Shown here piece by piece: positions 1-64,000 of a DNA stretch of 64,000 bases (position 1 is the stretch's first letter; each line of letters opens with the position of its first letter). The position numbers were made by a program, and so were the translations under genes. The stretch comes from Candidatus Nitrosotalea okcheonensis (GTDB lineage Archaea > Thermoproteota > Nitrososphaeria > Nitrososphaerales > Nitrosopumilaceae): assembly GCF_900177045.1 (NCBI RefSeq), contig NZ_LT841358.1, forward strand, positions 1,549,559 through 1,613,558, in the 5' to 3' direction. Under the pieces are notes generated by a model that searched no databases, was not told where the DNA came from, and saw nothing but the letters and a program-made list of their open reading frames with translations.

Positions 1-2913
1 TCAGAGATAGTAACCGCCTCTGATGTATCATCTACAACTGGTACAAAGAGCAAAACACTGACTGAAACAGTAACCTCGCATGACTCCATATCATTCAAGG
101 GTGGAATCCACATTGAGGCAAGGGATCAAAATAATAACCTAATTGCAGGTTCCTCCTATACGCTTTCACCAAATCACGATGGCAGTAACACTCCTGAAGT
201 GATAGTTGACGGAGGCATCAATGATAATGATGCCCAGAATAATGGTAGGGTAATTGTTACCTTGGTACCGTTTGGATCTTATAACATAACAATGACAACA
301 ATACCTGCAGGATATAACGTGCTTGGAAACTCTACAATCTATACTGTACATAATACCAACTTGAACGGTACTACCATATTCAGACTTACACCAATCAACT
401 ACAACCTCAAAACATTGCCGCCTACAGTGATCACATCAGCACCACACCTCGATAGTACCACTCTTAATTCATGGTCGCCTTCTGGATTTGATGCAGTAAA
501 AATAAACGGTACAGTACATACATCCATAACAAAAGTTCAGAGCCTACCCCCGATAATTTCGGTAGGATCATCTAATTCTAGATTGAGTAATGCAATTACA
601 AACCAGGTAACGGTATCATTGAAAACATCCTTTGCAGACAATACCACCCCAACTACAATAATGAATACATTGGGCGTACCGGCATATTCCATGCCAAAAT
701 CATCAAATGTTATAGCAGTGATACCAAGTATTGTGGGAACAACAAGTACGTCTAGTACCAACCAGGTAGTAACCACTCCGCCCCTCAACAAGATAATTCC
801 TGGCCAGAAGATGATCATCCCGGTAGAAACTTCAGTAATTCCACAAACAGGTGGTCTCAAGCAACTTAACGTAACAGCATGTGCAAACCCAGGCCAAAAT
901 GGATGTGCAGCATATACCCCTAGTTCATCAAATGACTGGTTCCTAGTAAAGACAGACAACAAACTTCCGTCTTCAAAACCCGCACTGCCTCAAAATGACA
1001 AGCTAACGCTATACGTCAATGTAACATATCAGCACGAAGTATCTGGAATAGGATTTGACTGGTCAAATTCTGCCAACTTTAAGACTTCTCCGCAATTGAC
1101 ACTACAGCTACCCAAGAACCCTTCAGGAGTGCAAGTGGATTCCAATGGGTGTCCAGTATCTGACATATTCTTGTTTGATCCCACCGGAAATGGTGGGGCA
1201 GGCAGCTGGGTAAGCAATCCTGTTACTATACTATCGGCCACTCCATCATCTGATAATACCCTTACATGTGATGTGATAGTATCAGCACCACACTTTTCAC
1301 AATTTGCACTGGGAGGCCATAGCACTAGCATCTCGTCCGGATCAACTACATCTACTGCAGGACCAGTAGGGTCTATCAGTGCTGGTGGAGGTGTCACTGG
1401 AGTCGGCCCAAGTGTTGCTACCACAACAAGTAATGGAGGAGGGACAGGACCGTACCTTAAGATCCAGGACATATCATATGACGTATGTGACAAGCAAATT
1501 GTAAGAATCCAGGTGGCAACAGACTATAATAAAACCGATCCTACCGTCATAGTCCGCACGTCAATCAGCGGCGTTGTTGATGCAAAGCTAATACCTGTCC
1601 AGCCATATGCCCAAGAAAATGTCAACGCCTCGGTAAGACAGCTCGTCTATGAGGCTTCCATCAATCCAAAGGAGACATCATTTGAGGTGGTTGCAATTGA
1701 AACAATAGGGACAAACCTATTTTCGGTAGGAAAAACAGTCACGGTTACAGGATGCAACGAGGACCTAGATTTCACAAAAATTGAACTGGTAACACAGCCC
1801 GCCCAGATAGATCTTAGCGCGCCGCAGATATTTGATTTCAAGTTCCAGGTGGGTAATGGAACAAAACAGCCTGCAACTGTACCCACTACACAATTCATCC
1901 ATGGCAACCCGCTCTTGGTATATGCCATAGTCAACACGCCTACGCAAATCACCTTGCCGGAGCTGCGATTTGCGGTAATTGGAAGTGACATGCAGCAGTA
2001 CCATACGATATCCATGAATGTTGTTCCGCTGCAGGTATCAAACAGCACATACATGCTGTCTGCAACGGTACCATATGAGATGCTGCAGGCACCTGGCGTG
2101 CAATACTGGATTCATGTGGAAAACAGTGCGGGCAAAAAGGCTGATTCCGATGTCTCCACAATAGGTGTCAAGCCAAGCTATCAAATTAATGCAAGCCTCC
2201 AGCTTGACGTTTCACAAAACAGGGCTGCAGGAACCACGTCAAGGCCGTCAGCATACCTTACAATCAACGGAAATCCAGTATATGGTACAATATCGCTTCT
2301 AGTTGACGGCAAGACTGTCTATGTATCACCGGGACAGTTGTTCCCAAGCGGGCAGACCCAAGTAAGGCTTGAATGGAAGACCCAGCCTTCCGATGCCCTA
2401 GTCAATCACAAGATATATGCAGTGGCAAACATTTACGACAAGTCATTTACCGCGCAGGCAAGTGTCATTACATTCTCGTCAGTCAAGACAGAGTCAATTA
2501 CACAGCCAATAGACATTTCTCCGATCAACGATACCGCAGGACACGCCGTTGCCAACCCGCAGGTACTCTATTCCTCGTTTAACAACGAGGGTACCATGAG
2601 ATACAAGGTAACCGCACCTGACGGCACGTGTGTGATAGGCGCCTCGGACCAGTGCCTTGTACGGGACTCTACACTTGATGCACCAGGGCAGATGAAGAGC
2701 ATTACAATAGGTGACCAGATATACCGTGTAAGATATTCCGGAATAAACGATACGCTTGAAAGGTTCTCCATAACGTCAGTTGACCCAATAGTTGGAACAT
2801 GGAATGTCGAGATAGACTCCCAGTCAGACCTTACACCGCAGATGCATGTGATGGATGGCGTGTCACTAAAGGTGACTTATCGACCAGTAACCTTGCCCTT
2901 CTTGTCTGAATAA
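1..2913 (+). CDS. Large secreted/surface protein, 5' end outside window
   Basis: The frame is open from base 1 to the TAA at 2911-2913, so at least 970 residues are visible and the true start lies upstream; the GTG at 199 is only an internal codon. The chain is rich in Ser, Thr, Asn and Gly with many N-x-S/T sequons, beta-rich Ig-like stretches, a Gly/Ser/Thr-rich linker around residues 440-475 and few cysteines (for example in the C-x5-C of the last 100 residues). This resembles extracellular thaumarchaeal proteins that would be N-glycosylated. No catalytic motif was recognised. No C-terminal membrane anchor is visible, so it may associate with the S-layer or be released. Function unknown. 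Confidence 0.8.
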   Translation, partial: SEIVTASDVSSTTGTKSKTLTETVTSHDSISFKGGIHIEARDQNNNLIAGSSYTLSPNHDGSNTPEVIVDGGINDNDAQNNGRVIVTLVPFGSYNITMTTIPAGYNVLGNSTIYTVHNTNLNGTTIFRLTPINYNLKTLPPTVITSAPHLDSTTLNSWSPSGFDAVKINGTVHTSITKVQSLPPIISVGSSNSRLSNAITNQVTVSLKTSFADNTTPTTIMNTLGVPAYSMPKSSNVIAVIPSIVGTTSTSSTNQVVTTPPLNKIIPGQKMIIPVETSVIPQTGGLKQLNVTACANPGQNGCAAYTPSSSNDWFLVKTDNKLPSSKPALPQNDKLTLYVNVTYQHEVSGIGFDWSNSANFKTSPQLTLQLPKNPSGVQVDSNGCPVSDIFLFDPTGNGGAGSWVSNPVTILSATPSSDNTLTCDVIVSAPHFSQFALGGHSTSISSGSTTSTAGPVGSISAGGGVTGVGPSVATTTSNGGGTGPYLKIQDISYDVCDKQIVRIQVATDYNKTDPTVIVRTSISGVVDAKLIPVQPYAQENVNASVRQLVYEASINPKETSFEVVAIETIGTNLFSVGKTVTVTGCNEDLDFTKIELVTQPAQIDLSAPQIFDFKFQVGNGTKQPATVPTTQFIHGNPLLVYAIVNTPTQITLPELRFAVIGSDMQQYHTISMNVVPLQVSNSTYMLSATVPYEMLQAPGVQYWIHVENSAGKKADSDVSTIGVKPSYQINASLQLDVSQNRAAGTTSRPSAYLTINGNPVYGTISLLVDGKTVYVSPGQLFPSGQTQVRLEWKTQPSDALVNHKIYAVANIYDKSFTAQASVITFSSVKTESITQPIDISPINDTAGHAVANPQVLYSSFNNEGTMRYKVTAPDGTCVIGASDQCLVRDSTLDAPGQMKSITIGDQIYRVRYSGINDTLERFSITSVDPIVGTWNVEIDSQSDLTPQMHVMDGVSLKVTYRPVTLPFLSE

Positions 2914-2926
2914 AAAACTAGTTCAA

Positions 2927-3013
2927 GGGAAATACGGTGGCTATTGCAAGAAGAGAATCAGATCTGAAATCTTTGTCATTTTCTGGCTTGGTAGTCTCGT
3001 ATTGTAACCATTA
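2927..3013 (-). pseudogene. Decayed duplicate of the glyS 3' end
   Basis: Read on the minus strand this stretch resembles the last ~30 codons of glyS (3927-4020): both contain the run encoding V-T-I-R, a K-ISDL-like segment and an A-(T)-A/V-F-P ending. Gaps and substitutions have destroyed the frame. It lies about 1 kb beyond the real glyS end in the same orientation. It could be a relic of a duplication or of an element that inserted at the 3' end of glyS and left a partial copy. Confidence 0.6.
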
Positions 3014-3340
3014 GATCTAACTTGTATGCAAAATAAAATATTTTACAAATGTTGAACAAGAAACATTTTGTTGATACGAGTATATCTATTATCACAGGAA
3101 TTATGATATCTGTATATGATTACCTGTCCATGAATACAAGACAAGTAACTGAAAATAATTCTATAACCAATTAGTAGATTAAGCCGCAGATACATCAACT
3201 AGTGCTACTGTAAAAAATTATACAGTGCAATTTATGGAATTGTTGAAAGTTTCTGTAAAACCATAAAATTCCAAAATGGCCTCGTCAAAAATTATATCAA
3301 TTCCACAATGCCTGATGATCGTTATAATTATTGTTGATCA

Positions 3341-3738
3341 ATGCAACTCAAAAATATCATAATGTACGGTGCAATCATAGCACTCCCTGTAGCAGTAGTG
3401 TACATGTATGGATTACAATCATTCAATCTTGGAGAATCACAGACATCATCTGTAAATTCCGAGAGTTTTTTTATTACGGGACACGTAACCATGTTTGTTA
3501 CAGCTCCTGATGGTAAAATGATAACCTGTAAGCAATCTGATAACATCATTGTAAATCAAGGACACCAAGCGGCGGAACATCAACAGTTTCTATATCAAAT
3601 ACATTCACAAATACATCTGGTGGAGCAGTAACTATTTCTGAAGATGTTCTTTTCAATTCTACAAATAAAGCAATTGACGGTATGTTTGCCGAAGAACCAA
3701 TCAGCCCTAGCATAACACTGAACAACAATGATCACTAA
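3341..3738 (+). pseudogene. Broken single-TM membrane/secreted protein gene
   Basis: The first part (ATG 3341) encodes an N-terminal membrane segment (about residues 5-24) and then a beta-rich stretch with V-T-A-P-D-G and N-I-I-V-N-Q-G. Just after this the frame is lost. A different frame from about 3560 continues with T-S-T-V-S-I-S-N-T-F-T-N and ends at TAA 3736-3738. From memory, intact thaumarchaeal relatives have a longer central part, so an internal deletion with frame shift is likely. These relatives resemble tail- or adhesin-like proteins; the function is unknown. Confidence 0.55.
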
Positions 3739-3926
3739 CCGTCAAGTGGACTATCTCAATAACAAACTAGACCAAAAATTTCTTGAAACATGTTTTTTTA
3801 TATTTTTTAATGTTCAGGTTTTCACTGTTGATATACATAAGAAAATCTCGGATGGAACATCAAGTACAAAGCAGTAAGTCATCATCTGTATGTTGAACAC
3901 CAGTGATTAGTTTTGCGATATAATTT

Positions 3927-5384
3927 TTAGGGAAATGCAGTAGCCCTTGCAAGATGAGAGTCAAGATCTGAAATTTTTATTCTTTCTTGACTCATCGAGT
4001 CTCGGTTTCGTATTGTGACAGTATTGTCTTCCAATGTCTGGTGATCAATTGTTACTGCAAAAGGAGCGCCAACCTCATCCAATCTTCTATATCTTCTTCC
4101 TATTGCACCAGAGTGGTCCAAAAATGTATCATATTTTTTTCTTAGCATCATATACACCTCGTCAGTCTTTTCTGCCAATCCGTCTTTTTTTACAAGAGAC
4201 AAGATACCTACATGGACTGGAGACAAGTATGGCTCTAAGGAAAGTACAACCCTGTCATTTTCCTTGTCTTCTCGGAGTCTATGCTCTATCATGGTATACA
4301 GGCTTCGGTCTATTCCCATTGATATTTCAAATACATGTGGCAGGACCTTTGTTTCATCGTCCATCACCTCAAATTTTTCTTTGCTTGTATTACCATGGCT
4401 TTTCAAGTCATAATCAGATCTGTAGTTGCATGCAACAAGCTCAAGCCAGCCTATGTTGGTCTCAACCTCAAAATCAAATGCAACTGTTGCATAGAATGCC
4501 TTTTCCTTTTCTCCTAGCTTTCTAAACCTGCTCCTTGATACATCAATTCCTGTCTTTTGGTAAAACTCTACAAGTAGTCCAAGGTAATATGCAACTAGCT
4601 TGTTTGGGACCAGGCCTGAATCCAGTGCCTCCTTACACGTCATACTCTTTATGGTATCGTCTACCATTATTCTTATCTGAGTATTTTCAACCTCTGAGAA
4701 CTTGGGCAGATCATCAAGATTGGCTGGATTGCAAAATACTTCAATTTCTGCCTGATAAAATTCTCTTAATCTAAGAAGGCTCTGCCTTGGCGAGATCTCA
4801 TTTCTAAAACTTTTTCCTATCTGAGCAATACCAATCGGAAGCTTTCCTCGCATTGTCTTGAACAGCCTTGGAAAATCAACAAAGATGGATTGACATGTCT
4901 CTGGCCTGAGATATGCTGATTCTCCCTGGGCTCCTATTCCAACCTTGAACATCATGTTGAATTTCTTGATACTTTCAAAACTTCCCTTGCATTTGGGACA
5001 CTTGATGTTTTTTTCCTGTATCACTTTATCAAACTCTACCAAATCTGCACTTTCTGGGATAGTAATTGAAGTGATCTCTTCTATCATCTTGTCTGCCCTA
5101 AAGATGGATTTACATTTTGTACACATTGCGATTGGATCTGCAAAACTTGCCAAGTGACCTGACGCGACAAAAACATTTTCTGACATTATCTGCGAACCGT
5201 CAATCTCCCACATCCTGTCTCTCCTTACCAGTTCTCTTCTCCACAATTCAATGAACTTGTTCTTTAGACTGACTCCTGAGGGACCATACTCCCAAAATCC
5301 TGCATGTGCATCAGAGTAAATCTCACAGCTTGGAAAATAAAATCCACGCTCCAGTGCAAGTTGTATTATTTGATCGTAATTCAT
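3927..5384 (-). CDS. glyS: Glycyl-tRNA synthetase
   Basis: Class II aminoacyl-tRNA synthetase of 485 residues that charges tRNA-Gly with glycine. Visible hallmarks are the N-terminal RGF(Y/F)-PSCEIY segment, the WEYGP motif, two zinc-type CxxC pairs (C-T-K-C near residue 90 and C-P-K-C near 130), motif 2 (FRNEISPR, about residue 195) and motif 3 (GIDRSLY). The C-terminal anticodon-binding domain follows. The length fits the archaeal/eukaryotic homodimeric alpha2 form. Only 6 bp separate its ATG from the upstream nfo stop, so the two are probably co-transcribed. Confidence 0.95.
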   Translation of the reverse strand: MNYDQIIQLALERGFYFPSCEIYSDAHAGFWEYGPSGVSLKNKFIELWRRELVRRDRMWEIDGSQIMSENVFVASGHLASFADPIAMCTKCKSIFRADKMIEEITSITIPESADLVEFDKVIQEKNIKCPKCKGSFESIKKFNMMFKVGIGAQGESAYLRPETCQSIFVDFPRLFKTMRGKLPIGIAQIGKSFRNEISPRQSLLRLREFYQAEIEVFCNPANLDDLPKFSEVENTQIRIMVDDTIKSMTCKEALDSGLVPNKLVAYYLGLLVEFYQKTGIDVSRSRFRKLGEKEKAFYATVAFDFEVETNIGWLELVACNYRSDYDLKSHGNTSKEKFEVMDDETKVLPHVFEISMGIDRSLYTMIEHRLREDKENDRVVLSLEPYLSPVHVGILSLVKKDGLAEKTDEVYMMLRKKYDTFLDHSGAIGRRYRRLDEVGAPFAVTIDHQTLEDNTVTIRNRDSMSQERIKISDLDSHLARATAFP

Positions 5385-5390
5385 GATTCA

Positions 5391-6233
5391 CTATGCCAAC
5401 TCTTTTGCCTTGCTCAAGTTTCCAACATCATCACGTCTCTCATCAATCGGTGTCTCTAAAATTATTGGAATTTTTTTACGATTTATTGTTTTTATGATGT
5501 GCCCCAACCCCTTCTCCCCAATGTGTCCCAGTCCAATGTGCTCGTGTCTGTCTAGGTTGCTTCCAAGTTCTCCCTTGGAGTCATTGAGGTGCAAAATTTT
5601 GAGGCGTTCAAAACCTATTGCATTATTTAATTTTTCAAGTGTTGCAGCTGCACCTTTTTCTGTACTCATGTCATAGCCAGCTGCAAAACCATGGCAGGTA
5701 TCAAAACAGATGCCAAATCTTTTGGCAGGCTTGAGCTCAGACAAAATGGATGCAAGCTGGTCAAGATCAGAACCAACACTGTTTTTTTGACCTGCTGTGT
5801 TTTCAAGAAGAATAGTCACATCATCCGGGGTGTCTTTTGCAGCCTTTGTAAATGCCCTGAGTAGCATCTCGATTCCTTTCTTGTCTCCTTGGCCCTTGTG
5901 ACTTCCTAAATGTGCAACAATGTATGGAATTCCCAACTTACTGCATCTTTTAACCTCGTCTATTAGTGAACCAAGTGATCTTACAAATGGATCCTCTTCT
6001 GGAGAGGAAAGGTTTGGCAAATATGGCATATGAGCTACTGTCGCAAATCTGTCAATCTTGGTCTTGGCAAGTTTTTCTTTGAAACTTGAAGCATCATTAC
6101 TTGTTAATGGTTTTGCAGCCCATCCTCTTGGGTTGCGGGTAAAAATCTGAAATGCTGAACATCCTATTGCTACAGCGTTATCAACTGCCTTGTCTATGGA
6201 ACCTGCAATGGATACATGTAATCCAACCTGCAT
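5391..6233 (-). CDS. nfo: Endonuclease IV (AP endonuclease)
   Basis: 280-residue TIM-barrel AP endonuclease of the base-excision repair pathway, cleaving 5' to abasic sites. The chain starts with GLHVSIAGS and AFQIFTRNPR. It carries the zinc-ligand segments of the family: H-L-G-S-H-K-G, LLENTAGQ, CFDTCHGFAAGYD, LHLNDSK and DRHEHIGLG-HIG. Length is typical. It is first in a likely operon with glyS and is divergent from priL. Confidence 0.95.
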   Translation of the reverse strand: MQVGLHVSIAGSIDKAVDNAVAIGCSAFQIFTRNPRGWAAKPLTSNDASSFKEKLAKTKIDRFATVAHMPYLPNLSSPEEDPFVRSLGSLIDEVKRCSKLGIPYIVAHLGSHKGQGDKKGIEMLLRAFTKAAKDTPDDVTILLENTAGQKNSVGSDLDQLASILSELKPAKRFGICFDTCHGFAAGYDMSTEKGAAATLEKLNNAIGFERLKILHLNDSKGELGSNLDRHEHIGLGHIGEKGLGHIIKTINRKKIPIILETPIDERRDDVGNLSKAKELA

Positions 6234-6345
6234 GCCACTAATTTATTTGGGTTTAATTTAAACTCGCAGGAAAATAATCCAAGCTAGTTTTATCATGGCA
6301 AGATGATATAATCAAATTTTTAAGGTTATTGATGACAGAGAGAGT

Positions 6346-7356
6346 ATGCTAAAGATTGGAGTAAAGGATTTGGCAAAATATCCTTTTCTTACAGAGGCCG
6401 GGGAATATCTGCGAAACACGGGACTGAGTCTTGAGCAGCTGGGGCATCCAGACTGGCAACCAATCGTCGAAAAGGCATATGGCAGAATCGTAGTTGCATC
6501 ATCTGGACAAATTTATAGTTCTGATCTTGAAACACTGGACAATGATTCTGAGTTGCTTTCATTCCTAGTGGCAATAATTTTACTCAAGTCTGCAGGAATT
6601 GCAACTCTTATTCGAAGGTTTTCTCTTGCAGAATCAAGAAGAGCCGAAAAATATTTGCAACAGGATCTCTGGGTAAGCAGAGATAAAAAAAACCTAGAGC
6701 TTCCATTGAAGATAATCCGGGATCTCTTTGCAGTCAATGTATCAATTGACAATGAAGATTTTGTGATCAAGGTTCCTGATTATCTACATCGCGCAATCCA
6801 TTTTCATGAAAAAGAATGGAAGTTGATAAATAGAAGGGTTGCAAATGGCCTTGTCTACCTGAGTGCACATGAAACAGTCAGGCTGATACGTGCTGAGCTT
6901 GGTGAATACATCAATGGAAAAATCCAGTCAGTCAATGTTGATTCTGTACCTCAAATCTTCAGACAAAGGGTAGAAGATCTGGTGGCACTTGCCAAAAAGT
7001 TTTCTGACACGGCCTATGTGTCTTCGGAATATCCTCCATGCGTCAAGCATGGAATTGAAGTTTTAGAAAAGGGAGAGAACCTGCCGCACTCTGGAAGATT
7101 CCTGCTTGCTACCTATCTTCTCTCAAAGGGCCAGACAGTTGATCAAATTGCACCCTTGTTCAAAAATGCCCCTGATTATAACGAGCGAACTACAAGATAC
7201 CAACTAGATCACATTTCTGGTTCATCTGGAAGCGGAACCAAATACCAGTGCCCATCGTGTGAAAAACTACGAAGCGAGAGTCTCTGCTTTGCCATCCCTG
7301 ACTGTGATGGAATAATAAATCCCGTACAGTTTGGCAAAAAGAGGAAGAGCCAATGA
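6346..7356 (+). CDS. priL: DNA primase large subunit
   Basis: 336-residue PriL, the non-catalytic subunit of archaeal primase that supports RNA/DNA primer synthesis. The N-terminal helical domain is followed by the C-terminal iron-sulfur domain. Four conserved cysteines are visible: one in YPPC (residue 232), the pair C-P-S-C (302 and 305) and later cysteines in SLC and PDC, which would bind a 4Fe-4S cluster. The gene overlaps priS by 4 bp (ATGA), so coupled translation is likely. ATG start chosen, in a promoter region divergent from nfo. Confidence 0.93.
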   Translation: MLKIGVKDLAKYPFLTEAGEYLRNTGLSLEQLGHPDWQPIVEKAYGRIVVASSGQIYSSDLETLDNDSELLSFLVAIILLKSAGIATLIRRFSLAESRRAEKYLQQDLWVSRDKKNLELPLKIIRDLFAVNVSIDNEDFVIKVPDYLHRAIHFHEKEWKLINRRVANGLVYLSAHETVRLIRAELGEYINGKIQSVNVDSVPQIFRQRVEDLVALAKKFSDTAYVSSEYPPCVKHGIEVLEKGENLPHSGRFLLATYLLSKGQTVDQIAPLFKNAPDYNERTTRYQLDHISGSSGSGTKYQCPSCEKLRSESLCFAIPDCDGIINPVQFGKKRKSQ

Positions 7357-8477
7357 ATGAAAAAAATGCATTGCTGATAGAAAGCGCATTCAAGGAATAT
7401 TATTTTAACCGTTTTGATCTAATACATGTTCCACAAAGAGCTGTGGAAAGGGAGTTTGGATACCAAAAATTCAATTCTGGAATGACTAGGCACCTTGTTG
7501 TAAAAAACGACAAGGAACTACATCTAATGTTGATGAAGGAGGTCCCCTCAGATGTGTACTGCTCAAATGCATACTATATGTTTCCAAACCTTCCCATGTC
7601 AGAGAAAGACTGGAAAGGTGCAGACATGATCTTTGATATTGATGCAAAAGACTTGGCCCTTCCATGCAGAAAAGATCATACCATATTCAAGTGCAGCTCT
7701 TGCAACAATTCTGTAACTGAATTCCAGTCCCAGTGTCCAAAATGTGGTTCTGGAAAATTTGAGACTGCATCTGTAATCTGTAAGAATTGCATATCCGAGT
7801 CTAAAAAAGAGGTTACAAAGCTTGTTGATATACTTACAACTGACTTGAATGTGCAAAAAGAACAGATAGAGACATATTTTTCTGGAAATGAGGGGTTTCA
7901 TATCCGTGTAACCAATGCTGATTACGAACCGTTGGGTTCCCAGGAAAGAGCAGACTTGGTAGACTATATCATGTTCAATGGTGCAATACCTGAATCATTT
8001 GGAATCAAGCGACAAAACAACTCCAAGTCCTTGCTTCCCACCTTTGAGGAGAAAGGATGGCGAGGCAGAGTTGCACGTAAATTATTTTCATCGAGATCAA
8101 AGGTACCCAAAGTTACACGCGAGATAATTGCAAGTGGATATTCTGCATTTCAGGTACAGCTAGAAGAGATCAAAAAAACCATGGGAGTAAGAGTTGACCC
8201 CAAGGTGACCATGGATATACACAGAATATTTAGGCTTGAGGGATCAATTAACAGCAAGAGCGGCCTCTCAAAAATTCAATGTACCAACCTGGATTCATTT
8301 GATCCATTTTTGGAAGCATGTCTTCTTGGAGACGATAATGTGGAGATTATGGTAGACTGTCCATTGCAAATACGGCTGAAAAACAAGAAGTTTGGTCCAT
8401 ACAAGAGTGAAATTGTTTCTCTGCCAAAATATGCCGCAGTTTACATGTTGTGCAAAGGACTGGGAAATGCAATATGA
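7353..8477 (+). CDS. priS: DNA primase small (catalytic) subunit
   Basis: 374-residue PriS, the catalytic subunit of archaeal/eukaryotic-type primase. The metal-binding acidic pair sits in MIFDIDAKDL (about residue 95). A zinc-binding knob follows with CSSC, CPKC and C-K-N-C cysteines between about residues 110 and 145. EGFHIRV and later basic segments match nucleotide-binding parts of the fold. It starts inside the priL stop codon region, so both subunits are made from one transcript. Confidence 0.94.
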   Translation: MNEKNALLIESAFKEYYFNRFDLIHVPQRAVEREFGYQKFNSGMTRHLVVKNDKELHLMLMKEVPSDVYCSNAYYMFPNLPMSEKDWKGADMIFDIDAKDLALPCRKDHTIFKCSSCNNSVTEFQSQCPKCGSGKFETASVICKNCISESKKEVTKLVDILTTDLNVQKEQIETYFSGNEGFHIRVTNADYEPLGSQERADLVDYIMFNGAIPESFGIKRQNNSKSLLPTFEEKGWRGRVARKLFSSRSKVPKVTREIIASGYSAFQVQLEEIKKTMGVRVDPKVTMDIHRIFRLEGSINSKSGLSKIQCTNLDSFDPFLEACLLGDDNVEIMVDCPLQIRLKNKKFGPYKSEIVSLPKYAAVYMLCKGLGNAI

Positions 8478-8568
8478 AAAAATTCAACCTTGATTTGACT
8501 TATTAATGGTATTTTGCAAAAGAAACTTAGGTAGACATTAGTTTGACACAAAGGAAGGTAGCCTGATT

Positions 8569-11409
8569 TTGTATAATTCATCGACCCAGTCCAGCCCACC
8601 ACCACGTGATGCTAGTAAATATGTCAAGGTTGGCATTATTGTTCTAATAGCTATTGTGATTTTTGTCCTGACAAGCAACCAGGCAGTAGTCATGTACATG
8701 AACTCGCAAGAGTTTGGTACTCTGTTTACAAAGCCGCTTTACTTTTCATTGCTCTCTGCAGTGGTCTTGGCATCTATTGCATTGATACGGGTGAACATCA
8801 AAAACCGATCATCAATGTCATGGTATGCCATCAATACCATCCTGACATTCTTCAAGAGAGGTGCAAATTATTCCGTAACAGAAACAATTCCAAGTTTTAA
8901 GGATTACAAACTAAATGTTCCAAACTTTATCATCTGGCAAATAACAAAAGTTGTACTTTTTGGCGCATTCTTTACAAATCTAATGTTTGGATTTGCACTT
9001 GTCTACCTGGTTGATGGGCACAGCTTGGGTATTAACAGCATATGGAATATATTCTCACTTCCATTTGTTACGCCGCCTACTGATCCATCTTACGCTACAA
9101 CGCATGTAGTCCCGATGATTCCGTCACTGACAATTCTTGTTCCTCCAATACTTGCTGTAATAGGTCTCAGACTTGTACTCTATGTGGGACTGCATAACAT
9201 TGTGGGACTGGTTACTAGGTATCTACAAGATGCAGCAAAGGGCAAGCCCAAGGTTCTTGATTATATTTCCACAGTTGAGGCAATAATTGGAATTGGAATC
9301 ATCTGGGCTGGAATTAACATGTTCTTTACAAACCAAATCGATTACAATACCAGGTATGCCATAGGTGGTACACTAGCTGCAGGCTTGGCACTTGTTGCAT
9401 TTTATTTCATTGACAAATTCAAGTCTAGGGTAATCATATTTCCATCAAAACGTGACATCTACATTCGTATACTTGTTTTGGTAATCATTGCACTAGTTGC
9501 AGGTTCCATTATGATGGTAAACAACAGCATTGCAGATGCAAGAAAAATAGAATTTCTTGGTCCATACAAGGCAGAACAGATAGGTGTAAACAGATACCTT
9601 GGACAGTTAGACCAAATAACAGTAGTTCCAGATAATGTAAAGCTAAGCTCTGTTGCGCCAAGCGACATTCCAAACTATGTTGCACAAAATAACGCTCTGT
9701 TAGACAAAGTTCGAGTCTGGGACTGGGATGCAGCATTTGCAAAACTAAAGCCTGAGATTGGCCTCATACCATATGTGAATTTTGAAAATAATGACATACT
9801 GAGATTCAATGATACTCTGTACTGGACTGCATCCATGAAACCAATACTGCCAGATTCAGTTACCCAGGAGAACCAGTGGTACAACCAGCATTTTGTATAT
9901 ACTCATGTTGACAATGGTTTTCTTACCCTTAACGCCCAAAATGGAACAATTGTTGACAGCAACAAATTCTTCAAGCAACGAATGATTTACTATGGAGAGG
10001 GTGGCCTGTTCTCAGAAACATGGGCTGCCTATCCGCAGAACAGACAAACCTCTGCTGAGCTAAACAATGCGACATACAATGGAACCGGAGGAATTGAAGT
10101 CAAGCCGCCAATAAGCCAGCTCTTCGAGCCCAACTTTTTCTTGTCATACCCAACTGAACCAATGCACATACTCAGATACAGGGATGTACATGACAGAATG
10201 CAGCTGCTCTATCCATATTTCCAGTATAACTTGCTTGGAAAACAACTAGATATACTTCCTGTAAGCAATGGACAAAAGACCTACTGGCTTGTACCTTTGA
10301 TTGTAGGTTTTGATACTGGCAATGTCCCATGGTCATTTAGTAATCCGTACCTGAGATTGGTGGGATATGCACTGGTTGACATTTATAATGGCAAGGTCAC
10401 CCTGATAAAAACCGGTGATGACTTTTTCACAGACATGTTTGCAAGTCAATACCACGACCAGTTCATTGACATGCCATCATGGCTTGGAAAACAACTCAAA
10501 TACCCAGAGGCTCTCTTTAACTGGAAAGTTGAGATGTTCAACATTTATCATGTGACTGATCCTTCTACGTTCATACAGGCAAAAGATTTCTATGAAGTTC
10601 CAAACGGTCTTGGAACTTATTATGTAGAAGAGAAACCGCCTGGATTTGACAAGCTAACATATGTAGGCCTACTCTCGCTTGAGCTACGAGGATCTCAAGG
10701 GAGAAACTTGGCAGGATACATGATTGTGCAAAATGATGTTTCAAACCTTGGCAAGATGCAGTTTTACCAAGTTCCGCTTGATTCAAAGACAAAACTTTTG
10801 GGACCAACTGCAGTACGCGAAGCGTTATCAAGAGAATCAGCCTTTGCCCAGCTGCAAACCCTGTTGAGGACTCCTAGAGTGGGAGATAATATTTTGTACA
10901 GGATAGGAAACCAGGACGTTTACTTTATTCCTGTTTATACCGCAGGTTCTGGTGGTGTGGTTACACAGCTAGGAACCATTGCAGCAGTGGGTGCTGCATT
11001 TGATGGTGAATACTTTGTTGGCCTAGGAAATACACCACAGGAGGCATTTGCTGCTTATCTAGCAAAAGTCAGCGGCGTTGCACCAGATACCATCACTGCT
11101 GCACTGCAACTAGACGAATCAACTAGGATATCTACCATAAAAACAATACTTGGTGACCAAAAGATAACCATACTTACTCCAATGTCAATCCAGTTCCCAC
11201 TTACATTTGAGGAAGGCAAGGTGTCCTTTATACAACAATCTGACCTTGGCAATACAAAGAATCTCATATCAGAATTTGTGAAAAACTTTGTACAACAAAA
11301 CAATAACAAGATACTGTTTTGGCAGGAAAACGGTACGGTAAAACTTGGAGCTGTAACAGTAGATAACAGCGTACCGGAACTGCACTATATCACAATAGGT
11401 GTAAGATAG
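8569..11409 (+). CDS. UPF0182-family integral membrane protein
   Basis: 946-residue protein with about seven hydrophobic segments in the first 320 residues and a long, presumably extracytoplasmic, C-terminal region. It matches the UPF0182 (COG1615) family by features such as V-W-D-W-D, FVYTHVDNG, MIYYGE, YPEALF and YHVTDP-FIQ-D-YEVP. No biochemical role is established for the family. TTG at 8569 is chosen because an AAGGAAGG stretch sits about 8 nt upstream. The next two genes follow with no or 15 bp gap, suggesting a shared operon. Confidence 0.85.
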   Translation: MYNSSTQSSPPPRDASKYVKVGIIVLIAIVIFVLTSNQAVVMYMNSQEFGTLFTKPLYFSLLSAVVLASIALIRVNIKNRSSMSWYAINTILTFFKRGANYSVTETIPSFKDYKLNVPNFIIWQITKVVLFGAFFTNLMFGFALVYLVDGHSLGINSIWNIFSLPFVTPPTDPSYATTHVVPMIPSLTILVPPILAVIGLRLVLYVGLHNIVGLVTRYLQDAAKGKPKVLDYISTVEAIIGIGIIWAGINMFFTNQIDYNTRYAIGGTLAAGLALVAFYFIDKFKSRVIIFPSKRDIYIRILVLVIIALVAGSIMMVNNSIADARKIEFLGPYKAEQIGVNRYLGQLDQITVVPDNVKLSSVAPSDIPNYVAQNNALLDKVRVWDWDAAFAKLKPEIGLIPYVNFENNDILRFNDTLYWTASMKPILPDSVTQENQWYNQHFVYTHVDNGFLTLNAQNGTIVDSNKFFKQRMIYYGEGGLFSETWAAYPQNRQTSAELNNATYNGTGGIEVKPPISQLFEPNFFLSYPTEPMHILRYRDVHDRMQLLYPYFQYNLLGKQLDILPVSNGQKTYWLVPLIVGFDTGNVPWSFSNPYLRLVGYALVDIYNGKVTLIKTGDDFFTDMFASQYHDQFIDMPSWLGKQLKYPEALFNWKVEMFNIYHVTDPSTFIQAKDFYEVPNGLGTYYVEEKPPGFDKLTYVGLLSLELRGSQGRNLAGYMIVQNDVSNLGKMQFYQVPLDSKTKLLGPTAVREALSRESAFAQLQTLLRTPRVGDNILYRIGNQDVYFIPVYTAGSGGVVTQLGTIAAVGAAFDGEYFVGLGNTPQEAFAAYLAKVSGVAPDTITAALQLDESTRISTIKTILGDQKITILTPMSIQFPLTFEEGKVSFIQQSDLGNTKNLISEFVKNFVQQNNNKILFWQENGTVKLGAVTVDNSVPELHYITIGVR

Positions 11410-11970
11410 TTGCTGCTAGTTGTAGACAATGGATCTGTCTACACTTCCTCGCTCTTGGACTGTATGAGAGGTCTCGGTGTACCGTTTGAATCTCACGCAT
11501 TTTCTGATGTATCCACAATAGATGCCAAAAAATATTCCTCCATTATATTGTCAGGAAGGCGAAAAAACAATCCACAGATGAATGTGATAAACTCGGGACT
11601 GGTCAGACACTCGCTAGATGCAGGAAAGCCGTTGCTTGGTATTTGCTATGGTGCAGAAATTCTTGCACTGACCCTAGGGGGGACAATAAAAAAAATGACA
11701 TCTCCTCGTCATGGCCTGTATCAAGTACAGACCATAAAAAATAATCTTCTTACAAGTGGAAAGATTGACGCCTTTGAAAGCCACTCGTACATGATATCAA
11801 AACTTGGCCCCACTTTTATCCAGATAGCGTCATCTGATAATTGCCAGTTTGAAATATTCCAGTATGGCGACAACAATGTTTTTGGAACACAATTTCATCC
11901 AGAGATGAGTGTGGACGGGAGATCTCTTTTGGAAAAATTTTCTTCCATTAATGGTATTAATAATACGTAA
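11410..11970 (+). CDS. Class I glutamine amidotransferase, GuaA N-domain-like
   Basis: 186-residue stand-alone class I glutaminase resembling the GMP synthase amidotransferase subunit. The catalytic cysteine lies in G-I-C-Y-G-A-E and the His-Glu pair in Q-F-H-P-E. A TTG start directly abuts the TAG of the UPF0182 gene. Stand-alone GuaA subunits normally pair with a separate synthetase subunit, which is not seen here. It could therefore serve GMP synthesis or amidate an unknown partner. Confidence 0.8.
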   Translation: MLLVVDNGSVYTSSLLDCMRGLGVPFESHAFSDVSTIDAKKYSSIILSGRRKNNPQMNVINSGLVRHSLDAGKPLLGICYGAEILALTLGGTIKKMTSPRHGLYQVQTIKNNLLTSGKIDAFESHSYMISKLGPTFIQIASSDNCQFEIFQYGDNNVFGTQFHPEMSVDGRSLLEKFSSINGINNT

Positions 11971-11985
11971 ATTATTGGTTCCTTG

Positions 11986-12930
11986 ATGGATTCTACTCAC
12001 ACACTAGAGATACCAATCGTAAGAGAGGAGAACATCTGTCTACCACTTGTTGTAAGTGCCGTATCAAAATACTGGGGAGTTGACTTGCCGCTAAAAGAAG
12101 CTGCAGAGATTGCAAAAAAATATCAAAACATGAAAGGCAGCATACTCATTGAAGGCGTTGAGCTTGCAGAAAGACATGGGCTTGCTGGCATTATAATAAA
12201 TTCTACTCTAAAAGAGCTCAAAAAAATGATCGACATTGGTGTACCGCCAATTGTTATCTTGCCTGGAGTAAAGGATGTAGTGCAACATGCGTCGCTGATT
12301 GTGGGGTATGACGAGACAGAAAAGACAATCTTTCACTATATACCAGAGCCTGAAAAGATAGGGGCTATACCCGAGAAGATATTTGATGAGCAGTGGCAGG
12401 AGGATGACCGGTTGATGATCTTGCTTGTTCCACAAGACATATTGTCAGACATCAACACATTTGATGAAAAAAAAATAAAATCAAACAGGCTGTGCTTTGA
12501 CGGGGAAAAGCTACGGCTGCAGGGCAAGACTGGAGAGGCAATGGAAAAACTAAGGCATGCCCTTGAAATTAACAAGTCAAACTCTACTGCAATGTGTCTT
12601 TTGGCAGGAATACTAAACGACCAAAACTCTAGCGAGTCAGTATCTTACTATAACAAAACCATAGCATTGCATTCAAAATACTATCTTGCATACCGGGGGC
12701 TTGGAAATTATTATCTCAAGACCAAGGATTATTCCAATGCAGAAAAATATTATACTCTTGCACTAGATGTTGACTCGACAAGATTTGCACCAATCTACAA
12801 AAATCGTGGACTGGTAAGATATGAGCAACAAAAACTTGGTGCTGCAAAACAAGATTTTCAAAAATATCTAGAGCAGATGCCTGAAGCACATGACAGGACT
12901 GGGATTGAGCAGGCAATATCGCAACTATGA
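11986..12930 (+). CDS. C39 peptidase-like domain fused to TPR repeats
   Basis: About 314 residues in two parts. Residues 1-150 resemble a papain-like C39 domain: a cysteine in ENICLPLV near residue 17 and a histidine in V-Q-H-A-S-L-I-V-G-Y-D near residue 105. Residues 165-310 form tetratricopeptide-like helices (EAMEKLRHALEIN, YYNKTIALHSKYYLAYRGLG, ALDVDSTRFAPIYKNRG). ATG 11986 is preferred over the adjoining TTG. The gene follows the amidotransferase by 15 bp. The substrate is unknown, and the domain may be a binding fold and not an active protease. Confidence 0.75.
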   Translation: MDSTHTLEIPIVREENICLPLVVSAVSKYWGVDLPLKEAAEIAKKYQNMKGSILIEGVELAERHGLAGIIINSTLKELKKMIDIGVPPIVILPGVKDVVQHASLIVGYDETEKTIFHYIPEPEKIGAIPEKIFDEQWQEDDRLMILLVPQDILSDINTFDEKKIKSNRLCFDGEKLRLQGKTGEAMEKLRHALEINKSNSTAMCLLAGILNDQNSSESVSYYNKTIALHSKYYLAYRGLGNYYLKTKDYSNAEKYYTLALDVDSTRFAPIYKNRGLVRYEQQKLGAAKQDFQKYLEQMPEAHDRTGIEQAISQL

Positions 12931-12983
12931 TTTATTCAGACGCTTCACAAAAGATTTAACGCTCATTTTACAATCAAGGATAC

Positions 12984-13394
12984 ATGGGATGCATTTTTTG
13001 CAATATAGTAAACGGGACAATTCCTGCAAAAAAGCTATATGAAACGAAAGACTCACTTGCCTTCCTCGATGCCTTTCCGCTTGCAAGAGGCCATACTCTT
13101 GTGATTCCAAAGAATCACTATGACAAGGTCCAGCAGATGAGCAAGCAAGACAATTTGGATCTCTTTGAAACAGTACAGGTGATGGCTGGACGGCTTGAAT
13201 CGGTTTTTTCGTCGGTACTGATTGCAATCCATAACGGCAAAGAAAGTGGACAAGAGGTACCGCATGTGCATGTGCACCTAATACCTAGAAATGCTTCTGA
13301 TGGTGCAGGTCCAGTTCATAGCATGTTTCCAAAAAGGCCATCCCTTGATGAAAATGAATTTGAAAAGATAGCGAAAATTATTGGAAATAAGTGA
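12984..13394 (+). CDS. HIT-family nucleotide hydrolase
   Basis: 136-residue histidine-triad protein. The CIFCNIVNGTIPAK N-terminus and the P-H-V-H-V-H-L catalytic triad are plain, as is the GHTLVIPK strand. HINT-type members hydrolyse nucleotide phosphoramidates or dinucleotide polyphosphates; the substrate here cannot be told from sequence. The TGA ends 1 bp from the 3' end of the tRNA-Gly gene on the other strand, so the two converge. Confidence 0.93.
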   Translation: MGCIFCNIVNGTIPAKKLYETKDSLAFLDAFPLARGHTLVIPKNHYDKVQQMSKQDNLDLFETVQVMAGRLESVFSSVLIAIHNGKESGQEVPHVHVHLIPRNASDGAGPVHSMFPKRPSLDENEFEKIAKIIGNK

Positions 13395-13395
13395 G

Positions 13396-13469
13396 TGCGG
13401 AGTGCGGGAATTGAACCCGCGACCTTCAGCTTGGGAAGCTGACGTCCTACCAGGCTGGACTAACTCCGC
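13396..13469 (-). tRNA. tRNA-Gly (CCC)
   Basis: 74-nt cloverleaf on the minus strand. The acceptor stem GCGGAGT pairs with ACTCCGC, followed by discriminator A. The D stem is GTCC/GGAC and the T arm is GCGGG-TTCAATT-CCCGC. The anticodon loop TTCCCAA gives anticodon CCC. There is no intron and the CCA is not encoded. Confidence 0.93.
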
Positions 13470-13521
13470 TGAATCAAAATTTGGCGTCTAACATTATATA
13501 GTTTGGTTGGCAAATTAATCC

Positions 13522-13695
13522 ATGGATGCAAAATGTCCGGAATGTGATAAAGTTGCAATACTTGATGACGAGGTGACAAGTGTCAAATGTCCCCACTGTG
13601 GGTTTGAGGCAAAATATGATGACTATCTTAATTTGATGAGGCAAAAGGTTGGAGAACTGGCAGAAAACTTTCAGTTTGACAGGCCTGGTTTCTAG
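13522..13695 (+). CDS. Small zinc-ribbon protein
   Basis: 57-residue protein with two CxxC knuckles (C-P-E-C at residues 5-8, C-P-H-C at 23-26) typical of a rubredoxin-like zinc ribbon, and an acidic C-terminal helix. It could bind nucleic acid or a partner protein; no specific role was recognised. The ATG is the only good start. It converges with another small zinc protein on the minus strand, with just 1 bp between stops. Confidence 0.75.
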   Translation: MDAKCPECDKVAILDDEVTSVKCPHCGFEAKYDDYLNLMRQKVGELAENFQFDRPGF

Positions 13696-13696
13696 T

Positions 13697-13819
13697 TTAC
13701 CAGAACGATCCCTTGTCTGAGCAATCCAAATGTGCTCCGCAATTTGTGCATATCATGTGGCATGCTTGCATTGAAACCATTGTTTTGTCACAGCGAGGAC
13801 ACTTGATTGGTTCATTCAA
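13697..13819 (-). CDS. Small double-CxxC zinc-finger protein
   Basis: 40-residue protein reading LNEPIKCPRC at its start and CTNCGAHLDCSDKGSFW at its end, with CxxC pairs and extra Cys/His that would hold one or two zinc ions. A TTG start at 13819 is used; an AT-rich TATA-like TTTTAAAAA lies about 25 nt upstream, consistent with a leaderless transcript. Similar tiny proteins appear, as far as I recall, widely in thaumarchaea. Function unknown. Confidence 0.7.
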   Translation of the reverse strand: MNEPIKCPRCDKTMVSMQACHMICTNCGAHLDCSDKGSFW

Positions 13820-13930
13820 TAAACATAGTAACGCGTTTGCATTTTTAAAAGATTTAGGTAACATTTGTCAAGTTGTCAGAATATGTAATAATTGCCAATT
13901 GCTATTCTGAGAAAATCATCTATTTCACCA

Positions 13931-13985
13931 GGTTCTGTCGAGTTTGTGGTGCACGTATCCAAACTCTACTTGACAAGTTATAACC
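13931..13985. repeat. Short inverted-repeat / possible solo IS end
   Basis: A 14-bp string GGTTCTGTCGAGTT here also occurs at 62028-62041. Immediately inside, GAGTTTG (13940) and CAAACTC (13960) are inverted 7-bp arms with a 13-nt loop. It may be the solo end or MITE-like relic of an insertion sequence. The match alone is short enough to arise by chance in 64 kb. Confidence 0.3.
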
Positions 13986-14032
13986 TGACAGCTCCAAAGA
14001 TTAATTAATAGTTTAAAGATTTTTTTTACTAC

Positions 14033-14422
14033 TTGGCTACATTCAAGCTGAACATATCTGATAAGAAAGGAAGAACCATCACCAAAGAGGTAAAGGAAAA
14101 GGAGGCTGGACCATTTTTGGGTGTGACAGTTGGCACCGAACTTGATGCTGCATTGATAGGAGAAGCTGGCAAGCTAAAGATAACTGGAGGCAGTGACAAG
14201 TCTGGAGTTCCATTGAGAGCAGATATTCACGGTGGTGCAAGAAAATACATTTTGTTATCACAGGGTATTGGATTGCGAGATGCTGAAAACGGACAGCGAA
14301 TTCGCAAACTTGTAAGAGGTAATACAGTGACAGAAGAAGTCTATCAGCTAAACTGCTCTTTTGATGGAGAGCTCAAGATAGAAGAAAAACCAGCTGAAGA
14401 ATCTGCCGAGAAAAAGGCATAG
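14033..14422 (+). CDS. rps6e: 30S ribosomal protein S6e
   Basis: 129-residue S6e of the small ribosomal subunit. Conserved blocks are visible: FKLNISD at the N-terminus, GTELDAALIGEAGKLKITGGSDKSGVP, and a basic RKLVRGNTV stretch. The C-terminus is an acidic/lysine-rich tail. A TTG start is used because no ATG precedes the conserved N-terminus. A TTTAAAG box lies about 20 nt upstream, fitting a leaderless mRNA. The aIF2 gamma gene follows 25 bp downstream, the usual archaeal arrangement. Confidence 0.93.
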   Translation: MATFKLNISDKKGRTITKEVKEKEAGPFLGVTVGTELDAALIGEAGKLKITGGSDKSGVPLRADIHGGARKYILLSQGIGLRDAENGQRIRKLVRGNTVTEEVYQLNCSFDGELKIEEKPAEESAEKKA

Positions 14423-14447
14423 GTTAACATATTCGTTTTTTTTATCT

Positions 14448-15719
14448 TTGTACGTGCATTGGAAAGAAACTCTTCCGGACTGGTATGTAAAAAAATATGG
14501 TTATCAGCCATGTGTAAACATTGGAACTGCGGGTCACGTCGATCACGGAAAGACTACTCTTATTCAAGCCTTGACTGGTGTGTGGACCAGCGCACATAGT
14601 GAAGAACTAAAACGAGGAATTACAATCAAAGTTGGTTATGCTGATGCTGCATTTTACAAGTGTAAGAGCTGTGAGGTTCCACTTGGTTATTCTGTAACAC
14701 CAAAATGTAACAACTGTGGAAAGGAAAGCGAGCTGTCTCGTGTTGTAAGTTTTGTAGACAGCCCTGGCCATGAAAGCCTGATGGCAAACATGTTGTCCGG
14801 GTCTGCCTTGATAGATGGAGCGATGCTCTTGGTTGCAGCAAATGAAAAAGTTCCACAACCGCAAACAAAGGAACACCTTCTGGCATTGCAGACACTTGGG
14901 ATAAAACAAGTTGTTATTGTTCAAAACAAAGTTGATTTGATATCGTATGAGCAAGCAATGGAAAACTATGCAGACATTGTAAAATTTGTCAAGGGTACAA
15001 GCGCTGCCAAGGCACCAATAATTCCAATATCTGCCCAGTCAAAACTAAACATTGATGCACTAATTGGTGCCATTGAAAATTCAATACCTACTCCTGAACG
15101 TGATGATAAAAAAGACACCGTAATGCATGTTCTTAGGTCATTTGATATCAACAAGCCTGGAACTAAGATTAAAGACATCAAGGGTGGAGTTATTGGAGGA
15201 AGTATCATTCAGGGAATATTCAAGGTAGGGGATGAAATTGAGATAAAGCCTGGCCTTCCCAATGAAAAGACTGGCAAATACGAATCAATCTTTACAGAGA
15301 TTGCATCTCTTGGGACTGGCGCGGGAATAGTAAAGGAAGTAAAGGCTGGTGGATTGATAGCACTTGCAACTAAACTTGATCCTGCCATGACCAGAAGTGA
15401 CTCACTGATAGGATCTGTGATAGGAAAACCGGATACTCTGCCAGAAAATTCTTACAGCGCAAAAATTGAGGTAAATTTGTTTGATACTGCAGTGGGCTCG
15501 GGCGAAGAGATCAAAGTCTCTGCAATCCAGACAGGCGAGTCATTGAGACTCAGTCTTGGTACTGCACCACTATTATCCAAGGTAACAAGTGTGAGGGGAA
15601 AAACAGTTGAACTACAGTTCAAAAGACCTGTGTGCATCTTTGAGAATAGCAAGGTGGCAATAAGTCGAAGAATATCTGAAAGATGGAGACTGATTGGTGC
15701 TGGTGTATCAAGTGGTTAA
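14448..15719 (+). CDS. eif2g: Translation initiation factor aIF2 gamma
   Basis: 423-residue GTPase subunit of the aIF2 heterotrimer that brings initiator Met-tRNA to the small subunit. G1 motif G-H-V-D-H-G-K-T-T is near residue 29, the zinc-type CKSC/CNNC knuckle near 75-93, DSPGHE (G3) near 104, and NKVDL (G4) near 163. Two beta-barrel domains follow. TTG start; the T-rich stretch upstream doubles as a likely terminator for S6e. It overlaps the PIN gene start by 8 bp. Confidence 0.95.
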   Translation: MYVHWKETLPDWYVKKYGYQPCVNIGTAGHVDHGKTTLIQALTGVWTSAHSEELKRGITIKVGYADAAFYKCKSCEVPLGYSVTPKCNNCGKESELSRVVSFVDSPGHESLMANMLSGSALIDGAMLLVAANEKVPQPQTKEHLLALQTLGIKQVVIVQNKVDLISYEQAMENYADIVKFVKGTSAAKAPIIPISAQSKLNIDALIGAIENSIPTPERDDKKDTVMHVLRSFDINKPGTKIKDIKGGVIGGSIIQGIFKVGDEIEIKPGLPNEKTGKYESIFTEIASLGTGAGIVKEVKAGGLIALATKLDPAMTRSDSLIGSVIGKPDTLPENSYSAKIEVNLFDTAVGSGEEIKVSAIQTGESLRLSLGTAPLLSKVTSVRGKTVELQFKRPVCIFENSKVAISRRISERWRLIGAGVSSG

Positions 15720-16088
15720 GGTAATTTGCGACTCTAGTTTTCTTGTACTTGTTGCCTCGACGAGGATAAAAAATATCCCAAATGTGGAGACAGAGATTGG
15801 GACCTTGGAGTATGTTGTACCAAACATGGTTGTACGAGAACTTGAAAAACTAGCTCTTGACGATAAAAAAAAAGCTCGGCCCAAAATGCGCTAAAAATTA
15901 TAAAGAATTTTCAAACAATTGACATCTCGGGAGGATCTGTTGACGATGCCTTGGTCTCTTATGTAAAAGAAAATGGTGGAATAGTGGCTACAATTGATGC
16001 CAAGCTTAAGACAAGGATAAAAGAAAATGGAGGCTCGGTTCTTTCTGTTTCAAGTGACAAGATTGTTCTTGAGCCAAGTAAGCTTTAA
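15712..16088 (+). pseudogene. PIN-domain protein with a frameshift in an A9 run
   Basis: From GTG 15712 the frame encodes VKVICDSSFLVLV (first PIN aspartate) and EYVVPNMVVRELEKL, then hits TAA at 15892. The next frame continues as QNALKIIKNF, VDDALVSYVKENGG, VATIDAKLK and ends at 16086-16088 with the C-terminal PIN acidic residues. Adding one A to the A9 run at 15865-15873 would restore a single ~126-residue protein. It resembles the Fcf1/Nob1-type PIN proteins often encoded beside aIF2 gamma. Sequencing error, real mutation or slippage cannot be told apart here. Confidence 0.8.
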
Positions 16089-16112
16089 TTTTGGCAGAAC
16101 GAAAATTAAACT

Positions 16113-16769
16113 GTGTTTGAATACAAGGGAGTCAAAATACAATGGCTTGGGCATGACTCTTTCCTGCTTACTGGAAATGTCAAAATAATGACTGATCCAT
16201 TCAAAATAACAAAACAAGAAAAAGCTGACTTGATTTTAATATCGCACAATCACTTTGATCACTGCAACATAGACGATCTAAAAAATGTCTCAACGGGTGA
16301 CACAAGCATTGTTGCTGCAAATGAATGCATTGACATGTTGAAAGGGTTTGCCTTTAAGGAAAAGATTGGAATCTCTCCCGGACAAGAAAAAACTGTGAGA
16401 GGCATCAAGATCAAGTCTGTTCGTGCATATAATCTGGACAAGATAAATCCTGATACCAAAAAACCGTTTCATCCAAAGGAGGATGATAAAATAGGCTTTT
16501 TGATATCGTTGAACGGCATCACAATATACCATACGGGCGACACTGACTTGATTCCAGAAATGTCTGATCTAAAGCCTGACATTGCCCTTGTACCTGTTAG
16601 TGGGACATATGTGATGACAGCACAACAAGCAGCCAAAGCAATAGAGATGATCAAGCCAAAAATTGCAATCCCAATGCATTATGGAACAATTGTTGGCAGC
16701 AAGAAAGATGCCCATGATTTTAAACAGCTGGTAAAATCTTGTGATGTTCAAATTGTTGCAAAAGAGTAG
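16113..16769 (+). CDS. UPF0173-type metallo-beta-lactamase-fold hydrolase
   Basis: 218 residues with an N-terminal GHDSF segment, the metal-binding S-H-N-H-F-D-H-C motif (residues ~46-53), HTGDTD near 140 and PMHYGT near 190. These are the metal ligands of an MBL fold of the UPF0173 (YtkL-like) family. Members act on small-molecule substrates that are mostly unknown. The GTG start follows the PIN gene by 24 bp. Confidence 0.88.
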   Translation: MFEYKGVKIQWLGHDSFLLTGNVKIMTDPFKITKQEKADLILISHNHFDHCNIDDLKNVSTGDTSIVAANECIDMLKGFAFKEKIGISPGQEKTVRGIKIKSVRAYNLDKINPDTKKPFHPKEDDKIGFLISLNGITIYHTGDTDLIPEMSDLKPDIALVPVSGTYVMTAQQAAKAIEMIKPKIAIPMHYGTIVGSKKDAHDFKQLVKSCDVQIVAKE

Positions 16770-16932
16770 TGAATTTACTACAAACATTCCAACAGCTATC
16801 TTACTGTTTCATTGATTTGACTGATGTCTTTGCAGGCATCCTTTCTACAATTTCTCTGGCTGTTGTTTAGATAGATTTGATGATCTCTTCGCCATGGATT
16901 TATAAACAGAATACATTCACCCAAAAATTAGC

Positions 16933-19806
16933 TTGATCCAAGATGCCAAACTGTTCAGGGTGCGAAAATTTGATTTTCATTTGAGGCATCTGCTTGTAAT
17001 TGGAATTCTTGCAATTTCATTTTCCATTTCTGCAATGGTTAGGTCCCAGGCTGCTGATTATGGATTTCAACTAAACGAATTTGATCCGTTCTTTAATTAT
17101 CGCGCAACACAATACTTGCTTGACAATGGGCTAAATGCATATGTTCATTGGCACGATACAATGAGTTGGTATCCAGCTGGACGAGATGTTTTTGCTACTG
17201 CCCAAGTTCCATTGCATGTAACTGATGCAGTTTTGTTTAAAATATTTGGCGGCGGAATGAGTCTCTATGACTTTACCATAATTTTCCCAGTAGTCTTTGG
17301 TTCTATGACTGCAGTAGTGATATTTGCCCTAGTACGAGTTTTGGCTGGTACAAGTGCGGGGCTCTTTGCATCACTCTTCTTTGCCCTGTCTCCGCCAATC
17401 ATAGTCAGGGGAACAATTGGCTGGTTCAAGTCTGAACCTCTCGGTTTGTTTTATGGTCTGCTGGGAGTTTACCTGTTTCTTAGTGGAATAAAATCGGAGA
17501 ACAAGAAAATTGCAATATCGAAATTAGTAGGTGGTGGATTCTTTCTTGCAATAGGTTTTGCATCATGGGGTGGAATAGAATTCTTCCTGCTTCCGCTTGG
17601 CATATTTTTCATTGCACTGCCTTTCCTACGAAAAGATCACAATTTCCTGCTCTGGGCAGTTCCATTGTTTGTAATAGTAACCATGGCAATATCTGGAGGA
17701 GTATTTGCAAGACCGGGACCATCCTTTGTGTTTGGTATAAGGGGACTGGTAATGATTGGACCTGCCATATTGCTTGTCATAATAATTTTCATTCAAAAGT
17801 ATAGCAAAGAGCAACATCGCATACGTAACAGCCTGCTTGTAATGGTTGCACTGCTGATAATAGGTAGTGCAGTCTTGTCTGCAACTGCTCTTGGTACCGT
17901 AAGCTTCCGTTATCTTAATGCAATGAATCCCTTTTTGACTTCAGAAGATCCACTGGTTGATTCTGTTGCAGAGCATGCCACCCCCACACTTGCACAAAAC
18001 TTTAGCTACTTTTCGGTACTGATGATTTTTGCGGGCCTTGGAATATGGCTTGTGTTTAGAAAAAAGAACGGGGACCAGAACGCATCAAGATTTTCTCTTA
18101 AAAATGAGATGATTGTATTTGCGTTGATAATTGGTATTGCTGGGGCATATGCGGGATCGACTTTCTCTAGATTAGAATTGCTTACTGCAACTTCCATAAT
18201 CATACTTTCATCCATAGGTCTTGCAGTACTTGTAACAGATATTTTCAAACGGGAAAACAAGCCGGTTCAAGTTGTGGAACCGTCAAAGAAAGGAGGCTCG
18301 TCAAGAAAGGAAACTCCTGTAAAGAAGACAATAGATTTGCTTGGAAGAGTTCCAAAGATAGCATTTGTTGCAGTCATTGTGGCATTACTAGTTGTTCCAG
18401 CTCTGTACCCTGCCAATGCAAACTGGATAGTAATGACCAAGTCTCCGCCTACAATTCTTAACGGGGGATCAAATTTTGCCATCGCTACTGATGACTGGCC
18501 AGATGCCATGAATTGGATTAAAAATAATACTCCGGCAAATTCCGTAATTGCCTCCTGGTGGGACTATGGATATTGGATCCAGACTTTGGGAGGAAGAACT
18601 ACACTTGCTGATAATGCTACAGTTGATACAAACGTCATAGCCAACATTGCAAGGATTCTTCTGAGTTCTCCTGATAAGGCATGGAATATGCTAAACAAGG
18701 CAGGTGCAAACTATGTCCTAGTTTACGTTGTAGGCCAAAAGTTTACCTCAAGCAATCAGGACCTTTACATACTTGGAGGTGGAGGAGACGAGAGCAAGAA
18801 ACAGTGGTTCATGAAAATAGGAGGCCTTGATTCGTCCAAATACCTACAAGATGATTCCTTTACACCCACTGACTATTTCTGGCACGATACTTTGCTTGGA
18901 CAGATGTTTCCGTTTACTCCTCTAACATACTATAATCCCAACACCCACAACGAGTCGCCTACATATACTACGGGCTATACTGCAATTTACTCAAAGACCA
19001 TCAAATATCCTGCAAATGGAACAGGGCCACTACGCCTAGTGTATTCATCCCCAAGTTTGGACAGGAAAGACTCGGGTGTCTTTTCTGGTGTATTGATTTA
19101 TCAGGTCAATCCTGATTACAAGCCTCAAGCAAACTCCAGTACATCACAAGGAAACAGTTCCAGTACACTAGGGGGAATTAGCTCCAGTACATTGCAAGGA
19201 AACAGTTCCAGTACATTGGGGGGAATTAGCTCCAGTACATCACAGGGAAATAGTTCTACCACTATCATAAAACCTGCAACCGCCACAGGTAGCGGTGGAA
19301 ATATTGCAGTGATTGATACAAAATTTGGAGAGATAAAATTCAAATTATTTGATAACGTTGCACCCAAGACAACTGCAAACTTTGTCAAGCTTGCAAATTC
19401 TGGTTTCTATGACGGGACCGTATTTCACAGAATAGTGCCTGGATTTGTAATACAAGGCGGTGATCCTAATACGATAAAAGGTGACAGGAGCACTTGGGGA
19501 CTTGGAGATGCGGGATATACAATTCCTCCAGAATTTAGTACCAGCCTGAATTTCACAAAATACATGGTAGGCATGGCCCGAGGCAGTGATCCAAACAGTG
19601 GCAGCTCCCAGTTCTTTATCACACTTGGTGACGCTCCATGGCTAAATGATCAGTATACTCTATTTGGTCAAGTCATATCCGGCCAAAATGTTGTTGATCA
19701 AATTGCATCACTGAAGACAAGTCCTAACACTAACCAGCCAGTGGATGCTGATTCTGCACGCGTATCAAAAATCAGTATAGAGTCGTCTAACAGTACTGCA
19801 AAATAA
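16933..19806 (+). CDS. aglB: AglB/STT3 oligosaccharyltransferase fused to a C-terminal cyclophilin
   Basis: 957 residues. Residues 1-500 hold about a dozen membrane segments. E-F-D-P-F-F-N-Y (residue ~48) and W-W-D-Y-G (near 540) are catalytic and sequon-binding motifs of STT3/AglB, which transfers lipid-linked glycan to Asn-X-Ser/Thr outside the cell. After a Ser/Thr/Asn-rich repeat linker (about 734-778), residues 785-950 form a complete cyclophilin peptidyl-prolyl isomerase domain: F-H-R-I-V-P-G-F-V-I-Q-G-G-D, MARGSDPNSGSSQFFITL and LFGQV. The isomerase would lie on the extracellular side next to the transferase. TTG start with a TATA-like TTTATAAAC upstream. The linker itself carries N-S-S sequons. 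The fusion is unusual. Confidence 0.92.
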   Translation: MIQDAKLFRVRKFDFHLRHLLVIGILAISFSISAMVRSQAADYGFQLNEFDPFFNYRATQYLLDNGLNAYVHWHDTMSWYPAGRDVFATAQVPLHVTDAVLFKIFGGGMSLYDFTIIFPVVFGSMTAVVIFALVRVLAGTSAGLFASLFFALSPPIIVRGTIGWFKSEPLGLFYGLLGVYLFLSGIKSENKKIAISKLVGGGFFLAIGFASWGGIEFFLLPLGIFFIALPFLRKDHNFLLWAVPLFVIVTMAISGGVFARPGPSFVFGIRGLVMIGPAILLVIIIFIQKYSKEQHRIRNSLLVMVALLIIGSAVLSATALGTVSFRYLNAMNPFLTSEDPLVDSVAEHATPTLAQNFSYFSVLMIFAGLGIWLVFRKKNGDQNASRFSLKNEMIVFALIIGIAGAYAGSTFSRLELLTATSIIILSSIGLAVLVTDIFKRENKPVQVVEPSKKGGSSRKETPVKKTIDLLGRVPKIAFVAVIVALLVVPALYPANANWIVMTKSPPTILNGGSNFAIATDDWPDAMNWIKNNTPANSVIASWWDYGYWIQTLGGRTTLADNATVDTNVIANIARILLSSPDKAWNMLNKAGANYVLVYVVGQKFTSSNQDLYILGGGGDESKKQWFMKIGGLDSSKYLQDDSFTPTDYFWHDTLLGQMFPFTPLTYYNPNTHNESPTYTTGYTAIYSKTIKYPANGTGPLRLVYSSPSLDRKDSGVFSGVLIYQVNPDYKPQANSSTSQGNSSSTLGGISSSTLQGNSSSTLGGISSSTSQGNSSTTIIKPATATGSGGNIAVIDTKFGEIKFKLFDNVAPKTTANFVKLANSGFYDGTVFHRIVPGFVIQGGDPNTIKGDRSTWGLGDAGYTIPPEFSTSLNFTKYMVGMARGSDPNSGSSQFFITLGDAPWLNDQYTLFGQVISGQNVVDQIASLKTSPNTNQPVDADSARVSKISIESSNSTAK
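19132..19260 (+). repeat. Tandem repeats coding for the AglB-cyclophilin linker
   Basis: Units encoding N-S-S-S-T-L-G-G-I-S-S-S-T-x-Q-G repeat two to three times with near-identical DNA (about 54 bp apart). The last copy shows a few base changes. The repeat gives a flexible Ser/Thr linker with several N-S-S/T glycosylation sequons; its copy number could vary between strains. Confidence 0.8.
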
Positions 19807-19814
19807 AACTGGCT

Positions 19815-19970
19815 TTACTTGTATCTATCTGAAATGCGATACCTTGCATACTTGTCATCTGGGGAATATTTTCCTGGATGGACAGTGACAGTTGGGTGTC
19901 CACATTTGGGGCACTGGTCTTTTAGGGTGTATCTCTTACAATCTGTACATTTTCTCATCTGAAAGTGCAT
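19815..19970 (-). CDS. nop10: Ribosome biogenesis protein Nop10
   Basis: 51-residue zinc-ribbon protein of H/ACA ribonucleoproteins guiding pseudouridylation. MRKCTDCKRYTLKDQCPKCGHPT shows the CxxC pairs, and PGKYSPDDKYARYR is the conserved Nop10 signature, matching the family length. It lies 4 bp downstream of aIF2 alpha, the usual archaeal operon. The start could be the first ATG (19970) or the inner one four codons later. Confidence 0.93.
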   Translation of the reverse strand: MHFQMRKCTDCKRYTLKDQCPKCGHPTVTVHPGKYSPDDKYARYRISDRYK

Positions 19971-19974
19971 TCTG

Positions 19975-20772
19975 CTATCCTTCTCTTGTCTTCTTTGATT
20001 CTTCCCTTGTAAACTTGAAGGTGCCCCCCTTCTTCTCTATTGCATCCTGGACAGCAGAAAGAATTGGTTTTAGTTCCTTTTCTGCCTCCTTGAAGTTTGG
20101 AGCAGTAAGAGTAATGCGGTACTTGGGAGCCCCGATATACGTCACAGAGATCTCCTGTTTGTTTGCAGTAGCATCAATTAATGCATGCTTGATTATTTCA
20201 ATGCCGTTTGACTTGTTGCATGTAATCTCAAATATTCCGCGTATTTCAACATGGGGAACTTGGATCTTTGCACCAAGTTCTGCAATTACAGCCAATGCCT
20301 TTGGAGGTATGCTGAGATTATCTAGAATGGATATTCCTTTTGCCGAAACTTCTGAAAATGCGTCATATACAGAACCAAACTTGTCAACTAGAACATTTTC
20401 TAATTTTGTCATCTCGGATGCAGACAAGCTGACGCGAGACTTCATGTTTTCAATAAGGGCTTCTTCTTTTTCGCCGCGCTTTATCTCTAAAAGTTTCTTC
20501 TTTTTTTGATCAGACGATACTTGTTTTAGTGACAAGTCTATTTCAGAACGTCGTGGGTCTACACGTTTTACAAGCAGGACTTTTTTCTCTCCTGTCTTGA
20601 GGAACTTTGCTACATTTCTTATCCAGCCGGTAGCAATTTCTGAGACATGCAAGAACCCTTGTATGTTGTTGAACTCGTCAAGGGAGACATATGCTCCCTG
20701 ATCTACTATCCTTGTTACAGTTGCAATAACAATCTCTCCCACCTCGGGGAAATCTTGGACAGTTGTCGTCAT
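19975..20772 (-). CDS. eif2a: Translation initiation factor aIF2 alpha
   Basis: 265-residue alpha subunit of aIF2, acting with the gamma subunit encoded 5 kb away. The N-terminal S1 domain shows PEVGEIVIATVTRIVDQGAYVSLDEF and GFLHVSEI; HPRRSEIDLSLKQV-like residues (V-D-P-R-R-S-E-I-D-L-S-L) and the helical and C-terminal alpha/beta domains follow. ATG 20772 is preferred over an in-frame TTG three codons upstream. TATA-like AT-rich DNA sits about 30 nt upstream. It forms an operon with nop10. Confidence 0.94.
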   Translation of the reverse strand: MTTTVQDFPEVGEIVIATVTRIVDQGAYVSLDEFNNIQGFLHVSEIATGWIRNVAKFLKTGEKKVLLVKRVDPRRSEIDLSLKQVSSDQKKKKLLEIKRGEKEEALIENMKSRVSLSASEMTKLENVLVDKFGSVYDAFSEVSAKGISILDNLSIPPKALAVIAELGAKIQVPHVEIRGIFEITCNKSNGIEIIKHALIDATANKQEISVTYIGAPKYRITLTAPNFKEAEKELKPILSAVQDAIEKKGGTFKFTREESKKTREG

Positions 20773-20813
20773 GGCTTTCAAATTTATCGTACATAATTTA
20801 ATGTTGCTGCTGA

Positions 20814-21344
20814 CTAGAAGTCAATTCCTTTTTTTGCTTTTATCCCAGACTTGAATGGATGTTTTATTTCTCTCATTTCGGTAACGAGATCTGCTTTTTC
20901 TATCACTTCGTCTTTAACATGATTTCCTGTAAGGACCAAGTTGACATCATCTGGTTTGTTTGAAATAATCTCCAAGACATCTTTTAGATTTACTAGGCCT
21001 AGATTTACTGCATAATTTATCTCGTCTAATATTATAATGTTGTATTTTTTTGAATTGATCTTTTCTTGTGCAATCTTGAGTGCCTCCTCTGCCACTTTTT
21101 TATGATCCTCAATTGGGCTCTTGTCGTCTAATATTCCCACAAAGCCCTTGCCTACTGCGGTGAGCTCAAACTCTGGCTCAAGCCTCTTTGATGATGTCAT
21201 CTCGCCATAATGCCAAGAGCCCTTGATGAACTGTATCATGCAGACTTTGTGGTCATAGCCTACTGCGCGAAGAGCCATTCCAAGGGCTGCTGTTGTCTTT
21301 CCCTTTCCCTTTCCTGTGTAAACTATGACCAAACCCTTTGACAT
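20814..21344 (-). CDS. cobO: Cob(I)alamin/cobinamide adenosyltransferase (BtuR/CobO type)
   Basis: 176 residues. The P-loop G-K-G-K-G-K-T-T-A-A (residues ~11-20), QFIKGSWHYGE and ILDEINYA segments mark the CobA/CobO/BtuR family, which transfers the adenosyl group of ATP to the cobalt of corrinoids. It fits the cbi/cob genes on the following 8 kb. It is divergent from the FAD reductase gene at 21381 across a 36-bp gap. Confidence 0.93.
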   Translation of the reverse strand: MSKGLVIVYTGKGKGKTTAALGMALRAVGYDHKVCMIQFIKGSWHYGEMTSSKRLEPEFELTAVGKGFVGILDDKSPIEDHKKVAEEALKIAQEKINSKKYNIIILDEINYAVNLGLVNLKDVLEIISNKPDDVNLVLTGNHVKDEVIEKADLVTEMREIKHPFKSGIKAKKGIDF

Positions 21345-21380
21345 GAAATATTTTTTTGTGCGCTAGGTAAAAAGATTGGG

Positions 21381-22673
21381 TTGGAAAAAACCAAGGCAAA
21401 ACCACAGCTTAAAATGTTGCATGACAAAAATTTGAGTACACAAATGGCTAAAAATTACAATTATGATGTACTAGTTGTAGGGGGAGGCCCGGCAGGCCTG
21501 TCAGCAGCGTGGGGTGCTGCAAAAAAAGGCCTCAGTGTTGCGGTGCTTGAAAGGGACGAGGCAATTGGACAAAATGTCAGGACAAGTGGTGTGACATGGA
21601 TAAAGGAGGCAAAATCATTTGGAATTCCGTCCGAGTGTTACAACGAGATAAGCAACTATGCTTTCTACTCTCCAAATAATTATGTGATAAAAAAAAGTGA
21701 GACTGCCCAGGCAGCAGTCTTGGATGTGCGAAAGACATACCAGTTTCTTGCATATCAGGCTGCAAGTGAGGGGGCAGACATTTTTTTGCGGACCAATGTA
21801 ACTGATGTAATAAAAAATGAAAAGGAAAAGTTAAGCGGTGTCAAGGCTACCTCGCTCAAAGAAGAACTGGTTTTTAATTCAAAACTTGTCATTGATGCAA
21901 GTGGTTTCTACTCTGTTGTTGGAAGATCTCTTGGAATTGCTTTGCCGTGGAAAAGATTTGGTGCAGGTGCAGAGTATGAAGCCTATGTCGACAAGGTAAG
22001 CCCAGACACGTGGCACCTCATGGTTGGCTCGCAGTATTCTCCTGCAGGCTATGCATGGGTTTTTCCCTTGGGAAAAAACAAGGTCCGCATAGGGGTAGGT
22101 GTTGGCAAGCCCAACTCCCAGGCAGATGCCAGCAAACTTTTGATCGAGTTACTTGAAAAAAGGCCAAAACCTCTAGATGACCTTGGAAGAATTGTTCCAG
22201 TAGAGTTTCATTATGGTCTTATTCCCAACGAAGGACTACGCGAGTCTACAATAGATGATAACCTGATAATGGTTGGAGACTCTGCGGGACAGGCAAACCC
22301 GTTGGTCCTGGAGGGAATTAGATATGCAATTGAGTTTGGCAGGGCTGCGGGAAAAATTGGAGGAGAGTCTGTGGTTCGGGGGGATGCGTCAAGGGAATCG
22401 CTGAAATCCTATGAAGAAACAATGAAAAAAGCAATAGGATCAAAGATTGCAGCTGCAGTAAAGGTCCAGTACAGGTGGTTGAACCTAAGCGACCAAGAAT
22501 GGGACAAGGAGATTGAAATCATCGGTGAACTTTCTGCTGAAGAATTTCTTGATTTTATCAAGGCAGACTTTGGCATGACAAGCATGCTCAAACTTGCTGC
22601 ACACCATCCAAAACTTGCACTGCGCCAACTCTTTCAAATTATAAAAAACACTGGCAAAGATTCTGAGGCATGA
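21381..22673 (+). CDS. Geranylgeranyl reductase-family FAD oxidoreductase
   Basis: 430 residues. The FAD-binding G-G-G-P-A-G-L-S-A-A motif (about residue 34 from the TTG) follows a short polar extension; the true start may be ATG 21444. Features of the family are GVTWIKEA, FPLGKNKVRIGVG and GDSAGQANPLVLEGIRYA (the second FAD site). Archaeal members saturate isoprenoid chains of ether lipids. It overlaps cobB by 4 bp (ATGA) even though its pathway differs. Confidence 0.9.
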   Translation: MEKTKAKPQLKMLHDKNLSTQMAKNYNYDVLVVGGGPAGLSAAWGAAKKGLSVAVLERDEAIGQNVRTSGVTWIKEAKSFGIPSECYNEISNYAFYSPNNYVIKKSETAQAAVLDVRKTYQFLAYQAASEGADIFLRTNVTDVIKNEKEKLSGVKATSLKEELVFNSKLVIDASGFYSVVGRSLGIALPWKRFGAGAEYEAYVDKVSPDTWHLMVGSQYSPAGYAWVFPLGKNKVRIGVGVGKPNSQADASKLLIELLEKRPKPLDDLGRIVPVEFHYGLIPNEGLRESTIDDNLIMVGDSAGQANPLVLEGIRYAIEFGRAAGKIGGESVVRGDASRESLKSYEETMKKAIGSKIAAAVKVQYRWLNLSDQEWDKEIEIIGELSAEEFLDFIKADFGMTSMLKLAAHHPKLALRQLFQIIKNTGKDSEA

Positions 22674-24025
22674 ATATACCAAGAATTGTTGTTGCTGGTG
22701 CCACAAGCGGCGTAGGAAAAACATCTATAACAACTGCGATAATACATGGACTAAAGGAAAGAGGGTACTCGGTCCAGCCGTTCAAGGTGGGGCCGGACTT
22801 TATTGATCCTAGCTATCTAAGTGCCGTCTCAGGAAAAATTGCACGCAATCTTGATTCATGGATGATGGGAAAAAATACAGTCCTTGAGAACTTTGTCCAA
22901 AATTCGCAAGAAGATATTTCCATAATTGAGGGCGTGATGGGATACTATGATGGGTTTAGCGGCAAGTCAAGCTTTGCAAGCACATACGATGTTGCAAACA
23001 TAACAAAATCAAATGTAATTCTTGTCTTGGATGCAAGCAAGGCTGCCCGCTCTGTTGCTGCAACTGCACTGGGATTTAAAAATTTTGAGAAAAACTCTAG
23101 AATATGCGGTATAATCTTGAATAAAATTGGAAGCAAGAAACATGAGACTCTGTGCAGGGATGCGCTAAAAAAAGTAGGGCTTGAAGTACTTGGTGTGATT
23201 CCACGTGACAACGACCTAAATCTGGAATCGCGACATCTTGGCCTTGTACCTGTACGGGAGAAACAATACCTTGACAAAAAAATTAAATCAATTGCCAAGT
23301 CACTCTCAGGTTTTATTGAGGTTGAAAAAATTATCAAGCTTGCAAGAAATGGGCCCAGTCTGCCAAAAATTCCTCTCAGAAAAAATGAGAAGATACAGAC
23401 AAGGATTGCAGTGGCACTTGACGAGTCCTTTAATTTCTACTATCAGGACAATCTGGATGAACTGCAAAGACTTGGTGCAGAACTTGTGTTCTTTAGCCCC
23501 ATCTCGGACAATAAAATACCTCCCTGTGCTGGTATCTACATTGGCGGTGGATTTCCAGAGGTCAAGGGAGACTTGCTTCAAAAAAACAAGACCATGATGA
23601 GACTGGTAAAAAAATATGCGGAAGATGGCATGCCAATTTATGCAGAATGTGGAGGGCTGATGTACCTGACCAAATCCATAAGATACAAGTCTGGAAAATT
23701 TACAATGGTTGGGCTTTTTGATGCTGTAACAGTAATGGAAAAGAGGCTAAAACTGAATTACACCAGTGCCAAGGCTAGGGCCAAGTCTCCATTTTCATTA
23801 CAATCAAAGACTGTCAGGGGCCACGAGTTTCATTATTCGGAACTTGATCTGTTGCCCAAGGATTCTACATTTGCATATGACATGTCAATTGGCATTGGCA
23901 TAAAAGACAAAAAAGATGGCCTGACCGTACACAATACGCTTGCATCATACATGCATGTGCACTTTGCCAATTCTCCAATTGCTGCCAACTTTGTAAAGTC
24001 ATGCATCTCTTATTCGAGAAAGTAG
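22670..24025 (+). CDS. cobB: Cobyrinate a,c-diamide synthase
   Basis: 451 residues of the CbiA/CobB glutamine-dependent family, which amidates the a and c side chains of the corrin ring. The N-terminal P-loop A-G-A-T-S-G-V-G-K-T-S and KVGPDFIDPSYL are followed by DTBS-like features (IIEGVMGYYDG). The C-terminal glutaminase domain holds I-Y-A-E-C-G-G-L-M-Y (catalytic Cys) and G-H-E-F-H-Y-S (His). Its position 0.7 kb from the cbi operon supports the role. Confidence 0.94.
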   Translation: MNIPRIVVAGATSGVGKTSITTAIIHGLKERGYSVQPFKVGPDFIDPSYLSAVSGKIARNLDSWMMGKNTVLENFVQNSQEDISIIEGVMGYYDGFSGKSSFASTYDVANITKSNVILVLDASKAARSVAATALGFKNFEKNSRICGIILNKIGSKKHETLCRDALKKVGLEVLGVIPRDNDLNLESRHLGLVPVREKQYLDKKIKSIAKSLSGFIEVEKIIKLARNGPSLPKIPLRKNEKIQTRIAVALDESFNFYYQDNLDELQRLGAELVFFSPISDNKIPPCAGIYIGGGFPEVKGDLLQKNKTMMRLVKKYAEDGMPIYAECGGLMYLTKSIRYKSGKFTMVGLFDAVTVMEKRLKLNYTSAKARAKSPFSLQSKTVRGHEFHYSELDLLPKDSTFAYDMSIGIGIKDKKDGLTVHNTLASYMHVHFANSPIAANFVKSCISYSRK

Positions 24026-24064
24026 GAATAGATCTTTTGTTATTATTGGGCCTCGCTTACAGAA

Positions 24065-24303
24065 CTAGTCTCCAGATAATTTTGATTCCAAATCACTGAT
24101 GGCATTACGATTTTGATCAAGATATGCAATCAAGTCGATACTAAATTTATCAAGATATAGCACGGCCATACTTTTACCGTCATCAGAGAGTAATTTTCTT
24201 TTTACCAATTTTCGGGCTATCTCGTCAAAACTCTTTCTAGTTTTATATGATGTTGCTATTTTTTGCCAGTGAATCTTGCTTCTTACTTTTTGTAAACTGG
24301 TAT
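24065..24303 (-). other. Start-less open frame between cobB and the HTH gene
   Basis: On the minus strand a frame ending at TAG 24065-24067 stays open for about 79 codons and reads like protein (S-F-D-E-I-A-R-K-L-V-K-R-K-L-L-S-D-D-G-K, then LYLDKFSIDLIAYLDQN). It has no ATG and only weak internal starts, and its 5' part overlaps the plus-strand HTH gene. It may be a decayed fragment or a gene with an unusual start. Confidence 0.25.
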
Positions 24304-24759
24304 AAACCGTTTACACAGAACAAGCTTGCACAAAAAACAAAATTAAATTTTAGAACACTACAAAAAGTTTTAATTCATTTGGGGCAAGTCCAAACAGTTC
24401 TTCAAGATAATATGATTGACATTTCAGATTTAGACAATGTGAAAATTGTGCGAATGAAAGAACGGACTGGCTTGACATCATTTCCCGAAAACATGCAAAA
24501 AATGATCATAAAAACACTATACTATCCTACTGCATCAAGAGAAGAAGAAATACTGATTCACTTACTTGTACGAAGAGCCATATCAAAAGATTCTGCGATA
24601 CATATTCCAGAAGACACTGTATTGAAAGAATTGTTGGAAATGGAATATGTCACAAAAACAAAATCTTCTTCATACTATCTAACACCGGACGGAATTATGG
24701 CGGCAAAAGGCGCACTAAAACTATATCCAGAACTAAAAGAGATCAAGGGATCAAACTAG
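24247..24759 (+). CDS. Putative helix-turn-helix protein
   Basis: 170 residues. Residues ~21-50 (P-F-T-Q-N-K-L-A-Q-K-T-K-L-N-F-R-T-L-Q-K-V-L) look like a winged-helix recognition unit. The remainder is helical, with a second wing-like pattern near the end (LKELLEMEYVTKTKSSSYYLTPDGI). The first ~18 residues are hydrophobic and could be non-coding, so the start is unsure. A 7-bp inverted repeat TGTAAAC-N11-GTTTACA lies at 24291-24315 inside this start region. Function unknown; a regulator is possible. Confidence 0.5.
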   Translation: MMLLFFASESCFLLFVNWYKPFTQNKLAQKTKLNFRTLQKVLIHLGQVQTVLQDNMIDISDLDNVKIVRMKERTGLTSFPENMQKMIIKTLYYPTASREEEILIHLLVRRAISKDSAIHIPEDTVLKELLEMEYVTKTKSSSYYLTPDGIMAAKGALKLYPELKEIKGSN

Positions 24760-25394
24760 GAAGACTTTCTTGCTGCAAGAATTTTGTACAATGCGTTAAC
24801 AATTGCAGATGCACATGGACTGCCTCCCTTTCTGCCGATGTTTGTGATGTATGGAACATTGCTTGCACGAAGCTCGTCCTTTGACTCGACTGCACAGACA
24901 AATCCAACTGGGATTCCAATCACAAGTGCAGGAGATGTCAGGCCCTCCTTTATCATCTGTACTACCTCGACAAGTGCAGTGGGGGCATTGCCTATTGCCA
25001 CTATCCCGCGATTCATTTGCTTGGCTGCAAGTCTCATTGAAGTCTGGGCGCGTGTCTTGTTGAGTTTTTTTGCTTCCTCTATTACAATAGGATCTGATAT
25101 GTTGCATATCACCTGATTCCCAAACTTTTTCATGTTGTCCTTGTTAAAACCGCCTATAACTCCATTGACATCAACTACTATGTTGCAGCCTTTCTGCAAC
25201 GCATCTATGGCACTCTGTATTGCATCTTTGTGAAAAACCACCTTGTTATCTCTTGCAAAGTCAAAATCTGCAGTGGAATGGATTATCCTCTTTACTATTG
25301 TCCACTCGTCAGGAGAGTATGGGTGGGTGCCAATCTCGCTGTCTATTATTTCCATGCTCTTGTCTTCAATTGACTGGCCCTTTTGTGTGATCAT
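24756..25394 (-). CDS. cbiC: Precorrin-8X / cobalt-precorrin-8 methylmutase
   Basis: 212 residues of CbiC/CobH, which moves the C-11 methyl group to C-12 to give cobyrinic acid. ISTA-like IIHSTADFDFA, DVNGVIGGF, ARDNKVVF, SMRLAAKQ and GIVAIGNAPTAL are family blocks; the methylmutase histidine is the one in R-I-I-H-S-T. It is the last gene of cbiD-cbiG-cbiX-cbiC, overlapping cbiX by 4 bp. It also ends 4 bp inside the oppositely oriented HTH gene. Confidence 0.93.
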   Translation of the reverse strand: MITQKGQSIEDKSMEIIDSEIGTHPYSPDEWTIVKRIIHSTADFDFARDNKVVFHKDAIQSAIDALQKGCNIVVDVNGVIGGFNKDNMKKFGNQVICNISDPIVIEEAKKLNKTRAQTSMRLAAKQMNRGIVAIGNAPTALVEVVQMIKEGLTSPALVIGIPVGFVCAVESKDELRASNVPYITNIGRKGGSPCASAIVNALYKILAARKSS

Positions 25395-26137
25395 GTCTCT
25401 ACCTCCTGAGCCCTTTCAATAATAAGGTCAACCATCTTCTGGTCAGTCCCTAGATGCTGTGTTATCAAGACTTGGTTCAACTTGTGTTTCTCTAATGCGG
25501 GCTTGAGGTCAGCATTGATATCTGTTTTTACATGTGCGCCCTCGTGTAAAAAATAAAATACAACCACTAGGACCTCTGGATCTCTTTTCTTGCACATTTG
25601 TATTCCCTGTTCTATGTTTGGCTCTTCGATCTCAAGAAAACAATAATCTACATTTCTGTAAGAGCGGCCAAGCTCATCTACTACATATTTTATAGACATT
25701 TTTGCATTGGGGTCTTTACTTCCATGTCCTATTACCAAGACATCTATCTTGTTGTCTGGCAGCAAAACCTTGCCCTTGTCAAGCGCTGACTTGATTCTGT
25801 TTCTGACCAGATTCACAAGTGTCATGTGCATGGACATGGGTTTTGTGACAAGAAATTTTACATTTGTTGCTGACTGGTACTTTATGACCTCTGTAACAGC
25901 TGCCTTTACCTTTTTTCCTGGATACAAAAAGTATGGAACTATGGTTAGTGAATCGATATCGCTTTTTAGGCACTTTTTAATTCCGTCATCAATGTATGGC
26001 GGGGTTACCTCTAGGAAACAATATTCTGCAAAAGCATATCCACCTTTCTTCTTTGCTTCCTTGCAGATAATCTCAAGCTCCTCTGATGCTTCTCTTTCCT
26101 TGCTTCCTCTGTCTATTAGTAACAGGCCCCGTTTCAA
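25391..26137 (-). CDS. cbiX: Sirohydrochlorin cobaltochelatase, two-domain CbiX
   Basis: 248 residues from TTG 26137, which overlaps the cbiG stop by 4 bp (TTGA). Two tandem CbiX domains are visible. The C-terminal one keeps G-H-G-S-K (residue ~143) and L-H-E-G-A-H, the two metal-binding histidines. The N-terminal one has I-D-R-G-S and Y-P-G-K-K where these histidines would be, so it looks inactive. The enzyme inserts cobalt into sirohydrochlorin at the start of the anaerobic route. Confidence 0.9.
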   Translation of the reverse strand: MKRGLLLIDRGSKEREASEELEIICKEAKKKGGYAFAEYCFLEVTPPYIDDGIKKCLKSDIDSLTIVPYFLYPGKKVKAAVTEVIKYQSATNVKFLVTKPMSMHMTLVNLVRNRIKSALDKGKVLLPDNKIDVLVIGHGSKDPNAKMSIKYVVDELGRSYRNVDYCFLEIEEPNIEQGIQMCKKRDPEVLVVVFYFLHEGAHVKTDINADLKPALEKHKLNQVLITQHLGTDQKMVDLIIERAQEVET

Positions 26138-27198
26138 CTTGCTCTCCTTGCTATTGCAATTGTGAGGTTGGGGGGGAACTTGTGTTTTTGTACAACCAGC
26201 TCTCCGCCTGAGGCCTTGATTGCAGAAGCCTCTGATACACTTGGCGTACCCTCGAATGTTTGTACAACATCTGAAGGGTTTGGTATGCTGATTGCACAAA
26301 GATCTGTCTTGTCAAAATACTCTAATGGTACTTTCATCTCGCTTGATAATTCCTGCAATCCCTTTACGTCCGCTTCTTTTTTAATTGATGCAAACTTGGC
26401 AACTGATCTTGGACTCATTTGAAACTTTGAGAGGCAAAAATTCATCCCTTCCCTAATGGTATCCTTTGTAGTGTCCCAGTGCAGGCCAACTCCCACAACC
26501 AGGGTCTTTGGCCTGTAAATGACAACACGTCCCTTGATCTTGCTATTTTCTATAATCTTGTCTGAAATGACAAGAAATCCCTTGCAGTCAGATGTCATCA
26601 TTTCATCAAGCGACTTGTAAATGTGGACGTTCTTTGGAAGCTCTTTTTTTGGCATCCACCAGTCTTTTTCACCCGCATCCTGGAAGACTCCTATTTTTTC
26701 TTCGTTTACCATGAATGCGCTAACTTTGGTTACACTTGAAATATCGTCAATCTCCCAGCCAAACTCCTTTCCAAGCAGGTCGACTGCAATTGTCTTGTTT
26801 ACATCTGCTGCTGTAGTGATGACAGGAATGGCGCCAAGGGTGGAACCTATTTTTTCTGCAAGCTCGTTTGCCCCTCCCAGGTGGCCTGAAAGCGTGCTTA
26901 TGACAAATTTTGCAGTATCATCTATTACCACCACTGCCGGATCTGTCTTTTTGTCCCTCATATGCGGGGCAATCAATCTGATCACTGCACCAAGAGAGAA
27001 AATGCATACTAATGCCTCATTGTTTTCAAACAATTCTTTTATTTTCAAAGTGGTGGATTCGTCAAACCACTGGATATCTTTTCCGTCTTGTCGAAGCTTT
27101 GATGGTGAAAATATCCTCCATGTGGAAAAGTGTTTCTTGAGTAAAGTTGCTATCTCAATACCGTTTTTTGTTATTGCAATTATTGCTACATTGTCCAC
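26134..27198 (-). CDS. cbiG: Cobalt-precorrin-5A hydrolase
   Basis: 354 residues. VFIFSLGAVIRLIAPH-like (LVCIFSLGAVIRLIAPH), DKKTDPAVVVIDD, STLSGHLGGANELA and TAADVNKTIAVD are CbiG blocks. The C-terminal domain has GVGLHWDTTKDTI and FASIKKEADVKGL. The enzyme opens the delta-lactone of cobalt-precorrin-5A, releasing acetaldehyde. It is second in the operon, 12 bp after cbiD. Confidence 0.94.
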   Translation of the reverse strand: MDNVAIIAITKNGIEIATLLKKHFSTWRIFSPSKLRQDGKDIQWFDESTTLKIKELFENNEALVCIFSLGAVIRLIAPHMRDKKTDPAVVVIDDTAKFVISTLSGHLGGANELAEKIGSTLGAIPVITTAADVNKTIAVDLLGKEFGWEIDDISSVTKVSAFMVNEEKIGVFQDAGEKDWWMPKKELPKNVHIYKSLDEMMTSDCKGFLVISDKIIENSKIKGRVVIYRPKTLVVGVGLHWDTTKDTIREGMNFCLSKFQMSPRSVAKFASIKKEADVKGLQELSSEMKVPLEYFDKTDLCAISIPNPSDVVQTFEGTPSVSEASAIKASGGELVVQKHKFPPNLTIAIARRAS

Positions 27199-27210
27199 AA
27201 AGTTGTCTTG

Positions 27211-28326
27211 TTAGGTCTCAAGATATTTGTTACGCCTTGGATAAACTCCAATAACCATGCCGTCAAAATCAAACATTATGACCTCGATCTCAAACTTGTT
27301 GTCAGAATATTTTCCTAGCTGCTTGTGGGCCTCTTCACATATAATATCAAAATAGCCGGAAATATTTTTTTCATTGATTATCTCAAATACATGTCTTGCC
27401 GTGTTTGCTTTTTTTATGCTGTCCACTACATCTTGCGGGGCACCACACCTTTTTGCAAGCTCTGAGAGAAATACCATGTCAACCTTTGAGCCCTTGACGT
27501 GGGTCTGCTTTACGCCCATCGACATCTTTGCAAGCTTTCCTATGAATCCTGCAACATGTGCTTTTTTGATTCCCTTTTTAGCACAAACCTGGACTGTATA
27601 CCCTGAAAAGTCTCCCATCTGGACAAAGCAGTGGTCTGGCAGATCAAAGAGTTTCCTTGTAAAATCCTCGCTTCTTCCGCCTGTTGTTAATATCACAGTA
27701 TCGTCTCCCATCGCTCTTGTGACCTCGATGCTTTGCCTGATTGATGCTGCAAAAGACGCAGTTGAATATGGTATCACTATGCCGCTTGTTCCAAGAATTG
27801 AGATGCCCCCAAGGATTCCAAGTCTTGGGTTGTCTGTCTTGATGGCAAGATCCTTTCCCTTTGGAACTGATATTATTATCTTGATTCCATTTTTTGTAAG
27901 GATGTTTCCTGCAACCTCCAAAACATTCTCATTGATCATTTTTTTTGGAGTTGGGTTTATTGCAGCAGCCCCAATGTCTAGTCCAAGCCCTGGCTTGGTA
28001 ACCCTGCCAACACCCTCTCCCCCGTCAAGCTCTATCTTGCCAATGTTTCCAGTAAGCGTAACCTGTGTTCTTATCTCTGCCCCATGAGTCACGTCTGGGT
28101 CGTCCCCGCCGTCTTTTATTACGGTACATGTTGCACTTTGTTTTGAAAACTCGCAATTTTCTATCTTGATCTGAATTTGTGATTTTTTTGGCAGTGTTAC
28201 ATTGACAAAATCTGTTTTACTTTGATTTATGATTGAAAGCAATGCGGCTTTTGCGCCAGCTGTTGCACATGTTCCCGTCGTAAAGCCTGTTCTCATATTT
28301 TCCTTTGGCTTGTCTTCTTCTGACAT
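27211..28326 (-). CDS. cbiD: Cobalt-precorrin-5B C1-methyltransferase
   Basis: 371 residues. R-T-G-F-T-T-G-T-C-A-T-A-G-A-K-A-A (residues ~12-28), KDGGDDPDVTHG, GGEGVGRVTKPGL and TTGGRSEDF are signatures of CbiD, which methylates C-1 of the corrin ring using SAM. It is the first gene of the cbi operon. The SAM synthetase metK lies 2.6 kb away. Confidence 0.95.
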   Translation of the reverse strand: MSEEDKPKENMRTGFTTGTCATAGAKAALLSIINQSKTDFVNVTLPKKSQIQIKIENCEFSKQSATCTVIKDGGDDPDVTHGAEIRTQVTLTGNIGKIELDGGEGVGRVTKPGLGLDIGAAAINPTPKKMINENVLEVAGNILTKNGIKIIISVPKGKDLAIKTDNPRLGILGGISILGTSGIVIPYSTASFAASIRQSIEVTRAMGDDTVILTTGGRSEDFTRKLFDLPDHCFVQMGDFSGYTVQVCAKKGIKKAHVAGFIGKLAKMSMGVKQTHVKGSKVDMVFLSELAKRCGAPQDVVDSIKKANTARHVFEIINEKNISGYFDIICEEAHKQLGKYSDNKFEIEVIMFDFDGMVIGVYPRRNKYLET

Positions 28327-28365
28327 GAGATTGACTTTGTTTTCTTGCGTATTAATCCGTTAAGG

Positions 28366-28827
28366 TCATTTCAATATTGTAGATAAAATTATCCACAGGG
28401 CCACTGCTCCAAGACCTCCATAAAGTATGAGGTGAGTAATCATTGGCGAGCCCTCTTTTTCCTGGTTGTGTTCATAATCTTGTGAATCTTGGGCTCCAAA
28501 GTTGCGTCTAAACTCTGTAAAGTTTGGCCCAAAGTGAAACTCTTCATTTTCTGTCTTGTCATATTTTTTCCAAAAATCGGAATACTTGGTAGCCACCTCG
28601 CTTTCTGAAATCTTAACTTTTTTCTTTTCTTCGCTTCTTAGTTGCTGATATGCCTCTGTCACCCTCTTGAACTTCTCCCCGTTGACGTCATCCTTGTTCC
28701 TGTCTGGGTGATATTTCAGGGAAAGCTGCCTGTATGCATTTTTTATCTCCTTCTGGGATGCTCCTGCCTGGACGCCTAGGATCTGGTGACAGTCTGCCGT
28801 GTTCAAGTATGATATGACATGGTACAA
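28366..28827 (-). CDS. Membrane-anchored J-domain protein
   Basis: 153 residues. The J-domain spans residues ~12-68 ([21 protein letters not shown], then K-Y-H-P-D-R-N with the HPD triad that stimulates Hsp70 ATPase). A charged middle follows, then a C-terminal membrane segment (about 130-151). No Gly/Phe region or zinc domain is present, so this is a class C J-protein, probably recruiting DnaK to the membrane surface. Confidence 0.9.
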
Positions 28828-28882
28828 AGACCAAAATTAACTTTGGTGAGCGAGAAATCTGACATGCTTTAGCAGTGTGATG

Positions 28883-30087
28883 AAAGTGAACTTGAAATCA
28901 ACAATGATATTTTTATGTCAATATTATACATAAAGAACAGAAAACAAAATGAGGAACTACAAGTTCAGACTGTATCCAACAGTATCACAAGAAGATGTAT
29001 TGGTGAACAATATCAATGTGTGTAGGTGGGTTTACAACAAATTCATTGATTATTCAAAGAAAGGATCTGTTTCCCAGTTTGATCTACAGGACTATCTGAT
29101 GGAATTGAAACAACAGGAATCTTGGCTATACAACTACCATTCCAAGATGTTGCAAATGGTATGTGTACAGATGTCTGGATCTCAAAAAACATTAAAATCA
29201 TTAAGAGAAAATGGCAGAAAGACTGGCAGTCTGAGGTTTGCAAGATATGGAGAATATAGAACTTTTATCTACAACCAGTCAGGATATAAACTGGAAAATG
29301 GTAAACTAACACTTTCAAAAATAGGAGATATCAAGATCAAACAACACCGTACCATTCACGGTAAAATCAAACAGGTAATAATAACTAAAACAAAATCAGG
29401 TAAGTGGTATTGCTCTGTATCTTGTGAATTAGACAAGACACAGCCTCCAATAATTAATTTCAAAAAGTCGGTTGGAATAGATGTGGGCATCAAGAATTTT
29501 GCATACGATTCTGATGTATTCGTAGAACCAAACCCACTGAATCTAAAATTATTGAAGCCATTGGTCAGAATGCAAAAAAAGATGGCAAGGAGAAAGTATG
29601 GATCAAACAACTATCTCAAGGCAAAGAAATGGTATCAAATAATGCATGAAAGAATAGCAAACAGGCGAAAAGACTTTCATCATAAACTTTCAACAATATA
29701 CGCAAGAAAATATGATGTAATAGTTGTTGAAAAACTAAACCTGATTGGCATGGTGAAGAACCATCACCTAGCAAGAAATATCCTGGATTCTGGATGGAAT
29801 GGTTTCCTACAAAAATCGGAATACAAAACCAAAATGTTGATCAAAGTTGATCCAAGAAATACCTCAGTTGAATGTAGTGAATGCAAAACCAAAGTTCCAA
29901 AGACTCTGGCAATCAGGATACATAGTTGTCCTCAGTGTGGGTTGGAAATAGACAGGGATCATGACGCCAGCATAAATATTTTGCATAAAGTAATACCGTC
30001 GGAAAGACGGGAATCAACGCCTGTAGAGATCTCAAAGAGGTCAATGGCTCAGGAATCTCATGTCTTTAGACATGGGCAGTTCACTTT
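28883..30087 (+). mobile_element. IS200/IS605-like element with TnpB only
   Basis: The element carries tnpB but no tnpA is visible, so it would depend on a transposase from elsewhere. Possible ends are inverted 10-mers: AAAGTGAACT (28883-28892) and AGTTCACTTT (30078-30087). A TTTATG/CATAAA hairpin sits at 28912-28934, and a hairpin CATGTCT-TT-AGACATG at 30059-30074 just inside the right end, followed by GGGCAGTTCA. It lies between the J-protein and NDUFA9-like genes, with no visible damage to either. The 10-bp match could arise by chance. Confidence 0.6.
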
Positions 30088-30097
30088 GTCGGCATAA
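28949..30097 (+). CDS. tnpB: TnpB RNA-guided nuclease of IS200/IS605 type
   Basis: 382 residues of the TnpB/Fanzor-Cas12 ancestor family. The RuvC acidic residues are in G-I-D-V-G-I-K-N-F (residue ~173), VVEKLNL (~262) and DRDHDASIN (~342). The zinc finger is C-S-E-C and C-P-Q-C (~311-331). Family members cut DNA with an omega RNA from the element's 3' end. The reading frame runs past the right-end hairpin, so the last few residues derive from flanking DNA. It looks intact, so nuclease activity is possible. Confidence 0.92.
   Translation: MRNYKFRLYPTVSQEDVLVNNINVCRWVYNKFIDYSKKGSVSQFDLQDYLMELKQQESWLYNYHSKMLQMVCVQMSGSQKTLKSLRENGRKTGSLRFARYGEYRTFIYNQSGYKLENGKLTLSKIGDIKIKQHRTIHGKIKQVIITKTKSGKWYCSVSCELDKTQPPIINFKKSVGIDVGIKNFAYDSDVFVEPNPLNLKLLKPLVRMQKKMARRKYGSNNYLKAKKWYQIMHERIANRRKDFHHKLSTIYARKYDVIVVEKLNLIGMVKNHHLARNILDSGWNGFLQKSEYKTKMLIKVDPRNTSVECSECKTKVPKTLAIRIHSCPQCGLEIDRDHDASINILHKVIPSERRESTPVEISKRSMAQESHVFRHGQFTLSA
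29930..30085 (+). ncRNA. Predicted omega RNA of tnpB
   Basis: In the IS200/IS605 family the omega RNA overlaps the 3' end of tnpB and extends to the right end, with the guide read from the flank. Here the tnpB 3' region contains the hairpins CGTC-GGAAA-GACG (about 29998-30009) and CATGTCT/AGACATG (30059-30074). The boundaries are inferred from family knowledge; no transcript evidence is available. Confidence 0.4.
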
Positions 30098-30110
30098 CGT
30101 GTGCTTTTGT

Positions 30111-30965
30111 ATGAATCGATTAGTTGTGATATCAGGCGCAAATGGTTTTGTGGGAAGAAACGTAGGAATGTTTCTCTCAAAGAATGGATTTCAAACTATA
30201 TCACTTGTACGCAAGGGCAAGACCGTAACCTTTGGAAAAACAATAACATCTGAAACACTTTCTGAGAACAGTCTTGTATCAAAGATACGCGGCTCTGATG
30301 CACTGTTGCATTTTATTGGCAAGGGGATGCAGACTGTAAACTCTGACTATACCGTAAATGTTGGTCTTGCAAAAAATGCCGTTGCACTATGCAAAAAGGC
30401 AAAGATAAAAAAAATAATTTACATCAGTGGCCTGGGAGTTGACAAACATACCACACTTGGATATTTTATTTCAAAATACAAGGCAGAGCAAGAAATTATT
30501 CTCTCCGGGCTTGATTATACAATTTTTCGCGCATCATATGTGATAGGAAGAGACGATCCGCTGTCAAAGAATCTGAAGCAACAGCTGGAAAAGGGGCAAA
30601 TGATAATTCCTGGCTCTGGCAATTATGTGTTCCAGCCAATCTTCATTGATGATGTATCCCGCGTCATAACCATGGCCCTGGAGGAAAAAAAATTCTCAAG
30701 AAAAATAATTGATCTGGTGGGACCGCAGGTGGTAAGCTATAATACTTTTGTAAAAAAATTTCTGCATGGAAATAAAATAAGGGTGAAAAAGATAGACTTT
30801 GAGAGGGCGTATCATGATGCACTGCATAACAGGGGACCGTTTGGTATTGATGATCTTGGTATCATGATAGGTAGCTATGTTGGCAATCACAAAAAACTTG
30901 CCAGTCTTGCGCAGATGAAATTTACAAGATATGATACTGTGCTAAAGGCCAGAGGCCTGTCTTAG
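30111..30965 (+). CDS. NDUFA9-like NAD(P)-binding atypical SDR
   Basis: 284 residues. The Rossmann G-A-N-G-F-V-G-R-N motif (residues ~9-17) opens an atypical short-chain dehydrogenase of the complex I NDUFA9 / NAD(P)H-binding group; the Y-x3-K-type segment F-I-S-K-Y-K follows [14 protein letters not shown] 30111 starts right before the Rossmann fold; upstream codons belong to the TnpB element end. Its 3' end overlaps the convergent metK 3' end by 24 bp. The substrate is unknown. Confidence 0.85.
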
Positions 30966-32105
30966 TACATCTGCCTTGTCTGTCTTTTCCCAGCTAAACT
31001 CTGGCTCTGCCCTTCCAAAATGGCCATATGCCGCACTCTTTCTGTATATTGGATTCTTTAGTTTTAGATGGGAAATGATGGAAGAAGGGCGCATGTCAAA
31101 ATGCTTTCTTACAATATTTTCAATCTGTTCTTCGGGGATCTTGCATGTGTCAAATGTATCTACAGTTAGAGAGACTGGTTCTGCTACTCCTATTGCATAT
31201 GCAACTTGGACCTCGCACTTGTCTGCAAGTCCTGCCGCAACTACATTCTTTGCAATGTATCTGCACATGTAGCACGCCGACCTGTCTACCTTTGACGGAT
31301 CTTTTCCAGAAAATGCACCGCCTCCATGTCTCCCCATGCCACCATATGTGTCCACAATTATTTTTCTTCCGGTGAGCCCTGCATCCCCTGGGGGACCACC
31401 TATGACAAATCTGCCCGTTGGGTTTATGTGAATTTTTATCTTGTCATTCCACAGCTGGCCGCAGACTGGCTTGATTACTTTATCGATTATCTCTTTTCTA
31501 ATTTGTTCATTTGTTACATCTGGGGAATGCTGCGTTGAAATTACAATTGCATCTATGCGCTTTGGTTTTTCATTTTCGTACTCTACTGTAACTTGGGACT
31601 TGCCATCTGGTCTTGCCCATGGAAGTTCTTTTTTCTTTCTTGCTTCTGCAAGACGTTTTGTAAGCTTATGTGCAAGCAAGATTGGCATGGGCATCAAGTC
31701 TTCTGTTTCATTTGTTGCATAGCCAAACATGAGGCCCTGGTCTCCCGCTCCTTGATCTTTATTGTCATTGGCAGTGACTCCAACTGAAATGTCAGGGCTT
31801 TGTGCATGAAGCGACACCAGAACGCTACAAGACTCGGAATCAAAACCATATAATGGATTGTCATATCCAATTTCTTTGATAGTTTTTCTAACTACATCTT
31901 GGATGTCAAATCTTGCCTTTGAGGTAACCTCTCCTGCTACTACCACAACACCTGTTGTGGTTAACGTTTCCACTGCAACTCTTGAATCTGGGTCTTGTTT
32001 TAGGAACTCGTCCAGAATTGCATCGGATATCTGATCGCAGATCTTGTCTGGATGGCCCTCTGTGACTGATTCTGAAGTAAAAAGATAGCTTCTATGAGAG
32101 GCCAT
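30942..32105 (-). CDS. metK: S-adenosylmethionine synthetase, bacterial type
   Basis: 387 residues making SAM from methionine and ATP. It has the bacterial/eukaryotic-type MetK signatures [40 protein letters not shown] and GRFVIGGP. Most Archaea instead use a divergent MAT family, so this form is notable, though it may be general in thaumarchaea. It supplies SAM for the corrin methyltransferases. 11 bp separate it from the Sm-like gene upstream. Confidence 0.95.
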
Positions 32106-32116
32106 GATAAAATTTC

Positions 32117-32362
32117 CTATAACTCATTTTCTAATTTTATGAAAAGTACGTTGTTTCCCCTTACAATTACTCTGCCATAATTTGCAACTATTTTGCCATT
32201 GCTTATCTCTTCTGCATCTGTCATGATCAAGTTCATGTATGAATCCACATTGTTCATCTTACCCTTGTACTCGATTTCACTTTTTAGTCTAACTGTAACT
32301 TTTTTGTTAATGCCTTTTTGCAATGTTGTTAAAGGTCTTTTTGGAGTTGCTGCTTGTGACAA
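32117..32362 (-). CDS. lsm: Sm-like (LSm) RNA-binding protein
   Basis: 81 residues. The Sm1 motif ([23 protein letters not shown]) and the Sm2 motif ([11 protein letters not shown]) are clear. Archaeal LSm proteins form heptameric RNA-binding rings. A TTG start (32362) is used; no ATG lies upstream in frame. It forms a probable transcription unit with metK. Confidence 0.92.
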
Positions 32363-32487
32363 TCACACATCACTTGTCACCACTGCTTGAAATAGGGAAT
32401 AAAAGGGTTCTGTTAATGTTCAATTTGCAAGTTAATGAGAACCAAAGCCTTACCTATTACAACTTACACTTTGATTTGTGATAACTC

Positions 32488-33153
32488 TTGGTTAGATTGA
32501 TTTCCACTGGCATTTTGGGACTGGATGATTTGTTGGGAGGCGGCATAGCATCTGGTACGATAACTGATATTTTTGGGCCCGGAGGAAGCGGTAAAACACA
32601 ACTTGTGATGCAAATTTCCCTGAACTCGTTGCAAGATGGCACTGTACTATACCTGGATGCCACTGGAGGATTTCGGCCAGAAAGGATGTTGCAGCTAATC
32701 CGGTTGCAAAATTTAGAGCCCTCGCTTCTTGATGATGTCATTGTGGCACGCATGACAAATACTGCAGAACAACTAGAATATGTCAAAAAAATTTCTGAGA
32801 TGAAACCCAACTTGGTTGTGATAGAAAACATAACAGACTTGTTTGCGTTCGAGTATTCCAAGGAAGCAAATCTGCTTGAAAAACATGTTAGATTCATGGA
32901 GTACATGCATGAGCTTAGCCTGACTGCAATCAGCACCAAGATTCCTGTTGTTGTAACCAATATGGTACGAAGTATCGATGGAATAGAGATTGAAAACTTG
33001 AACAAGTCAATTAGCATGTTTACCCACAAAAAGATAAAACTTGAAAAAGACGGCAAAGTGTTCAAGGCCCAAGTTTTTCCCTCGTTTGGAAAAAGAAAAG
33101 AGATATTGTATACCATAACTGAGGCGGGATTGATGCAGGTCTCTACACCTTAA
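32488..33153 (+). CDS. radB: RadB/KaiC-like RecA-family ATPase
   Basis: 221 residues with Walker A G-P-G-G-S-G-K-T-Q (residues ~31-39), a Walker B-like LVVIEN and a RecA core, but no N-terminal helix-hairpin-helix domain as in RadA. This size fits RadB or single-domain RecA paralogs, thought to support recombination. The TTG start directly follows AT-rich leader DNA. Confidence 0.75.
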   Translation: MVRLISTGILGLDDLLGGGIASGTITDIFGPGGSGKTQLVMQISLNSLQDGTVLYLDATGGFRPERMLQLIRLQNLEPSLLDDVIVARMTNTAEQLEYVKKISEMKPNLVVIENITDLFAFEYSKEANLLEKHVRFMEYMHELSLTAISTKIPVVVTNMVRSIDGIEIENLNKSISMFTHKKIKLEKDGKVFKAQVFPSFGKRKEILYTITEAGLMQVSTP

Positions 33154-33185
33154 CCTATTTATCACTCTGGTAACATCAAAACCGC

Positions 33186-33311
33186 ATGGCAGGAATTTTT
33201 GGCTATATACCAATTATCGCTGCAGTCCTATTTGGTATTGGTTTAGTTGGTGTAATGGTATACGAGCGATCTAGAACAAGACAAAGCAAAGAACCAGAAT
33301 CTACCGCTTGA
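33186..33311 (+). CDS. Small single-TM membrane protein
   Basis: 41 residues: a hydrophobic helix (P-I-I-A-A-V-L-F-G-I-G-L-V-G-V-M-V, residues ~9-25) followed by a basic, then acidic, tail. The stop (33309-33311) falls beside the start region of the helicase gene. Likely a real small membrane protein; function unknown. Confidence 0.6.
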   Translation: MAGIFGYIPIIAAVLFGIGLVGVMVYERSRTRQSKEPESTA

Positions 33312-33402
33312 GCTAGAAGAAAAGTTCCGCAATCTTGGTTTTGAACACCTTACCGAGATACAGCAAAAGGCTGTACCTGTAATATTTCAAAAAATTGATT
33401 CC

Positions 33403-36006
33403 TTGGTGGTTGCACCAACTGGCTCTGGCAAGACAGAGACTGCAGTAATTCCAATATTTTCGCGAGTTGCACGTTCTAGAAAAGAAGGGAAAATCAAGGT
33501 ACTGTACATCACTCCCCTTCGAGCGCTGAACAGGGATGTTTTCAAGAGAATTATCAAGTATGCTGAAAATGAAGGACTGCGAATTGAGATAAGACACGGG
33601 GACACGTCGCAATCCATGAGGCGCAAGATAAACCTGGCCCCGCCTGACATCTTGATTACAACCCCTGAAACTCTAATCATACTGCTTACACAGCCTGTGA
33701 TGCTTCATGCCCTTGATGAGATTGAATGGATGATAACAGATGAGGTGCATGAGCTATTGGGAAATGAGAGAGGGGCCCAGCTCTCACTAAGCCTTGAAAG
33801 GCTCCAGGCAAATACCAAATATTCCATGACAAGAATAGGGCTGTCTGCAACAGTAGGCAACACTGCCGAAGCCGCCAAGTTTGTTGTAGGGACAAAAAGA
33901 AAATGCAAGATAATTGAGGACCGCTCGATTCGAAAATATGATGTTGAGGTAAAGTACATCGAGGGTACCATTACTGATGTAGTGGACCATGTCATTGAAT
34001 ATGTTACAAAAAACTATCCGTCATCTCCTGTCTTGCTGTTTACAAATACCAGGGGCGAATCCGAGTATATTGCATCGGTACTAAAGGAGCGCTCTAGCAT
34101 TACAATAGATCTTCACCACGGCTCTCTTTCCCAGCAGGTTAGAGAAGAAACTGAAGACACCCTGCGAGCTGGCAAGCCTGGAATAGTTGTATGTACATCT
34201 TCGCTTGAGCTTGGCCTTGACATTGGATCTGTTGAACTTGTGATTCATTATGGTTCGCCAAGACAGGTGTCAAAACTCATGCAAAGAATTGGCAGGAGCA
34301 GGCATACGCGCGGGTCGTCAGCAAAGGGACTGATTGTGACAAACAACCCGGATGATGAAATTGAGGCGCTGGCAATACTGGAGCGTGTCAGGGAAAAGTC
34401 CATTGAGGATCAGATAGTCCATGACGGTGCACTGGATGTTCTTGCACATCACTTGGTTGGGATGAGCATGCAGTTTGGCAAGATGTCGCTTGATTTGGCA
34501 TTGGACATGATAAAACAAGCCTACTCGTTTCGAAATGTAACCATAACAGAAATCATCGAAGTGCTTGAGGTTTTGCACAATGGAAACATTGTATTCTTTG
34601 ACAAGGAAGAGATGACCTTTACAAAAAAAGGCCGCTCGTTTAGGTACCACTTTGAAAACCTATCTACCATTCCCGACATTTTAAAATTCAAGGTCTTCGA
34701 TACCGCATCCAAGAAAATTATTGGAAGCCTTGACCAGAGGTTTGTTGGGGACAATGGGGAGCAGGGCAGTGTCTTTGTACTGCGTGGGATGCAGTGGAGA
34801 ATACTAAACGTTGATGACAGCTCGCTCAAGGTAAACGTGGAACCGATATCATCTGCTGGAATAAATGTTCCATACTGGGAGGGCGAGAACATCCCTGTTG
34901 ACTATACCACTGCAAGAAAAGTCGGCATGGTTAGGACCAAGACAATTGTAGCACATTTTACAAATAAGGTGATTGACAACCTAAAGCTTGGAACCATTCC
35001 GGATGAAACAAACATTCTAGTCGAGTCGCAGAGGGTGCGAAATACAATTGTAATACATTCCTGCTTTGGTACAAGAATAAACTCTACTCTTGCAATGCTG
35101 CTTTCTGCAATGATATCTGCAAAGAGTGGATACTTGGTTGATTCAAGATCTGATGCATATAGGATAATGCTGTCATCAAATGGTAGAATACTGGAGCAGG
35201 CGGTGCGTGATGTTGTATCTGATGAATACGACCTGCAGGATATAGTGCAGGCCTCGCTTGCAGGAACTCACAACGTAAACTGGAGAACATGGTGTGTTGC
35301 AAAAAAGTTTGGAATAGTTGGAAGAGAGGCAGTATATGACAGAAAGTCTGCAAGATTCTTGTATGAGAAATATTCCAAGACTGCACTTGCAAAGGAAGCC
35401 CTGCGGGAACTATATCACGACAAGTATGACTTGGAAAACACATCGCAGTTGTTACAAAAAATAAAATCAAATGAAATCAAGATAACATGGGTTGAAGTTG
35501 ATGGTTTTACAAAACTTGCAGAACCGATATTAGATCATACTACAAAATACTATGCATCGCCTGCAAACATGGACAAGGGAATACTTGACTTGGTAAAAAC
35601 ACGGCTGATGAAGACACGGCACAGGCTTGTGTGTGTAAGATGTGGCAAGTGGGAAAAAGTGGTAGAGACAGGACAGGTAAATGAGATCCCGTCATGTCCA
35701 TACTGCAAGTCACGGCAGATTGCGGCAACGTTTTACTCTGACTATGACCTGCCAAAAATTGTACAAAAAAAAGTTGCAGGAAAAAAGATAACTGCTGAAG
35801 AGGGTCACAAGTTTGCCAGGGCATGGAAGGTGTCATCTCTTCTTGCAAACTTTGGCAGGACTGCACTTGTTGTGATATCAGGATATGGTGTGGGTGCTGA
35901 CACTGCTGCAAGGATATTGCGAAACATGATATATGAGGAAGAGGTGTACAAGCAAATTTACGAAGCAGAAAGGCAGTATGTAACCACCAGGGGCTTTTGG
36001 GACTAG
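33403..36006 (+). CDS. lhr: Lhr-type superfamily 2 DNA helicase
   Basis: 867 residues from TTG 33403. Motif I is A-P-T-G-S-G-K-T, motif II T-D-E-V-H, motif III G-L-S-A-T and motif VI Q-R-I-G-R-S-R-H-T-R-G. The C-terminal region has a zinc knuckle C-V-R-C/C-P-Y-C near residues 744-767 and ends GFWD. The Q-motif-like segment encoding K-F-R-N-L-G-F-E-H-L-T-E-I-Q-Q-K lies upstream of this start, in the same open frame from 33256, where no ATG/GTG/TTG exists. The real start is therefore unsure. Lhr-family proteins unwind DNA/RNA hybrids in repair. Confidence 0.9.
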   Translation: MVVAPTGSGKTETAVIPIFSRVARSRKEGKIKVLYITPLRALNRDVFKRIIKYAENEGLRIEIRHGDTSQSMRRKINLAPPDILITTPETLIILLTQPVMLHALDEIEWMITDEVHELLGNERGAQLSLSLERLQANTKYSMTRIGLSATVGNTAEAAKFVVGTKRKCKIIEDRSIRKYDVEVKYIEGTITDVVDHVIEYVTKNYPSSPVLLFTNTRGESEYIASVLKERSSITIDLHHGSLSQQVREETEDTLRAGKPGIVVCTSSLELGLDIGSVELVIHYGSPRQVSKLMQRIGRSRHTRGSSAKGLIVTNNPDDEIEALAILERVREKSIEDQIVHDGALDVLAHHLVGMSMQFGKMSLDLALDMIKQAYSFRNVTITEIIEVLEVLHNGNIVFFDKEEMTFTKKGRSFRYHFENLSTIPDILKFKVFDTASKKIIGSLDQRFVGDNGEQGSVFVLRGMQWRILNVDDSSLKVNVEPISSAGINVPYWEGENIPVDYTTARKVGMVRTKTIVAHFTNKVIDNLKLGTIPDETNILVESQRVRNTIVIHSCFGTRINSTLAMLLSAMISAKSGYLVDSRSDAYRIMLSSNGRILEQAVRDVVSDEYDLQDIVQASLAGTHNVNWRTWCVAKKFGIVGREAVYDRKSARFLYEKYSKTALAKEALRELYHDKYDLENTSQLLQKIKSNEIKITWVEVDGFTKLAEPILDHTTKYYASPANMDKGILDLVKTRLMKTRHRLVCVRCGKWEKVVETGQVNEIPSCPYCKSRQIAATFYSDYDLPKIVQKKVAGKKITAEEGHKFARAWKVSSLLANFGRTALVVISGYGVGADTAARILRNMIYEEEVYKQIYEAERQYVTTRGFWD

Positions 36007-36117
36007 ATCTTATTTTCTGTTGATTGTGCTGATCTTGCTACGTTTGAAAAGATCCTGACACATGGTTGAAAATCGGTATTCAAATGTTTTAAAATTATGC
36101 AACCATACAGGTGATCC

Positions 36118-36579
36118 TTGGTTGCAGGTAAGATGAGGTTTCCTTCTGGAATTAGGTTTGTTGAAAAAAATGACATACACAAGCACATCAAAAGTTTTGT
36201 TTCTGAAATGGATGAATTTACCTTGGCAGATTATTATCGATGGAGTCTTGAAGAAAACTCTCATGTTATTGTAAGAGAAATAGATGGAAATATCTCAGCA
36301 ATTCTGTATCTGTCTATACATGATGATCACATAATGATTGAAATGGTTGTACGCAACAAAGAACTTGTATCCAGTAAAGGTTCTGGTGGAGATTTGATCA
36401 AAGCTGTTGAAACAATTATAGCTCGTTATTATGAAAAAAATGAAATACGTTTGGAAGCTATGGAGCAGGTGGCAGATTATTATGCAAAATTTTTGAAATA
36501 TGAAAAATATGGCGAACCCTACAAAGATCCTGACTGGGGATTGCTTGTACCTATGAAGAAACTGTTATCTCGTTTTTAG
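36118..36579 (+). CDS. GNAT-like acetyltransferase
   Basis: 153 residues resembling a GNAT fold: strand-helix start (IRFVEKNDIHKHIKSFVSE), HVIVREIDGNISAILYLS, a region that could bind acetyl-CoA (SSKGSGGDLIKAV) and a C-terminal YYAKFLKYEKYG. The Q/R-x-x-G-x-G/A motif is degenerate, so acetyltransferase function is tentative. TTG 36118 fits a leaderless transcript from TTTTAAAAT at ~36085; ATG 36133 is the alternative. Its last 29 bp overlap the RHH gene. Confidence 0.55.
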   Translation: MVAGKMRFPSGIRFVEKNDIHKHIKSFVSEMDEFTLADYYRWSLEENSHVIVREIDGNISAILYLSIHDDHIMIEMVVRNKELVSSKGSGGDLIKAVETIIARYYEKNEIRLEAMEQVADYYAKFLKYEKYGEPYKDPDWGLLVPMKKLLSRF

Positions 36580-36781
36580 ATTTTGAATGTATTTGTTTAG
36601 GATTTACTGCAAAAACTCCTGCATCTGGTTCTGCACGTATCTCCTCCACGTATTTTTTTATCATGGGATGCTCTTTTAGGTACTCACTAATTATTCTGGA
36701 AACCTTTACGTCATTGTCCATTGCGGCCCGTATTATTGCAGAGTGTAATTCTGGAGTCAGGGATATGCTAATCTTTTTCAT
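36551..36781 (-). CDS. Ribbon-helix-helix DNA-binding protein
   Basis: 76 residues. M-K-K-I-S-I-S-L-T-P-E-L-H-S-A-I (beta strand and helix A), then N-D-V-K-V-S-R-I-I-S-E-Y-L (helix B), are typical of the CopG/MetJ/Arc fold. The C-terminal ~30 residues are a non-helical tail. A perfect 9-bp inverted repeat lies immediately before the start codon, so autoregulation is likely. No toxin partner follows. Confidence 0.75.
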   Translation of the reverse strand: MKKISISLTPELHSAIIRAAMDNDVKVSRIISEYLKEHPMIKKYVEEIRAEPDAGVFAVNPKQIHSKSKNEITVSS

Positions 36782-36801
36782 ACCATAGTATGACTATGGT
36801 A
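36781..36801. promoter_or_regulatory. Palindromic operator of the RHH gene
   Basis: TACCATAGT (36781-36789) and ACTATGGTA (36793-36801) are perfect inverted arms around a 3-bp spacer. The first base is shared with the start codon of the minus-strand RHH gene. A TATA box (TTTATAT on the minus strand, 36804-36812) sits just beyond, so the palindrome covers the transcription start. Confidence 0.7.
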
Positions 36802-36903
36802 GGATATAAATATAATTGATGAAATTTTGTACATTCAAAATTTTTCCAATTTTGCAGTTTTGATTCTTTATCTGAGGTGCAGAAATTTTTTGTTATGATG
36901 AAT

Positions 36904-38301
36904 CTAGTTTTTGCGCGTGATTGCAGAGTATGCCGTAAGGAATAGTTCTGTTCGGCCTTCTAGTCCTGCCTTGGCGTTTACTGCAGTAACTGTAATGATT
37001 TCACCCTGTGTGAACTGTTCCAATAACCTTGCCTGTGACCTCCAGCCCTTGAGCCAGATTTGTCCGGTGTCATCCTCGATGAATGTCTCGGAAAGCAATA
37101 CGGTTTCTCCAGTCTTTGTCTGGATCTCGCGCTTTTCTGGAGCTTTTAGAATTATTGCTTCTACACAGTATAATATCTCGGCTGGTTTTACATCCTTTAT
37201 CTTTGTTCTAATCTCTGACAATGTTGGGATACCTTGATCAGCTACTTTTCTTACAAACGAGTCGCCCTCTAACATGATTGATTTTCCATAAACCTTTGAT
37301 GGCATACATTCCACTACATCTCCGATTGAAAGATCTTTTGTTATCTGTGCCATGTCTGATATACTTACAAGCTTCTTGTCCTGTGTTGTGCCAAGGATCA
37401 GCGTGTTTCCAGAATCGCTTTTTGTCATGGATAAAATTCTAATGGTAATAGGCTGGATCTCTGCAGCTCCCTCTATCTCTAGTACCGTCCCTTCATCTCC
37501 ATGGATCTCAAGACCCATCTGGCCAACCTTTGTCTTTACTCCAATCAGTCTTGTCTTTGCACCAGATGTTACAACTTTGGGTATCGTGCTTTCGTCCTTG
37601 TTCCATAGTACAACTCGCATTATGTTTCCATCCTTTCCCTTTAGTCTGAGCTGGAGTGACTTGCCTGGCTCTCCCTTGAAGTTTGTAAATTCCGTTGTTC
37701 GAAGATTTCCGTCAAGAATTCCTGTAACCACTAGGTTCTGCTGGTTCTCTTTTACGTTGCTTACATCATCTGTTATTGCATCCAAGGATGGTATAGCACT
37801 TGTTGTTCCATTTGGTTCTATGTTAGAGCCAGAACCCACATTGATTATTGGATTTCCCTTCATGTCTGATTTTACATAGGCCTTGATTATCTTGACCAAG
37901 TCTCCTGGTTTGAGGTTCTCAATTCCCGGCAAGTTTGCCTTTTCATCCCACAACTTTACCTGCGCTCGTGAATCACCGTCATATACTGTCATGGTACGCA
38001 GCAAAAACTGGGAACCGTCCTTGCGGGAAAATTGTTTTATTGGATAAACATTCATCACTCTGGTTGCAAGCGTTATTTCCTTTGCACCGACATAGAGGTC
38101 CTTGAGGCCCATCTCCACCTTCAGGGGCTCGTTTAGCGATACTCCAAGATCTGATGCTATCAGAAACAGTGCACCCTGGTCTGTTAGATATCCTGCACCG
38201 ATCTTTTCCTTCTTTCTTTGGATGAGCTCGTCTATCTGTGCCTTGGTAACATCGGGTCTTTGCTCTAATAGTTTGCTTAACAACGAATCAAATTCTGACA
38301 A
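36904..38301 (-). CDS. OB-fold, RPA-like single-stranded DNA-binding protein
   Basis: 465 residues from TTG 38301. A three-helix N-terminal region (L-L-S-K-L-L-E-Q-R-P-D-V-T-K-A-Q-I-D-E-L-I) precedes several OB-fold-like stretches (ATRVMNVYPIKQF, VRRVVLW-like I-M-R-V-V-L-W, TGQIWLKGWRSQARLL). This matches archaeal RPA/single-strand-binding proteins in replication and repair; no zinc finger is visible. An upstream TTTTTATAT box about 30 nt from TTG supports the start. Other in-frame starts upstream give extra residues of unlikely sequence. Confidence 0.8.
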   Translation of the reverse strand: MSEFDSLLSKLLEQRPDVTKAQIDELIQRKKEKIGAGYLTDQGALFLIASDLGVSLNEPLKVEMGLKDLYVGAKEITLATRVMNVYPIKQFSRKDGSQFLLRTMTVYDGDSRAQVKLWDEKANLPGIENLKPGDLVKIIKAYVKSDMKGNPIINVGSGSNIEPNGTTSAIPSLDAITDDVSNVKENQQNLVVTGILDGNLRTTEFTNFKGEPGKSLQLRLKGKDGNIMRVVLWNKDESTIPKVVTSGAKTRLIGVKTKVGQMGLEIHGDEGTVLEIEGAAEIQPITIRILSMTKSDSGNTLILGTTQDKKLVSISDMAQITKDLSIGDVVECMPSKVYGKSIMLEGDSFVRKVADQGIPTLSEIRTKIKDVKPAEILYCVEAIILKAPEKREIQTKTGETVLLSETFIEDDTGQIWLKGWRSQARLLEQFTQGEIITVTAVNAKAGLEGRTELFLTAYSAITRKN

Positions 38302-38419
38302 TGAAATCTTGATGGAATGTGTATGATATAAAAATTGTTTTAGACAAGCGATCTTTTTTGATATTAATCCATAATTTCGTAGGTGATTGCCAATTATCCA
38401 ACACACAATACATAATCTA

Positions 38420-38600
38420 TCAATAATGAAAAGGTATCAGTGTCCCTGTTGTTGTATACAATTCCATTTCCTTGATGTAAAGCAGAAACTTGTCCAGACT
38501 GATACCGTAATATTTTACCATTCCTTCCTTCGCAAATGACCGCAACCCTTCAATGCCGTTTATGTAGACCTTGCCGTTTGCAAAGAGGGAGTGAAAAAAG
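38420..38600 (-). pseudogene. IS1595-type transposase C-terminal remnant
   Basis: The minus strand reads L-F-A-N-G-K-V-Y-I-N-G-I-E-G-L-R-S-F-A-K, then GISLDKFLLYIKEMEL before a TGA at 38420-38422. This matches the conserved end of IS1595-family transposases (V-N-G-I-E-x-F-W-S-x-A-K, G-I-x-x-x-x-F-x-L-Y-L-K-E). The rest of the transposase and clear ends are missing, so it is a dead scar. It adjoins the fic gene. Confidence 0.6.
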
Positions 38601-38646
38601 AGACTTGTGATCGTTTCAGTTCGAGTCTTTTATTGCTGGAAGAAAC

Positions 38647-39534
38647 CTATCTGAGATATCTCTTGTGTTCCTTTATGTATCTCTTGATAAACCACTGTAG
38701 AAATATCCTGTCCTCTTTTTTTATGTGCGACCTTTCAAGTGCATTGTAATAACCACTTCTACTTTCATATGAAATATCTAACATGGGATATTTTTTCCTG
38801 TCCAGTATGAAATTCATGATTAGTCTTGAAACTCTACCGTTACCATCACCAAATGGGTGGATTGCAACAAATTTCAAATGTGAATATGCCGCAAGCTCTA
38901 CTGGGTGCAATTTGTTTTTGTTTTTATTGTACCATTTGAAGAATTCTACTAGCATAGGGAAAACTTTCACAGGAGATGGTGGCATGAACTTGCTTCCTCC
39001 TATGGCTACCTGATAATTTCTGATCTTTCCTGCAATGCCTGTCTTGGTCTTGCTGAAGAGCTTCCAATGCCATTCTTGAACTTGATTCAAGGACAGATCT
39101 CTATCTGATTTTAGGATTTCAAAGAAAAGGTCTCTATGTGACTCTGCCTCTTGAACATCTCTCATTGGTTTGCTCTTTGGAGCGATACCTCTTTCCAGCA
39201 GGTCAAAGGTCTCTCTGCGGGTGAGTGTGGAACCCTCTATTTTTTGGGTATCATATGTAAAGTTGATTGCAAAATTCTCCAATTCCTTCTCTCGTACAAG
39301 TTTTGGCATCACCCTCCAGTTTTTTGCAAAATTTCTCTCGATTGTATCTATGTTATCATACCATTTTTTTCTGTATATGTCATCAAGAAAATCTTTCTTG
39401 ATTTTTTCTATGTTTGCGGGAATCTTTTTTCCTAGGTAAACTTCTTTTGGTCGAACTTTTCCATTTTCTCTTATACTGTGATTTAGATAATAGTATGTTT
39501 GTCCTTTCAATATTTTCTTCTTTATTATTACCAT
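38647..39534 (-). CDS. fic: Fic-domain protein with N-terminal inhibitory motif
   Basis: 295 residues. The catalytic Fic motif H-P-F-G-D-G-N-G-R (residues ~216-224) is intact, so AMP transfer to a protein hydroxyl is chemically possible. An (S/T)xxxE(G/N) inhibitory motif, T-Q-K-I-E-G (~96-101), lies upstream, making it a class II (self-inhibited) Fic. The N-terminus (MVIIKKKILKGQTYYYLNHS) is basic. It lies beside a transposase remnant in an accessory region. Confidence 0.92.
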   Translation of the reverse strand: MVIIKKKILKGQTYYYLNHSIRENGKVRPKEVYLGKKIPANIEKIKKDFLDDIYRKKWYDNIDTIERNFAKNWRVMPKLVREKELENFAINFTYDTQKIEGSTLTRRETFDLLERGIAPKSKPMRDVQEAESHRDLFFEILKSDRDLSLNQVQEWHWKLFSKTKTGIAGKIRNYQVAIGGSKFMPPSPVKVFPMLVEFFKWYNKNKNKLHPVELAAYSHLKFVAIHPFGDGNGRVSRLIMNFILDRKKYPMLDISYESRSGYYNALERSHIKKEDRIFLQWFIKRYIKEHKRYLR

Positions 39535-39615
39535 GTGGTTAGTTACCCTTACATATTTATATATTTTCTAATTTTTCTTATAACGTATGGGTATCTTGAA
39601 TGCTGAATAAATCTG

Positions 39616-39637
39616 GAATCTTGTAACTGCAAGATTC
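39616..39637. repeat. Inverted repeat upstream of ABC exporter
   Basis: GAATCTTG (39616-39623) and CAAGATTC (39630-39637) form an 8-bp stem with a 6-nt loop. The rest of 39535-39827 holds no convincing gene. The short plus-strand frame (V-G-G-Y-V-H-S-G-P-S-L-N-S) is unlike any family I recognise. Regulatory role or IS relic unproven. Confidence 0.4.
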
Positions 39638-39827
39638 ATTGTTGTTGGTGCCGTGGGTGGATATGTTCACAGTGGACCGTCGCTAAACTCGGAGGACCCA
39701 AGTCATAGCCATGCTTGTCTTCAAACCATCCGTGGATTAATTCCGACAAAGAACTTGCTTCCTACACTAAACTACGTGGTATCATCATATCTAGTACATA
39801 AATTAGTGAGAAAAATGACTGTTGAAT

Positions 39828-40778
39828 ATGTTTAGTATAGAGATAAACTCGCTTTCAAAATCATACGGTTCCTTCACTGCAGTGGATGGCATTGACCTAA
39901 AGGTGGAGAGTGGAAAGATCTTTGGATTCTTGGGTCCAAACGGTGCTGGCAAGACAACAACCATGAAGATGCTGACTACACTAATTCCTCCAAGTTCTGG
40001 AACTATGAACATCTTGGGAATTGATGGTACAAAATCACCACTTGAGATACGAAAAAAGATTGGGGTTGTACTCCAGCAGCCAAGCTACGAGCCTACGTTG
40101 AGTGTAGAAAAATCACTTGAGAAATATGGTATGATGTGGAATGTTGAGAAAAAAATACGAAAAAACAGAGTAGAAGAATTACTTGTCGCATTTGATCTTG
40201 TAGATATTAGAAAAAAGAAGAACGATGACCTGTCAATAGGCCAGAGGAGGAGAGTGCAGGTTGCACGTGAATTCATGCATGACATGGAACTTTTGTTTTT
40301 GGACGAGCCAACAGTGGGCCTTGACCCGTCTGCAAGAAGGAGCCTGCTTGATTTTATAAAATCAAAAGTAAAGGACGGGCTGACAATATTTTTTACTACG
40401 CATATTTTAGAAGAAGCTGAATACCTCTGTGATGATATCGCAATAATAAACAAGGGGAAGATAATTGCAGTGGACACACCTGATGAGCTAAAAAACAAGT
40501 TTGGCAGGCAAAAAACTATCAAGATACATGTCGGGACGCAACAAAACATCTCGTCTCTTTTGAGCAACATTGAAAACTGCACAATTGAACATGACTCGGG
40601 TGTTGTCATTACCATTCATTCTGGACAGTCAGAGCAGGTACTGCAGGATGTGCTGAAGATACTCGCATCAAATCACATTCCAGTAGAAGACCTCAGCGTG
40701 GTCCCAACAAGCTTGGAAGAGATATTTCTTTCAGTGGTGAAAAATTCTAATGAATCCAATAATTCGCCTGGTCAATAG
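39828..40778 (+). CDS. ABC transporter ATPase, DrrA-like exporter type
   Basis: 316 residues from ATG 39828 (a TTG two codons upstream is an alternative). Walker A G-P-N-G-A-G-K-T-T-T is near residue 40, the signature L-S-I-G-Q-R-R-R near 138, Walker B L-L-F-L-D-E-P-T-V-G-L near 158 and the switch His in T-T-H-I-L-E near 192. The C-terminal domain is typical of daunorubicin-resistance-type exporters. Overlaps the permease by 29 bp. Confidence 0.92.
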   Translation: MFSIEINSLSKSYGSFTAVDGIDLKVESGKIFGFLGPNGAGKTTTMKMLTTLIPPSSGTMNILGIDGTKSPLEIRKKIGVVLQQPSYEPTLSVEKSLEKYGMMWNVEKKIRKNRVEELLVAFDLVDIRKKKNDDLSIGQRRRVQVAREFMHDMELLFLDEPTVGLDPSARRSLLDFIKSKVKDGLTIFFTTHILEEAEYLCDDIAIINKGKIIAVDTPDELKNKFGRQKTIKIHVGTQQNISSLLSNIENCTIEHDSGVVITIHSGQSEQVLQDVLKILASNHIPVEDLSVVPTSLEEIFLSVVKNSNESNNSPGQ

Positions 40779-41511
40779 GAACCTGACAATTTCCCTCAAC
40801 ATGGGATTTGTCATATGGCAGATTGTCTTTCCGCTGATCTACATCTTTGTTGCAGGCTTTGCATATACTGCACTAATCCACCAGGTTCCGTTCGGGGGAA
40901 GGACACTTGACTATCCTGCCTTTATTGCAACAGGGATGATTGGGTTTAACATAATGAACAGCACCCTGATTTCTGGGATAATAATCTGGAACGACAGGAG
41001 GCATGGAATGTTTGAGCAGATACTTGTAGGGCCGTTTACGCGTGCACAATACATCCTTTCAAATGTTTACACCATCGGAATAATCGGGCTTGTTTCTGCT
41101 GCAATGATAACTGCAGTGGGATATCCGCTCTTTTTCAAGCAGGCCCAGTTTAATGTACTTACCATACCGCTTGTTGTATTTGCATCAATTACAGGTTCCA
41201 TACTGTTTGGCTCCATCGCATCAATCATATCAACTAGGCTAAAGTCAAGTGAGGGGTTTAATGTTGTAATCAATACGGCGTTTTTGTTCTTTGCATTTGT
41301 GAGCACTGCATTTTATCCTGCACAGGGAGCCCCGCCAATCTTGTCGTCTGCATTTTATCTCAACCCTCTGACATATCTTGTTGATGTGGTTCGCGCAGGA
41401 ATATTTGGGTACTTTGATGGGATGGTTGCACAAGAGATGATAATACTTGGCGTTGGCGCTGCGATACTATTTGTGGTTGCAACAAAGATGCTGTCGAAAC
41501 TGGAACTGTGA
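40750..41511 (+). CDS. ABC-2-type transporter permease
   Basis: 253 residues with about six membrane helices and the ABC-2 family segment G-P-F-T-R-A-Q-Y-I-L after R-R-H-G-M-F-E-Q. It pairs with the overlapping ATPase gene to make an exporter of unknown substrate (drug, lipid or polysaccharide). The overlap suggests coupled translation. Confidence 0.9.
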   Translation: MNPIIRLVNRNLTISLNMGFVIWQIVFPLIYIFVAGFAYTALIHQVPFGGRTLDYPAFIATGMIGFNIMNSTLISGIIIWNDRRHGMFEQILVGPFTRAQYILSNVYTIGIIGLVSAAMITAVGYPLFFKQAQFNVLTIPLVVFASITGSILFGSIASIISTRLKSSEGFNVVINTAFLFFAFVSTAFYPAQGAPPILSSAFYLNPLTYLVDVVRAGIFGYFDGMVAQEMIILGVGAAILFVVATKMLSKLEL

Positions 41512-41539
41512 AATATTTCCAGCGCTGGAAAAAGATTTA

Positions 41540-41856
41540 CTATAACCTGTCTCTGCCATACAAGTTCTTGTGGCCATCAAAATAGATAAACTAAGATTTT
41601 GCTCTGGCAACCACCTAAATATAAAAATGACAGAACTAGCGACATGTTCTTCTTGAAGACCTTTCCAGTTTCGATATAATGGCTTTCCATGTTTTGAAGG
41701 ATCATCAAACTTTTCTATTTTTTTCTTAAAACCTTTGATCACTTGTGATTTACCTTGCATTTTCTTAATTTCCTCTCGATCTTTGATTGCAGGTTGCAGT
41801 GTTGGTAATGTGCTAGTATTATTAGCCCTAGTGCTAGAACTAAACATATTTGGCAT
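41540..41856 (-). pseudogene. Frameshifted RelE-family toxin
   Basis: The minus strand reads Q-V-I-K-G-F-K-K-K-I-E-K-F, LYRNWKGLQEEHVASSVIF and FRWLPEQNL; the frame then slips by one base. The expected end, Y-F-D-G-H-K-N-L-Y-G-R-D-R, appears in the next frame, ending at TAG 41540-41542. It is a RelE-like mRNA interferase lacking an intact C-terminus. No partner antitoxin gene is visible next to it. Confidence 0.75.
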
Positions 41857-41909
41857 TTTTTATCATCCTGGAATCTAACTTAAATTAGTCTTTGACGTAT
41901 AATGGTACC

Positions 41910-42152
41910 ATGCAGGTAAAAAGGCGCAGCAGCTTTTGGTTCTTGTTGCCAATCGTATTTAATGTAATTGGGGGAATAATTGCATTTTTTGTCATACGCG
42001 AAGATGACCCAAAAAAGGCTCGGAACTGTCTATACCTTGGGATAATGCTTTGTATCATACCTGTACTGTTGATTGTAATTCCAATACTTGTTGGAATTAC
42101 GCTATTCCCGCATGTCAGTCCGCCTGTTTCATCTGGCATGCATTATGTGTAA
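41910..42152 (+). CDS. Small two-TM membrane protein
   Basis: 80 residues from ATG 41910: VKRRSSFWFLLPIVFNVIGG then a first helix, the loop R-E-D-D-P-K-K-A-R-N-C-L, and a second helix. TTG 41892 would add six residues. As far as I recall, short membrane proteins of this pattern recur in thaumarchaea. Function unknown. Confidence 0.65.
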   Translation: MQVKRRSSFWFLLPIVFNVIGGIIAFFVIREDDPKKARNCLYLGIMLCIIPVLLIVIPILVGITLFPHVSPPVSSGMHYV

Positions 42153-42254
42153 TGGTATCATCTTGGTTTGTACTTTTTATCTGATATTCTAAAACTTGGC
42201 AAATTTACATCTGGATAAAACATTTAAGTAAATAAAAGATCAAAATGAATCATT

Positions 42255-42464
42255 ATGAAGTACCGAGTTTTGATACAGCAAGACGAAGATGGAATATTTG
42301 TGGCCAAGTGTCCATCATTACTTGGTTGTATATCGCAGGGAAGAACACGTGAAGAATCACTGGCTAACATTAAAGATGCAGTAAATGGATATCTACAAAG
42401 TCTAAAAAAACACAATGAGCCTCTTCCTCATATAGAAGAGAAACTTGTAGAAGTAAGTACCTAA
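42255..42464 (+). CDS. hicB: HicB-family antitoxin
   Basis: 69 residues with the HicB pattern D-E-D-G-I-F-V-A-K-C-P-S-L-L-G-C-I-S-Q-G-x-T-R-E-E-S. The Y-L-Q-S-L helix near residue 47 follows. It overlaps the broken hicA by 8 bp, so this was a HicBA toxin-antitoxin operon with the antitoxin first. With a dead toxin the antitoxin may now be dispensable or moonlight as a regulator. Confidence 0.85.
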   Translation: MKYRVLIQQDEDGIFVAKCPSLLGCISQGRTREESLANIKDAVNGYLQSLKKHNEPLPHIEEKLVEVST

Positions 42465-42679
42465 AATTCCAGTAGTTTCTGCAATCAAAGTTATCAAGGC
42501 GCTAGCAAAGATTGGCTATGAAGCAGATCATCAAACTGGAAGTCATTATTTTAAGACACAGAAAAACACCACACAAAAGATTGACAGTTCCAAACCACCA
42601 GGAGATAGCCCGAGGTACTCTGAGGGCCATTATTGAAGAGGCTGGATTGACAGTTCAAGACTTTACAGATCTCTTGTGA
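42457..42679 (+). pseudogene. hicA: hicA toxin with lost start and a frameshift
   Basis: The frame from 42457 encodes P-K-I-P-V-V-S-A-I-K-V-I-K-A-L-A-K and HQTGSH but begins with GTA where a start would be expected. After H the frame slips, and the other frame continues ILRHRKTPHKRLTVPNH and GTLRAIIEEAGLTV to TGA 42677-42679. A 2-base deletion after CAT would explain this. The mRNA-interferase is presumably inactive. Confidence 0.75.
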
Positions 42680-42712
42680 GATTGATAGTGTTTCACATGA
42701 AATTCTAACAGA

Positions 42713-42785
42713 TAGCCCGGCCCAGATTCGAACTGGGGTCAAGGGCTCCAAAGGCCCCTATGCTTGACCGCTACACTACCGGGCT
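42713..42785 (-). tRNA. tRNA-Gln (TTG)
   Basis: 73-nt cloverleaf on the minus strand. Acceptor AGCCCGG pairs with CCGGGCT, discriminator A. The T arm is CCCAG-TTCGAAT-CTGGG. The anticodon stem GGGGC/GCCCT bears the loop CTTTGGA, so the anticodon is TTG. No intron is present. Confidence 0.9.
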
Positions 42786-42962
42786 TCTTTGGAATCTTGA
42801 TTTGCGTTCCTTTATAATGTTACTTGGTACCCATTAGAATCTCATTAGAAGTACAATGAAATCTTTGATTCATGATGTGCTTATTGTTTAGTATCAGTCG
42901 GTTTACTGGTACTGTAAATTCTTGTGAACAGACCTAGAACAACCTTGCAATATCTGTACAGA

Positions 42963-43382
42963 TCAAAGCTGTATACTCGAGCAGCTATTGGTATCTTTGT
43001 AGGGTTTTCTTTGCAGTATGGTAACAATTCCTATTGATAGTACTGCAGCTAGCTCAAAAAATATCCATGTCTCATGTGGGAATGACATCTGGTGGTTGTA
43101 AAATGGCACAAAGAGTGGAAACTTGGCATCTCCTGCAAATGTGTCAAAGGAAAGATGTGACAGTAACCCTGCAATGGCAGCAGCTCCAAGTAGGTAATTT
43201 CGTTTTCCAAATAATATCATCAGTACTATGACAGAAATTATCCCAAATGATATTGAATGGCTCATCCTGGATAGTGCGTCAAGATGTGTCAGTGCAATAA
43301 GATGATCCGAGTCAATTAGTACCGCAAAGAGACCCGCAAGTATTGTATACCTAAAACTCAGGCTTGCAGCGCCTGCAAACAA
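42963..43382 (-). CDS. DUF457/YdjM-type membrane protein
   Basis: 139 residues from TTG 43382 with four hydrophobic segments and the D-S-D-H and H-L-S-F-D-T motifs of the membrane-bound metal-dependent hydrolase (LexA-controlled YdjM-like) group. An upstream in-frame extension encodes L-N-L-H-E-I-S-G-H-I-L-C-G, whose GH may be a family metal ligand. It has only CTG (43421), no standard start, so the N-terminus is uncertain. Confidence 0.65.
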   Translation of the reverse strand: MFAGAASLSFRYTILAGLFAVLIDSDHLIALTHLDALSRMSHSISFGIISVIVLMILFGKRNYLLGAAAIAGLLSHLSFDTFAGDAKFPLFVPFYNHQMSFPHETWIFFELAAVLSIGIVTILQRKPYKDTNSCSSIQL

Positions 43383-43483
43383 TCCACATAATATGTGTCC
43401 TGATATTTCATGAAGATTCAGTCCGTATCTTTTCTAAAAAACATACAGAAGCATAATCGAGGAAAAAAAACTTGGGCAAAAAC

Positions 43484-43576
43484 ATGGACAAGCTACGATC
43501 AATACTTGAACATCCGAAGAAAAGTGACATTGCAAGGGCTGTAAGGACATCACGAGATGAAAGGTGGGCTCTCTGA
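43484..43576 (+). CDS. Possible 30-residue ORF near VapC remnant
   Basis: A short frame from ATG 43484 ends at TGA 43574-43576 and reads MDKLRSILEHPKKSDIARAV then TSRDERWAL. Codon use looks protein-like, but no family is recognised. It may be a piece of a toxin-antitoxin locus or another degenerate gene. Confidence 0.3.
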   Translation: MDKLRSILEHPKKSDIARAVRTSRDERWAL

Positions 43577-43637
43577 TACAAGTGTCTGTTTAATGTGATG
43601 ATAAAAAATGGTTCTAATGCAAAGTTACTAAAATCTC

Positions 43638-43802
43638 ATGTCGGGCATACTTGAAATGTCCCTAAGGCATGGACTGCATTTTTATGATTGTCTCTACATA
43701 CATGTTGCCAAGAATACGTCTTCGACACTTGTTTCATCTGACCGCAAGCTTTTGGTTTCCGCTGGCAGGCAATGCCAAACAAAACATCTTGGAGATGTAT
43801 AA
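43638..43802 (+). pseudogene. C-terminal remnant of a PIN-domain (VapC) toxin
   Basis: 54 residues from ATG 43638: L-R-H-G-L-H-F-Y-D-C-L-Y-I-H-V-A-K and TLVSSDRKLL then KHLGDV, followed by TAA 43800-43802. This is the C-terminal half of a VapC PIN domain, with the aspartates in FYD and SSD. The N-terminal half with the first catalytic Asp is absent. Confidence 0.65.
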
Positions 43803-43850
43803 AATTTCTTGTTACATGTTATGTAGGTCTTGTCGGGTAGACAAAACTCG

Positions 43851-43943
43851 ATGAATAGAAAAAAAACAGTTGATGAATTTGAAAAAAAAGTACCTGAAAT
43901 TAGTACTCTTGCCTTGCGGCAAAAAAGAGAAACATGGAGTTGA
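43851..43943 (+). CDS. Possible 30-residue ORF upstream of lhgO
   Basis: ATG 43851 to TGA 43941-43943 reads MNRKKTVDEFEKKVPEISTL then ALRQKRETWS. Plausible as a tiny peptide or the tail of a decayed gene, but nothing recognisable. A weak match to the IS-end-like string TCTTGTCGGGTAGAC sits just upstream. Confidence 0.25.
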   Translation: MNRKKTVDEFEKKVPEISTLALRQKRETWS

Positions 43944-44051
43944 GCAAACAGAGATAAATCATATGTGAAATATCAATTGTAAAATCTTTGGATCTTTTGA
44001 GCATATATTTAGCAAAACATCTAATTCTCACGTTTATCTGACAGAAAATAA

Positions 44052-45344
44052 TTGAAGTATGACATAACAATAATTGGCGCAGGTATACTTGGGACATCGA
44101 TTGCATATTTTCTCTCACAAACAACAAAAAGCAAGGTACTGGTGCTTGACCAGGCACCAAAGGCAGGGTTTCACACAAGCTCACGAAACACAGGAAAAGT
44201 GCATGCACCGTTTCTCTATGACCCTGAAAAAAAGAGGATATTTGCAAAATCGGCACATCTAGGCTTTGAGATGTGGGAAACATATTGCAAACAAAAAAAT
44301 CTCCCATTCAAAAAAGATGGGGTGCTCGAGGTTGCACTTGACGAGCCAGGAATCACAAGACTTGAAAAATACATGTTGTGGGGTGAGCAAAACGGACTGG
44401 AAAAAGACGATATCGTCTTGCTTGACGGTACTGATGTAAAGAAACTAGAGCCAGAGGTATCGTGCCAAAAGGCAATTTTTTGCAAAAGGGATGCATCGGT
44501 GGACTATGGCATCCTGACAGAATATGTCATGGAGGATGCAAAACAAAACGGCGCAACATTTCTGCTAAACACAAGGGCAGGGCATATTTCAGACAGGAAA
44601 GATTTTCTTGAAATAAAAACAAACCGCGATACCATAAAGACTGGCTTTCTAATCAATGCAGCAGGAGGCATGTCGATTGACATAGCACACCAGATGGGTG
44701 TAAGGACTGATCTTACCGACATTTATTTTCGAGGAGAGTACTGGAAGGCAGGACCTGAATATCAAAGTCTTACAAAGACAAGCGTATATTCCGTACCCAA
44801 GCACCCCGAGTACCCATTTCTAGACCCGCACTGGATTGTCCGCTCTGACGGAAGGTGCGAGGTTGGGCCAAATGCAGTGCCTGTCTTTAGTCCATATGGA
44901 TATACTTTATCAGAAGACATGAAAAAAATGCCGTCCAAGGTACTTGAAATGCTTTCCTCTGGTGCTGCAAAAATATTATTTGATTCTCAGTTCATCTCGC
45001 TGGCTTTAGGAGAACTGTTGTCCTCACTATCGAAAACGGTAATGATAAACCAAGTAAGGGAATTTCTTCCAAAGGTAGACCCAAAAAAATTCAAAAAACG
45101 GGGAACTGCTGGAATTCGCGCATCAGTGATAGACAAGGACGGCAAGTTTGTACCAGATGTTGTAATTGCACAAGGCGAAAAATCATTTCACATATTAAAT
45201 TACAATTCTCCTGGCGCGACAGGTGCTCTGCCGTTTGCAGTATATACAATATCTCAAATGAAAGACAGGGGCTTGGTAAAGATAGAACAAGACCGATGTG
45301 GGCAGTGGAGTTTTGAAAAAATATCTGAGATGCTGGGAAAATAA
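44052..45344 (+). CDS. lhgO: L-2-hydroxyglutarate oxidase/dehydrogenase family (LhgO-like)
   Basis: 430 residues of a DAO-fold FAD enzyme. The FAD motif G-A-G-I-L-G-T-S-I-A-Y-F-L (residues ~8-21), the S-R-N-T-G-K-V-H substrate/FAD segment and GLLVNAAG-like FLINAAGG follow. It resembles LhgO, which oxidises L-2-hydroxyglutarate to 2-oxoglutarate. The TTG start is preceded by a TATA-like AT-rich stretch. A role in repairing a side product of 2-oxoglutarate metabolism is inferred. Confidence 0.85.
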   Translation: MKYDITIIGAGILGTSIAYFLSQTTKSKVLVLDQAPKAGFHTSSRNTGKVHAPFLYDPEKKRIFAKSAHLGFEMWETYCKQKNLPFKKDGVLEVALDEPGITRLEKYMLWGEQNGLEKDDIVLLDGTDVKKLEPEVSCQKAIFCKRDASVDYGILTEYVMEDAKQNGATFLLNTRAGHISDRKDFLEIKTNRDTIKTGFLINAAGGMSIDIAHQMGVRTDLTDIYFRGEYWKAGPEYQSLTKTSVYSVPKHPEYPFLDPHWIVRSDGRCEVGPNAVPVFSPYGYTLSEDMKKMPSKVLEMLSSGAAKILFDSQFISLALGELLSSLSKTVMINQVREFLPKVDPKKFKKRGTAGIRASVIDKDGKFVPDVVIAQGEKSFHILNYNSPGATGALPFAVYTISQMKDRGLVKIEQDRCGQWSFEKISEMLGK

Positions 45345-45606
45345 TGCGCCAATTTCATAGGTGCAGATTTTTTGTTTAAATGCTGATTCGATATTTTTTA
45401 TTATATCGTGATATATCATGATATAATCGAAGAATACAATGCAATCAAGCTTTTTCTAAAAAGATTAAAAATGATCTCAGAAAGCAGATTGACCACCTCT
45501 GGAGAAACCTATGAAACGTGATTGCCAGATTGTTGCAAATTATTCAAGAGGATGATTGACGGAAACAGTAGCATGACCGGGACAAACTTTGTTTCTAGTA
45601 AACACA

Positions 45607-45874
45607 TTGCAAGAAAATGATATTGACGTTGTAATTGGCTCAAGATTTTTAGATTTTAAATTAAACACCCCAAGGGATCGGAAAAAGAGAAATTAAGATA
45701 ATAACATCTGCTGTTAATTTTGGTGCAGACTTGGGTACGCAATGTCCAGTCTGGTTTTTTAGGTCCGACTCAAAGCACGAATAGAATCAATTCATCTTAC
45801 GAGATTGGCACATCTGTATATGTACACTATTTGTATCTACAGAAATTTTACTCAAAATATCTAACAAGATCCTA
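45607..45874 (+). pseudogene. Decayed glycosyltransferase family 2 fragment
   Basis: One frame reads E-N-D-I-D-V-V-I-G-S-R-F-L before a stop; another, later frame reads V-Q-S-G-F-L-G-P-T-Q-S and S-S-Y-E-I-G-T. Together they match DPM1-like GT2 enzymes (D-V-V-I-G-S-R-F and S-D-S-Q-S-G-F-R-A-Y). Several frame breaks separate them. Region 45345-45606 has no intact gene; it may contain earlier parts of the same relic. Confidence 0.55.
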
Positions 45875-46126
45875 GTTGTTACCAAGTCTCAATCATAGTA
45901 TCTGCAATGGTGACATGCTTTACTGAGCATCCTTTATGTTACAGCAATTACATGGTTTCAATGGCTACATTAATTAGAGAAAAAACTGAAAGATCTGGTG
46001 GGATCAGCAAAAAAAGGACAATTTTGTAAGTTCTTTATTGTACCATGATATAATTTTCATAAATTTGTCTCATGATGTACAAATTACTCAATTCAACACA
46101 AAAAAATGAACAATTCGTCCATTATG

Positions 46127-46136
46127 CTTATATATC
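46127..46136 (+). promoter_or_regulatory. Strong TATA promoter of the S-layer gene
   Basis: CTTATATAT is a near-ideal archaeal TATA box ending about 28 bp before the S-layer ATG at 46164, so the 5' leader would be very short. The surrounding ~100 bp are AT-rich. Region 45875-46126 shows no other feature. Confidence 0.65.
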
Positions 46137-46163
46137 AATTTCCGGTCAAAAATTACAATAACT

Positions 46164-49100
46164 ATGTACAACGAAACAATACGAAAAATAACTAGTCTAA
46201 CACTATTAACAATACTTGTTGCAAGTAGTGCAGTCGTTGGAATGCCAAACGCATTACCACACGTACAAGCACAAACTTCAACAAACGCAAACTTGTTTGT
46301 CTCTGCAGAGAATTCTCAATTCAACAACTACTTTGCCGGTCCTCAAGTAATCCAAGTAGTCGTGGCTGATCCTAATATAAACAGATTAGACCAGGCTTAT
46401 GGTGAACCTGTTGTAACCGTCAACGGTAAGAGACTGAGAATGGCTCAAGGCACAGACGGAAATTGGTATGCGTACTTTGCGGATAGAAATCAGGCAATTG
46501 CTGCCTCCAATACCCAATTGGGTATTACAGGTGAAGGCCTCAACTTTGGTGGATTCTGTGCCCCAACCAGCACCTTAGGTGGTGCACTTGGTGGACTATC
46601 CTTCTCGGATACAAAGGGATTCACCATCGCAAGAGGTGGCTTTGGCTCTACAAATCACACTGCAGGCACTCCAATTACCACAAGTAACTTGGGCGCTTGT
46701 AGTGATTCAGTTGGCACACTGACTACAAAGATGATGGAACATGTTGTGAGAGAAAACAAGACTCTCAACGGTAACCCATCCGGTTTTGGATCCAACAAGG
46801 CAATGACAGAATACGGCCAAATCTGGCCAGTAATTCAGCTCTATGATTTCTCGTCAATTCCATCAGCAGTAACAGTTGATTATCAAAAGAGCGGTGGCGA
46901 CCAAATCGTCAACCTTACCTTTGACAGGATTCCATCGAATCTAATCACTACTACTGTAGACAGAAATGCCTATCCACAAAACTCTCAAGTCTTCGTTCAA
47001 GTAAACGATCCACAACTCAACATTGACCCAACAGAAGATGATTCATGGACATGGGGTACAAGTAGCACAAATAATACATTGTATTATCAGGCATTTACCC
47101 GAAACGGTGCAGTTGATGCAGACGGCACAGCCGGTATGCAGAACCTCATCGGTAACTTGACCACCTTTATGTTCAACCACAATGGAAAGCTCACATACAC
47201 TCCAGCCGCACAAAGCGTCAGAGTGACTGACTTCCAGGCAAACGGTAAGATCATTTACACCGGCACTCAAAGAGGTGCCCCAGCTGCAGTCAGAACTGAT
47301 TCAATTGGTGTTGGCTCGCAACCACTCACACTTAGTGAGCAAGGTGGTGTAAATACTGGTGTCTTTGGTACATGGGACGGTGGAAAGAAATCAAACATTG
47401 TAACAGTAGATTCACCAACAATAAGAGGCCAGTCTTCAGTTGTAAGATACAATGATATCTCTACAAGTATAGTAGGCGGTTTCTCATTTGCTTCATTGAC
47501 ACAGACTGCTCAGAATAATACCTGGGCATCTGGTCAGAGAATCCCGGTAACTCTAACTGACAATGATGATAACAAGAACGCCAAGATTAGCGAGCGAATG
47601 TTCATCTGGGATCCAACCTACAAGAGATCCACAGCAATGGTAATTGGAACTCCATTTACCTTATCTAGCGGCGGCGCAGCTGCCGAATCTGCAATCTTAG
47701 AAGGCAAAGTCAAGATGGCATTTACAACCATTCCAGGTCAAAGAACAATTACCTTTGGACATGGTGAAAATGCCACTGCAACTAACTTGCAAGAGGATGA
47801 ATCATTTAGCGCAAGACCAATATTCAACTTCACAAATCATACTAGCGGAGCAGCAACTAAGATCAATTCTACAAGTGCACTCTTTGTCGATTTGAAGACA
47901 ACCATGAATACCCTGCTAAAGACGATTCACAACACGAATCGTACAAATAACGCAGAAGGATTCAAGGGCTTCAACTTCTTCAATTATGACTTGAGATCAT
48001 TCTCTAGTATTAACGGTGCAACTGGTGGTTCAATATCTAAAGTAGGTGTATACCTTGTATACAGTACTACTTCATTGACTAACAGTACTGGTCATCCATT
48101 GGGTACTCCATTGGCAATCTCTATTGCAAACTCGACATCATTGAAAGATTTCATCAATCTGAATAGTACAGATACTACAAAGATTGCAAATCCATCAATA
48201 ATAAACGAAAACTTGTTTAGCAATATACCAAAGACTGCTAATATTGGACTGTTGATTAACTTCACTGTAAGTGGAGGATCATCAAAACTAAATACTAATG
48301 GTCAACCAATTGTAGCTGACTTCTTCTCCGTAGGTCTAATTGGCGACGGTACACAAAGCGCTCAAAGAATCAACAACGGCATCTACAGGTATGAACTTTC
48401 AGAGACAGGTGACAACACCGGAGTCTTTACAGGTACAAACCAGTATGTAATGCTAAACCAGTTGAACATCTTTGATCCAAATACCTACGCCAATTTAAGA
48501 ACAATTGATCATGACGTGTTCTTCCCAGCTATCCAAGACATGCTCCAGGCAGAAGCCCGTGCTCCACAGGTCACATACTTGGACCTCGGACAAGATGGTG
48601 TGAATACACAGATATCTGCACAGCAAGATATCCCAACTCACACTGGTGTCATTTCATTTGATAGCAAGACATACAAGATAGGCGATACTGTGACAATTTC
48701 ACTCAACGACCCAGACCTTAATGTTAACAACGATCTAATTGATATCTACACTGCAGTAACACCTGCAACCAATTCAAATGGTGCCATCTTACAGACTGCA
48801 CAAGATAATGCAACCGATACAATCGGTAAAGCAAATCTAGGACAGTACTCTGATGGCAGCGCAATTGGAAGACTTGTAGATGTACAATTTGGTCAAGCTA
48901 ACGTTAGATGGTCAAACAGCAAGATTAACAGTCTATTTACACCAGACAACACAGGTTCGTGCTTTAAAAACAGCACAGGATCATTTGTTGACTCTAACAC
49001 TGGTACCACTGGCGGATTTGCAACAAGCTTGTCCGCCACTGGTTTCTCACTAGTTGAGACTGGTCCAGCAACAGGTATCTTTACTGGTACCTTTGAAATT

Positions 49101-51497
49101 CCAGACCAATTGTGCCAATCAGGTACTATAATCTCCTCAGTAGGTCAGAACATCAAGGTCAACTATGTTGACTTTAGAGACAACTCTGGCAAACTCGTAG
49201 AGGTTTCAGATAACTCTGGCATAAGAGGCAACACAGGTTCAGTCAAGTTGGACAAGGCAGTATACCCAGTACCATTTGGCAGCATACAAAATGCTGCCGG
49301 TACTACAGGTGACTTCCCAGCTACAACCAAGTCTGTAACCAGTGAATCAGGTGTATTCCCAATGCACAGAGATCTAACCGGCAATGGTCTAACCACTGCC
49401 AACACTCTGTCAAACGGTGATGTTATAATCCATATCAGAGTAAATGATCAGGACTTTAACACATCGCCAGTTGGTACTGATAAGATTGCACTAGGTGTCA
49501 ATGATGTTAACCACGGCCCAGTAGCTGTACAGATCACAAGACAGAGCTCATCACTATTATTGGCAACAGCTGGAGGTCCAGCAGTATTCCCAGGTACAAT
49601 CGTTAACCTGAACGGTACAGCCCTTCCGGCTATCGCAACAGGTAAAACTGATGCAACATGGGGTCCTGTGAGAGATCTTGGCCCAATGGTCGAGATTGCT
49701 CCAGATGCAGGAATCTTCCAAGCAGACTTGCCAATCAGATATACTGATGGTCCTCAAGGTACGGACTGTCCAAAAACAGAAACAGTATGGACTCCAACAG
49801 ATGGAACTACTGGTACTGCTGAAGGGAACAGATTCCATACCCCACACGGATCTACAACTACTAGCACAGCAGGATTCTACTGTGTAAGACAAGGTGATGT
49901 TCTCACCGTAACCTACACAGACTTGAACGATGCTTCTGGTAATACACAAACTGTCACAGACTCTTCCACATTTGACTTACGAAACGGTGTACTACAATCA
50001 GACAAGTCCGTATACATCATCGGTTCAGACATGATTCTCACACTCGTGGAACCAGACTTGAACCTTGATTCACAGACTGCTGAAACCATCCCACTAGATG
50101 TAATCGAATGGGACTCACATGCCTTCAAGGGCACAATGGGTCTACTTGGTAAACAGTCATCATCATTTGATGCCAAGCCAGCTACATTTGTGGAGACAGG
50201 TAAGGACACAGGTATCTTCCAATCAGTAATTAAAGTTCCAAAACAATTGAACAATAACTTACTTGAGAGAGGAGAACAGATCACTCTAGAATACACTGAC
50301 TGGGGTCCAGCAGGTTCCAAGGTAGTAGGTGCAAATAGCCAAGACATAGATCTTACTATTTACACATCCAACTTTGGTGCAACAGTTGAACTCGATCAGA
50401 AGGTGTACACCTGGACTGACCGTGTCTACATAACCGTAGTCGCACCAGATCACAACTTTGATCCAAACCTTATCGACACCATTGGTTCAACAAACGGTGA
50501 CAAAGTCAGCGTTTCAACCAGAGGAAACAGCATCTCCAACTACAAGTTGGTCGAGACTGGAGTCGATACAGGTATCTTCACAGGTTACGTCATACTCACT
50601 GGTAACGCGAATGTAAAAGGTACCAGCGGTGTTGACGGTAATGGCTTGAACCCAACAGGTGCAGGTCCATCAGGAACAGGTCCAACAGACGGTTTCCTAC
50701 CTTCTGAAGAACAGGACGGTGTATCAGTATCGTTTGAATTCACAAGAGATCAAACAGTTACTGGTTCAGCACTCATCCGATGGAACATTGGAGAAATCAA
50801 GTGGTTGCAGGCAAGCTACCCAGCCAACGGCCAGGGAGTATTGCAGATAGTAGACCCAGACATGAACCTTAATCCAAAGGCAGTCGACAAGTTCGACACC
50901 AACGTATGGTCTGACTCTGATTCTGGTGGTATCAAACTTACCATGACAGAGACAGGTGAAGCAACAGGTATCTTCCAAGGTACAGTGTACTTTACTACAA
51001 ACTTCCAGTCCTCTGGAAACAGACTCCACGTTGCTGAAGGCGATACAGTTACAGGCGAATACAATGATAGAACATTGCCTCCGCCATACACCTCAGCTGA
51101 TCAATTGAGATTGACCTCGACAACATTCATTGGAACAGTTGTGCCACCGCTTGAAAGAGCACCGGCATCAAACCCAAGAATCGTTGACTCGTTTGGCAAT
51201 GCAATCACTGGTGCAGTAAAGACAGGCCAGCAAGTACAAGTTACTGCTGACTTGGCAAACGGCCAGAGCAAAGATCAGCCATTTGCATACTTGGTACAAA
51301 TACAAGATGCTAACGGTGTGACAGTATCACTCTCCTGGATCACAGGTACATTGACTGCAGGTCAATCGCTCAATCCGGCACAATCTTGGACTCCAACTGC
51401 TTCTGGTACATACACAGCTCAAATCTTTGTATGGCAGAGCATTGACAATCCAAACGCATTGTCGCCGCCTTTGACAACTACAATCAACGTAGCATAG
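46164..51497 (+). CDS. Major S-layer protein (giant, multi-Ig-like)
   Basis: 1777 residues. A signal peptide (charged start, helix T-S-L-T-L-L-T-I-L-V-A-S-S-A, end ...V-Q-A-Q) spans about 1-37. The mature chain is built of repeated beta-rich domains that often end in a motif like D-T-G-I-F-T-G or A-T-G-I-F-Q-G (about six copies), each after E-T-G. N-x-S/T sequons are dense, as expected for an AglB substrate. The size, promoter and even codon use match highly expressed thaumarchaeal S-layer proteins that form the cell envelope. No transmembrane anchor is seen at the C-terminus. Confidence 0.9.
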   Translation: MYNETIRKITSLTLLTILVASSAVVGMPNALPHVQAQTSTNANLFVSAENSQFNNYFAGPQVIQVVVADPNINRLDQAYGEPVVTVNGKRLRMAQGTDGNWYAYFADRNQAIAASNTQLGITGEGLNFGGFCAPTSTLGGALGGLSFSDTKGFTIARGGFGSTNHTAGTPITTSNLGACSDSVGTLTTKMMEHVVRENKTLNGNPSGFGSNKAMTEYGQIWPVIQLYDFSSIPSAVTVDYQKSGGDQIVNLTFDRIPSNLITTTVDRNAYPQNSQVFVQVNDPQLNIDPTEDDSWTWGTSSTNNTLYYQAFTRNGAVDADGTAGMQNLIGNLTTFMFNHNGKLTYTPAAQSVRVTDFQANGKIIYTGTQRGAPAAVRTDSIGVGSQPLTLSEQGGVNTGVFGTWDGGKKSNIVTVDSPTIRGQSSVVRYNDISTSIVGGFSFASLTQTAQNNTWASGQRIPVTLTDNDDNKNAKISERMFIWDPTYKRSTAMVIGTPFTLSSGGAAAESAILEGKVKMAFTTIPGQRTITFGHGENATATNLQEDESFSARPIFNFTNHTSGAATKINSTSALFVDLKTTMNTLLKTIHNTNRTNNAEGFKGFNFFNYDLRSFSSINGATGGSISKVGVYLVYSTTSLTNSTGHPLGTPLAISIANSTSLKDFINLNSTDTTKIANPSIINENLFSNIPKTANIGLLINFTVSGGSSKLNTNGQPIVADFFSVGLIGDGTQSAQRINNGIYRYELSETGDNTGVFTGTNQYVMLNQLNIFDPNTYANLRTIDHDVFFPAIQDMLQAEARAPQVTYLDLGQDGVNTQISAQQDIPTHTGVISFDSKTYKIGDTVTISLNDPDLNVNNDLIDIYTAVTPATNSNGAILQTAQDNATDTIGKANLGQYSDGSAIGRLVDVQFGQANVRWSNSKINSLFTPDNTGSCFKNSTGSFVDSNTGTTGGFATSLSATGFSLVETGPATGIFTGTFEIPDQLCQSGTIISSVGQNIKVNYVDFRDNSGKLVEVSDNSGIRGNTGSVKLDKAVYPVPFGSIQNAAGTTGDFPATTKSVTSESGVFPMHRDLTGNGLTTANTLSNGDVIIHIRVNDQDFNTSPVGTDKIALGVNDVNHGPVAVQITRQSSSLLLATAGGPAVFPGTIVNLNGTALPAIATGKTDATWGPVRDLGPMVEIAPDAGIFQADLPIRYTDGPQGTDCPKTETVWTPTDGTTGTAEGNRFHTPHGSTTTSTAGFYCVRQGDVLTVTYTDLNDASGNTQTVTDSSTFDLRNGVLQSDKSVYIIGSDMILTLVEPDLNLDSQTAETIPLDVIEWDSHAFKGTMGLLGKQSSSFDAKPATFVETGKDTGIFQSVIKVPKQLNNNLLERGEQITLEYTDWGPAGSKVVGANSQDIDLTIYTSNFGATVELDQKVYTWTDRVYITVVAPDHNFDPNLIDTIGSTNGDKVSVSTRGNSISNYKLVETGVDTGIFTGYVILTGNANVKGTSGVDGNGLNPTGAGPSGTGPTDGFLPSEEQDGVSVSFEFTRDQTVTGSALIRWNIGEIKWLQASYPANGQGVLQIVDPDMNLNPKAVDKFDTNVWSDSDSGGIKLTMTETGEATGIFQGTVYFTTNFQSSGNRLHVAEGDTVTGEYNDRTLPPPYTSADQLRLTSTTFIGTVVPPLERAPASNPRIVDSFGNAITGAVKTGQQVQVTADLANGQSKDQPFAYLVQIQDANGVTVSLSWITGTLTAGQSLNPAQSWTPTASGTYTAQIFVWQSIDNPNALSPPLTTTINVA

Positions 51498-51518
51498 ACT
51501 AGTCTAAACCAAAACTAA

Positions 51519-51541
51519 CTTTCCCTCTTTTTCCTTTTTAT
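51519..51541 (+). terminator. Pyrimidine-rich terminator after the S-layer gene
   Basis: CTTTCCCTCTTTTTCCTTTTTA (T-rich tract) starts about 22 bp after the TAG. Archaeal terminators are short oligo-T stretches, so transcription of the S-layer gene probably ends here. Confidence 0.5.
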
Positions 51542-51625
51542 CTTAGAAAAATACCTAACGGCAGTTAAGGTATCTAGTTTCGGGTATGATTGAATAAATT
51601 TTCAAAAAATTAGTTCGTACGTATC

Positions 51626-52785
51626 ATGCATTCATCCAAGACAAATAACTTTGCACAAATTGTCTTGTACGGGATTTTCAAAATGTCTCTTTTACCATGT
51701 GTCGTGTTTGCAATTCTTTTCATTTTTTCATGTGATGCATATACAGAAACGCAACCTGGTAATCATGCATAATTTTCTATTACAAATAATTTCATAGAAA
51801 TAAATTCTACAAAAGAAGACAAGGTTCAGTCTATACAAATTTCCGGTCCCTCTTGTTTGATGTTGTAAGACACTTGGATCAAAACGGAAATTTCTTGTCA
51901 TTTTCAATCCCGAGAAAACATGAATTACAAAACATATACAAGGACCTGGAGGTTGCAAAGGCTTCACACATGGTACAGTGTTCATCTATCCAAGTTTTAT
52001 TCAGGCAGCATATGAAGAGGGAGATTTCTATGACTATTACCGCAAAAATTGTGATTCAAGTTGTCTCACAGTACCAATACCAACAAGTGTAAACGGTTCC
52101 AGTCTTCAAGCATTATTGGCGCATGGGTTCTCAAACTAAATTATTCATATGTAAAAGACCACGACGTTGACAAGAATCCTAATATCCTAAAACAGTACAA
52201 GATGGGTTAATAGTTTGCACAATGAATATGTAACAAAAAAAGAATTCGATGCAATAACCAGTCATCCCGATGTGATATTTTTGTATCCTGATGCACTTTA
52301 TGCCCAAGTCCGGACAAACTATGACATGGTATCATTACTCTAATACGTGGTCATGGTTATTCAGATTCAGCAATTGGAAACGGGTTTGACTGAAAGTGTG
52401 ACAATTCAAGATACGAATATGACATTGACTGTAACAACTGGAATATTTACAGGTCAGGAAACTATTCAATGCTAAACCGCTATCCAGGGTTTGTCATTTT
52501 ACATGACACACAACTAGTACATCTGATACGGGACAAATCCTGCTTGTTTATCAGACTATCTGATACTTGGTCAAAACCCTTTAACAATGATTCAAATGCC
52601 ATGGCAAAATTGCCAAGCAATTGTGTATCCATAGAACACACGTACCATGCTGAGTTCACATTGGTGCAGTTTTGGTTATAAATGGTGAAATTTCACAAAC
52701 TGATTTTTCTACCATGTATCCTTACCACAAAAACCTGCTTGATCGAAATTCCAAAGTTTTTCTTCAAAATAAAAAGCAAGCATAG
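51626..52785 (+). pseudogene. Multiply frameshifted secreted-protein gene
   Basis: The relic starts at ATG 51626 with a signal-peptide-like stretch (SLLPCVVFAILFIFSCDAYT) and then breaks. Separate frames carry YPSFIQAAYEEGDFYDYYRK, N-G-F-D-type and N-M-T-L-T and S-M-L-N-R-Y-P-G-F-V-I-L-H pieces, and FSTMYPYHKNLLDRNSKVF to TAG 52783-52785. At least five frame breaks separate them. The relative is a secreted thaumarchaeal protein of unknown function. The S-layer terminator precedes and the cox promoter follows. Confidence 0.6.
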
Positions 52786-52843
52786 ATCACTGACAATCTA
52801 CAAAACGCTTAAATAGAAAATTAAATCCACGTCAAAATAGCAA

Positions 52844-53152
52844 ATGAAGAAAGTCATTGCTGTTTCAATTATTGCATTAATCGCACTAGTGCTTGTTCCA
52901 CAGATTCACTTTGTAAATGCTCAACTAGGTACAGACAAGTCTGCAAAGCAATACATCAACCTAAGGGCTGAGGTGTGGAATGAGTTCTTTAGAATGACAA
53001 CTGCCGCCTTTACAGTAGGTGCAGTGGTATCAGGTACTCTGATCTGGCTTGTCTGGAGATTTCGTGAGTCACATCCAAAGAACAAGAATCCTACCAGATG
53101 GGAGAAATTAGATGATCCAACAGCTGGTAACTATGAAAAGGAGAGCCATTAG
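52844..53152 (+). CDS. Membrane subunit of haem-copper oxidase (split subunit II N-part)
   Basis: 102 residues. A signal-anchor (A-V-S-I-I-A-L-I-A-L-V-L-V) is followed by RAEVWNEFFRMTTAAF and a second helix ending W-L-V-W-R-F-R-E-S. It lies 2 bp before the CuA protein and matches the transmembrane part of subunit II, split from its CuA domain. A TATA-like TTAAATAG lies about 35 bp upstream of ATG. Confidence 0.7.
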   Translation: MKKVIAVSIIALIALVLVPQIHFVNAQLGTDKSAKQYINLRAEVWNEFFRMTTAAFTVGAVVSGTLIWLVWRFRESHPKNKNPTRWEKLDDPTAGNYEKESH

Positions 53153-53154
53153 AG

Positions 53155-53580
53155 ATGGGTCATGATACAGCAGAATGGGTATTTGTTGGTGTAGTAATTG
53201 CAATTCTAGTTTACGTTGGTGTTGATTCTTGGATTGTACAAAAAGAGATAGAAGAGGTTCCTGCAGATGCTGAAACAATCAAGGTTATAGCTCAGCAGTG
53301 GTTCTGGAGCTTTGAGCATGCTGATGGAACAAAGGAAATAAGCACATTACACCTAAAGAAAGGGCACGCGTATAAATTTGAGATTTATTCAAAAGATGTA
53401 ATGCACTCTTTTAATATCCCGGACTGGGTGGTCTTTGAAGATGCAGTGCCTGGTCATGTAAACCACGCATGGTTTGCACCAGATCAAACAGGAGAATTCC
53501 CAATTCAGTGCAGAGAATATTGTGGCTTGTTGCATTACAATATGAGGGGTTCATTAATAGTGGAGGATAACAAGCCTTGA
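53155..53580 (+). CDS. coxB: Terminal oxidase subunit II, CuA domain
   Basis: 141 residues. One N-terminal helix precedes a cupredoxin with the CuA ligands: H in V-M-H-S-F-N-I-P and the C-R-E-Y-C-G-L-L-H-Y-N-M loop (Cys, Cys, His, Met). This site receives electrons and passes them to subunit I. The preceding gene carries the missing transmembrane portion. Confidence 0.93.
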   Translation: MGHDTAEWVFVGVVIAILVYVGVDSWIVQKEIEEVPADAETIKVIAQQWFWSFEHADGTKEISTLHLKKGHAYKFEIYSKDVMHSFNIPDWVVFEDAVPGHVNHAWFAPDQTGEFPIQCREYCGLLHYNMRGSLIVEDNKP

Positions 53581-53635
53581 AAATCATCAAAAACGTTTTA
53601 TTTACTCATATATCAAATGAAACAGGGGAATTGAC

Positions 53636-55177
53636 ATGGTACTAGAACTAAAGAAGCCACGTCCAGTCTGGCAAATAATGTTCTCAACCCACCACACTGA
53701 TGTGGGTTTGTTGTATACCATTACAGGCCTTGCATTCTTGTTCATGGCAGGAGTCTTGGCAATGATGATAAGGACACACTTGTTCTTCCCAGGTCAAAAT
53801 GTCCTGATTTCTGATTCTGTAACATTTAACAGAATATTCACAGTTCACGGTCTCACAATGTTATTCTTGTTTGCACTTCCAGTTGCTAACGGAGTTGGTA
53901 ACTATCTAGTTCCACTCATGGTACGATACAAAGACATGGCATATCCAAAATTAAATGCAATAGCATTTTGGATGAATCCAATCGGTGGTGCATTACTATG
54001 GCTTGGATTCTCAGATACCTCGTGGGTATCATACGCACCATATTCAGTTATTCGAGCACCTGGACCTGCAGCAGACATGATGATATTTGGTCTCAAGATT
54101 CTTGGCATCTCGTCAATTTTGTCTTCAATTAATTTCATAGTTACAATTCTCAAATGTAAGCATCCGGACTTGCCATTGCGCAGGGTACCGCTCTTTGCAT
54201 GGTCAATGATGACTGTATCTTTAATGACACTTGTTGCCATGCCGTCTTATGCTGCAGCGCTTATCATGTTGCTTACAGACAGACTGGGTGTATCTGGATT
54301 CTTCAATCCAACAGCTGGAGGAGATCCAATTGCATATTTGCACTTGTTCTGGTTTACATTCCATCCTGAAGTGTATATTTTCTTGTTGCCGTCTATAGGA
54401 ATGATGTATGAAATAATTCCGAGGTTTTCACGCAAGCCCCTGTACAGTCAGGGCAGTGGTGTGTTTGCATTTGTAATGCTTGGCCTGATTGGCTTTGCAT
54501 CTTGGGGTCATCACATGTATTCAACAGGTATGGACTTTACAACCAAGGTCGTATTCATGATCGGAACTTTAGCTGCAGTACCAGCATCTGGCATGCACGT
54601 ATTTAATTTCCTTGCCACCATGTGGGGAGGTAGAATAAGATTTGCCGCACCCATGAAATTTGCAGTAGGTGGAATTGCACTATTCTTCTCTGCAGGTGCT
54701 GGTGGTGTGCTCAACTCTGCAATGCCACTTGACTTTATCAGCCATGGAACTTATTGGGTAGTAGGACACATGCACTTGTTCCTTACAGGTACAATTGCCT
54801 TTGGCTTTGTTGGCATGATATACTACATGTTCCCACTGATTACAGGAAGAATGTACAGCGAAAAACTGGCAAACATCCACTTTGTAGGAATGTTGTGGGG
54901 TTCTGTCCAAGTCTTCTTTACACAACACTTGCTTGGACTTGAAGGAATGCCAAGAAGAATTTATGATTATCCAGCAGAATATACATCATGGACACAGCTT
55001 AACCAGATTGCAACAATAGGTGCTTGGATTCTAGGAGCAAGCTTTGTAGCATTCTTGATCAACTTGATTTACTACTCTGCAAAGGGCAAAGAAGCAAACA
55101 TGGACGATCCATTTGGTATAGGTGGCAAGTATTACTATCCTTATCAGGCCAAGAACCCGCATCACGTAGGATATTGA
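53636..55177 (+). CDS. coxA: Haem-copper oxidase subunit I
   Basis: 513 residues with about 12-13 helices. Ligand motifs are F-T-V-H-G (low-spin haem), F-H-P-E-V-Y (CuB His, Glu and cross-linking Tyr), W-G-H-H-M-Y (CuB) and G-H-M-H (haem ligands). The D-channel aspartate is present in K-D-M-A-Y-P-K-L-N. At the K-channel position, just before V-F-N-F-L, a His (S-G-M-H-V-F) takes the place of the usual Lys. It terminates the ammonia-derived electron chain by reducing oxygen. A GGGGA stretch precedes ATG. Confidence 0.95.
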   Translation: MVLELKKPRPVWQIMFSTHHTDVGLLYTITGLAFLFMAGVLAMMIRTHLFFPGQNVLISDSVTFNRIFTVHGLTMLFLFALPVANGVGNYLVPLMVRYKDMAYPKLNAIAFWMNPIGGALLWLGFSDTSWVSYAPYSVIRAPGPAADMMIFGLKILGISSILSSINFIVTILKCKHPDLPLRRVPLFAWSMMTVSLMTLVAMPSYAAALIMLLTDRLGVSGFFNPTAGGDPIAYLHLFWFTFHPEVYIFLLPSIGMMYEIIPRFSRKPLYSQGSGVFAFVMLGLIGFASWGHHMYSTGMDFTTKVVFMIGTLAAVPASGMHVFNFLATMWGGRIRFAAPMKFAVGGIALFFSAGAGGVLNSAMPLDFISHGTYWVVGHMHLFLTGTIAFGFVGMIYYMFPLITGRMYSEKLANIHFVGMLWGSVQVFFTQHLLGLEGMPRRIYDYPAEYTSWTQLNQIATIGAWILGASFVAFLINLIYYSAKGKEANMDDPFGIGGKYYYPYQAKNPHHVGY

Positions 55178-55178
55178 C

Positions 55179-56153
55179 ATGAGCCACACCGAACACGAGG
55201 ATCCAATACTTAGAACAAGCCCTGCTAGAGTAGGCAAAATGCTTGCAATCTTGTTGGGGATCATGATAATCGGTGGAGCTATATTTTTCCTAAATTATGG
55301 TTATTGGAATTCATATCTTCCAACTGCCGGAAAGATCCAGGAATCATTAGGTAAGAGTGCAGCACCTGGTCAAGGTCAAGTGACAGGTAAAACCATCAAC
55401 GTGAACTTGTCATTTGTAGAGTCTCCAGACTTCAAGGTGTATGCCTTTAACACTGTGTCATTATCTGATCCTAATCATAATCCAACAATTAATGCCAATG
55501 TAGGTGATAAAATTGAATTTGATGTGAAGAACGCCGGCAAATCATTTCATGCATTTGCAATAACTACTTCTACTAGCGGACCAGGTCCTGCTATTGACGG
55601 GACAACAATTGGAACAGCTGACGACCCCATGAAACCGGGTTCATCTGGTAAAGTATCATTTGTTCCATCCCAAGCTGGTACATATTATTACATTTGTGCA
55701 GTACCTGGGCACAGAGAATTAGGAATGGAAGGTAAGATAATAGTAGCAGCAGGTACTGCTGCCCCCTCTGGTGCTGCAGTAAAACCAACTGGAAACAAGG
55801 TAGAATTTACAGTGAGTTTTGTTATGAGTGCAGACTTTAAGCAATATGCATTTGATGCATTGCCAGGACAAGCGGGTACCAATCCAGATATAAAAGTAAA
55901 ATCGGGTGATACTGTAACAATCCATGTGAAAAATGATAGCAAGTCATTTCATGCATTTGGAGTTGTAACCGATCCAAACGATCCATCAAGCGTATTGTGG
56001 GATTCTGCATTTGGAACGCCTGACAATCCATTAAAGCCTGGTCAAAGCGGTGATGTTACATTTGTAGCAGGTGCACCGGGAACTTATCACTATATCTGTA
56101 CCGTTCCTGGACATGCAGCACTTGGAATGGATGCTAAATTCATAGTAGAGTAA
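55179..56153 (+). CDS. Membrane-anchored double cupredoxin (plastocyanin-like)
   Basis: 324 residues starting 1 bp after the coxA stop. An N-terminal helix (residues ~19-41) anchors two blue-copper domains. Domain 1 has S-F-H-A-F and Y-Y-I-C-A-V-P-G-H-R-E-L-G-M; domain 2 has S-F-H-A-F-G and H-Y-I-C-T-V-P-G-H-A-A-L-G-M. Each supplies the His-Cys-His-Met ligands. In thaumarchaea such proteins replace cytochrome c as electron carriers, here to the oxidase. Confidence 0.92.
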   Translation: MSHTEHEDPILRTSPARVGKMLAILLGIMIIGGAIFFLNYGYWNSYLPTAGKIQESLGKSAAPGQGQVTGKTINVNLSFVESPDFKVYAFNTVSLSDPNHNPTINANVGDKIEFDVKNAGKSFHAFAITTSTSGPGPAIDGTTIGTADDPMKPGSSGKVSFVPSQAGTYYYICAVPGHRELGMEGKIIVAAGTAAPSGAAVKPTGNKVEFTVSFVMSADFKQYAFDALPGQAGTNPDIKVKSGDTVTIHVKNDSKSFHAFGVVTDPNDPSSVLWDSAFGTPDNPLKPGQSGDVTFVAGAPGTYHYICTVPGHAALGMDAKFIVE

Positions 56154-56155
56154 TA

Positions 56156-56602
56156 ATGTACTTCAAGTATCTAGCACTTGCTTCCCTTGTAATCTTGTAT
56201 TCACTAATGTTCATTGGTGGATATCTTCAAGCAAGTGGACAAGGGCTGACATGTCCAGAATGGCCTCTCTGTCCAAGTGGCATTCTTCCCTCTGCAGAAT
56301 TTCTAACAGAATGGATACACAGATTCATTGCAGCTACAACAGGAGTCTTGATAGTTGCAACTGCAGTAGGTGCATGGAAGACAAGAGGTTCGCACAAGAA
56401 ACTCAAGACCACTGCTACTCTTGCAGGAATATTTGCAGTAACACAGATAGCTCTTGGAGCCATAGTGATTGATACAAAACTTCATGCTGTGATAGTTGCA
56501 ATCCATAATGGTGTTGGAATCTTGCTTTTTGCAATGACATTGCTTACTGTATTGTTTGCATTCAGGATTGCACGCGGCCAAAAGATTGAGACTAGTGCTT
56601 AG
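56156..56602 (+). CDS. ctaA: Short haem A synthase (CtaA/Cox15 half-size)
   Basis: 148 residues with four helices, about half the bacterial length, as known for archaeal short forms. The N-terminal C-P-E-W-P-L-C cysteine pair, E-W-I-H-R-F and V-A-I-H-N-G-V-G are CtaA hallmarks (haem His ligands). It presumably acts as a dimer and converts haem O to haem A for the neighbouring oxidase. Starts 2 bp after the cupredoxin gene. Confidence 0.9.
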   Translation: MYFKYLALASLVILYSLMFIGGYLQASGQGLTCPEWPLCPSGILPSAEFLTEWIHRFIAATTGVLIVATAVGAWKTRGSHKKLKTTATLAGIFAVTQIALGAIVIDTKLHAVIVAIHNGVGILLFAMTLLTVLFAFRIARGQKIETSA

Positions 56603-57164
56603 GTTTTACTTTTTTTCTTGTGATCCATGCCCACACAACTATTACAATAAATGCAATTCCGCCTGATGATATGATGTATGGAAATATGTTGCCAAATACG
56701 TTGAGAACGGTAATGTTGTATGTAAACGTCAGAGTCTTACCATTTGGACCAACATCATATAGGTCGACATCAACTACATGATTTCCTGTTTCATGAAATG
56801 TATATTCTGTTGACCATTCTCCCTTGCTGAAACTTTGCACTGGAATTGTTCCTACAAGTTGATCGTTGTAATAGATCCTCACGCCCATCCTAAAACCGCT
56901 TACCTCACTAATCTGAGTGTTAAACGAATTCCAGATGTCTGAAGCTGACTGGTGATTTAATACCCTGAAACTCAACTTGAATGGATGGTTAGCTTCTGGT
57001 ATCTCTGGGTCGGTGGCTACCTGGACTTCATAGTTGCCTATTGTCTGATCGTCAGAGTTTAGATTGTTGTGGGCACTGGCATAATTTACTGTTGGAAACA
57101 TCAAAAAAATAATAGGCAACAAAGCCAGCAGATGAATCTTGGTCAACGTTATACCTATAACCAT
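56592..57164 (-). CDS. Secreted membrane-tethered Ig-like protein
   Basis: 190 residues: signal peptide (LLALLPIIFLMFP, to A-S-A-H), a beta-rich domain (HPFKLSFRVLNHQSASD, F-H-E-T-G-N-H-V-V-D-V-D-L-Y), then a C-terminal helix (~165-182) with a basic tail. It resembles exported copper-handling or Ig-like domains; no metal ligands are clear. Convergent with ctaA, overlapping by 11 bp. Confidence 0.7.
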   Translation of the reverse strand: MVIGITLTKIHLLALLPIIFLMFPTVNYASAHNNLNSDDQTIGNYEVQVATDPEIPEANHPFKLSFRVLNHQSASDIWNSFNTQISEVSGFRMGVRIYYNDQLVGTIPVQSFSKGEWSTEYTFHETGNHVVDVDLYDVGPNGKTLTFTYNITVLNVFGNIFPYIISSGGIAFIVIVVWAWITRKKVKPKH

Positions 57165-57244
57165 TATTTCTTTAATATACTGTTACGACGCTCGATCTGT
57201 GAAAATTAACAAAAGCTTTAAATCAAGTTCGAAGAAAATTGCAA

Positions 57245-57853
57245 ATGATGACTACAGTTAGCAAGACAATTGACATCAAAGAAAAAACTTTGAATGTTTT
57301 CACGTACTTTGCAAGACCTGAACACATTTCTGATCAATTCATAGAGAGCGAAGAGAGAGTGGGAATGACAGTAGTTCCTATGGACGTAAAGGCAGGGATG
57401 GGAGTAGGTACAACATTTAGAGTAATTGGTGACTTTGATGGTAAGAGACTAGAGTGGGATTGTGAAACAACTGAATTCATTCCAGAAAGAAAGGTTGCTG
57501 CTAAAATGATCAAAGGACCATTTAAGAAATGGGAAATTGCAGTTGATTTTCAGGAACTCGGTGAAAAAGAAACACGAGTTACCATGACTGTAAAATATGA
57601 CATGCCATTTGGCCCATTGGGTGCAATTATGGACAAGGCAAAGTTTGCAAAGATAGCAGAAAAGGGAATGGAAACTGCTCTATACAGAGTACGAGGTCTG
57701 TTGGAAGGCAACGGCTCAATTCCTGTGTATATCACACTTGATGCATACAGAAAACTCTTGGCAGAAAAAGAAAAAATGAACAATGCTCCAGTCTCTACTG
57801 TACTTACAAAAATACTAGAGAAATACTCTCAAGTAGAACAAGTAAAAAACTAA
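57245..57853 (+). CDS. SRPBCC (START-like) protein with C-terminal extension
   Basis: 202 residues from ATG 57245 (TTG 57239 and ATG 57248 are alternatives). Residues ~1-145 read like a polyketide-cyclase/START fold (DIKEKTLNVFTYFARPEHIS, T-R-V-T-M-T-V-K-Y-D-M-P-F-G). The tail (~155-200) is helical and charged. It probably binds a hydrophobic ligand; the ligand is unknown. A TTTAAATC box is about 25 bp upstream. Confidence 0.75.
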   Translation: MMTTVSKTIDIKEKTLNVFTYFARPEHISDQFIESEERVGMTVVPMDVKAGMGVGTTFRVIGDFDGKRLEWDCETTEFIPERKVAAKMIKGPFKKWEIAVDFQELGEKETRVTMTVKYDMPFGPLGAIMDKAKFAKIAEKGMETALYRVRGLLEGNGSIPVYITLDAYRKLLAEKEKMNNAPVSTVLTKILEKYSQVEQVKN

Positions 57854-57909
57854 AATCATTTTCTTTTTGACTCAGTTTAAATAACGAGCTTTGCGTGAGC
57901 TTCTTTACC

Positions 57910-57998
57910 GGGTCTATGGCTCAGCCAGGTAGAGCGAGGGACTCTTATGATCTTTCAGAGATATCCCTATGTCGTGGGTTCAAATCCCACTAGACCCG
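57910..57998 (+). tRNA. tRNA-Lys (CTT) with a 15-nt intron
   Basis: Acceptor GGGTCTA pairs with TAGACCC, discriminator G. D stem GCTC/GAGC, anticodon stem AGGGA/TCCCT, T arm GTGGG-TTCAAAT-CCCAC. A 15-nt intron (57948-57962) separates position 37 from 38; spliced, the loop is CTCTTAA with anticodon CTT. Total 89 nt. The 3' end ATCCCACTAGACCCG recurs downstream between the toxin-antitoxin modules. Confidence 0.92.
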
Positions 57999-58033
57999 CC
58001 TGATTTCAATTTTCTCAAATCTCACGGATTGGA

Positions 58034-58321
58034 TTAACTTCTGTTGTCTCTGCCATAAAGATTCTTGTGGTCGTCCAAGTCAATCAGCTTCACCAAATTT
58101 TGGTCAGGATAGTAAGTGTAAAGCAAGCTGTGATTTTTAGTAAGGTGGATAGCATAACAATTTCTTAACACGCCATGTTTTCGTTCGCCAATGGATCTTG
58201 GATCCTGTGCCATTTTCAATTCTTCCAAAATTCGAAAATATCCATCAATTACAGCTTTATCAGATCTGAATTTCCTCAATTTTTTATCTATCGTGCCGTC
58301 CCGTGCTTCTACCTTGTGCAA
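58034..58321 (-). CDS. RelE-type toxin, module 1
   Basis: 95 residues. D-K-K-L-R-K-F-R-S-D-K-A-V-I-D-G-Y, GERKHGVLRNCYAIHL and LIDLDDHKNLYGRD are the RelE/ParE-type mRNA-interferase pattern. It follows its antitoxin by 2 bp. It is paralogous to the toxins at 58752 and 59309. Appears intact. Confidence 0.85.
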   Translation of the reverse strand: MHKVEARDGTIDKKLRKFRSDKAVIDGYFRILEELKMAQDPRSIGERKHGVLRNCYAIHLTKNHSLLYTYYPDQNLVKLIDLDDHKNLYGRDNRS

Positions 58322-58323
58322 GC

Positions 58324-58530
58324 TTATTCTTCTAAAACTTGTTTGACATGCTTGATATATTCATCGAAATTGTCATATCTGACCAATTTTTCTTTTCCAG
58401 TCGCTATGTCGTCTAATACCTTTTCTACTTTTGGCGACAACTCAGTTTTTGGCAATTTTTTTATAATTTTTTTTGAAAGTTCACGTCCGTTTTCGTCCAT
58501 TACAGGCCTTTTCCTTCCTGCCTTCTGCAT
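58324..58530 (-). CDS. Antitoxin, module 1
   Basis: 68 residues, charged: KRPVMDENGRELSKKIIKKL, then E-L-S-P-K-V-E-K-V-L and YDNFDEYIKHVKQVL. It resembles antitoxin 3 throughout and antitoxin 2 at the end. The N-terminal half probably binds DNA, the C-terminal half the toxin. An operator-like repeat precedes the ATG. Confidence 0.85.
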   Translation of the reverse strand: MQKAGRKRPVMDENGRELSKKIIKKLPKTELSPKVEKVLDDIATGKEKLVRYDNFDEYIKHVKQVLEE

Positions 58531-58532
58531 AT

Positions 58533-58548
58533 GTTAACTAGTACTAAC
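58533..58548 (-). promoter_or_regulatory. Operator-like repeat of module 1
   Basis: On the plus strand this reads GT-TAAC-TA-GTACTAAC, a shortened version of the GTACTAAC-TA-GTACTAAC found before modules 2 and 3. It sits 2 bp upstream of the antitoxin ATG (minus strand). A TATA-like TATTTAAATC lies farther upstream at ~58574. Confidence 0.6.
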
Positions 58549-58646
58549 TTCTTATTATTGGTATTCGTGATTTAAATATGCAATCTGTCACAGATTTCCT
58601 ACCGATCTGCTCGTGGCTGGAACCTGAAATGAACTATACGTACTGA

Positions 58647-58658
58647 ATCCCACTAGAC
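58647..58658 (+). repeat. tRNA-Lys 3'-end repeat R1
   Basis: ATCCCACTAGAC copies the tRNA-Lys 3' end (57984-57995), followed by a diverged AAGCC. A degraded copy of the conserved GGAACCT-GAATGAACT flank lies directly upstream (58619-58646). Confidence 0.6.
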
Positions 58659-58697
58659 AAGCCTTCACTGTGGTTTCAAATCCTGTTATGACTGAGA

Positions 58698-58985
58698 TTA
58701 ACTTCTGTTATCTCTCCCGTGGAGATTTTTGTGGTCATCCAAGTCAATTAGTTAGACTGTCTGTTTTTGAGTGTCAACATAATAGATTAAACTATGAGAC
58801 TTTGTGAGATGTTTCCCAAAACAATTTTGAAACCTACCATGCTTGAGTTCTCCCAAAAATCGTGGATCGTCAGCAGTTTTCAATTCCTCGATAAATAGTT
58901 TATAGTTCTTGATTAGCGGTTGGTTACTTTTGAACTTCTTAAGCTTCTTATCTAGAGTATCATCAACAGGTTGAACTGACCACAA
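58698..58985 (-). pseudogene. RelE-type toxin, module 2, with an in-frame stop
   Basis: From TTG 58985 the frame encodes D-K-K-L-K-K-F-K-S-N-Q-P, GELKHGRFQNCFGKHL and YYVDTQKQTV, then TAA at 58752-58754. Without the stop it continues in the same frame with LIDLDDHKNLHGRDNRS to TAA 58698-58700. A single AAA-to-TAA change at the conserved V-K-L position explains it. The toxin is probably truncated to 77 residues. Confidence 0.8.
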
Positions 58986-58988
58986 GAT

Positions 58989-59141
58989 TTAATCTTTTAA
59001 TACTTCGTCAATATGTTTTATGTATTCTTCTGGTGTATACTTTTTGCCGGTAATTCTTCCAGATTCGATTCTACTTACCTTCTCCTCGATCTCAGGAGAG
59101 AGTTCGGGCATCTCTTTTGGTTTCTTTGTAGAAGACTGCAT
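58989..59141 (-). CDS. Antitoxin, module 2 (short)
   Basis: 50 residues: MQSSTKKPKEMPELSPEIEE, then KVSRIESGRITGKKYTPEEY and IKHIDEVLKD. It lacks the K-R-P-V-I/M-D segment seen in modules 1 and 3 but shares the L-S-P-E and YIKHIDEVL parts. ATG at 59141 abuts the operator repeat. Confidence 0.8.
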   Translation of the reverse strand: MQSSTKKPKEMPELSPEIEEKVSRIESGRITGKKYTPEEYIKHIDEVLKD

Positions 59142-59159
59142 GTACTAACTAGTACTAAC
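59142..59159 (-). promoter_or_regulatory. Operator-like direct repeat of module 2
   Basis: GTACTAAC (59142-59149), TA, GTACTAAC (59152-59159): a tandem direct repeat starting at the base next to the antitoxin start codon. A repressor bound here would block transcription start, fitting antitoxin autoregulation. Confidence 0.6.
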
Positions 59160-59258
59160 TTCTTATTATTACTATTCGTGGTATGAATATGATTTAGGGA
59201 GGGAATAGAGCTACAAATGAGAGATGGATGGAACCTAGAATGAACTTTATGGTTGCGG

Positions 59259-59274
59259 ATCCCACTAGACCCGC
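59259..59274 (+). repeat. tRNA-Lys 3'-end repeat R2
   Basis: ATCCCACTAGACCCGC is identical to the tRNA-Lys 3' end at 57984-57999. The upstream GGAACCTAGAATGAACTTTA (from 59230) is shared with R3 (from 59885). Confidence 0.8.
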
Positions 59275-59308
59275 TGAATTTTGAATTCCTAACTCCGGTT
59301 GTAATTAA

Positions 59309-59593
59309 TTAGCTCCTGTTGTCTCTGCCATAGAGATTCTTGTGATCGTCCAAGTCTACCAGTATGACAATATCCTCTTTTGGAATATACATGTAAACTA
59401 AACTATGATTTTTTGTTAGATGTATACCATAACAGTTAGCATACAATCCATGTTTGCGTTCTCCTATCGTAGTAGGGTCTGGTACAGTTTTTATCTCTTT
59501 TAATGCTCGCAAAAAACCTTCTATTATGGCCTTATCGGATCTGAATTTTTTTAGCTTCTTTTTTGTTTTTTCTGATACATCAACAAAACGCAA
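59309..59593 (-). CDS. RelE-type toxin, module 3
   Basis: 94 residues: TKKKLKKFRSDKAIIEGFLR, GERKHGLYANCYGIHL and VDLDDHKNLYGRD. Like module 1 it looks intact. It lies 2 bp after its antitoxin. Confidence 0.85.
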   Translation of the reverse strand: MRFVDVSEKTKKKLKKFRSDKAIIEGFLRALKEIKTVPDPTTIGERKHGLYANCYGIHLTKNHSLVYMYIPKEDIVILVDLDDHKNLYGRDNRS

Positions 59594-59595
59594 GT

Positions 59596-59799
59596 TTATT
59601 CTTCAAGAATCTTATCTACATGTTCTATATATTCATCAAAAGTATATCTGGAAAGTTTTTCTTTACCTTCCAAGATTCTCTTAATAGTTTCGTCTAGATC
59701 TGGACTTAATTCACTTTTTGGCAGTTTTTTGATAGCCTTTTTCGAAAGCTCGTATCCATTTGCATCAATTACAGGTCTTTTCTTTTCTGCCTTCTGCAT
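59596..59799 (-). CDS. Antitoxin, module 3
   Basis: 67 residues, K-R-P-V-I-D-A-N-G-Y-E-L-S-K-K-A-I-K-K-L then SELSPDLDETIKRIL and YTFDEYIEHVDKILEE. It is similar to antitoxin 1 along its full length, and both carry a K-K-L-P-K segment. Confidence 0.85.
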   Translation of the reverse strand: MQKAEKKRPVIDANGYELSKKAIKKLPKSELSPDLDETIKRILEGKEKLSRYTFDEYIEHVDKILEE

Positions 59800-59817
59800 G
59801 TACTAACTAGTACTAAC
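59800..59817 (-). promoter_or_regulatory. Operator-like direct repeat of module 3
   Basis: Identical to module 2: GTACTAAC-TA-GTACTAAC from the base next to the antitoxin ATG. The bases beyond it, CTTCTTATTATT, are also shared by all three modules. A TATA-like CTATAAAT is about 25 bp further upstream. Confidence 0.6.
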
Positions 59818-59913
59818 TTCTTATTATTGGTATTCTAGCTATAAATACGAATTCTGGCACATTTATCCTTGAAAAATGTCTAGCGGAACCTAGAATGAAC
59901 TTTATGGTAGCGG

Positions 59914-59927
59914 ATCCCATTAGAGCC
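59914..59927 (+). repeat. tRNA-Lys 3'-end repeat R3
   Basis: ATCCCATTAGAGCC, a diverged copy of the tRNA-Lys 3' end with two or three changes. A tnpB fragment begins a few bases later, so this marks the outer edge of the array. Confidence 0.6.
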
Positions 59928-59931
59928 ATCA

Positions 59932-60385
59932 TCAAAAAGTATTATCGTACTAGAAGATCTAAAAGGAATCAGAAAATTATATCACAAAGGCCAACGGTCA
60001 GGGAACAAAATACAGAAGAAGATTAAACTCGTGGTCGTTCTATGAACTGCAAAGGCAGATACAATACAAGGCAGAATGGGAAGGAATTCCTGTTGGTTTC
60101 ATAGATCCTAAACGCACAAGCCAACTCTGTCCAACATGCGGAGGTAGACTCCAAGAGGACAGGTTTCAACTTCGAAAATTATCGTGCATTAATTGTAAGA
60201 GAACGATGGACAGGGATGTAATTGCATCCATGAACATATCTTACAAGGGGTGGAGTAGGTTTTGCCATCCCAGAGGGCTTTCAGAAGAAGCAGTGAACGG
60301 GAATCTGGAATATATTCAGCCAGTAATCCTGCAAGTGGCTGTTGCAAGTTGTCTGTCTGATGTAATGTATGTCATATTCCATTAA
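59932..60385 (+). pseudogene. C-terminal TnpB fragment, near-identical to copy at 62066
   Basis: It starts at K-S-I-I-V-L-E-D-L-K-G and runs to S-E-E-A-V-N-G-N, including FIDPKRTSQLCPTCGGRLQE and KRTMDRDVIASMNI. Comparison with the minus-strand copy shows near-identical DNA and an extra C at about 59980, which breaks the frame (R-S-G-N where the other copy has N-G-Q-G-N). The N-terminal half, including the first RuvC Asp, is missing. Beyond ~60307 the C-terminus differs. Confidence 0.85.
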
Positions 60386-60407
60386 TGTGTCCATTATAAC
60401 GGACACA
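60386..60407. promoter_or_regulatory. Inverted-repeat operator before the ATPase gene
   Basis: TGTGTCC (60386-60392) and GGACACA (60401-60407) are perfect 7-bp inverted arms with an 8-nt AT-rich spacer. They abut a TATA-like ATATATATG (60406-60414), about 20 bp before ATG 60431. A repressor could bind here. Confidence 0.55.
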
Positions 60408-60430
60408 TATATATGAGACTACATGATTAG

Positions 60431-61924
60431 ATGATTATGACGCGTAAAAGAACCAAAATCACAGAAAAAGATCTATCTTCTGAGCCAGAAATTCTCAGGA
60501 TTCTCTATCAGCATAATCCGTGGTGGATGGATAAACCTATTCCAGACATCAAATTAAAAAAATTCAAACAAAGTGATTACTTTTATCTTGAACAAGAATT
60601 AGAGAATAACAAAATAACAGCCGTGATTGGAGCAAGGCAGGTTGGAAAAACCACAATGCTTTATCAATTAATTGAAAAATTACTATCTAACAATAAACCT
60701 CAAAATGTTTTCTTTCTCTCATTAGATGATCAATATCTAAAAATAACATTGCAAAATCTCAATAAAATATTTGAGATCTATGCATTAAATATTATCAAAA
60801 TTCCTTTGGATGAATTAAAACAACGAGTATATTTTTTCTTAGATGAAATACAAACAGTACAAGATTGGGAAATCATATTGAAGCGATGGTATGATCTTGG
60901 ATACAAAATAAAATTCATCATATCAGGATCATCTAGCATGAACATATTGCAAGGAACTTCTGAAAGTCTAGTTGGAAGAATAAAACCTCAGACTGTACTT
61001 CCTATGAAATTCCTAGAATACATACGACTAAAGGAACAAAATAAACTCGGTGAGCTAACAAATGCAACTAATTTAGAAATGCGTAGGGCATTGAAACATT
61101 CCATAATACAAAATAAAGCAAAACCATTCTATAAAGCATGTACAGTAGCTTCGAAACTCTTCTCTCCATTCAAAGACAAAATGATGGTTTATCTGAATCA
61201 ATATGTAATCAAAGGTGGTTACCCAGAAATCGCATTTATTGATAATATGGCACTATGTGCAGAAAATCTTCGAAATTATCTTCATCTTACTTTATACAAA
61301 GACATCATGCGTACTGGAAAAATAAGAGATCCTGTAGCACTGGAAAACCTTGTATCCATATTGGCAAAGGAATCGTCCCAGATAATCAATCATACAAACA
61401 TAGCCAAGAATCTTGATCTTAAGAGAGAAACTCTCAATACATATCTTTACCTACTAAAAACTGTTTATCTCATATCTGAATCAGAGTTCTATTCTAAAAG
61501 CAGAGTCAAGCGAATACGAAAGGAAAAGAAAGTGTATGTCAACGACATAGGAATAAGAAATATGGCCGCTTCAGCATTAGATGACCAAATATTGACAGAT
61601 AGTACAGAGGTGGGGAAAATGATTGAAACTGTTATTGCCGATCATACCAAAAGATTGAAATTTAATCTGGAACAAAACTATTCACCACCATTATTCTATT
61701 GGAGAGAAAAATATGAAGTTGATATTATTCTAGACTTGTTACAAAAACCATTACCTATAGAGGTAAAATACAGAGAACAGATACAAGAATCTGACTTGAG
61801 AGGTTTGAATTCGTTTAAAGAGAATTTCAAAGTTCCAATGTCATTAGTCTTGACCAAAGACCATCTTGAAATGGATGGTTCTACTATCTTTATGCCAAGC
61901 TGGTTGTATATGATAATGTGTTAA
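60431..61924 (+). CDS. COG1373-type AAA ATPase with DUF4143 domain
   Basis: 497 residues. Walker A is G-A-R-Q-V-G-K-T-T-M (~67-76) and Walker B V-Y-F-F-L-D-E-I-Q (~138); the sensor S-G-S-S follows (~175). The C-terminal DUF4143 part ends with E-V-D-I-I-L and P-I-E-V-K-Y-R, as in a PD-(D/E)xK-like fold. Such proteins are widespread in Archaea with poorly known roles, possibly in DNA handling. The start may be either of two close ATGs. It sits between two tnpB copies, suggesting mobile DNA. Confidence 0.9.
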   Translation: MIMTRKRTKITEKDLSSEPEILRILYQHNPWWMDKPIPDIKLKKFKQSDYFYLEQELENNKITAVIGARQVGKTTMLYQLIEKLLSNNKPQNVFFLSLDDQYLKITLQNLNKIFEIYALNIIKIPLDELKQRVYFFLDEIQTVQDWEIILKRWYDLGYKIKFIISGSSSMNILQGTSESLVGRIKPQTVLPMKFLEYIRLKEQNKLGELTNATNLEMRRALKHSIIQNKAKPFYKACTVASKLFSPFKDKMMVYLNQYVIKGGYPEIAFIDNMALCAENLRNYLHLTLYKDIMRTGKIRDPVALENLVSILAKESSQIINHTNIAKNLDLKRETLNTYLYLLKTVYLISESEFYSKSRVKRIRKEKKVYVNDIGIRNMAASALDDQILTDSTEVGKMIETVIADHTKRLKFNLEQNYSPPLFYWREKYEVDIILDLLQKPLPIEVKYREQIQESDLRGLNSFKENFKVPMSLVLTKDHLEMDGSTIFMPSWLYMIMC

Positions 61925-62065
61925 TTTCATCTTTCTTGTCTTTTTCCAAATGCCCTTTTCATTGATTTTACACAAATCAAATTCACACACAGAAAAATCT
62001 GAAATTCTGAAAATTTCATTATAATAGGGTTCTGTCGAGTTGACGGGTGATAAATAATTTGGGCA

Positions 62066-62878
62066 TCATTTCTTCCCTACAACCAACTTGCTTCCATCCA
62101 CTCTCAGGATTAGTGGCGTGCCCACGTTCCCGTTCACTGCTTCTTCTGAAAGCCCTCTGGGATGGCAAAACCTACTCCACCCCTTGTAAGATATGTTCAT
62201 GGATGCAATTACATCCCTGTCCATCGTTCTCTTACAATTAATGCACAATAATTTTCGAAGTTGAAACCTGTCCTCTTGGAGTCTATCTCCGCATGTTGGA
62301 CAGAGTTGGCTTGTGCGTTTAGGATCTATGAAACCAACAGGAATTCCTTCCCATTCTGCCTTGTATTGTATCTGCCTTTGCAGTTCGTAGAACGACCATG
62401 AGTTTAATTTTCTGCGATACTTGTTTCCCTGCCCATTTCCCTTTCTGTATAGTTTACGGATTCCTTTTAGATCTTCCAGCACAATCATTGATTTTGTATC
62501 CACTGCCCTTGATACAATATCTTTTGATATTTTGTGGAGATATTGTTGTATGCGTCGTGACCTTCGATTGCCCAACCTCTGCTGAAAATGTTTCTTTACT
62601 CGTACATCAAATCTTTTGAATGATGACATGACATGTGAGGTGTTTTCCTTTATTGACAGTAACTTGTTGGTCTTGTACATTATGGATTTTTCTCCGTCAA
62701 ATGTTGTTATGTTTCTCAGGTTTCTGTCAATTCCGATTACGTTTTCTGGAATGATTTGTGTTATCTCTTTTCTGACTGAGATTGAGACAGAGTTTGGTGT
62801 TATCACAAATGATCTTGGTTCTACACTAGTTAATTGAGACTTGGGCATAAACATTTCATAAAATATTCTAATTACCAA
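62066..62878 (-). pseudogene. tnpB: tnpB split by an IS5/IS4-type insertion
   Basis: Visible from S-Q-L-T-S-V-E-P-R-S-F down to G-S-K-L-V-V-G-K-K. RuvC residues lie in V-I-G-I-D-R-N-L-R (first Asp), VLEDLKG (Glu) and DRDVIASMN (Asp), and zinc cysteines in LCPTCG and CINC. The first ~14 codons (62840-62878) come from the inserted IS. The real N-terminal half continues beyond the IS at 63962 and leaves the window. 141-bp gap 61925-62065 holds only the IS-end-like string at 62028-62041. Confidence 0.85.
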
Positions 62879-63961
62879 GCATCAATCGGATGGATCGTGG
62901 ATTATTTCCCAGAATACAATTGTAGTATATGACAACCTGATACACAAAGACGCACATAAGTAAATATGATGATACGTTGTTGTATCCAGATACAGGAGAT
63001 GTTGATATCCCAAATGTTTCCTTGATGCTACCAAACAATGGTTCAATAGATACACTTCTACTATGATGTATCTTCCGACCTTTTTTGGATTTGTAAAATA
63101 AAATCAATTCCAGTCTTTCACCTCTTGTATGCCTGTACCTTCGTACCGGACAAACTAACCTTGCACCTCTCTGTCTTGTATACTCGTACAGCTCATGATC
63201 ATCATACCCCTTGTCAGCAACAATATATCGCATATCAGGAAGATATTCTACAAGATTTTGATACTCTTGATTATCTTGTATGTTTGCAGTTGTTATGCCA
63301 GCAGACAGTGGAACTATTAGTTTTCCAGTACTGCATGTCATGTGTAATTTGTATCCAAATATCCATCCACGTGTTCCAGAGAATCCCCATTTGGCATCAG
63401 TATCAATTCCGGATCGTGGAAGATGTCCTGATATCATATGCTTGCGATGCCAAACATGACCATTTTTTGCACGTATCATGGAACTATCAATGGATGTTAT
63501 GGTAGAATCAGCAATTTTTTCTGACACAAATCTTCTTCCCATGATACCAATGATGTTCTGGACCGGCATAACCTTGAATCTTCGGTCAAATGTTCTTCTG
63601 TCTGGTAATGTGTACAATCCACATGATCTCATTATTTTCTTGTTGTGTGTTACAGAAAAATAATGATGCAGGCAATTGTTTGATGGAATTCTAAACCATA
63701 TTCGCACAATGTAGCAGCGAATCATTGTACAAGTAGAATACACATATGGTCTTCCCCTTTTGTCAATATCATCATACAAAGATAGCAAACCTATCAAATG
63801 CAAAATGCCAATAAGGAAGGATTCTGATTGAATCTTGCTGAGGATTTCTTTCTTGATATGCATCTTGACAATGAATATCTGGCAAGGAGATCCAAAGCAT
63901 TTTCCATTAAATTAATTTTGGAACATGATCAAAATATGCCTTGGAATTGTGCCCAACCCTC
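62838..63961 (-). mobile_element. IS5/IS4-type DDE insertion sequence
   Basis: The element is bounded by a direct repeat AGTTAATTGAGA (62828-62839 and 63962-63973), of which at least ~10 bp is probably the target duplication. Ends look like imperfect inverted repeats, with CTTGGGCA on the left side and TTGGGCACAA on the right (reverse complement). Removing the element and one repeat copy rejoins the tnpB frame. The transposase gene fills most of it. Confidence 0.8.
62868..63863 (-). CDS. IS5/IS4-type DDE transposase
   Basis: 331 residues. Catalytic acids fit T-S-I-D-S-S-M-I (~124), V-A-D-K-G-Y-D-D (~216) and S-I-E-P-L-F-G-S-I-K (~272). The N-terminal helices (ILHLIGLLSLYDDIDKRGRP) are typical. 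It looks intact and so may still be active. The 3' end reaches into the 62868 IS end. Confidence 0.9.
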   Translation of the reverse strand: MHIKKEILSKIQSESFLIGILHLIGLLSLYDDIDKRGRPYVYSTCTMIRCYIVRIWFRIPSNNCLHHYFSVTHNKKIMRSCGLYTLPDRRTFDRRFKVMPVQNIIGIMGRRFVSEKIADSTITSIDSSMIRAKNGHVWHRKHMISGHLPRSGIDTDAKWGFSGTRGWIFGYKLHMTCSTGKLIVPLSAGITTANIQDNQEYQNLVEYLPDMRYIVADKGYDDHELYEYTRQRGARLVCPVRRYRHTRGERLELILFYKSKKGRKIHHSRSVSIEPLFGSIKETFGISTSPVSGYNNVSSYLLMCVFVYQVVIYYNCILGNNPRSIRLMLGN

Positions 63962-64000
63962 AGTTAATTGAGATACAGTATACTCGTTTAGTTTGACCAA
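63962..64000 (-). pseudogene. N-terminal part of the split tnpB, continues outside window
   Basis: The minus strand reads L-V-K-L-N-E-Y-T-V-S-Q-L-T. The last S-Q-L-T is duplicated at 62828-62839 and continues there as S-V-E-P-R. So the same gene resumes across the insertion sequence. Confidence 0.65.

Follow-up and report, generated by a model that had tools for sequence, protein, structure and literature searches.

Why does the 3' end of glyS, the gene for glycyl-tRNA synthetase, occur twice within about 1 kb on the chromosome of Candidatus Nitrosotalea okcheonensis, with a broken gene between the two copies? The locus lies in a window of 64,000 nucleotides (positions 1,549,559 to 1,613,558 of contig NZ_LT841358.1), which belongs to a genome assembled as a single contig of 1.97 Mb (G000) and whose nearest named relatives are Candidatus Nitrosotalea Martin2, bavarica, devanaterra and sp. 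TS. A first-pass annotation had read the layout as an element inserted at the glyS 3' end in a manner similar to tRNA-end integrations. The comparison with related genomes described here indicates that the locus is most likely a modest evolutionary scar, as opposed to a trace of an element that inserted itself.

Functional glyS occupies 3927-5384 of the window on the minus strand and carries class II tRNA synthetase and anticodon-binding domains (tRNA-synt_2b and HGTP_anticodon), which confirm its identity; full-length matches across the genus are 79-97% identical. Its 3' end forms the right copy of the repeat, while the left, decayed copy is found on the minus strand at 2926-3023, where 2926-3008 is covered by alignment and the last ~15 nt come from comparison with two relatives, G028 and G033. 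The aligned part has the same orientation as glyS, lies about 1003 nt from it and consists of two ungapped blocks of 80% and 76% identity. Its local alignment score is 54, compared with a mean of 17.0 and a maximum of 28 in 2000 dinucleotide shuffles. The decayed, gapped copy that the first-pass annotation had placed at 2927-3013, about 1 kb from glyS, is thus correctly located, and the alignment that it had proposed as a check gives a significant score. When the whole genome was searched with 2914-3926, the only matches were the stretch itself and the glyS end.

For comparison, 37 genomes of the genus were considered, 30 of which have a glyS match at the search threshold, and 27 genomes (26 fetched and the window's own) that retain the glyS 3' end plus at least 161 nt beyond it were examined. 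Outside these 27 are the genomes without a glyS match, G018 and G012, whose contigs stop at or just past glyS, G004, which has a distant match only, and G028, whose glyS was not found and whose contig stops within the decayed gene described below. The glyS-tail repeat is present in G000 (score 54) and in G033 (88), which is Nitrosotalea sp. Martin2, the closest relative, and is absent from the other 25 of the 27 genomes (scores of 28 or less). In a separate collection of 78 related loci, which includes the Martin2 locus from the same genome as G033, the repeat is found at Martin2's own locus only (88; the next score is 36 and the best reverse-strand control 34). The second glyS end of G033 is better kept than that of the window, with 50 of 54 nt matching, and aligning the copy of G028 with the window's own glyS tail gives a score of 86; in both relatives the homology extends about 125 nt into glyS. 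The relic tail is closest to the glyS of its own lineage: with 52 of 54 sites shared, the G028 relic is most similar to G033, ahead of G000 (48), G022 (47) and all others (45 or fewer).

The glyS end is not the only gene end that is doubled. A giant surface-protein gene, here called B, converges on glyS, and its 3' part occupies 1-2913 of the window on the plus strand. The start lies upstream of the window, as do its Laminin_G_3 and MG2 domains, and the open frame of about 2700 aa measures 2724 aa in the genome. Two types of B end were modelled, B1 (type 1) and B2 (type 2). The intact left end (2812-2913, plus strand) is recognized by the type-1 nhmmer model at 2812-2923 with an E value of 2.2e-23. 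A second, faint relic of a B end, missed by the first-pass annotation, is found by the type-2 model on the plus strand at about 3859-3908, directly beside functional glyS. Its E value in the window is 0.32, which is the best after the genuine B end, and the same place in G033 gives 3.3e-4; the type-1 profile finds the genuine B end only and not this relic. In pairwise alignment the G033 relic scores 36 with G016 (maximum of 29 in 300 shuffles) and 16 with the window's own B, while the best score of the window's relic, 25, does not beat shuffles. Judged by eye, the left spacer resembles the undisturbed B1/glyS junction of G022. From these sequence comparisons, the repeated unit appears to be the whole convergent junction, B end plus glyS end, with B ends of different types on the left and on the right. 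Separately, G033 has two B genes whose C-terminal segments (L057:1-320 and L107:1-320) match at 311 of 320 nt before diverging, a pattern that homogenisation through recombination would give.

Between the doubled ends lie a non-coding stretch (3024-3340) and a decayed gene for a membrane-anchored protein (3341-3770, plus strand), here called Q' and its family Q. The alignment with G033 places within 3024-3340 the joint between the glyS relic and the region upstream of Q'. About 175 nt of this stretch are absent from G033 and G028 by pairwise alignment, and the distance from the B end to the ATG is 427 nt in G000, 250 nt in G033 and 253 nt in G028. In the window, Q' has suffered an internal deletion and a frameshift, while in G033 (L057:588-1214) it is intact and encodes 209 aa, which agrees with the broken membrane-protein gene that had been noticed from the window alone. 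Its dN/dS is 0.29 between G033 and G028 (71 codons) and, between G033 and G000, 0.44 in the 5' part (77 codons) and 0.13 in the 3' part (52 codons). The dS of Q' between G033 and G000, 0.27-0.30, is near that of glyS, 0.35, consistent with vertical descent since the event; together with the dN/dS values it indicates that the gene continued to be maintained once the event had taken place and that its breakage in G000 is recent.

Elsewhere in the genus, Q is usually found beside a conserved gene for a secreted-looking protein (C) and a uracil-DNA glycosylase gene (UDG, PF03167), adjacent to a conserved gene of 213 aa (f4). Neither the C gene beside UDG nor the f4 gene has a Pfam match, so that the provisional labels CBM-like and CdvB-like for their products find no support. 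The gene order in G000 is f4, UDG, C, Q, large surface genes, B, glyS relic, Q', B-tail relic and glyS, with the canonical Q at C1:1534090-1534755. As judged from gene order, members of the Q family ordinarily stand at the far edge of a variable island of surface-protein genes, which is located between UDG and glyS. This island is bordered by conserved genes: f4, f6, f7 and f8 lie at one end, and the opposite end has glyS and an AP endonuclease family gene together with other conserved genes. Its exposed-protein content, which includes B and a 1469-aa protein with repeated Big_3_5 domains, differs between genomes, as does its size. Conserved flanks around variable surface genes are both features of a flexible, replacement-type island. 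G033, although rated 99% complete, has no C gene and no second close Q, so that the left boundary of the full island is documented only in G000.

The edge of the island at glyS takes several forms. In 19 of the 27 genomes, B ends 12-104 bp from the glyS stop with no insert, and its C-terminal ~480 aa are conserved there. Inspection of relatives near glyS, the other check proposed with the first-pass annotation, thus yields the same arrangement as in the window, whole in G033 and half in G028, as well as junctions without the insert; that the layout is common to relatives had been missed. In G028 the left half is kept, with B, glyS relic and Q' in the same order, and the end of the contig inside Q' hides the right half (the contigs of G033 and G028 break in B and Q'). 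Four genomes (G000, G033, G002 and G008) have only a B tail beside glyS and Q within 300 bp of it, and Q is that close to glyS in none of the other 23. The remaining four (G015, G023, G029 and G032) carry other content beside glyS. For example, G015 has a 622-aa surface protein there and B 2.1 kb away; this insert (L040:3010-4797), whose product looks secreted and has a histidine/aspartate-rich C-terminus, is without Q or the glyS repeat.

Three other lineages display a collapsed edge consisting of Q, a B-tail relic and glyS, without glyS duplication. The island of G008 is reduced to f4, UDG, C, Q, a B tail of 75 residues and glyS. Locus L133 has UDG, C and Q plus a B-tail relic beside glyS (nhmmer E value of 7e-4 for the B tail). 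In G002 (N. devanaterra), full B stands between f4 and UDG, followed by Q, a 26-residue B tail and glyS, such that a 2.6 kb block (Q, C and UDG) separates the B tail from full B. In the N. devanaterra locus (L041:9776-13903) full B converges on UDG rather than on glyS, a separate rearrangement of the same island. Outside the genus, a B relative is found 32-66 bp from glyS in 10 of 50 loci. In 13 of the 50 (L140, L141, L144-L147, L150, L151, L158, L168, L176, L184 and L188), no island is present, and glyS converges directly on f4 at a distance of 116-198 bp. The gap between glyS and f4 seems to be an island site common to ammonia-oxidising archaea.

We propose, with moderate confidence, that the repeat is the scar of a full-island haplotype joined to a collapsed-island haplotype by one-sided homologous recombination. 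In the common ancestor of G000, G033 and G028, a full haplotype (UDG, C, Q, surface genes and B1 converging on glyS) would have been joined to a collapsed one (Q', a short B2 tail and glyS) upon recombination with DNA of a close relative. Pairing would have occurred in the shared glyS end, the candidate homologous anchor, while the other end would have been joined illegitimately about 125 nt inside glyS; the joint falls within 3024-3340, a stretch too decayed for it to be placed, and is presumed to be non-homologous. The outcome would have been a tandem pair of convergent junctions with about 1 kb between them, in which the inner glyS tail and the B2 tail were functionless and decayed, while Q' remained under purifying selection for a time before its recent breakage in G000. 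We infer that both the fusion of two haplotypes and the illegitimate nature of the joint are probably correct. In favour of the fusion, the B-tail relic beside glyS resembles type-2 ends and not the window's own type-1 end, and all four genomes in which Q lies within 300 bp of glyS have just a B tail at that place, with L133 as a further case. Also in its favour are the alignment score, the layout common to relatives, the junctions without the insert, the G022-like left spacer, the usual neighbours of Q, the likeness of the relic tail to this lineage's own glyS, the dS of Q' and the lack of a nearby integrase in G000. Several observations count against it. The B2 relic in the window is short and weak, so that its identification leans on G033; the exact donor, Q'/B2 tail/glyS without duplication, is found in no genome examined; and the identity of glyS between G000 and G033 in 100-nt windows is flat, with no dip or breakpoint near the 3' end, although exchange by homologous recombination in a replacement-type island would be expected to show substitution peaks at the borders. 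In addition, the position of full B in G002 means that the locus also rearranges in other ways, C and a second close Q are missing from G033, the right half of G028 is hidden, and only a single event of glyS-tail duplication is known.

In another explanation, a small mobile element was inserted by a site-specific recombinase at the glyS 3' end, or at the B and glyS ends, duplicating its att site, with the recombinase since lost or acting in trans. The glyS-end repeat does provide the direct repeats expected to flank such an element at a 3' end, B directly beside glyS in 19 of 27 genomes provides the empty site, and the added DNA is absent from most relatives. Moreover, thaumarchaeal elements use the 3'-distal ends of protein-coding genes at 14 of the 68 defined sites reported (PMC6563490), and the 2.6 kb block of G002 is also insertion-like. 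However, the insert contains no integrase, and no integrase-family match lies within 400 kb of the locus in G000; the only PF00589 match in the genome, at C1:1971623, is more than 400 kb away and below the cut-off (E value of 2.3e-4). The repeated homology, which spans the B end and about 125 nt of glyS, is longer and less exact than typical att sites, for which the reported median is 17 bp (PMC6563490). Furthermore, the left and right B ends differ in type, the gene family of the insert has its usual place at the opposite boundary of this island, the glyS-tail repeat is found in this clade only (1 of 78 loci), and three lineages have the right half without glyS duplication. Of the insertion first suggested, the added DNA between duplicated ends therefore stands, but site-specific integration is unlikely given the missing integrase, the doubling of both gene ends and the island-resident cargo. 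The suggested likeness to tRNA-end integrations finds no footing either, with no tRNA at 1-12000 of the window and no integrase nearby.

Alternatively, part of the island itself (Q, surface genes, B end and glyS end) might have been duplicated in tandem, after which deletions left Q', the B tail and the glyS tail. The closeness of the relic glyS tail to the lineage's own glyS fits such a history, and adjacent pairs of Q-like genes do occur in G035 and G017. The protein of Q' in G033 and the canonical Q of G000 share, however, only about 36% identity, far too little for a duplication of the young age that the glyS tails indicate, and the right B tail is not of the lineage's own type, so we consider an internal duplication improbable. 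Chance similarity is ruled out by the alignment score relative to the shuffles, and an artefact of the G000 assembly by the recurrence of the layout in genomes that were assembled independently, complete in G033 and as the left half in G028; nothing was found in favour of either, and their probability is negligible. Other candidates were rejected as well: tRNA-end integration as above, a phage origin of the whole insert (no Q match in phage records and no nearby integrase-family match in G000) and a transposon, as terminal inverted repeats occur only as weak arms that do not bracket the insert.

The locus and the proposed fusion of two island haplotypes have partial counterparts in known systems. 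In Vibrio cholerae, T6SS clusters contain displaced 3' ends and orphan immunity genes, and the process proposed for them likewise involves a homology anchor on one side, an illegitimate joint on the other and displaced gene 3' ends downstream; the Nitrosotalea locus differs in that archaeal surface genes beside a tRNA synthetase gene are involved in a single event, with no toxin/immunity pair seen (PMC5361080). The island of cell-wall-associated genes in Haloquadratum walsbyi (PMC4535781) is likewise a block of variable surface genes with conserved flanks, subject to homologous recombination between lineages, and the same holds for replacement flexible genomic islands (PMC4033161). Unlike them, the Nitrosotalea island borders glyS, and a duplicated junction and a tail-fibre-like Q are not mentioned in the accessible text of those two papers (PMC4535781, PMC4033161). 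Integrated elements of the same phylum also show a duplicated gene 3' end flanking added DNA (PMC6563490). They have defined att sites and targets such as elongation factor 2, and the word synthetase is absent from the main text of that report, whereas the window's locus is without an integrase and has two gene ends doubled. VARTIG modules of Thermococcales are similarly hypervariable archaeal loci around a large surface protein, shaped by recombination, but there the C-terminus varies, while in B the C-terminal part is conserved (PMC8416519). Literature searches of titles and the starts of abstracts found no paper describing this locus.

If the fusion is correct, it shows how ammonia-oxidising archaea may rebuild their variable surface islands with no integrase involved, and the scar shared by relatives allows this to be tested; the comparison further suggests that the place beside glyS is a widespread site for islands. 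More speculatively, and with considerable doubt, the glyS edge of ammonia-oxidising archaea might be a long-lived two-state island, full or collapsed (Q, B tail and glyS), that is kept across species and in which a tail-fibre-like membrane protein and giant adhesins are swapped, with G000 as a natural fusion of both states.

The predicted structure of Q' from G033 comprises a hydrophobic N-terminus and a beta-rich domain (mean pLDDT of 71.6, with the N-terminal 41 residues poorly predicted). The protein matches phrog_5417, a family of unknown function, with an E value of 1.5e-17. The closest fold in the PDB is the tail of Haloferax tailed virus 1 (E value of 8.3e-6), and a GP4 fibre/adaptor entry is matched at 5e-3; the best BFVD matches include uncharacterised archaeal-virus proteins and bacterial phage tail fibres. 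Archaeal chromosomes thus seem to encode, in the Q family (window 3341-3770, L057:588-1214 and L192:4764-5420), a membrane-anchored protein that resembles viral tail fibres and may bear on virus-host conflict in ammonia-oxidising archaea. No match to Q is present in the phage record collection, and one IMG/VR contig, from a tailed virus, encodes a relative of Q in the midst of tail genes and next to the tape-measure gene. Q is common to viruses and chromosomes, and nothing else at the locus points to a provirus. Within the G000 island, L089:10758-12803 encodes a protein of 681 aa that matches a TFIIB repeat and a winged helix, an odd regulator among the surface genes.

Follow-up and report, generated by a model that had tools for sequence, protein, structure and literature searches.

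In eukaryotes, the oligosaccharyltransferase (OST) complex includes a folding enzyme in the form of the thioredoxin-like subunits OST3, OST6, TUSC3 and MAGT1. The catalytic subunits themselves, archaeal AglB (Archaeoglobus fulgidus 3waj, 7e9s) and eukaryotic STT3A and STT3B, have in common 13 helices, the EFDP, SVAE, WWDYG and DK motifs, and an external C-terminal domain. Prolyl isomerases have been placed beside the human enzyme: of the candidates for an unassigned lumenal density next to OST-A, cyclophilin B fits best (PMC9892003), and FKBP11 binds the OST-A translocon, where it seems to be an adaptor: its catalytic site is buried, and the authors argue against isomerase action (PMC12804085). 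At the archaeal cell surface, the parvulin NmPin of N. maritimus has been proposed to aid S-layer folding (PMC4922055).

Here we describe a gene of Candidatus Nitrosotalea okcheonensis in which an oligosaccharyltransferase and a cyclophilin form one chain. It lies in a 64,000-nucleotide stretch of contig NZ_LT841358.1 (positions 1,549,559 to 1,613,558, forward strand), referred to as the window; the nucleotide coordinates below are those of the window unless a locus is named, and the fusion gene and the S-layer gene are on the + strand. No description of an STT3–cyclophilin fusion was found in the open literature, although domain databases may already list the architecture, and it is absent from a survey of archaeal prolyl isomerases (PMC8530231), a glycoproteomics paper on ammonia-oxidising archaea (AOA) and two papers on the evolution of N-glycosylation.

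Gene and domain organisation

The fusion is encoded by a single open frame at 16933–19806, which begins with TTG and yields a protein of 957 residues, composed of an AglB/STT3 oligosaccharyltransferase, a Ser/Thr/Asn linker and a complete cyclophilin, in that order. Three Pfam families match it: STT3 (PF02516) at residues 46–375 (2.4e-25), STT3-PglB_core (PF21436) at residues 537–587 (1.2e-5), and Pro_isomerase (PF00160) at residues 794–936 (5e-46), the last scoring 157 bits where the cut-off is 21.7 bits. The frame, these matches and the recurrence of the fusion in other genomes (see below) bear out the initial annotation, which had described one frame joining an AglB/STT3 with a WWDYG motif to a full cyclophilin. 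The protein of a close relative (L003, 94% overall) has the same start position and the same end.

The host genome, a single contig of 1.97 Mb with an estimated completeness of 99.8%, contains one STT3, the one that bears the cyclophilin, and two cyclophilins, the second being a free protein of 160 residues; a 98-residue parvulin frame is found as well. The gene has as neighbours S6e, aIF2 gamma, a metallo-beta-lactamase-fold protein, aIF2 alpha, CobO, a geranylgeranyl-reductase-like protein and CobB/CobQ. Since these are translation and cobalamin genes, with no glycosylation genes among them, the idea that the fusion gene sits in a glycosylation operon was rejected. Elsewhere in the window, at 8569–11409, a 946-residue UPF0182 membrane protein of unknown function is encoded.

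STT3 part and membrane topology

An AlphaFold2 model of the fusion protein, built on a 51-row alignment, contains 13 long helices at residues 17–491, followed by a folded external domain that extends to about residue 729. The membrane domain (16981–18405) was delimited from these helices, hydropathy and loop charge, and the external C-terminal domain (residues 498–729; 18424–19119) from Pfam, AlphaFold2 and Foldseek. In Foldseek searches, the STT3 part matched human STT3A, yeast STT3 (8agc, TMt 0.77) and A. fulgidus AglB, and the top solved relative by sequence is human STT3A (1.5e-54).

The acidic metal-site motif E-F-D-P in the first external loop (residues 49–52; 17077–17088) is invariant, D51 included, and the SVSE-type motif of external loop 5, S-V-A-E (residues 344–347; 17962–17973), which is conserved in AOA and outgroups, provides the likewise invariant SVSE/TIXE-type glutamate E347. 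In the external domain, the sequon-binding motif W-W-D-Y-G (residues 542–546; 18556–18570) is invariant, and the conserved D-E-S-K (residues 619–622; 18787–18798), which is the DK motif, aligns with D-I-N-K of human STT3A. From these features, the gene product belongs to the AglB-type oligosaccharyltransferases (GT66) and is predicted to transfer a lipid-linked glycan to sequons. External loop 2 (residues 156–168; 17398–17436) reads K166-S-E168, with the glutamate retained and a lysine at the first acidic position of the second metal motif. The form W-F/Y-K-S-E was present in every member of the Nitrososphaeria sampled (including L121–L145), in contrast to D-N-E in human STT3A, and the missing acidic residue was rejected as a novelty of the AOA because K-S-E occurs throughout the class.

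The loops assigned to the inner side carry 19 Lys and Arg in 72 residues, against 6 in 126 residues for the outer loops, a positive-inside distribution, and hydropathy reveals no hydrophobic segment past residue 501. Provided that the N-terminus is inside, 13 helices leave the C-terminus outside, and the cyclophilin is predicted to be placed outside the cell. A cytoplasmic isomerase was rejected on the helix count, the charge distribution and the lack of a later hydrophobic segment.

Linker and cyclophilin

The linker (residues 730–790; 19120–19302) is rich in Ser, Thr and Asn, contains four sequons (N734, N741, N757 and N773) and is disordered in the AlphaFold2 model, with a pLDDT below 50 at residues 734–788. 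Because of this disorder the model gives no mutual placement of the STT3 and cyclophilin parts. Among 42 fused proteins, the linker is between 14 and 72 residues long, with a median of 35, and its sequence changes fast, Ser, Thr and Asn together making up 47% of its residues. The sequons that the initial annotation had pointed out are present in the window protein; as a conserved feature they were rejected, since only 28 of the 42 linkers have any and 14 have none, despite an overall excess (91 observed against 58 expected from composition).

The cyclophilin domain (residues 791–950; 19303–19782) is modelled with a pLDDT mostly about 90, apart from a dip at residues 885–888, and in Foldseek it matches many solved cyclophilins (3jb9_d, TMt 0.92; 2a2n_A, TMt 0.88). 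The domain is predicted to fold and, by the 13 helices and the loop charge, to face outward, as the initial annotation had supposed. The active-site stretch R833...F838-V-I-Q841 (19429–19455) has its Arg, Phe and Gln in all 42 fused proteins, as is also the case for L904, and F895 is found in 41 of the 42; the active site is intact in what the initial annotation had called a full cyclophilin. We take R833, F838, Q841 and F895 to be the counterparts of R55, F60, Q63 and F113 of CypA; the position corresponding to H126 of CypA is a Tyr in all fused cyclophilins. Between the window protein and six Nitrosotalea-type relatives, the dN/dS of the cyclophilin is 0.07–0.11, the same as that of the STT3 part, and the domain is under purifying selection equal to that on its partner. 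The cyclophilin looks active, and its residues suggest that it would be catalytic. Instead of isomerising, it might bind peptides as an adaptor or holdase and so bring clients or partners to AglB, by analogy with FKBP11, an adaptor at OST-A whose ligand site is buried (PMC12804085); that the catalytic Arg, Phe and Gln are fully conserved goes beyond what binding strictly needs, although the same residues also bind peptide, and we regard this alternative as unlikely.

Distribution of the fusion

A profile of the fused protein matched in 283 of the 296 genomes of the class, and one frame runs from STT3 through cyclophilin in at least 79 of them, a minimum counted by hand among the matches listed. 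The fused genomes span four families of the order (f1, f10, f11 and f13), and several are single-contig genomes. The fusion occurs in the window's genus (g1), in genera g2, g6, g8, g15, g16 and g17, in one of two g3 genomes, in most of family f11, and in single genomes of the deep families f10 and f13, whose members we infer from their tree position to be ammonia oxidisers. Named loci with the fusion belong to Nitrosotalea, Nitrosotenuis, Nitrososphaera, Nitrosocosmicus and some Nitrosopumilales. STT3 without cyclophilin is found in the marine Nitrosopumilus and Nitrosarchaeum types and in the sampled non-AOA relatives. Outside the class, the search for the STT3 and Pro_isomerase pair that had been proposed with the initial annotation gave no fusion in 41 cyclophilin-bearing genomes of the phylum, where the longest frame was 646 residues. 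Genomes without the fusion have no split-off adjacent cyclophilin gene in the flanks, searched up to 6 kb a side.

That the frame is an artefact of assembly or annotation, or that it carries a decaying passenger domain, could be argued from one relative (L021), which has a frameshift between the two parts; this explanation is highly improbable given the number of genomes, several of them in one contig, and a dN/dS of about 0.1. An assembly fusion in particular, foreseen by the initial annotation as a possible flaw, was rejected by the same single-frame architecture in those genomes.

Three further observations were made during the survey. The 646-residue protein outside the class (G505; L193, 181–2118) is solute-binding-like with a C-terminal cyclophilin. 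Genome G282 has two full fused copies (G282:C295 and G282:C35), with a contamination estimate of 8%, and possibly represents two strains. A contig titled Chitinophagaceae bacterium (L051) carries a Nitrosarchaeum-like STT3 and is probably mis-binned.

Origin, losses and other extracytoplasmic cyclophilins

A quick STT3 tree unites the fused lineages with their Nitrosopumilus-type relatives in a single clade with full support, in which every basal lineage is fused and five label changes are required. This is best explained if the fusion arose once, early, at the root of the ammonia oxidisers and was lost several times afterwards. The cyclophilin was lost and AglB retained in the Nitrosopumilus-type clade, in G078, whose STT3 ends in a leftover linker and whose genus mate G077 is fused, and in genus g43, in which the STT3 of two genomes ends after an intact linker with sequons. 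The sequon-rich linkers of g43 (L195, L196) may possibly have a function alone. Five near-complete genomes of genus g38 (G070–G074) have neither STT3 nor any cyclophilin, a double absence that is expected if one gene took both, since their family mate G075 has no cyclophilin besides the fused domain; these relatives of the ammonia oxidisers are apparently without AglB-type N-glycosylation.

The fused domains of f10 and f13 stand apart in the cyclophilin tree, where they group with an anchored cyclophilin of G295 (95/91). A single origin of the fused cyclophilin is not rejected (p-AU 0.138), a value that leaves room for two separate fusions, one in f10/f13 and the other in the rest. Non-AOA relatives (G295, G066, G289, G022, G038 and G029) have a separate cyclophilin with an N-terminal hydrophobic helix and a short polar linker, and this membrane-anchored protein is a plausible donor of the fused domain.

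Many Nitrosopumilaceae, fused or not, also encode a secreted cyclophilin about 515 residues long, which has a C-terminal hydrophobic segment and, by our own reading of the sequence, a PsbP-like middle region. This protein (L147, L148, L159, L175–L180) has a conserved motif of the type C-L-I-A-T-A-A-Y-G-S. In two f11 genomes of genus g42 (L161, L168), the cyclophilin of the secreted PsbP-like protein groups with the STT3-fused ones, which suggests that one of these genes may have received a copy of the domain from the other. In the window's genus, each of the 17 genomes checked has the fused cyclophilin and one or two small free ones; the latter look cytosolic, which would leave the fused one as the sole cyclophilin beyond the cytoplasm. 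The fused domain is the sole cyclophilin in G075, G290, G242 and G284, and G258 and G259 have no cyclophilin of any sort. Most such cells, then, have one extracytoplasmic cyclophilin, which in the window's genus is borne by AglB.

The main rival to a functional pairing is that AglB is a mere membrane anchor, which replaced the ancestral cyclophilin's own transmembrane helix, the two activities being unrelated. The anchored cyclophilins of the non-AOA relatives, the grouping of the f10/f13 domains with that of G295, the tethering of an extracytoplasmic cyclophilin to the PsbP-like protein in other AOA (L147, L148, L161, L168) and the repeated loss of the domain all make this a serious alternative, which we nevertheless hold to be less than probable, as the pairing has been retained for the whole age of the clade though simpler anchors were available, and a non-covalent association of cyclophilin or FKBP with OST-A has been seen or proposed elsewhere.

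The S-layer protein as a possible client

The window also encodes, at 46164–51497, a protein of 1777 residues that the initial annotation had called an S-layer protein. This identification is confirmed by homology over the full length to the cell surface protein 8C8K of N. maritimus (chain A; 1418 bits), and the protein may be a client of the fusion. It contains 20 sequons, of which 19 are N-X-T. Only four of the 20 have a proline within positions −3 to +5, so the case for proline isomerisation at the sequon is not strong.

In Ns. viennensis, which has a single aglB, the S-layer protein and two multicopper oxidases are N-glycosylated; in Np. piranensis, N-glycosylation was not detected and the oligosaccharyltransferase is scarce (PMC12153357). 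Nitrososphaera-labelled loci are fused and most Nitrosopumilus-labelled loci are without the fusion, which agrees with the fusion accompanying active glycosylation in a comparison of two species, their fusion state being taken from genus-labelled loci.

Proposed role

The cell's sole AglB would carry the cyclophilin on its external C-terminal domain via a flexible linker of about 60 residues. Secreted and surface proteins, such as the S-layer protein and copper oxidases, would emerge across the membrane close to AglB, and the tethered cyclophilin would bind their unfolded proline-containing stretches and isomerise or hold them, with folding and sequon glycosylation of one chain occurring at one place. 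We favour such a client-binding foldase tethered at the glycosylation site, and thus functional proximity over a pure anchor, as a reading that is probable, if only just. Its catalytic activity, the identity of its clients and the benefit of the tether to glycosylation or folding are presumed. In its favour stand the breadth of the single-frame architecture, the conserved active site, the purifying selection, the predicted fold and topology, the apparent lack of another extracytoplasmic cyclophilin in the window's genus, and the precedents of cyclophilin B and FKBP11 at OST-A and of NmPin. Counted against it are the repeated loss, the two genomes without any cyclophilin (G258 and G259), the non-glycosylation neighbours, the four of 20 S-layer sequons near a proline, and the buried FKBP11 site at OST-A.

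Glycosylation may be coupled to proline-dependent folding, as the initial annotation had proposed; the coupling is not indispensable, because the cyclophilin has been lost repeatedly while AglB was kept. That the protein is a true bifunctional maturation enzyme, in which AglB and the isomerase work on one and the same emerging chain and the isomerase determines glycosite occupancy and the folding of the S-layer, seems doubtful to us; such an enzyme would be the archaeal, covalent equivalent of what is a loose association of prolyl isomerases with OST in the ER. If the tether matters, the fusion would be evidence from nature of an advantage in joining N-glycosylation to proline-limited folding within a single polypeptide, for which densities close to human OST have so far been the only hint. 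The fusion offers a compact native protein for testing the effect of a folding enzyme on glycosite use, with natural controls in the close relatives that lost the cyclophilin only, and concerns the surface of ammonia oxidisers that abound in soil.

Comparison with known systems

Unlike AglB, STT3A and STT3B, with which it shares its helices, motifs and external domain, the window protein alone adds a cyclophilin on a disordered linker. By sequence and fold searches its STT3 is nearer to eukaryotic STT3 than to A. fulgidus AglB, and it differs from human STT3A in having K-S-E in place of D-N-E in external loop 2. The OST3/OST6/TUSC3/MAGT1 proteins are oxidoreductase subunits, whereas here a prolyl isomerase domain sits on the catalytic chain. 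The secreted PsbP-like cyclophilin of Nitrosopumilaceae and of the Nitrosocosmicus type is likewise extracytoplasmic and belongs to the same wider cyclophilin family but, unlike the window protein, is unlinked to AglB. NmPin is an extracellular prolyl isomerase, as the window cyclophilin is predicted to be, but it is a free single-domain parvulin held by a lysine patch. Human OST-A with FKBP11, or with cyclophilin B as the candidate for the density, offers a loose parallel, in that a prolyl isomerase is likewise placed at an oligosaccharyltransferase on the far side of the membrane; there, however, the partners are separate and transient, and FKBP11 has another fold (PMC9892003, PMC12804085), whereas in the window protein the cyclophilin is covalently joined to the enzyme.
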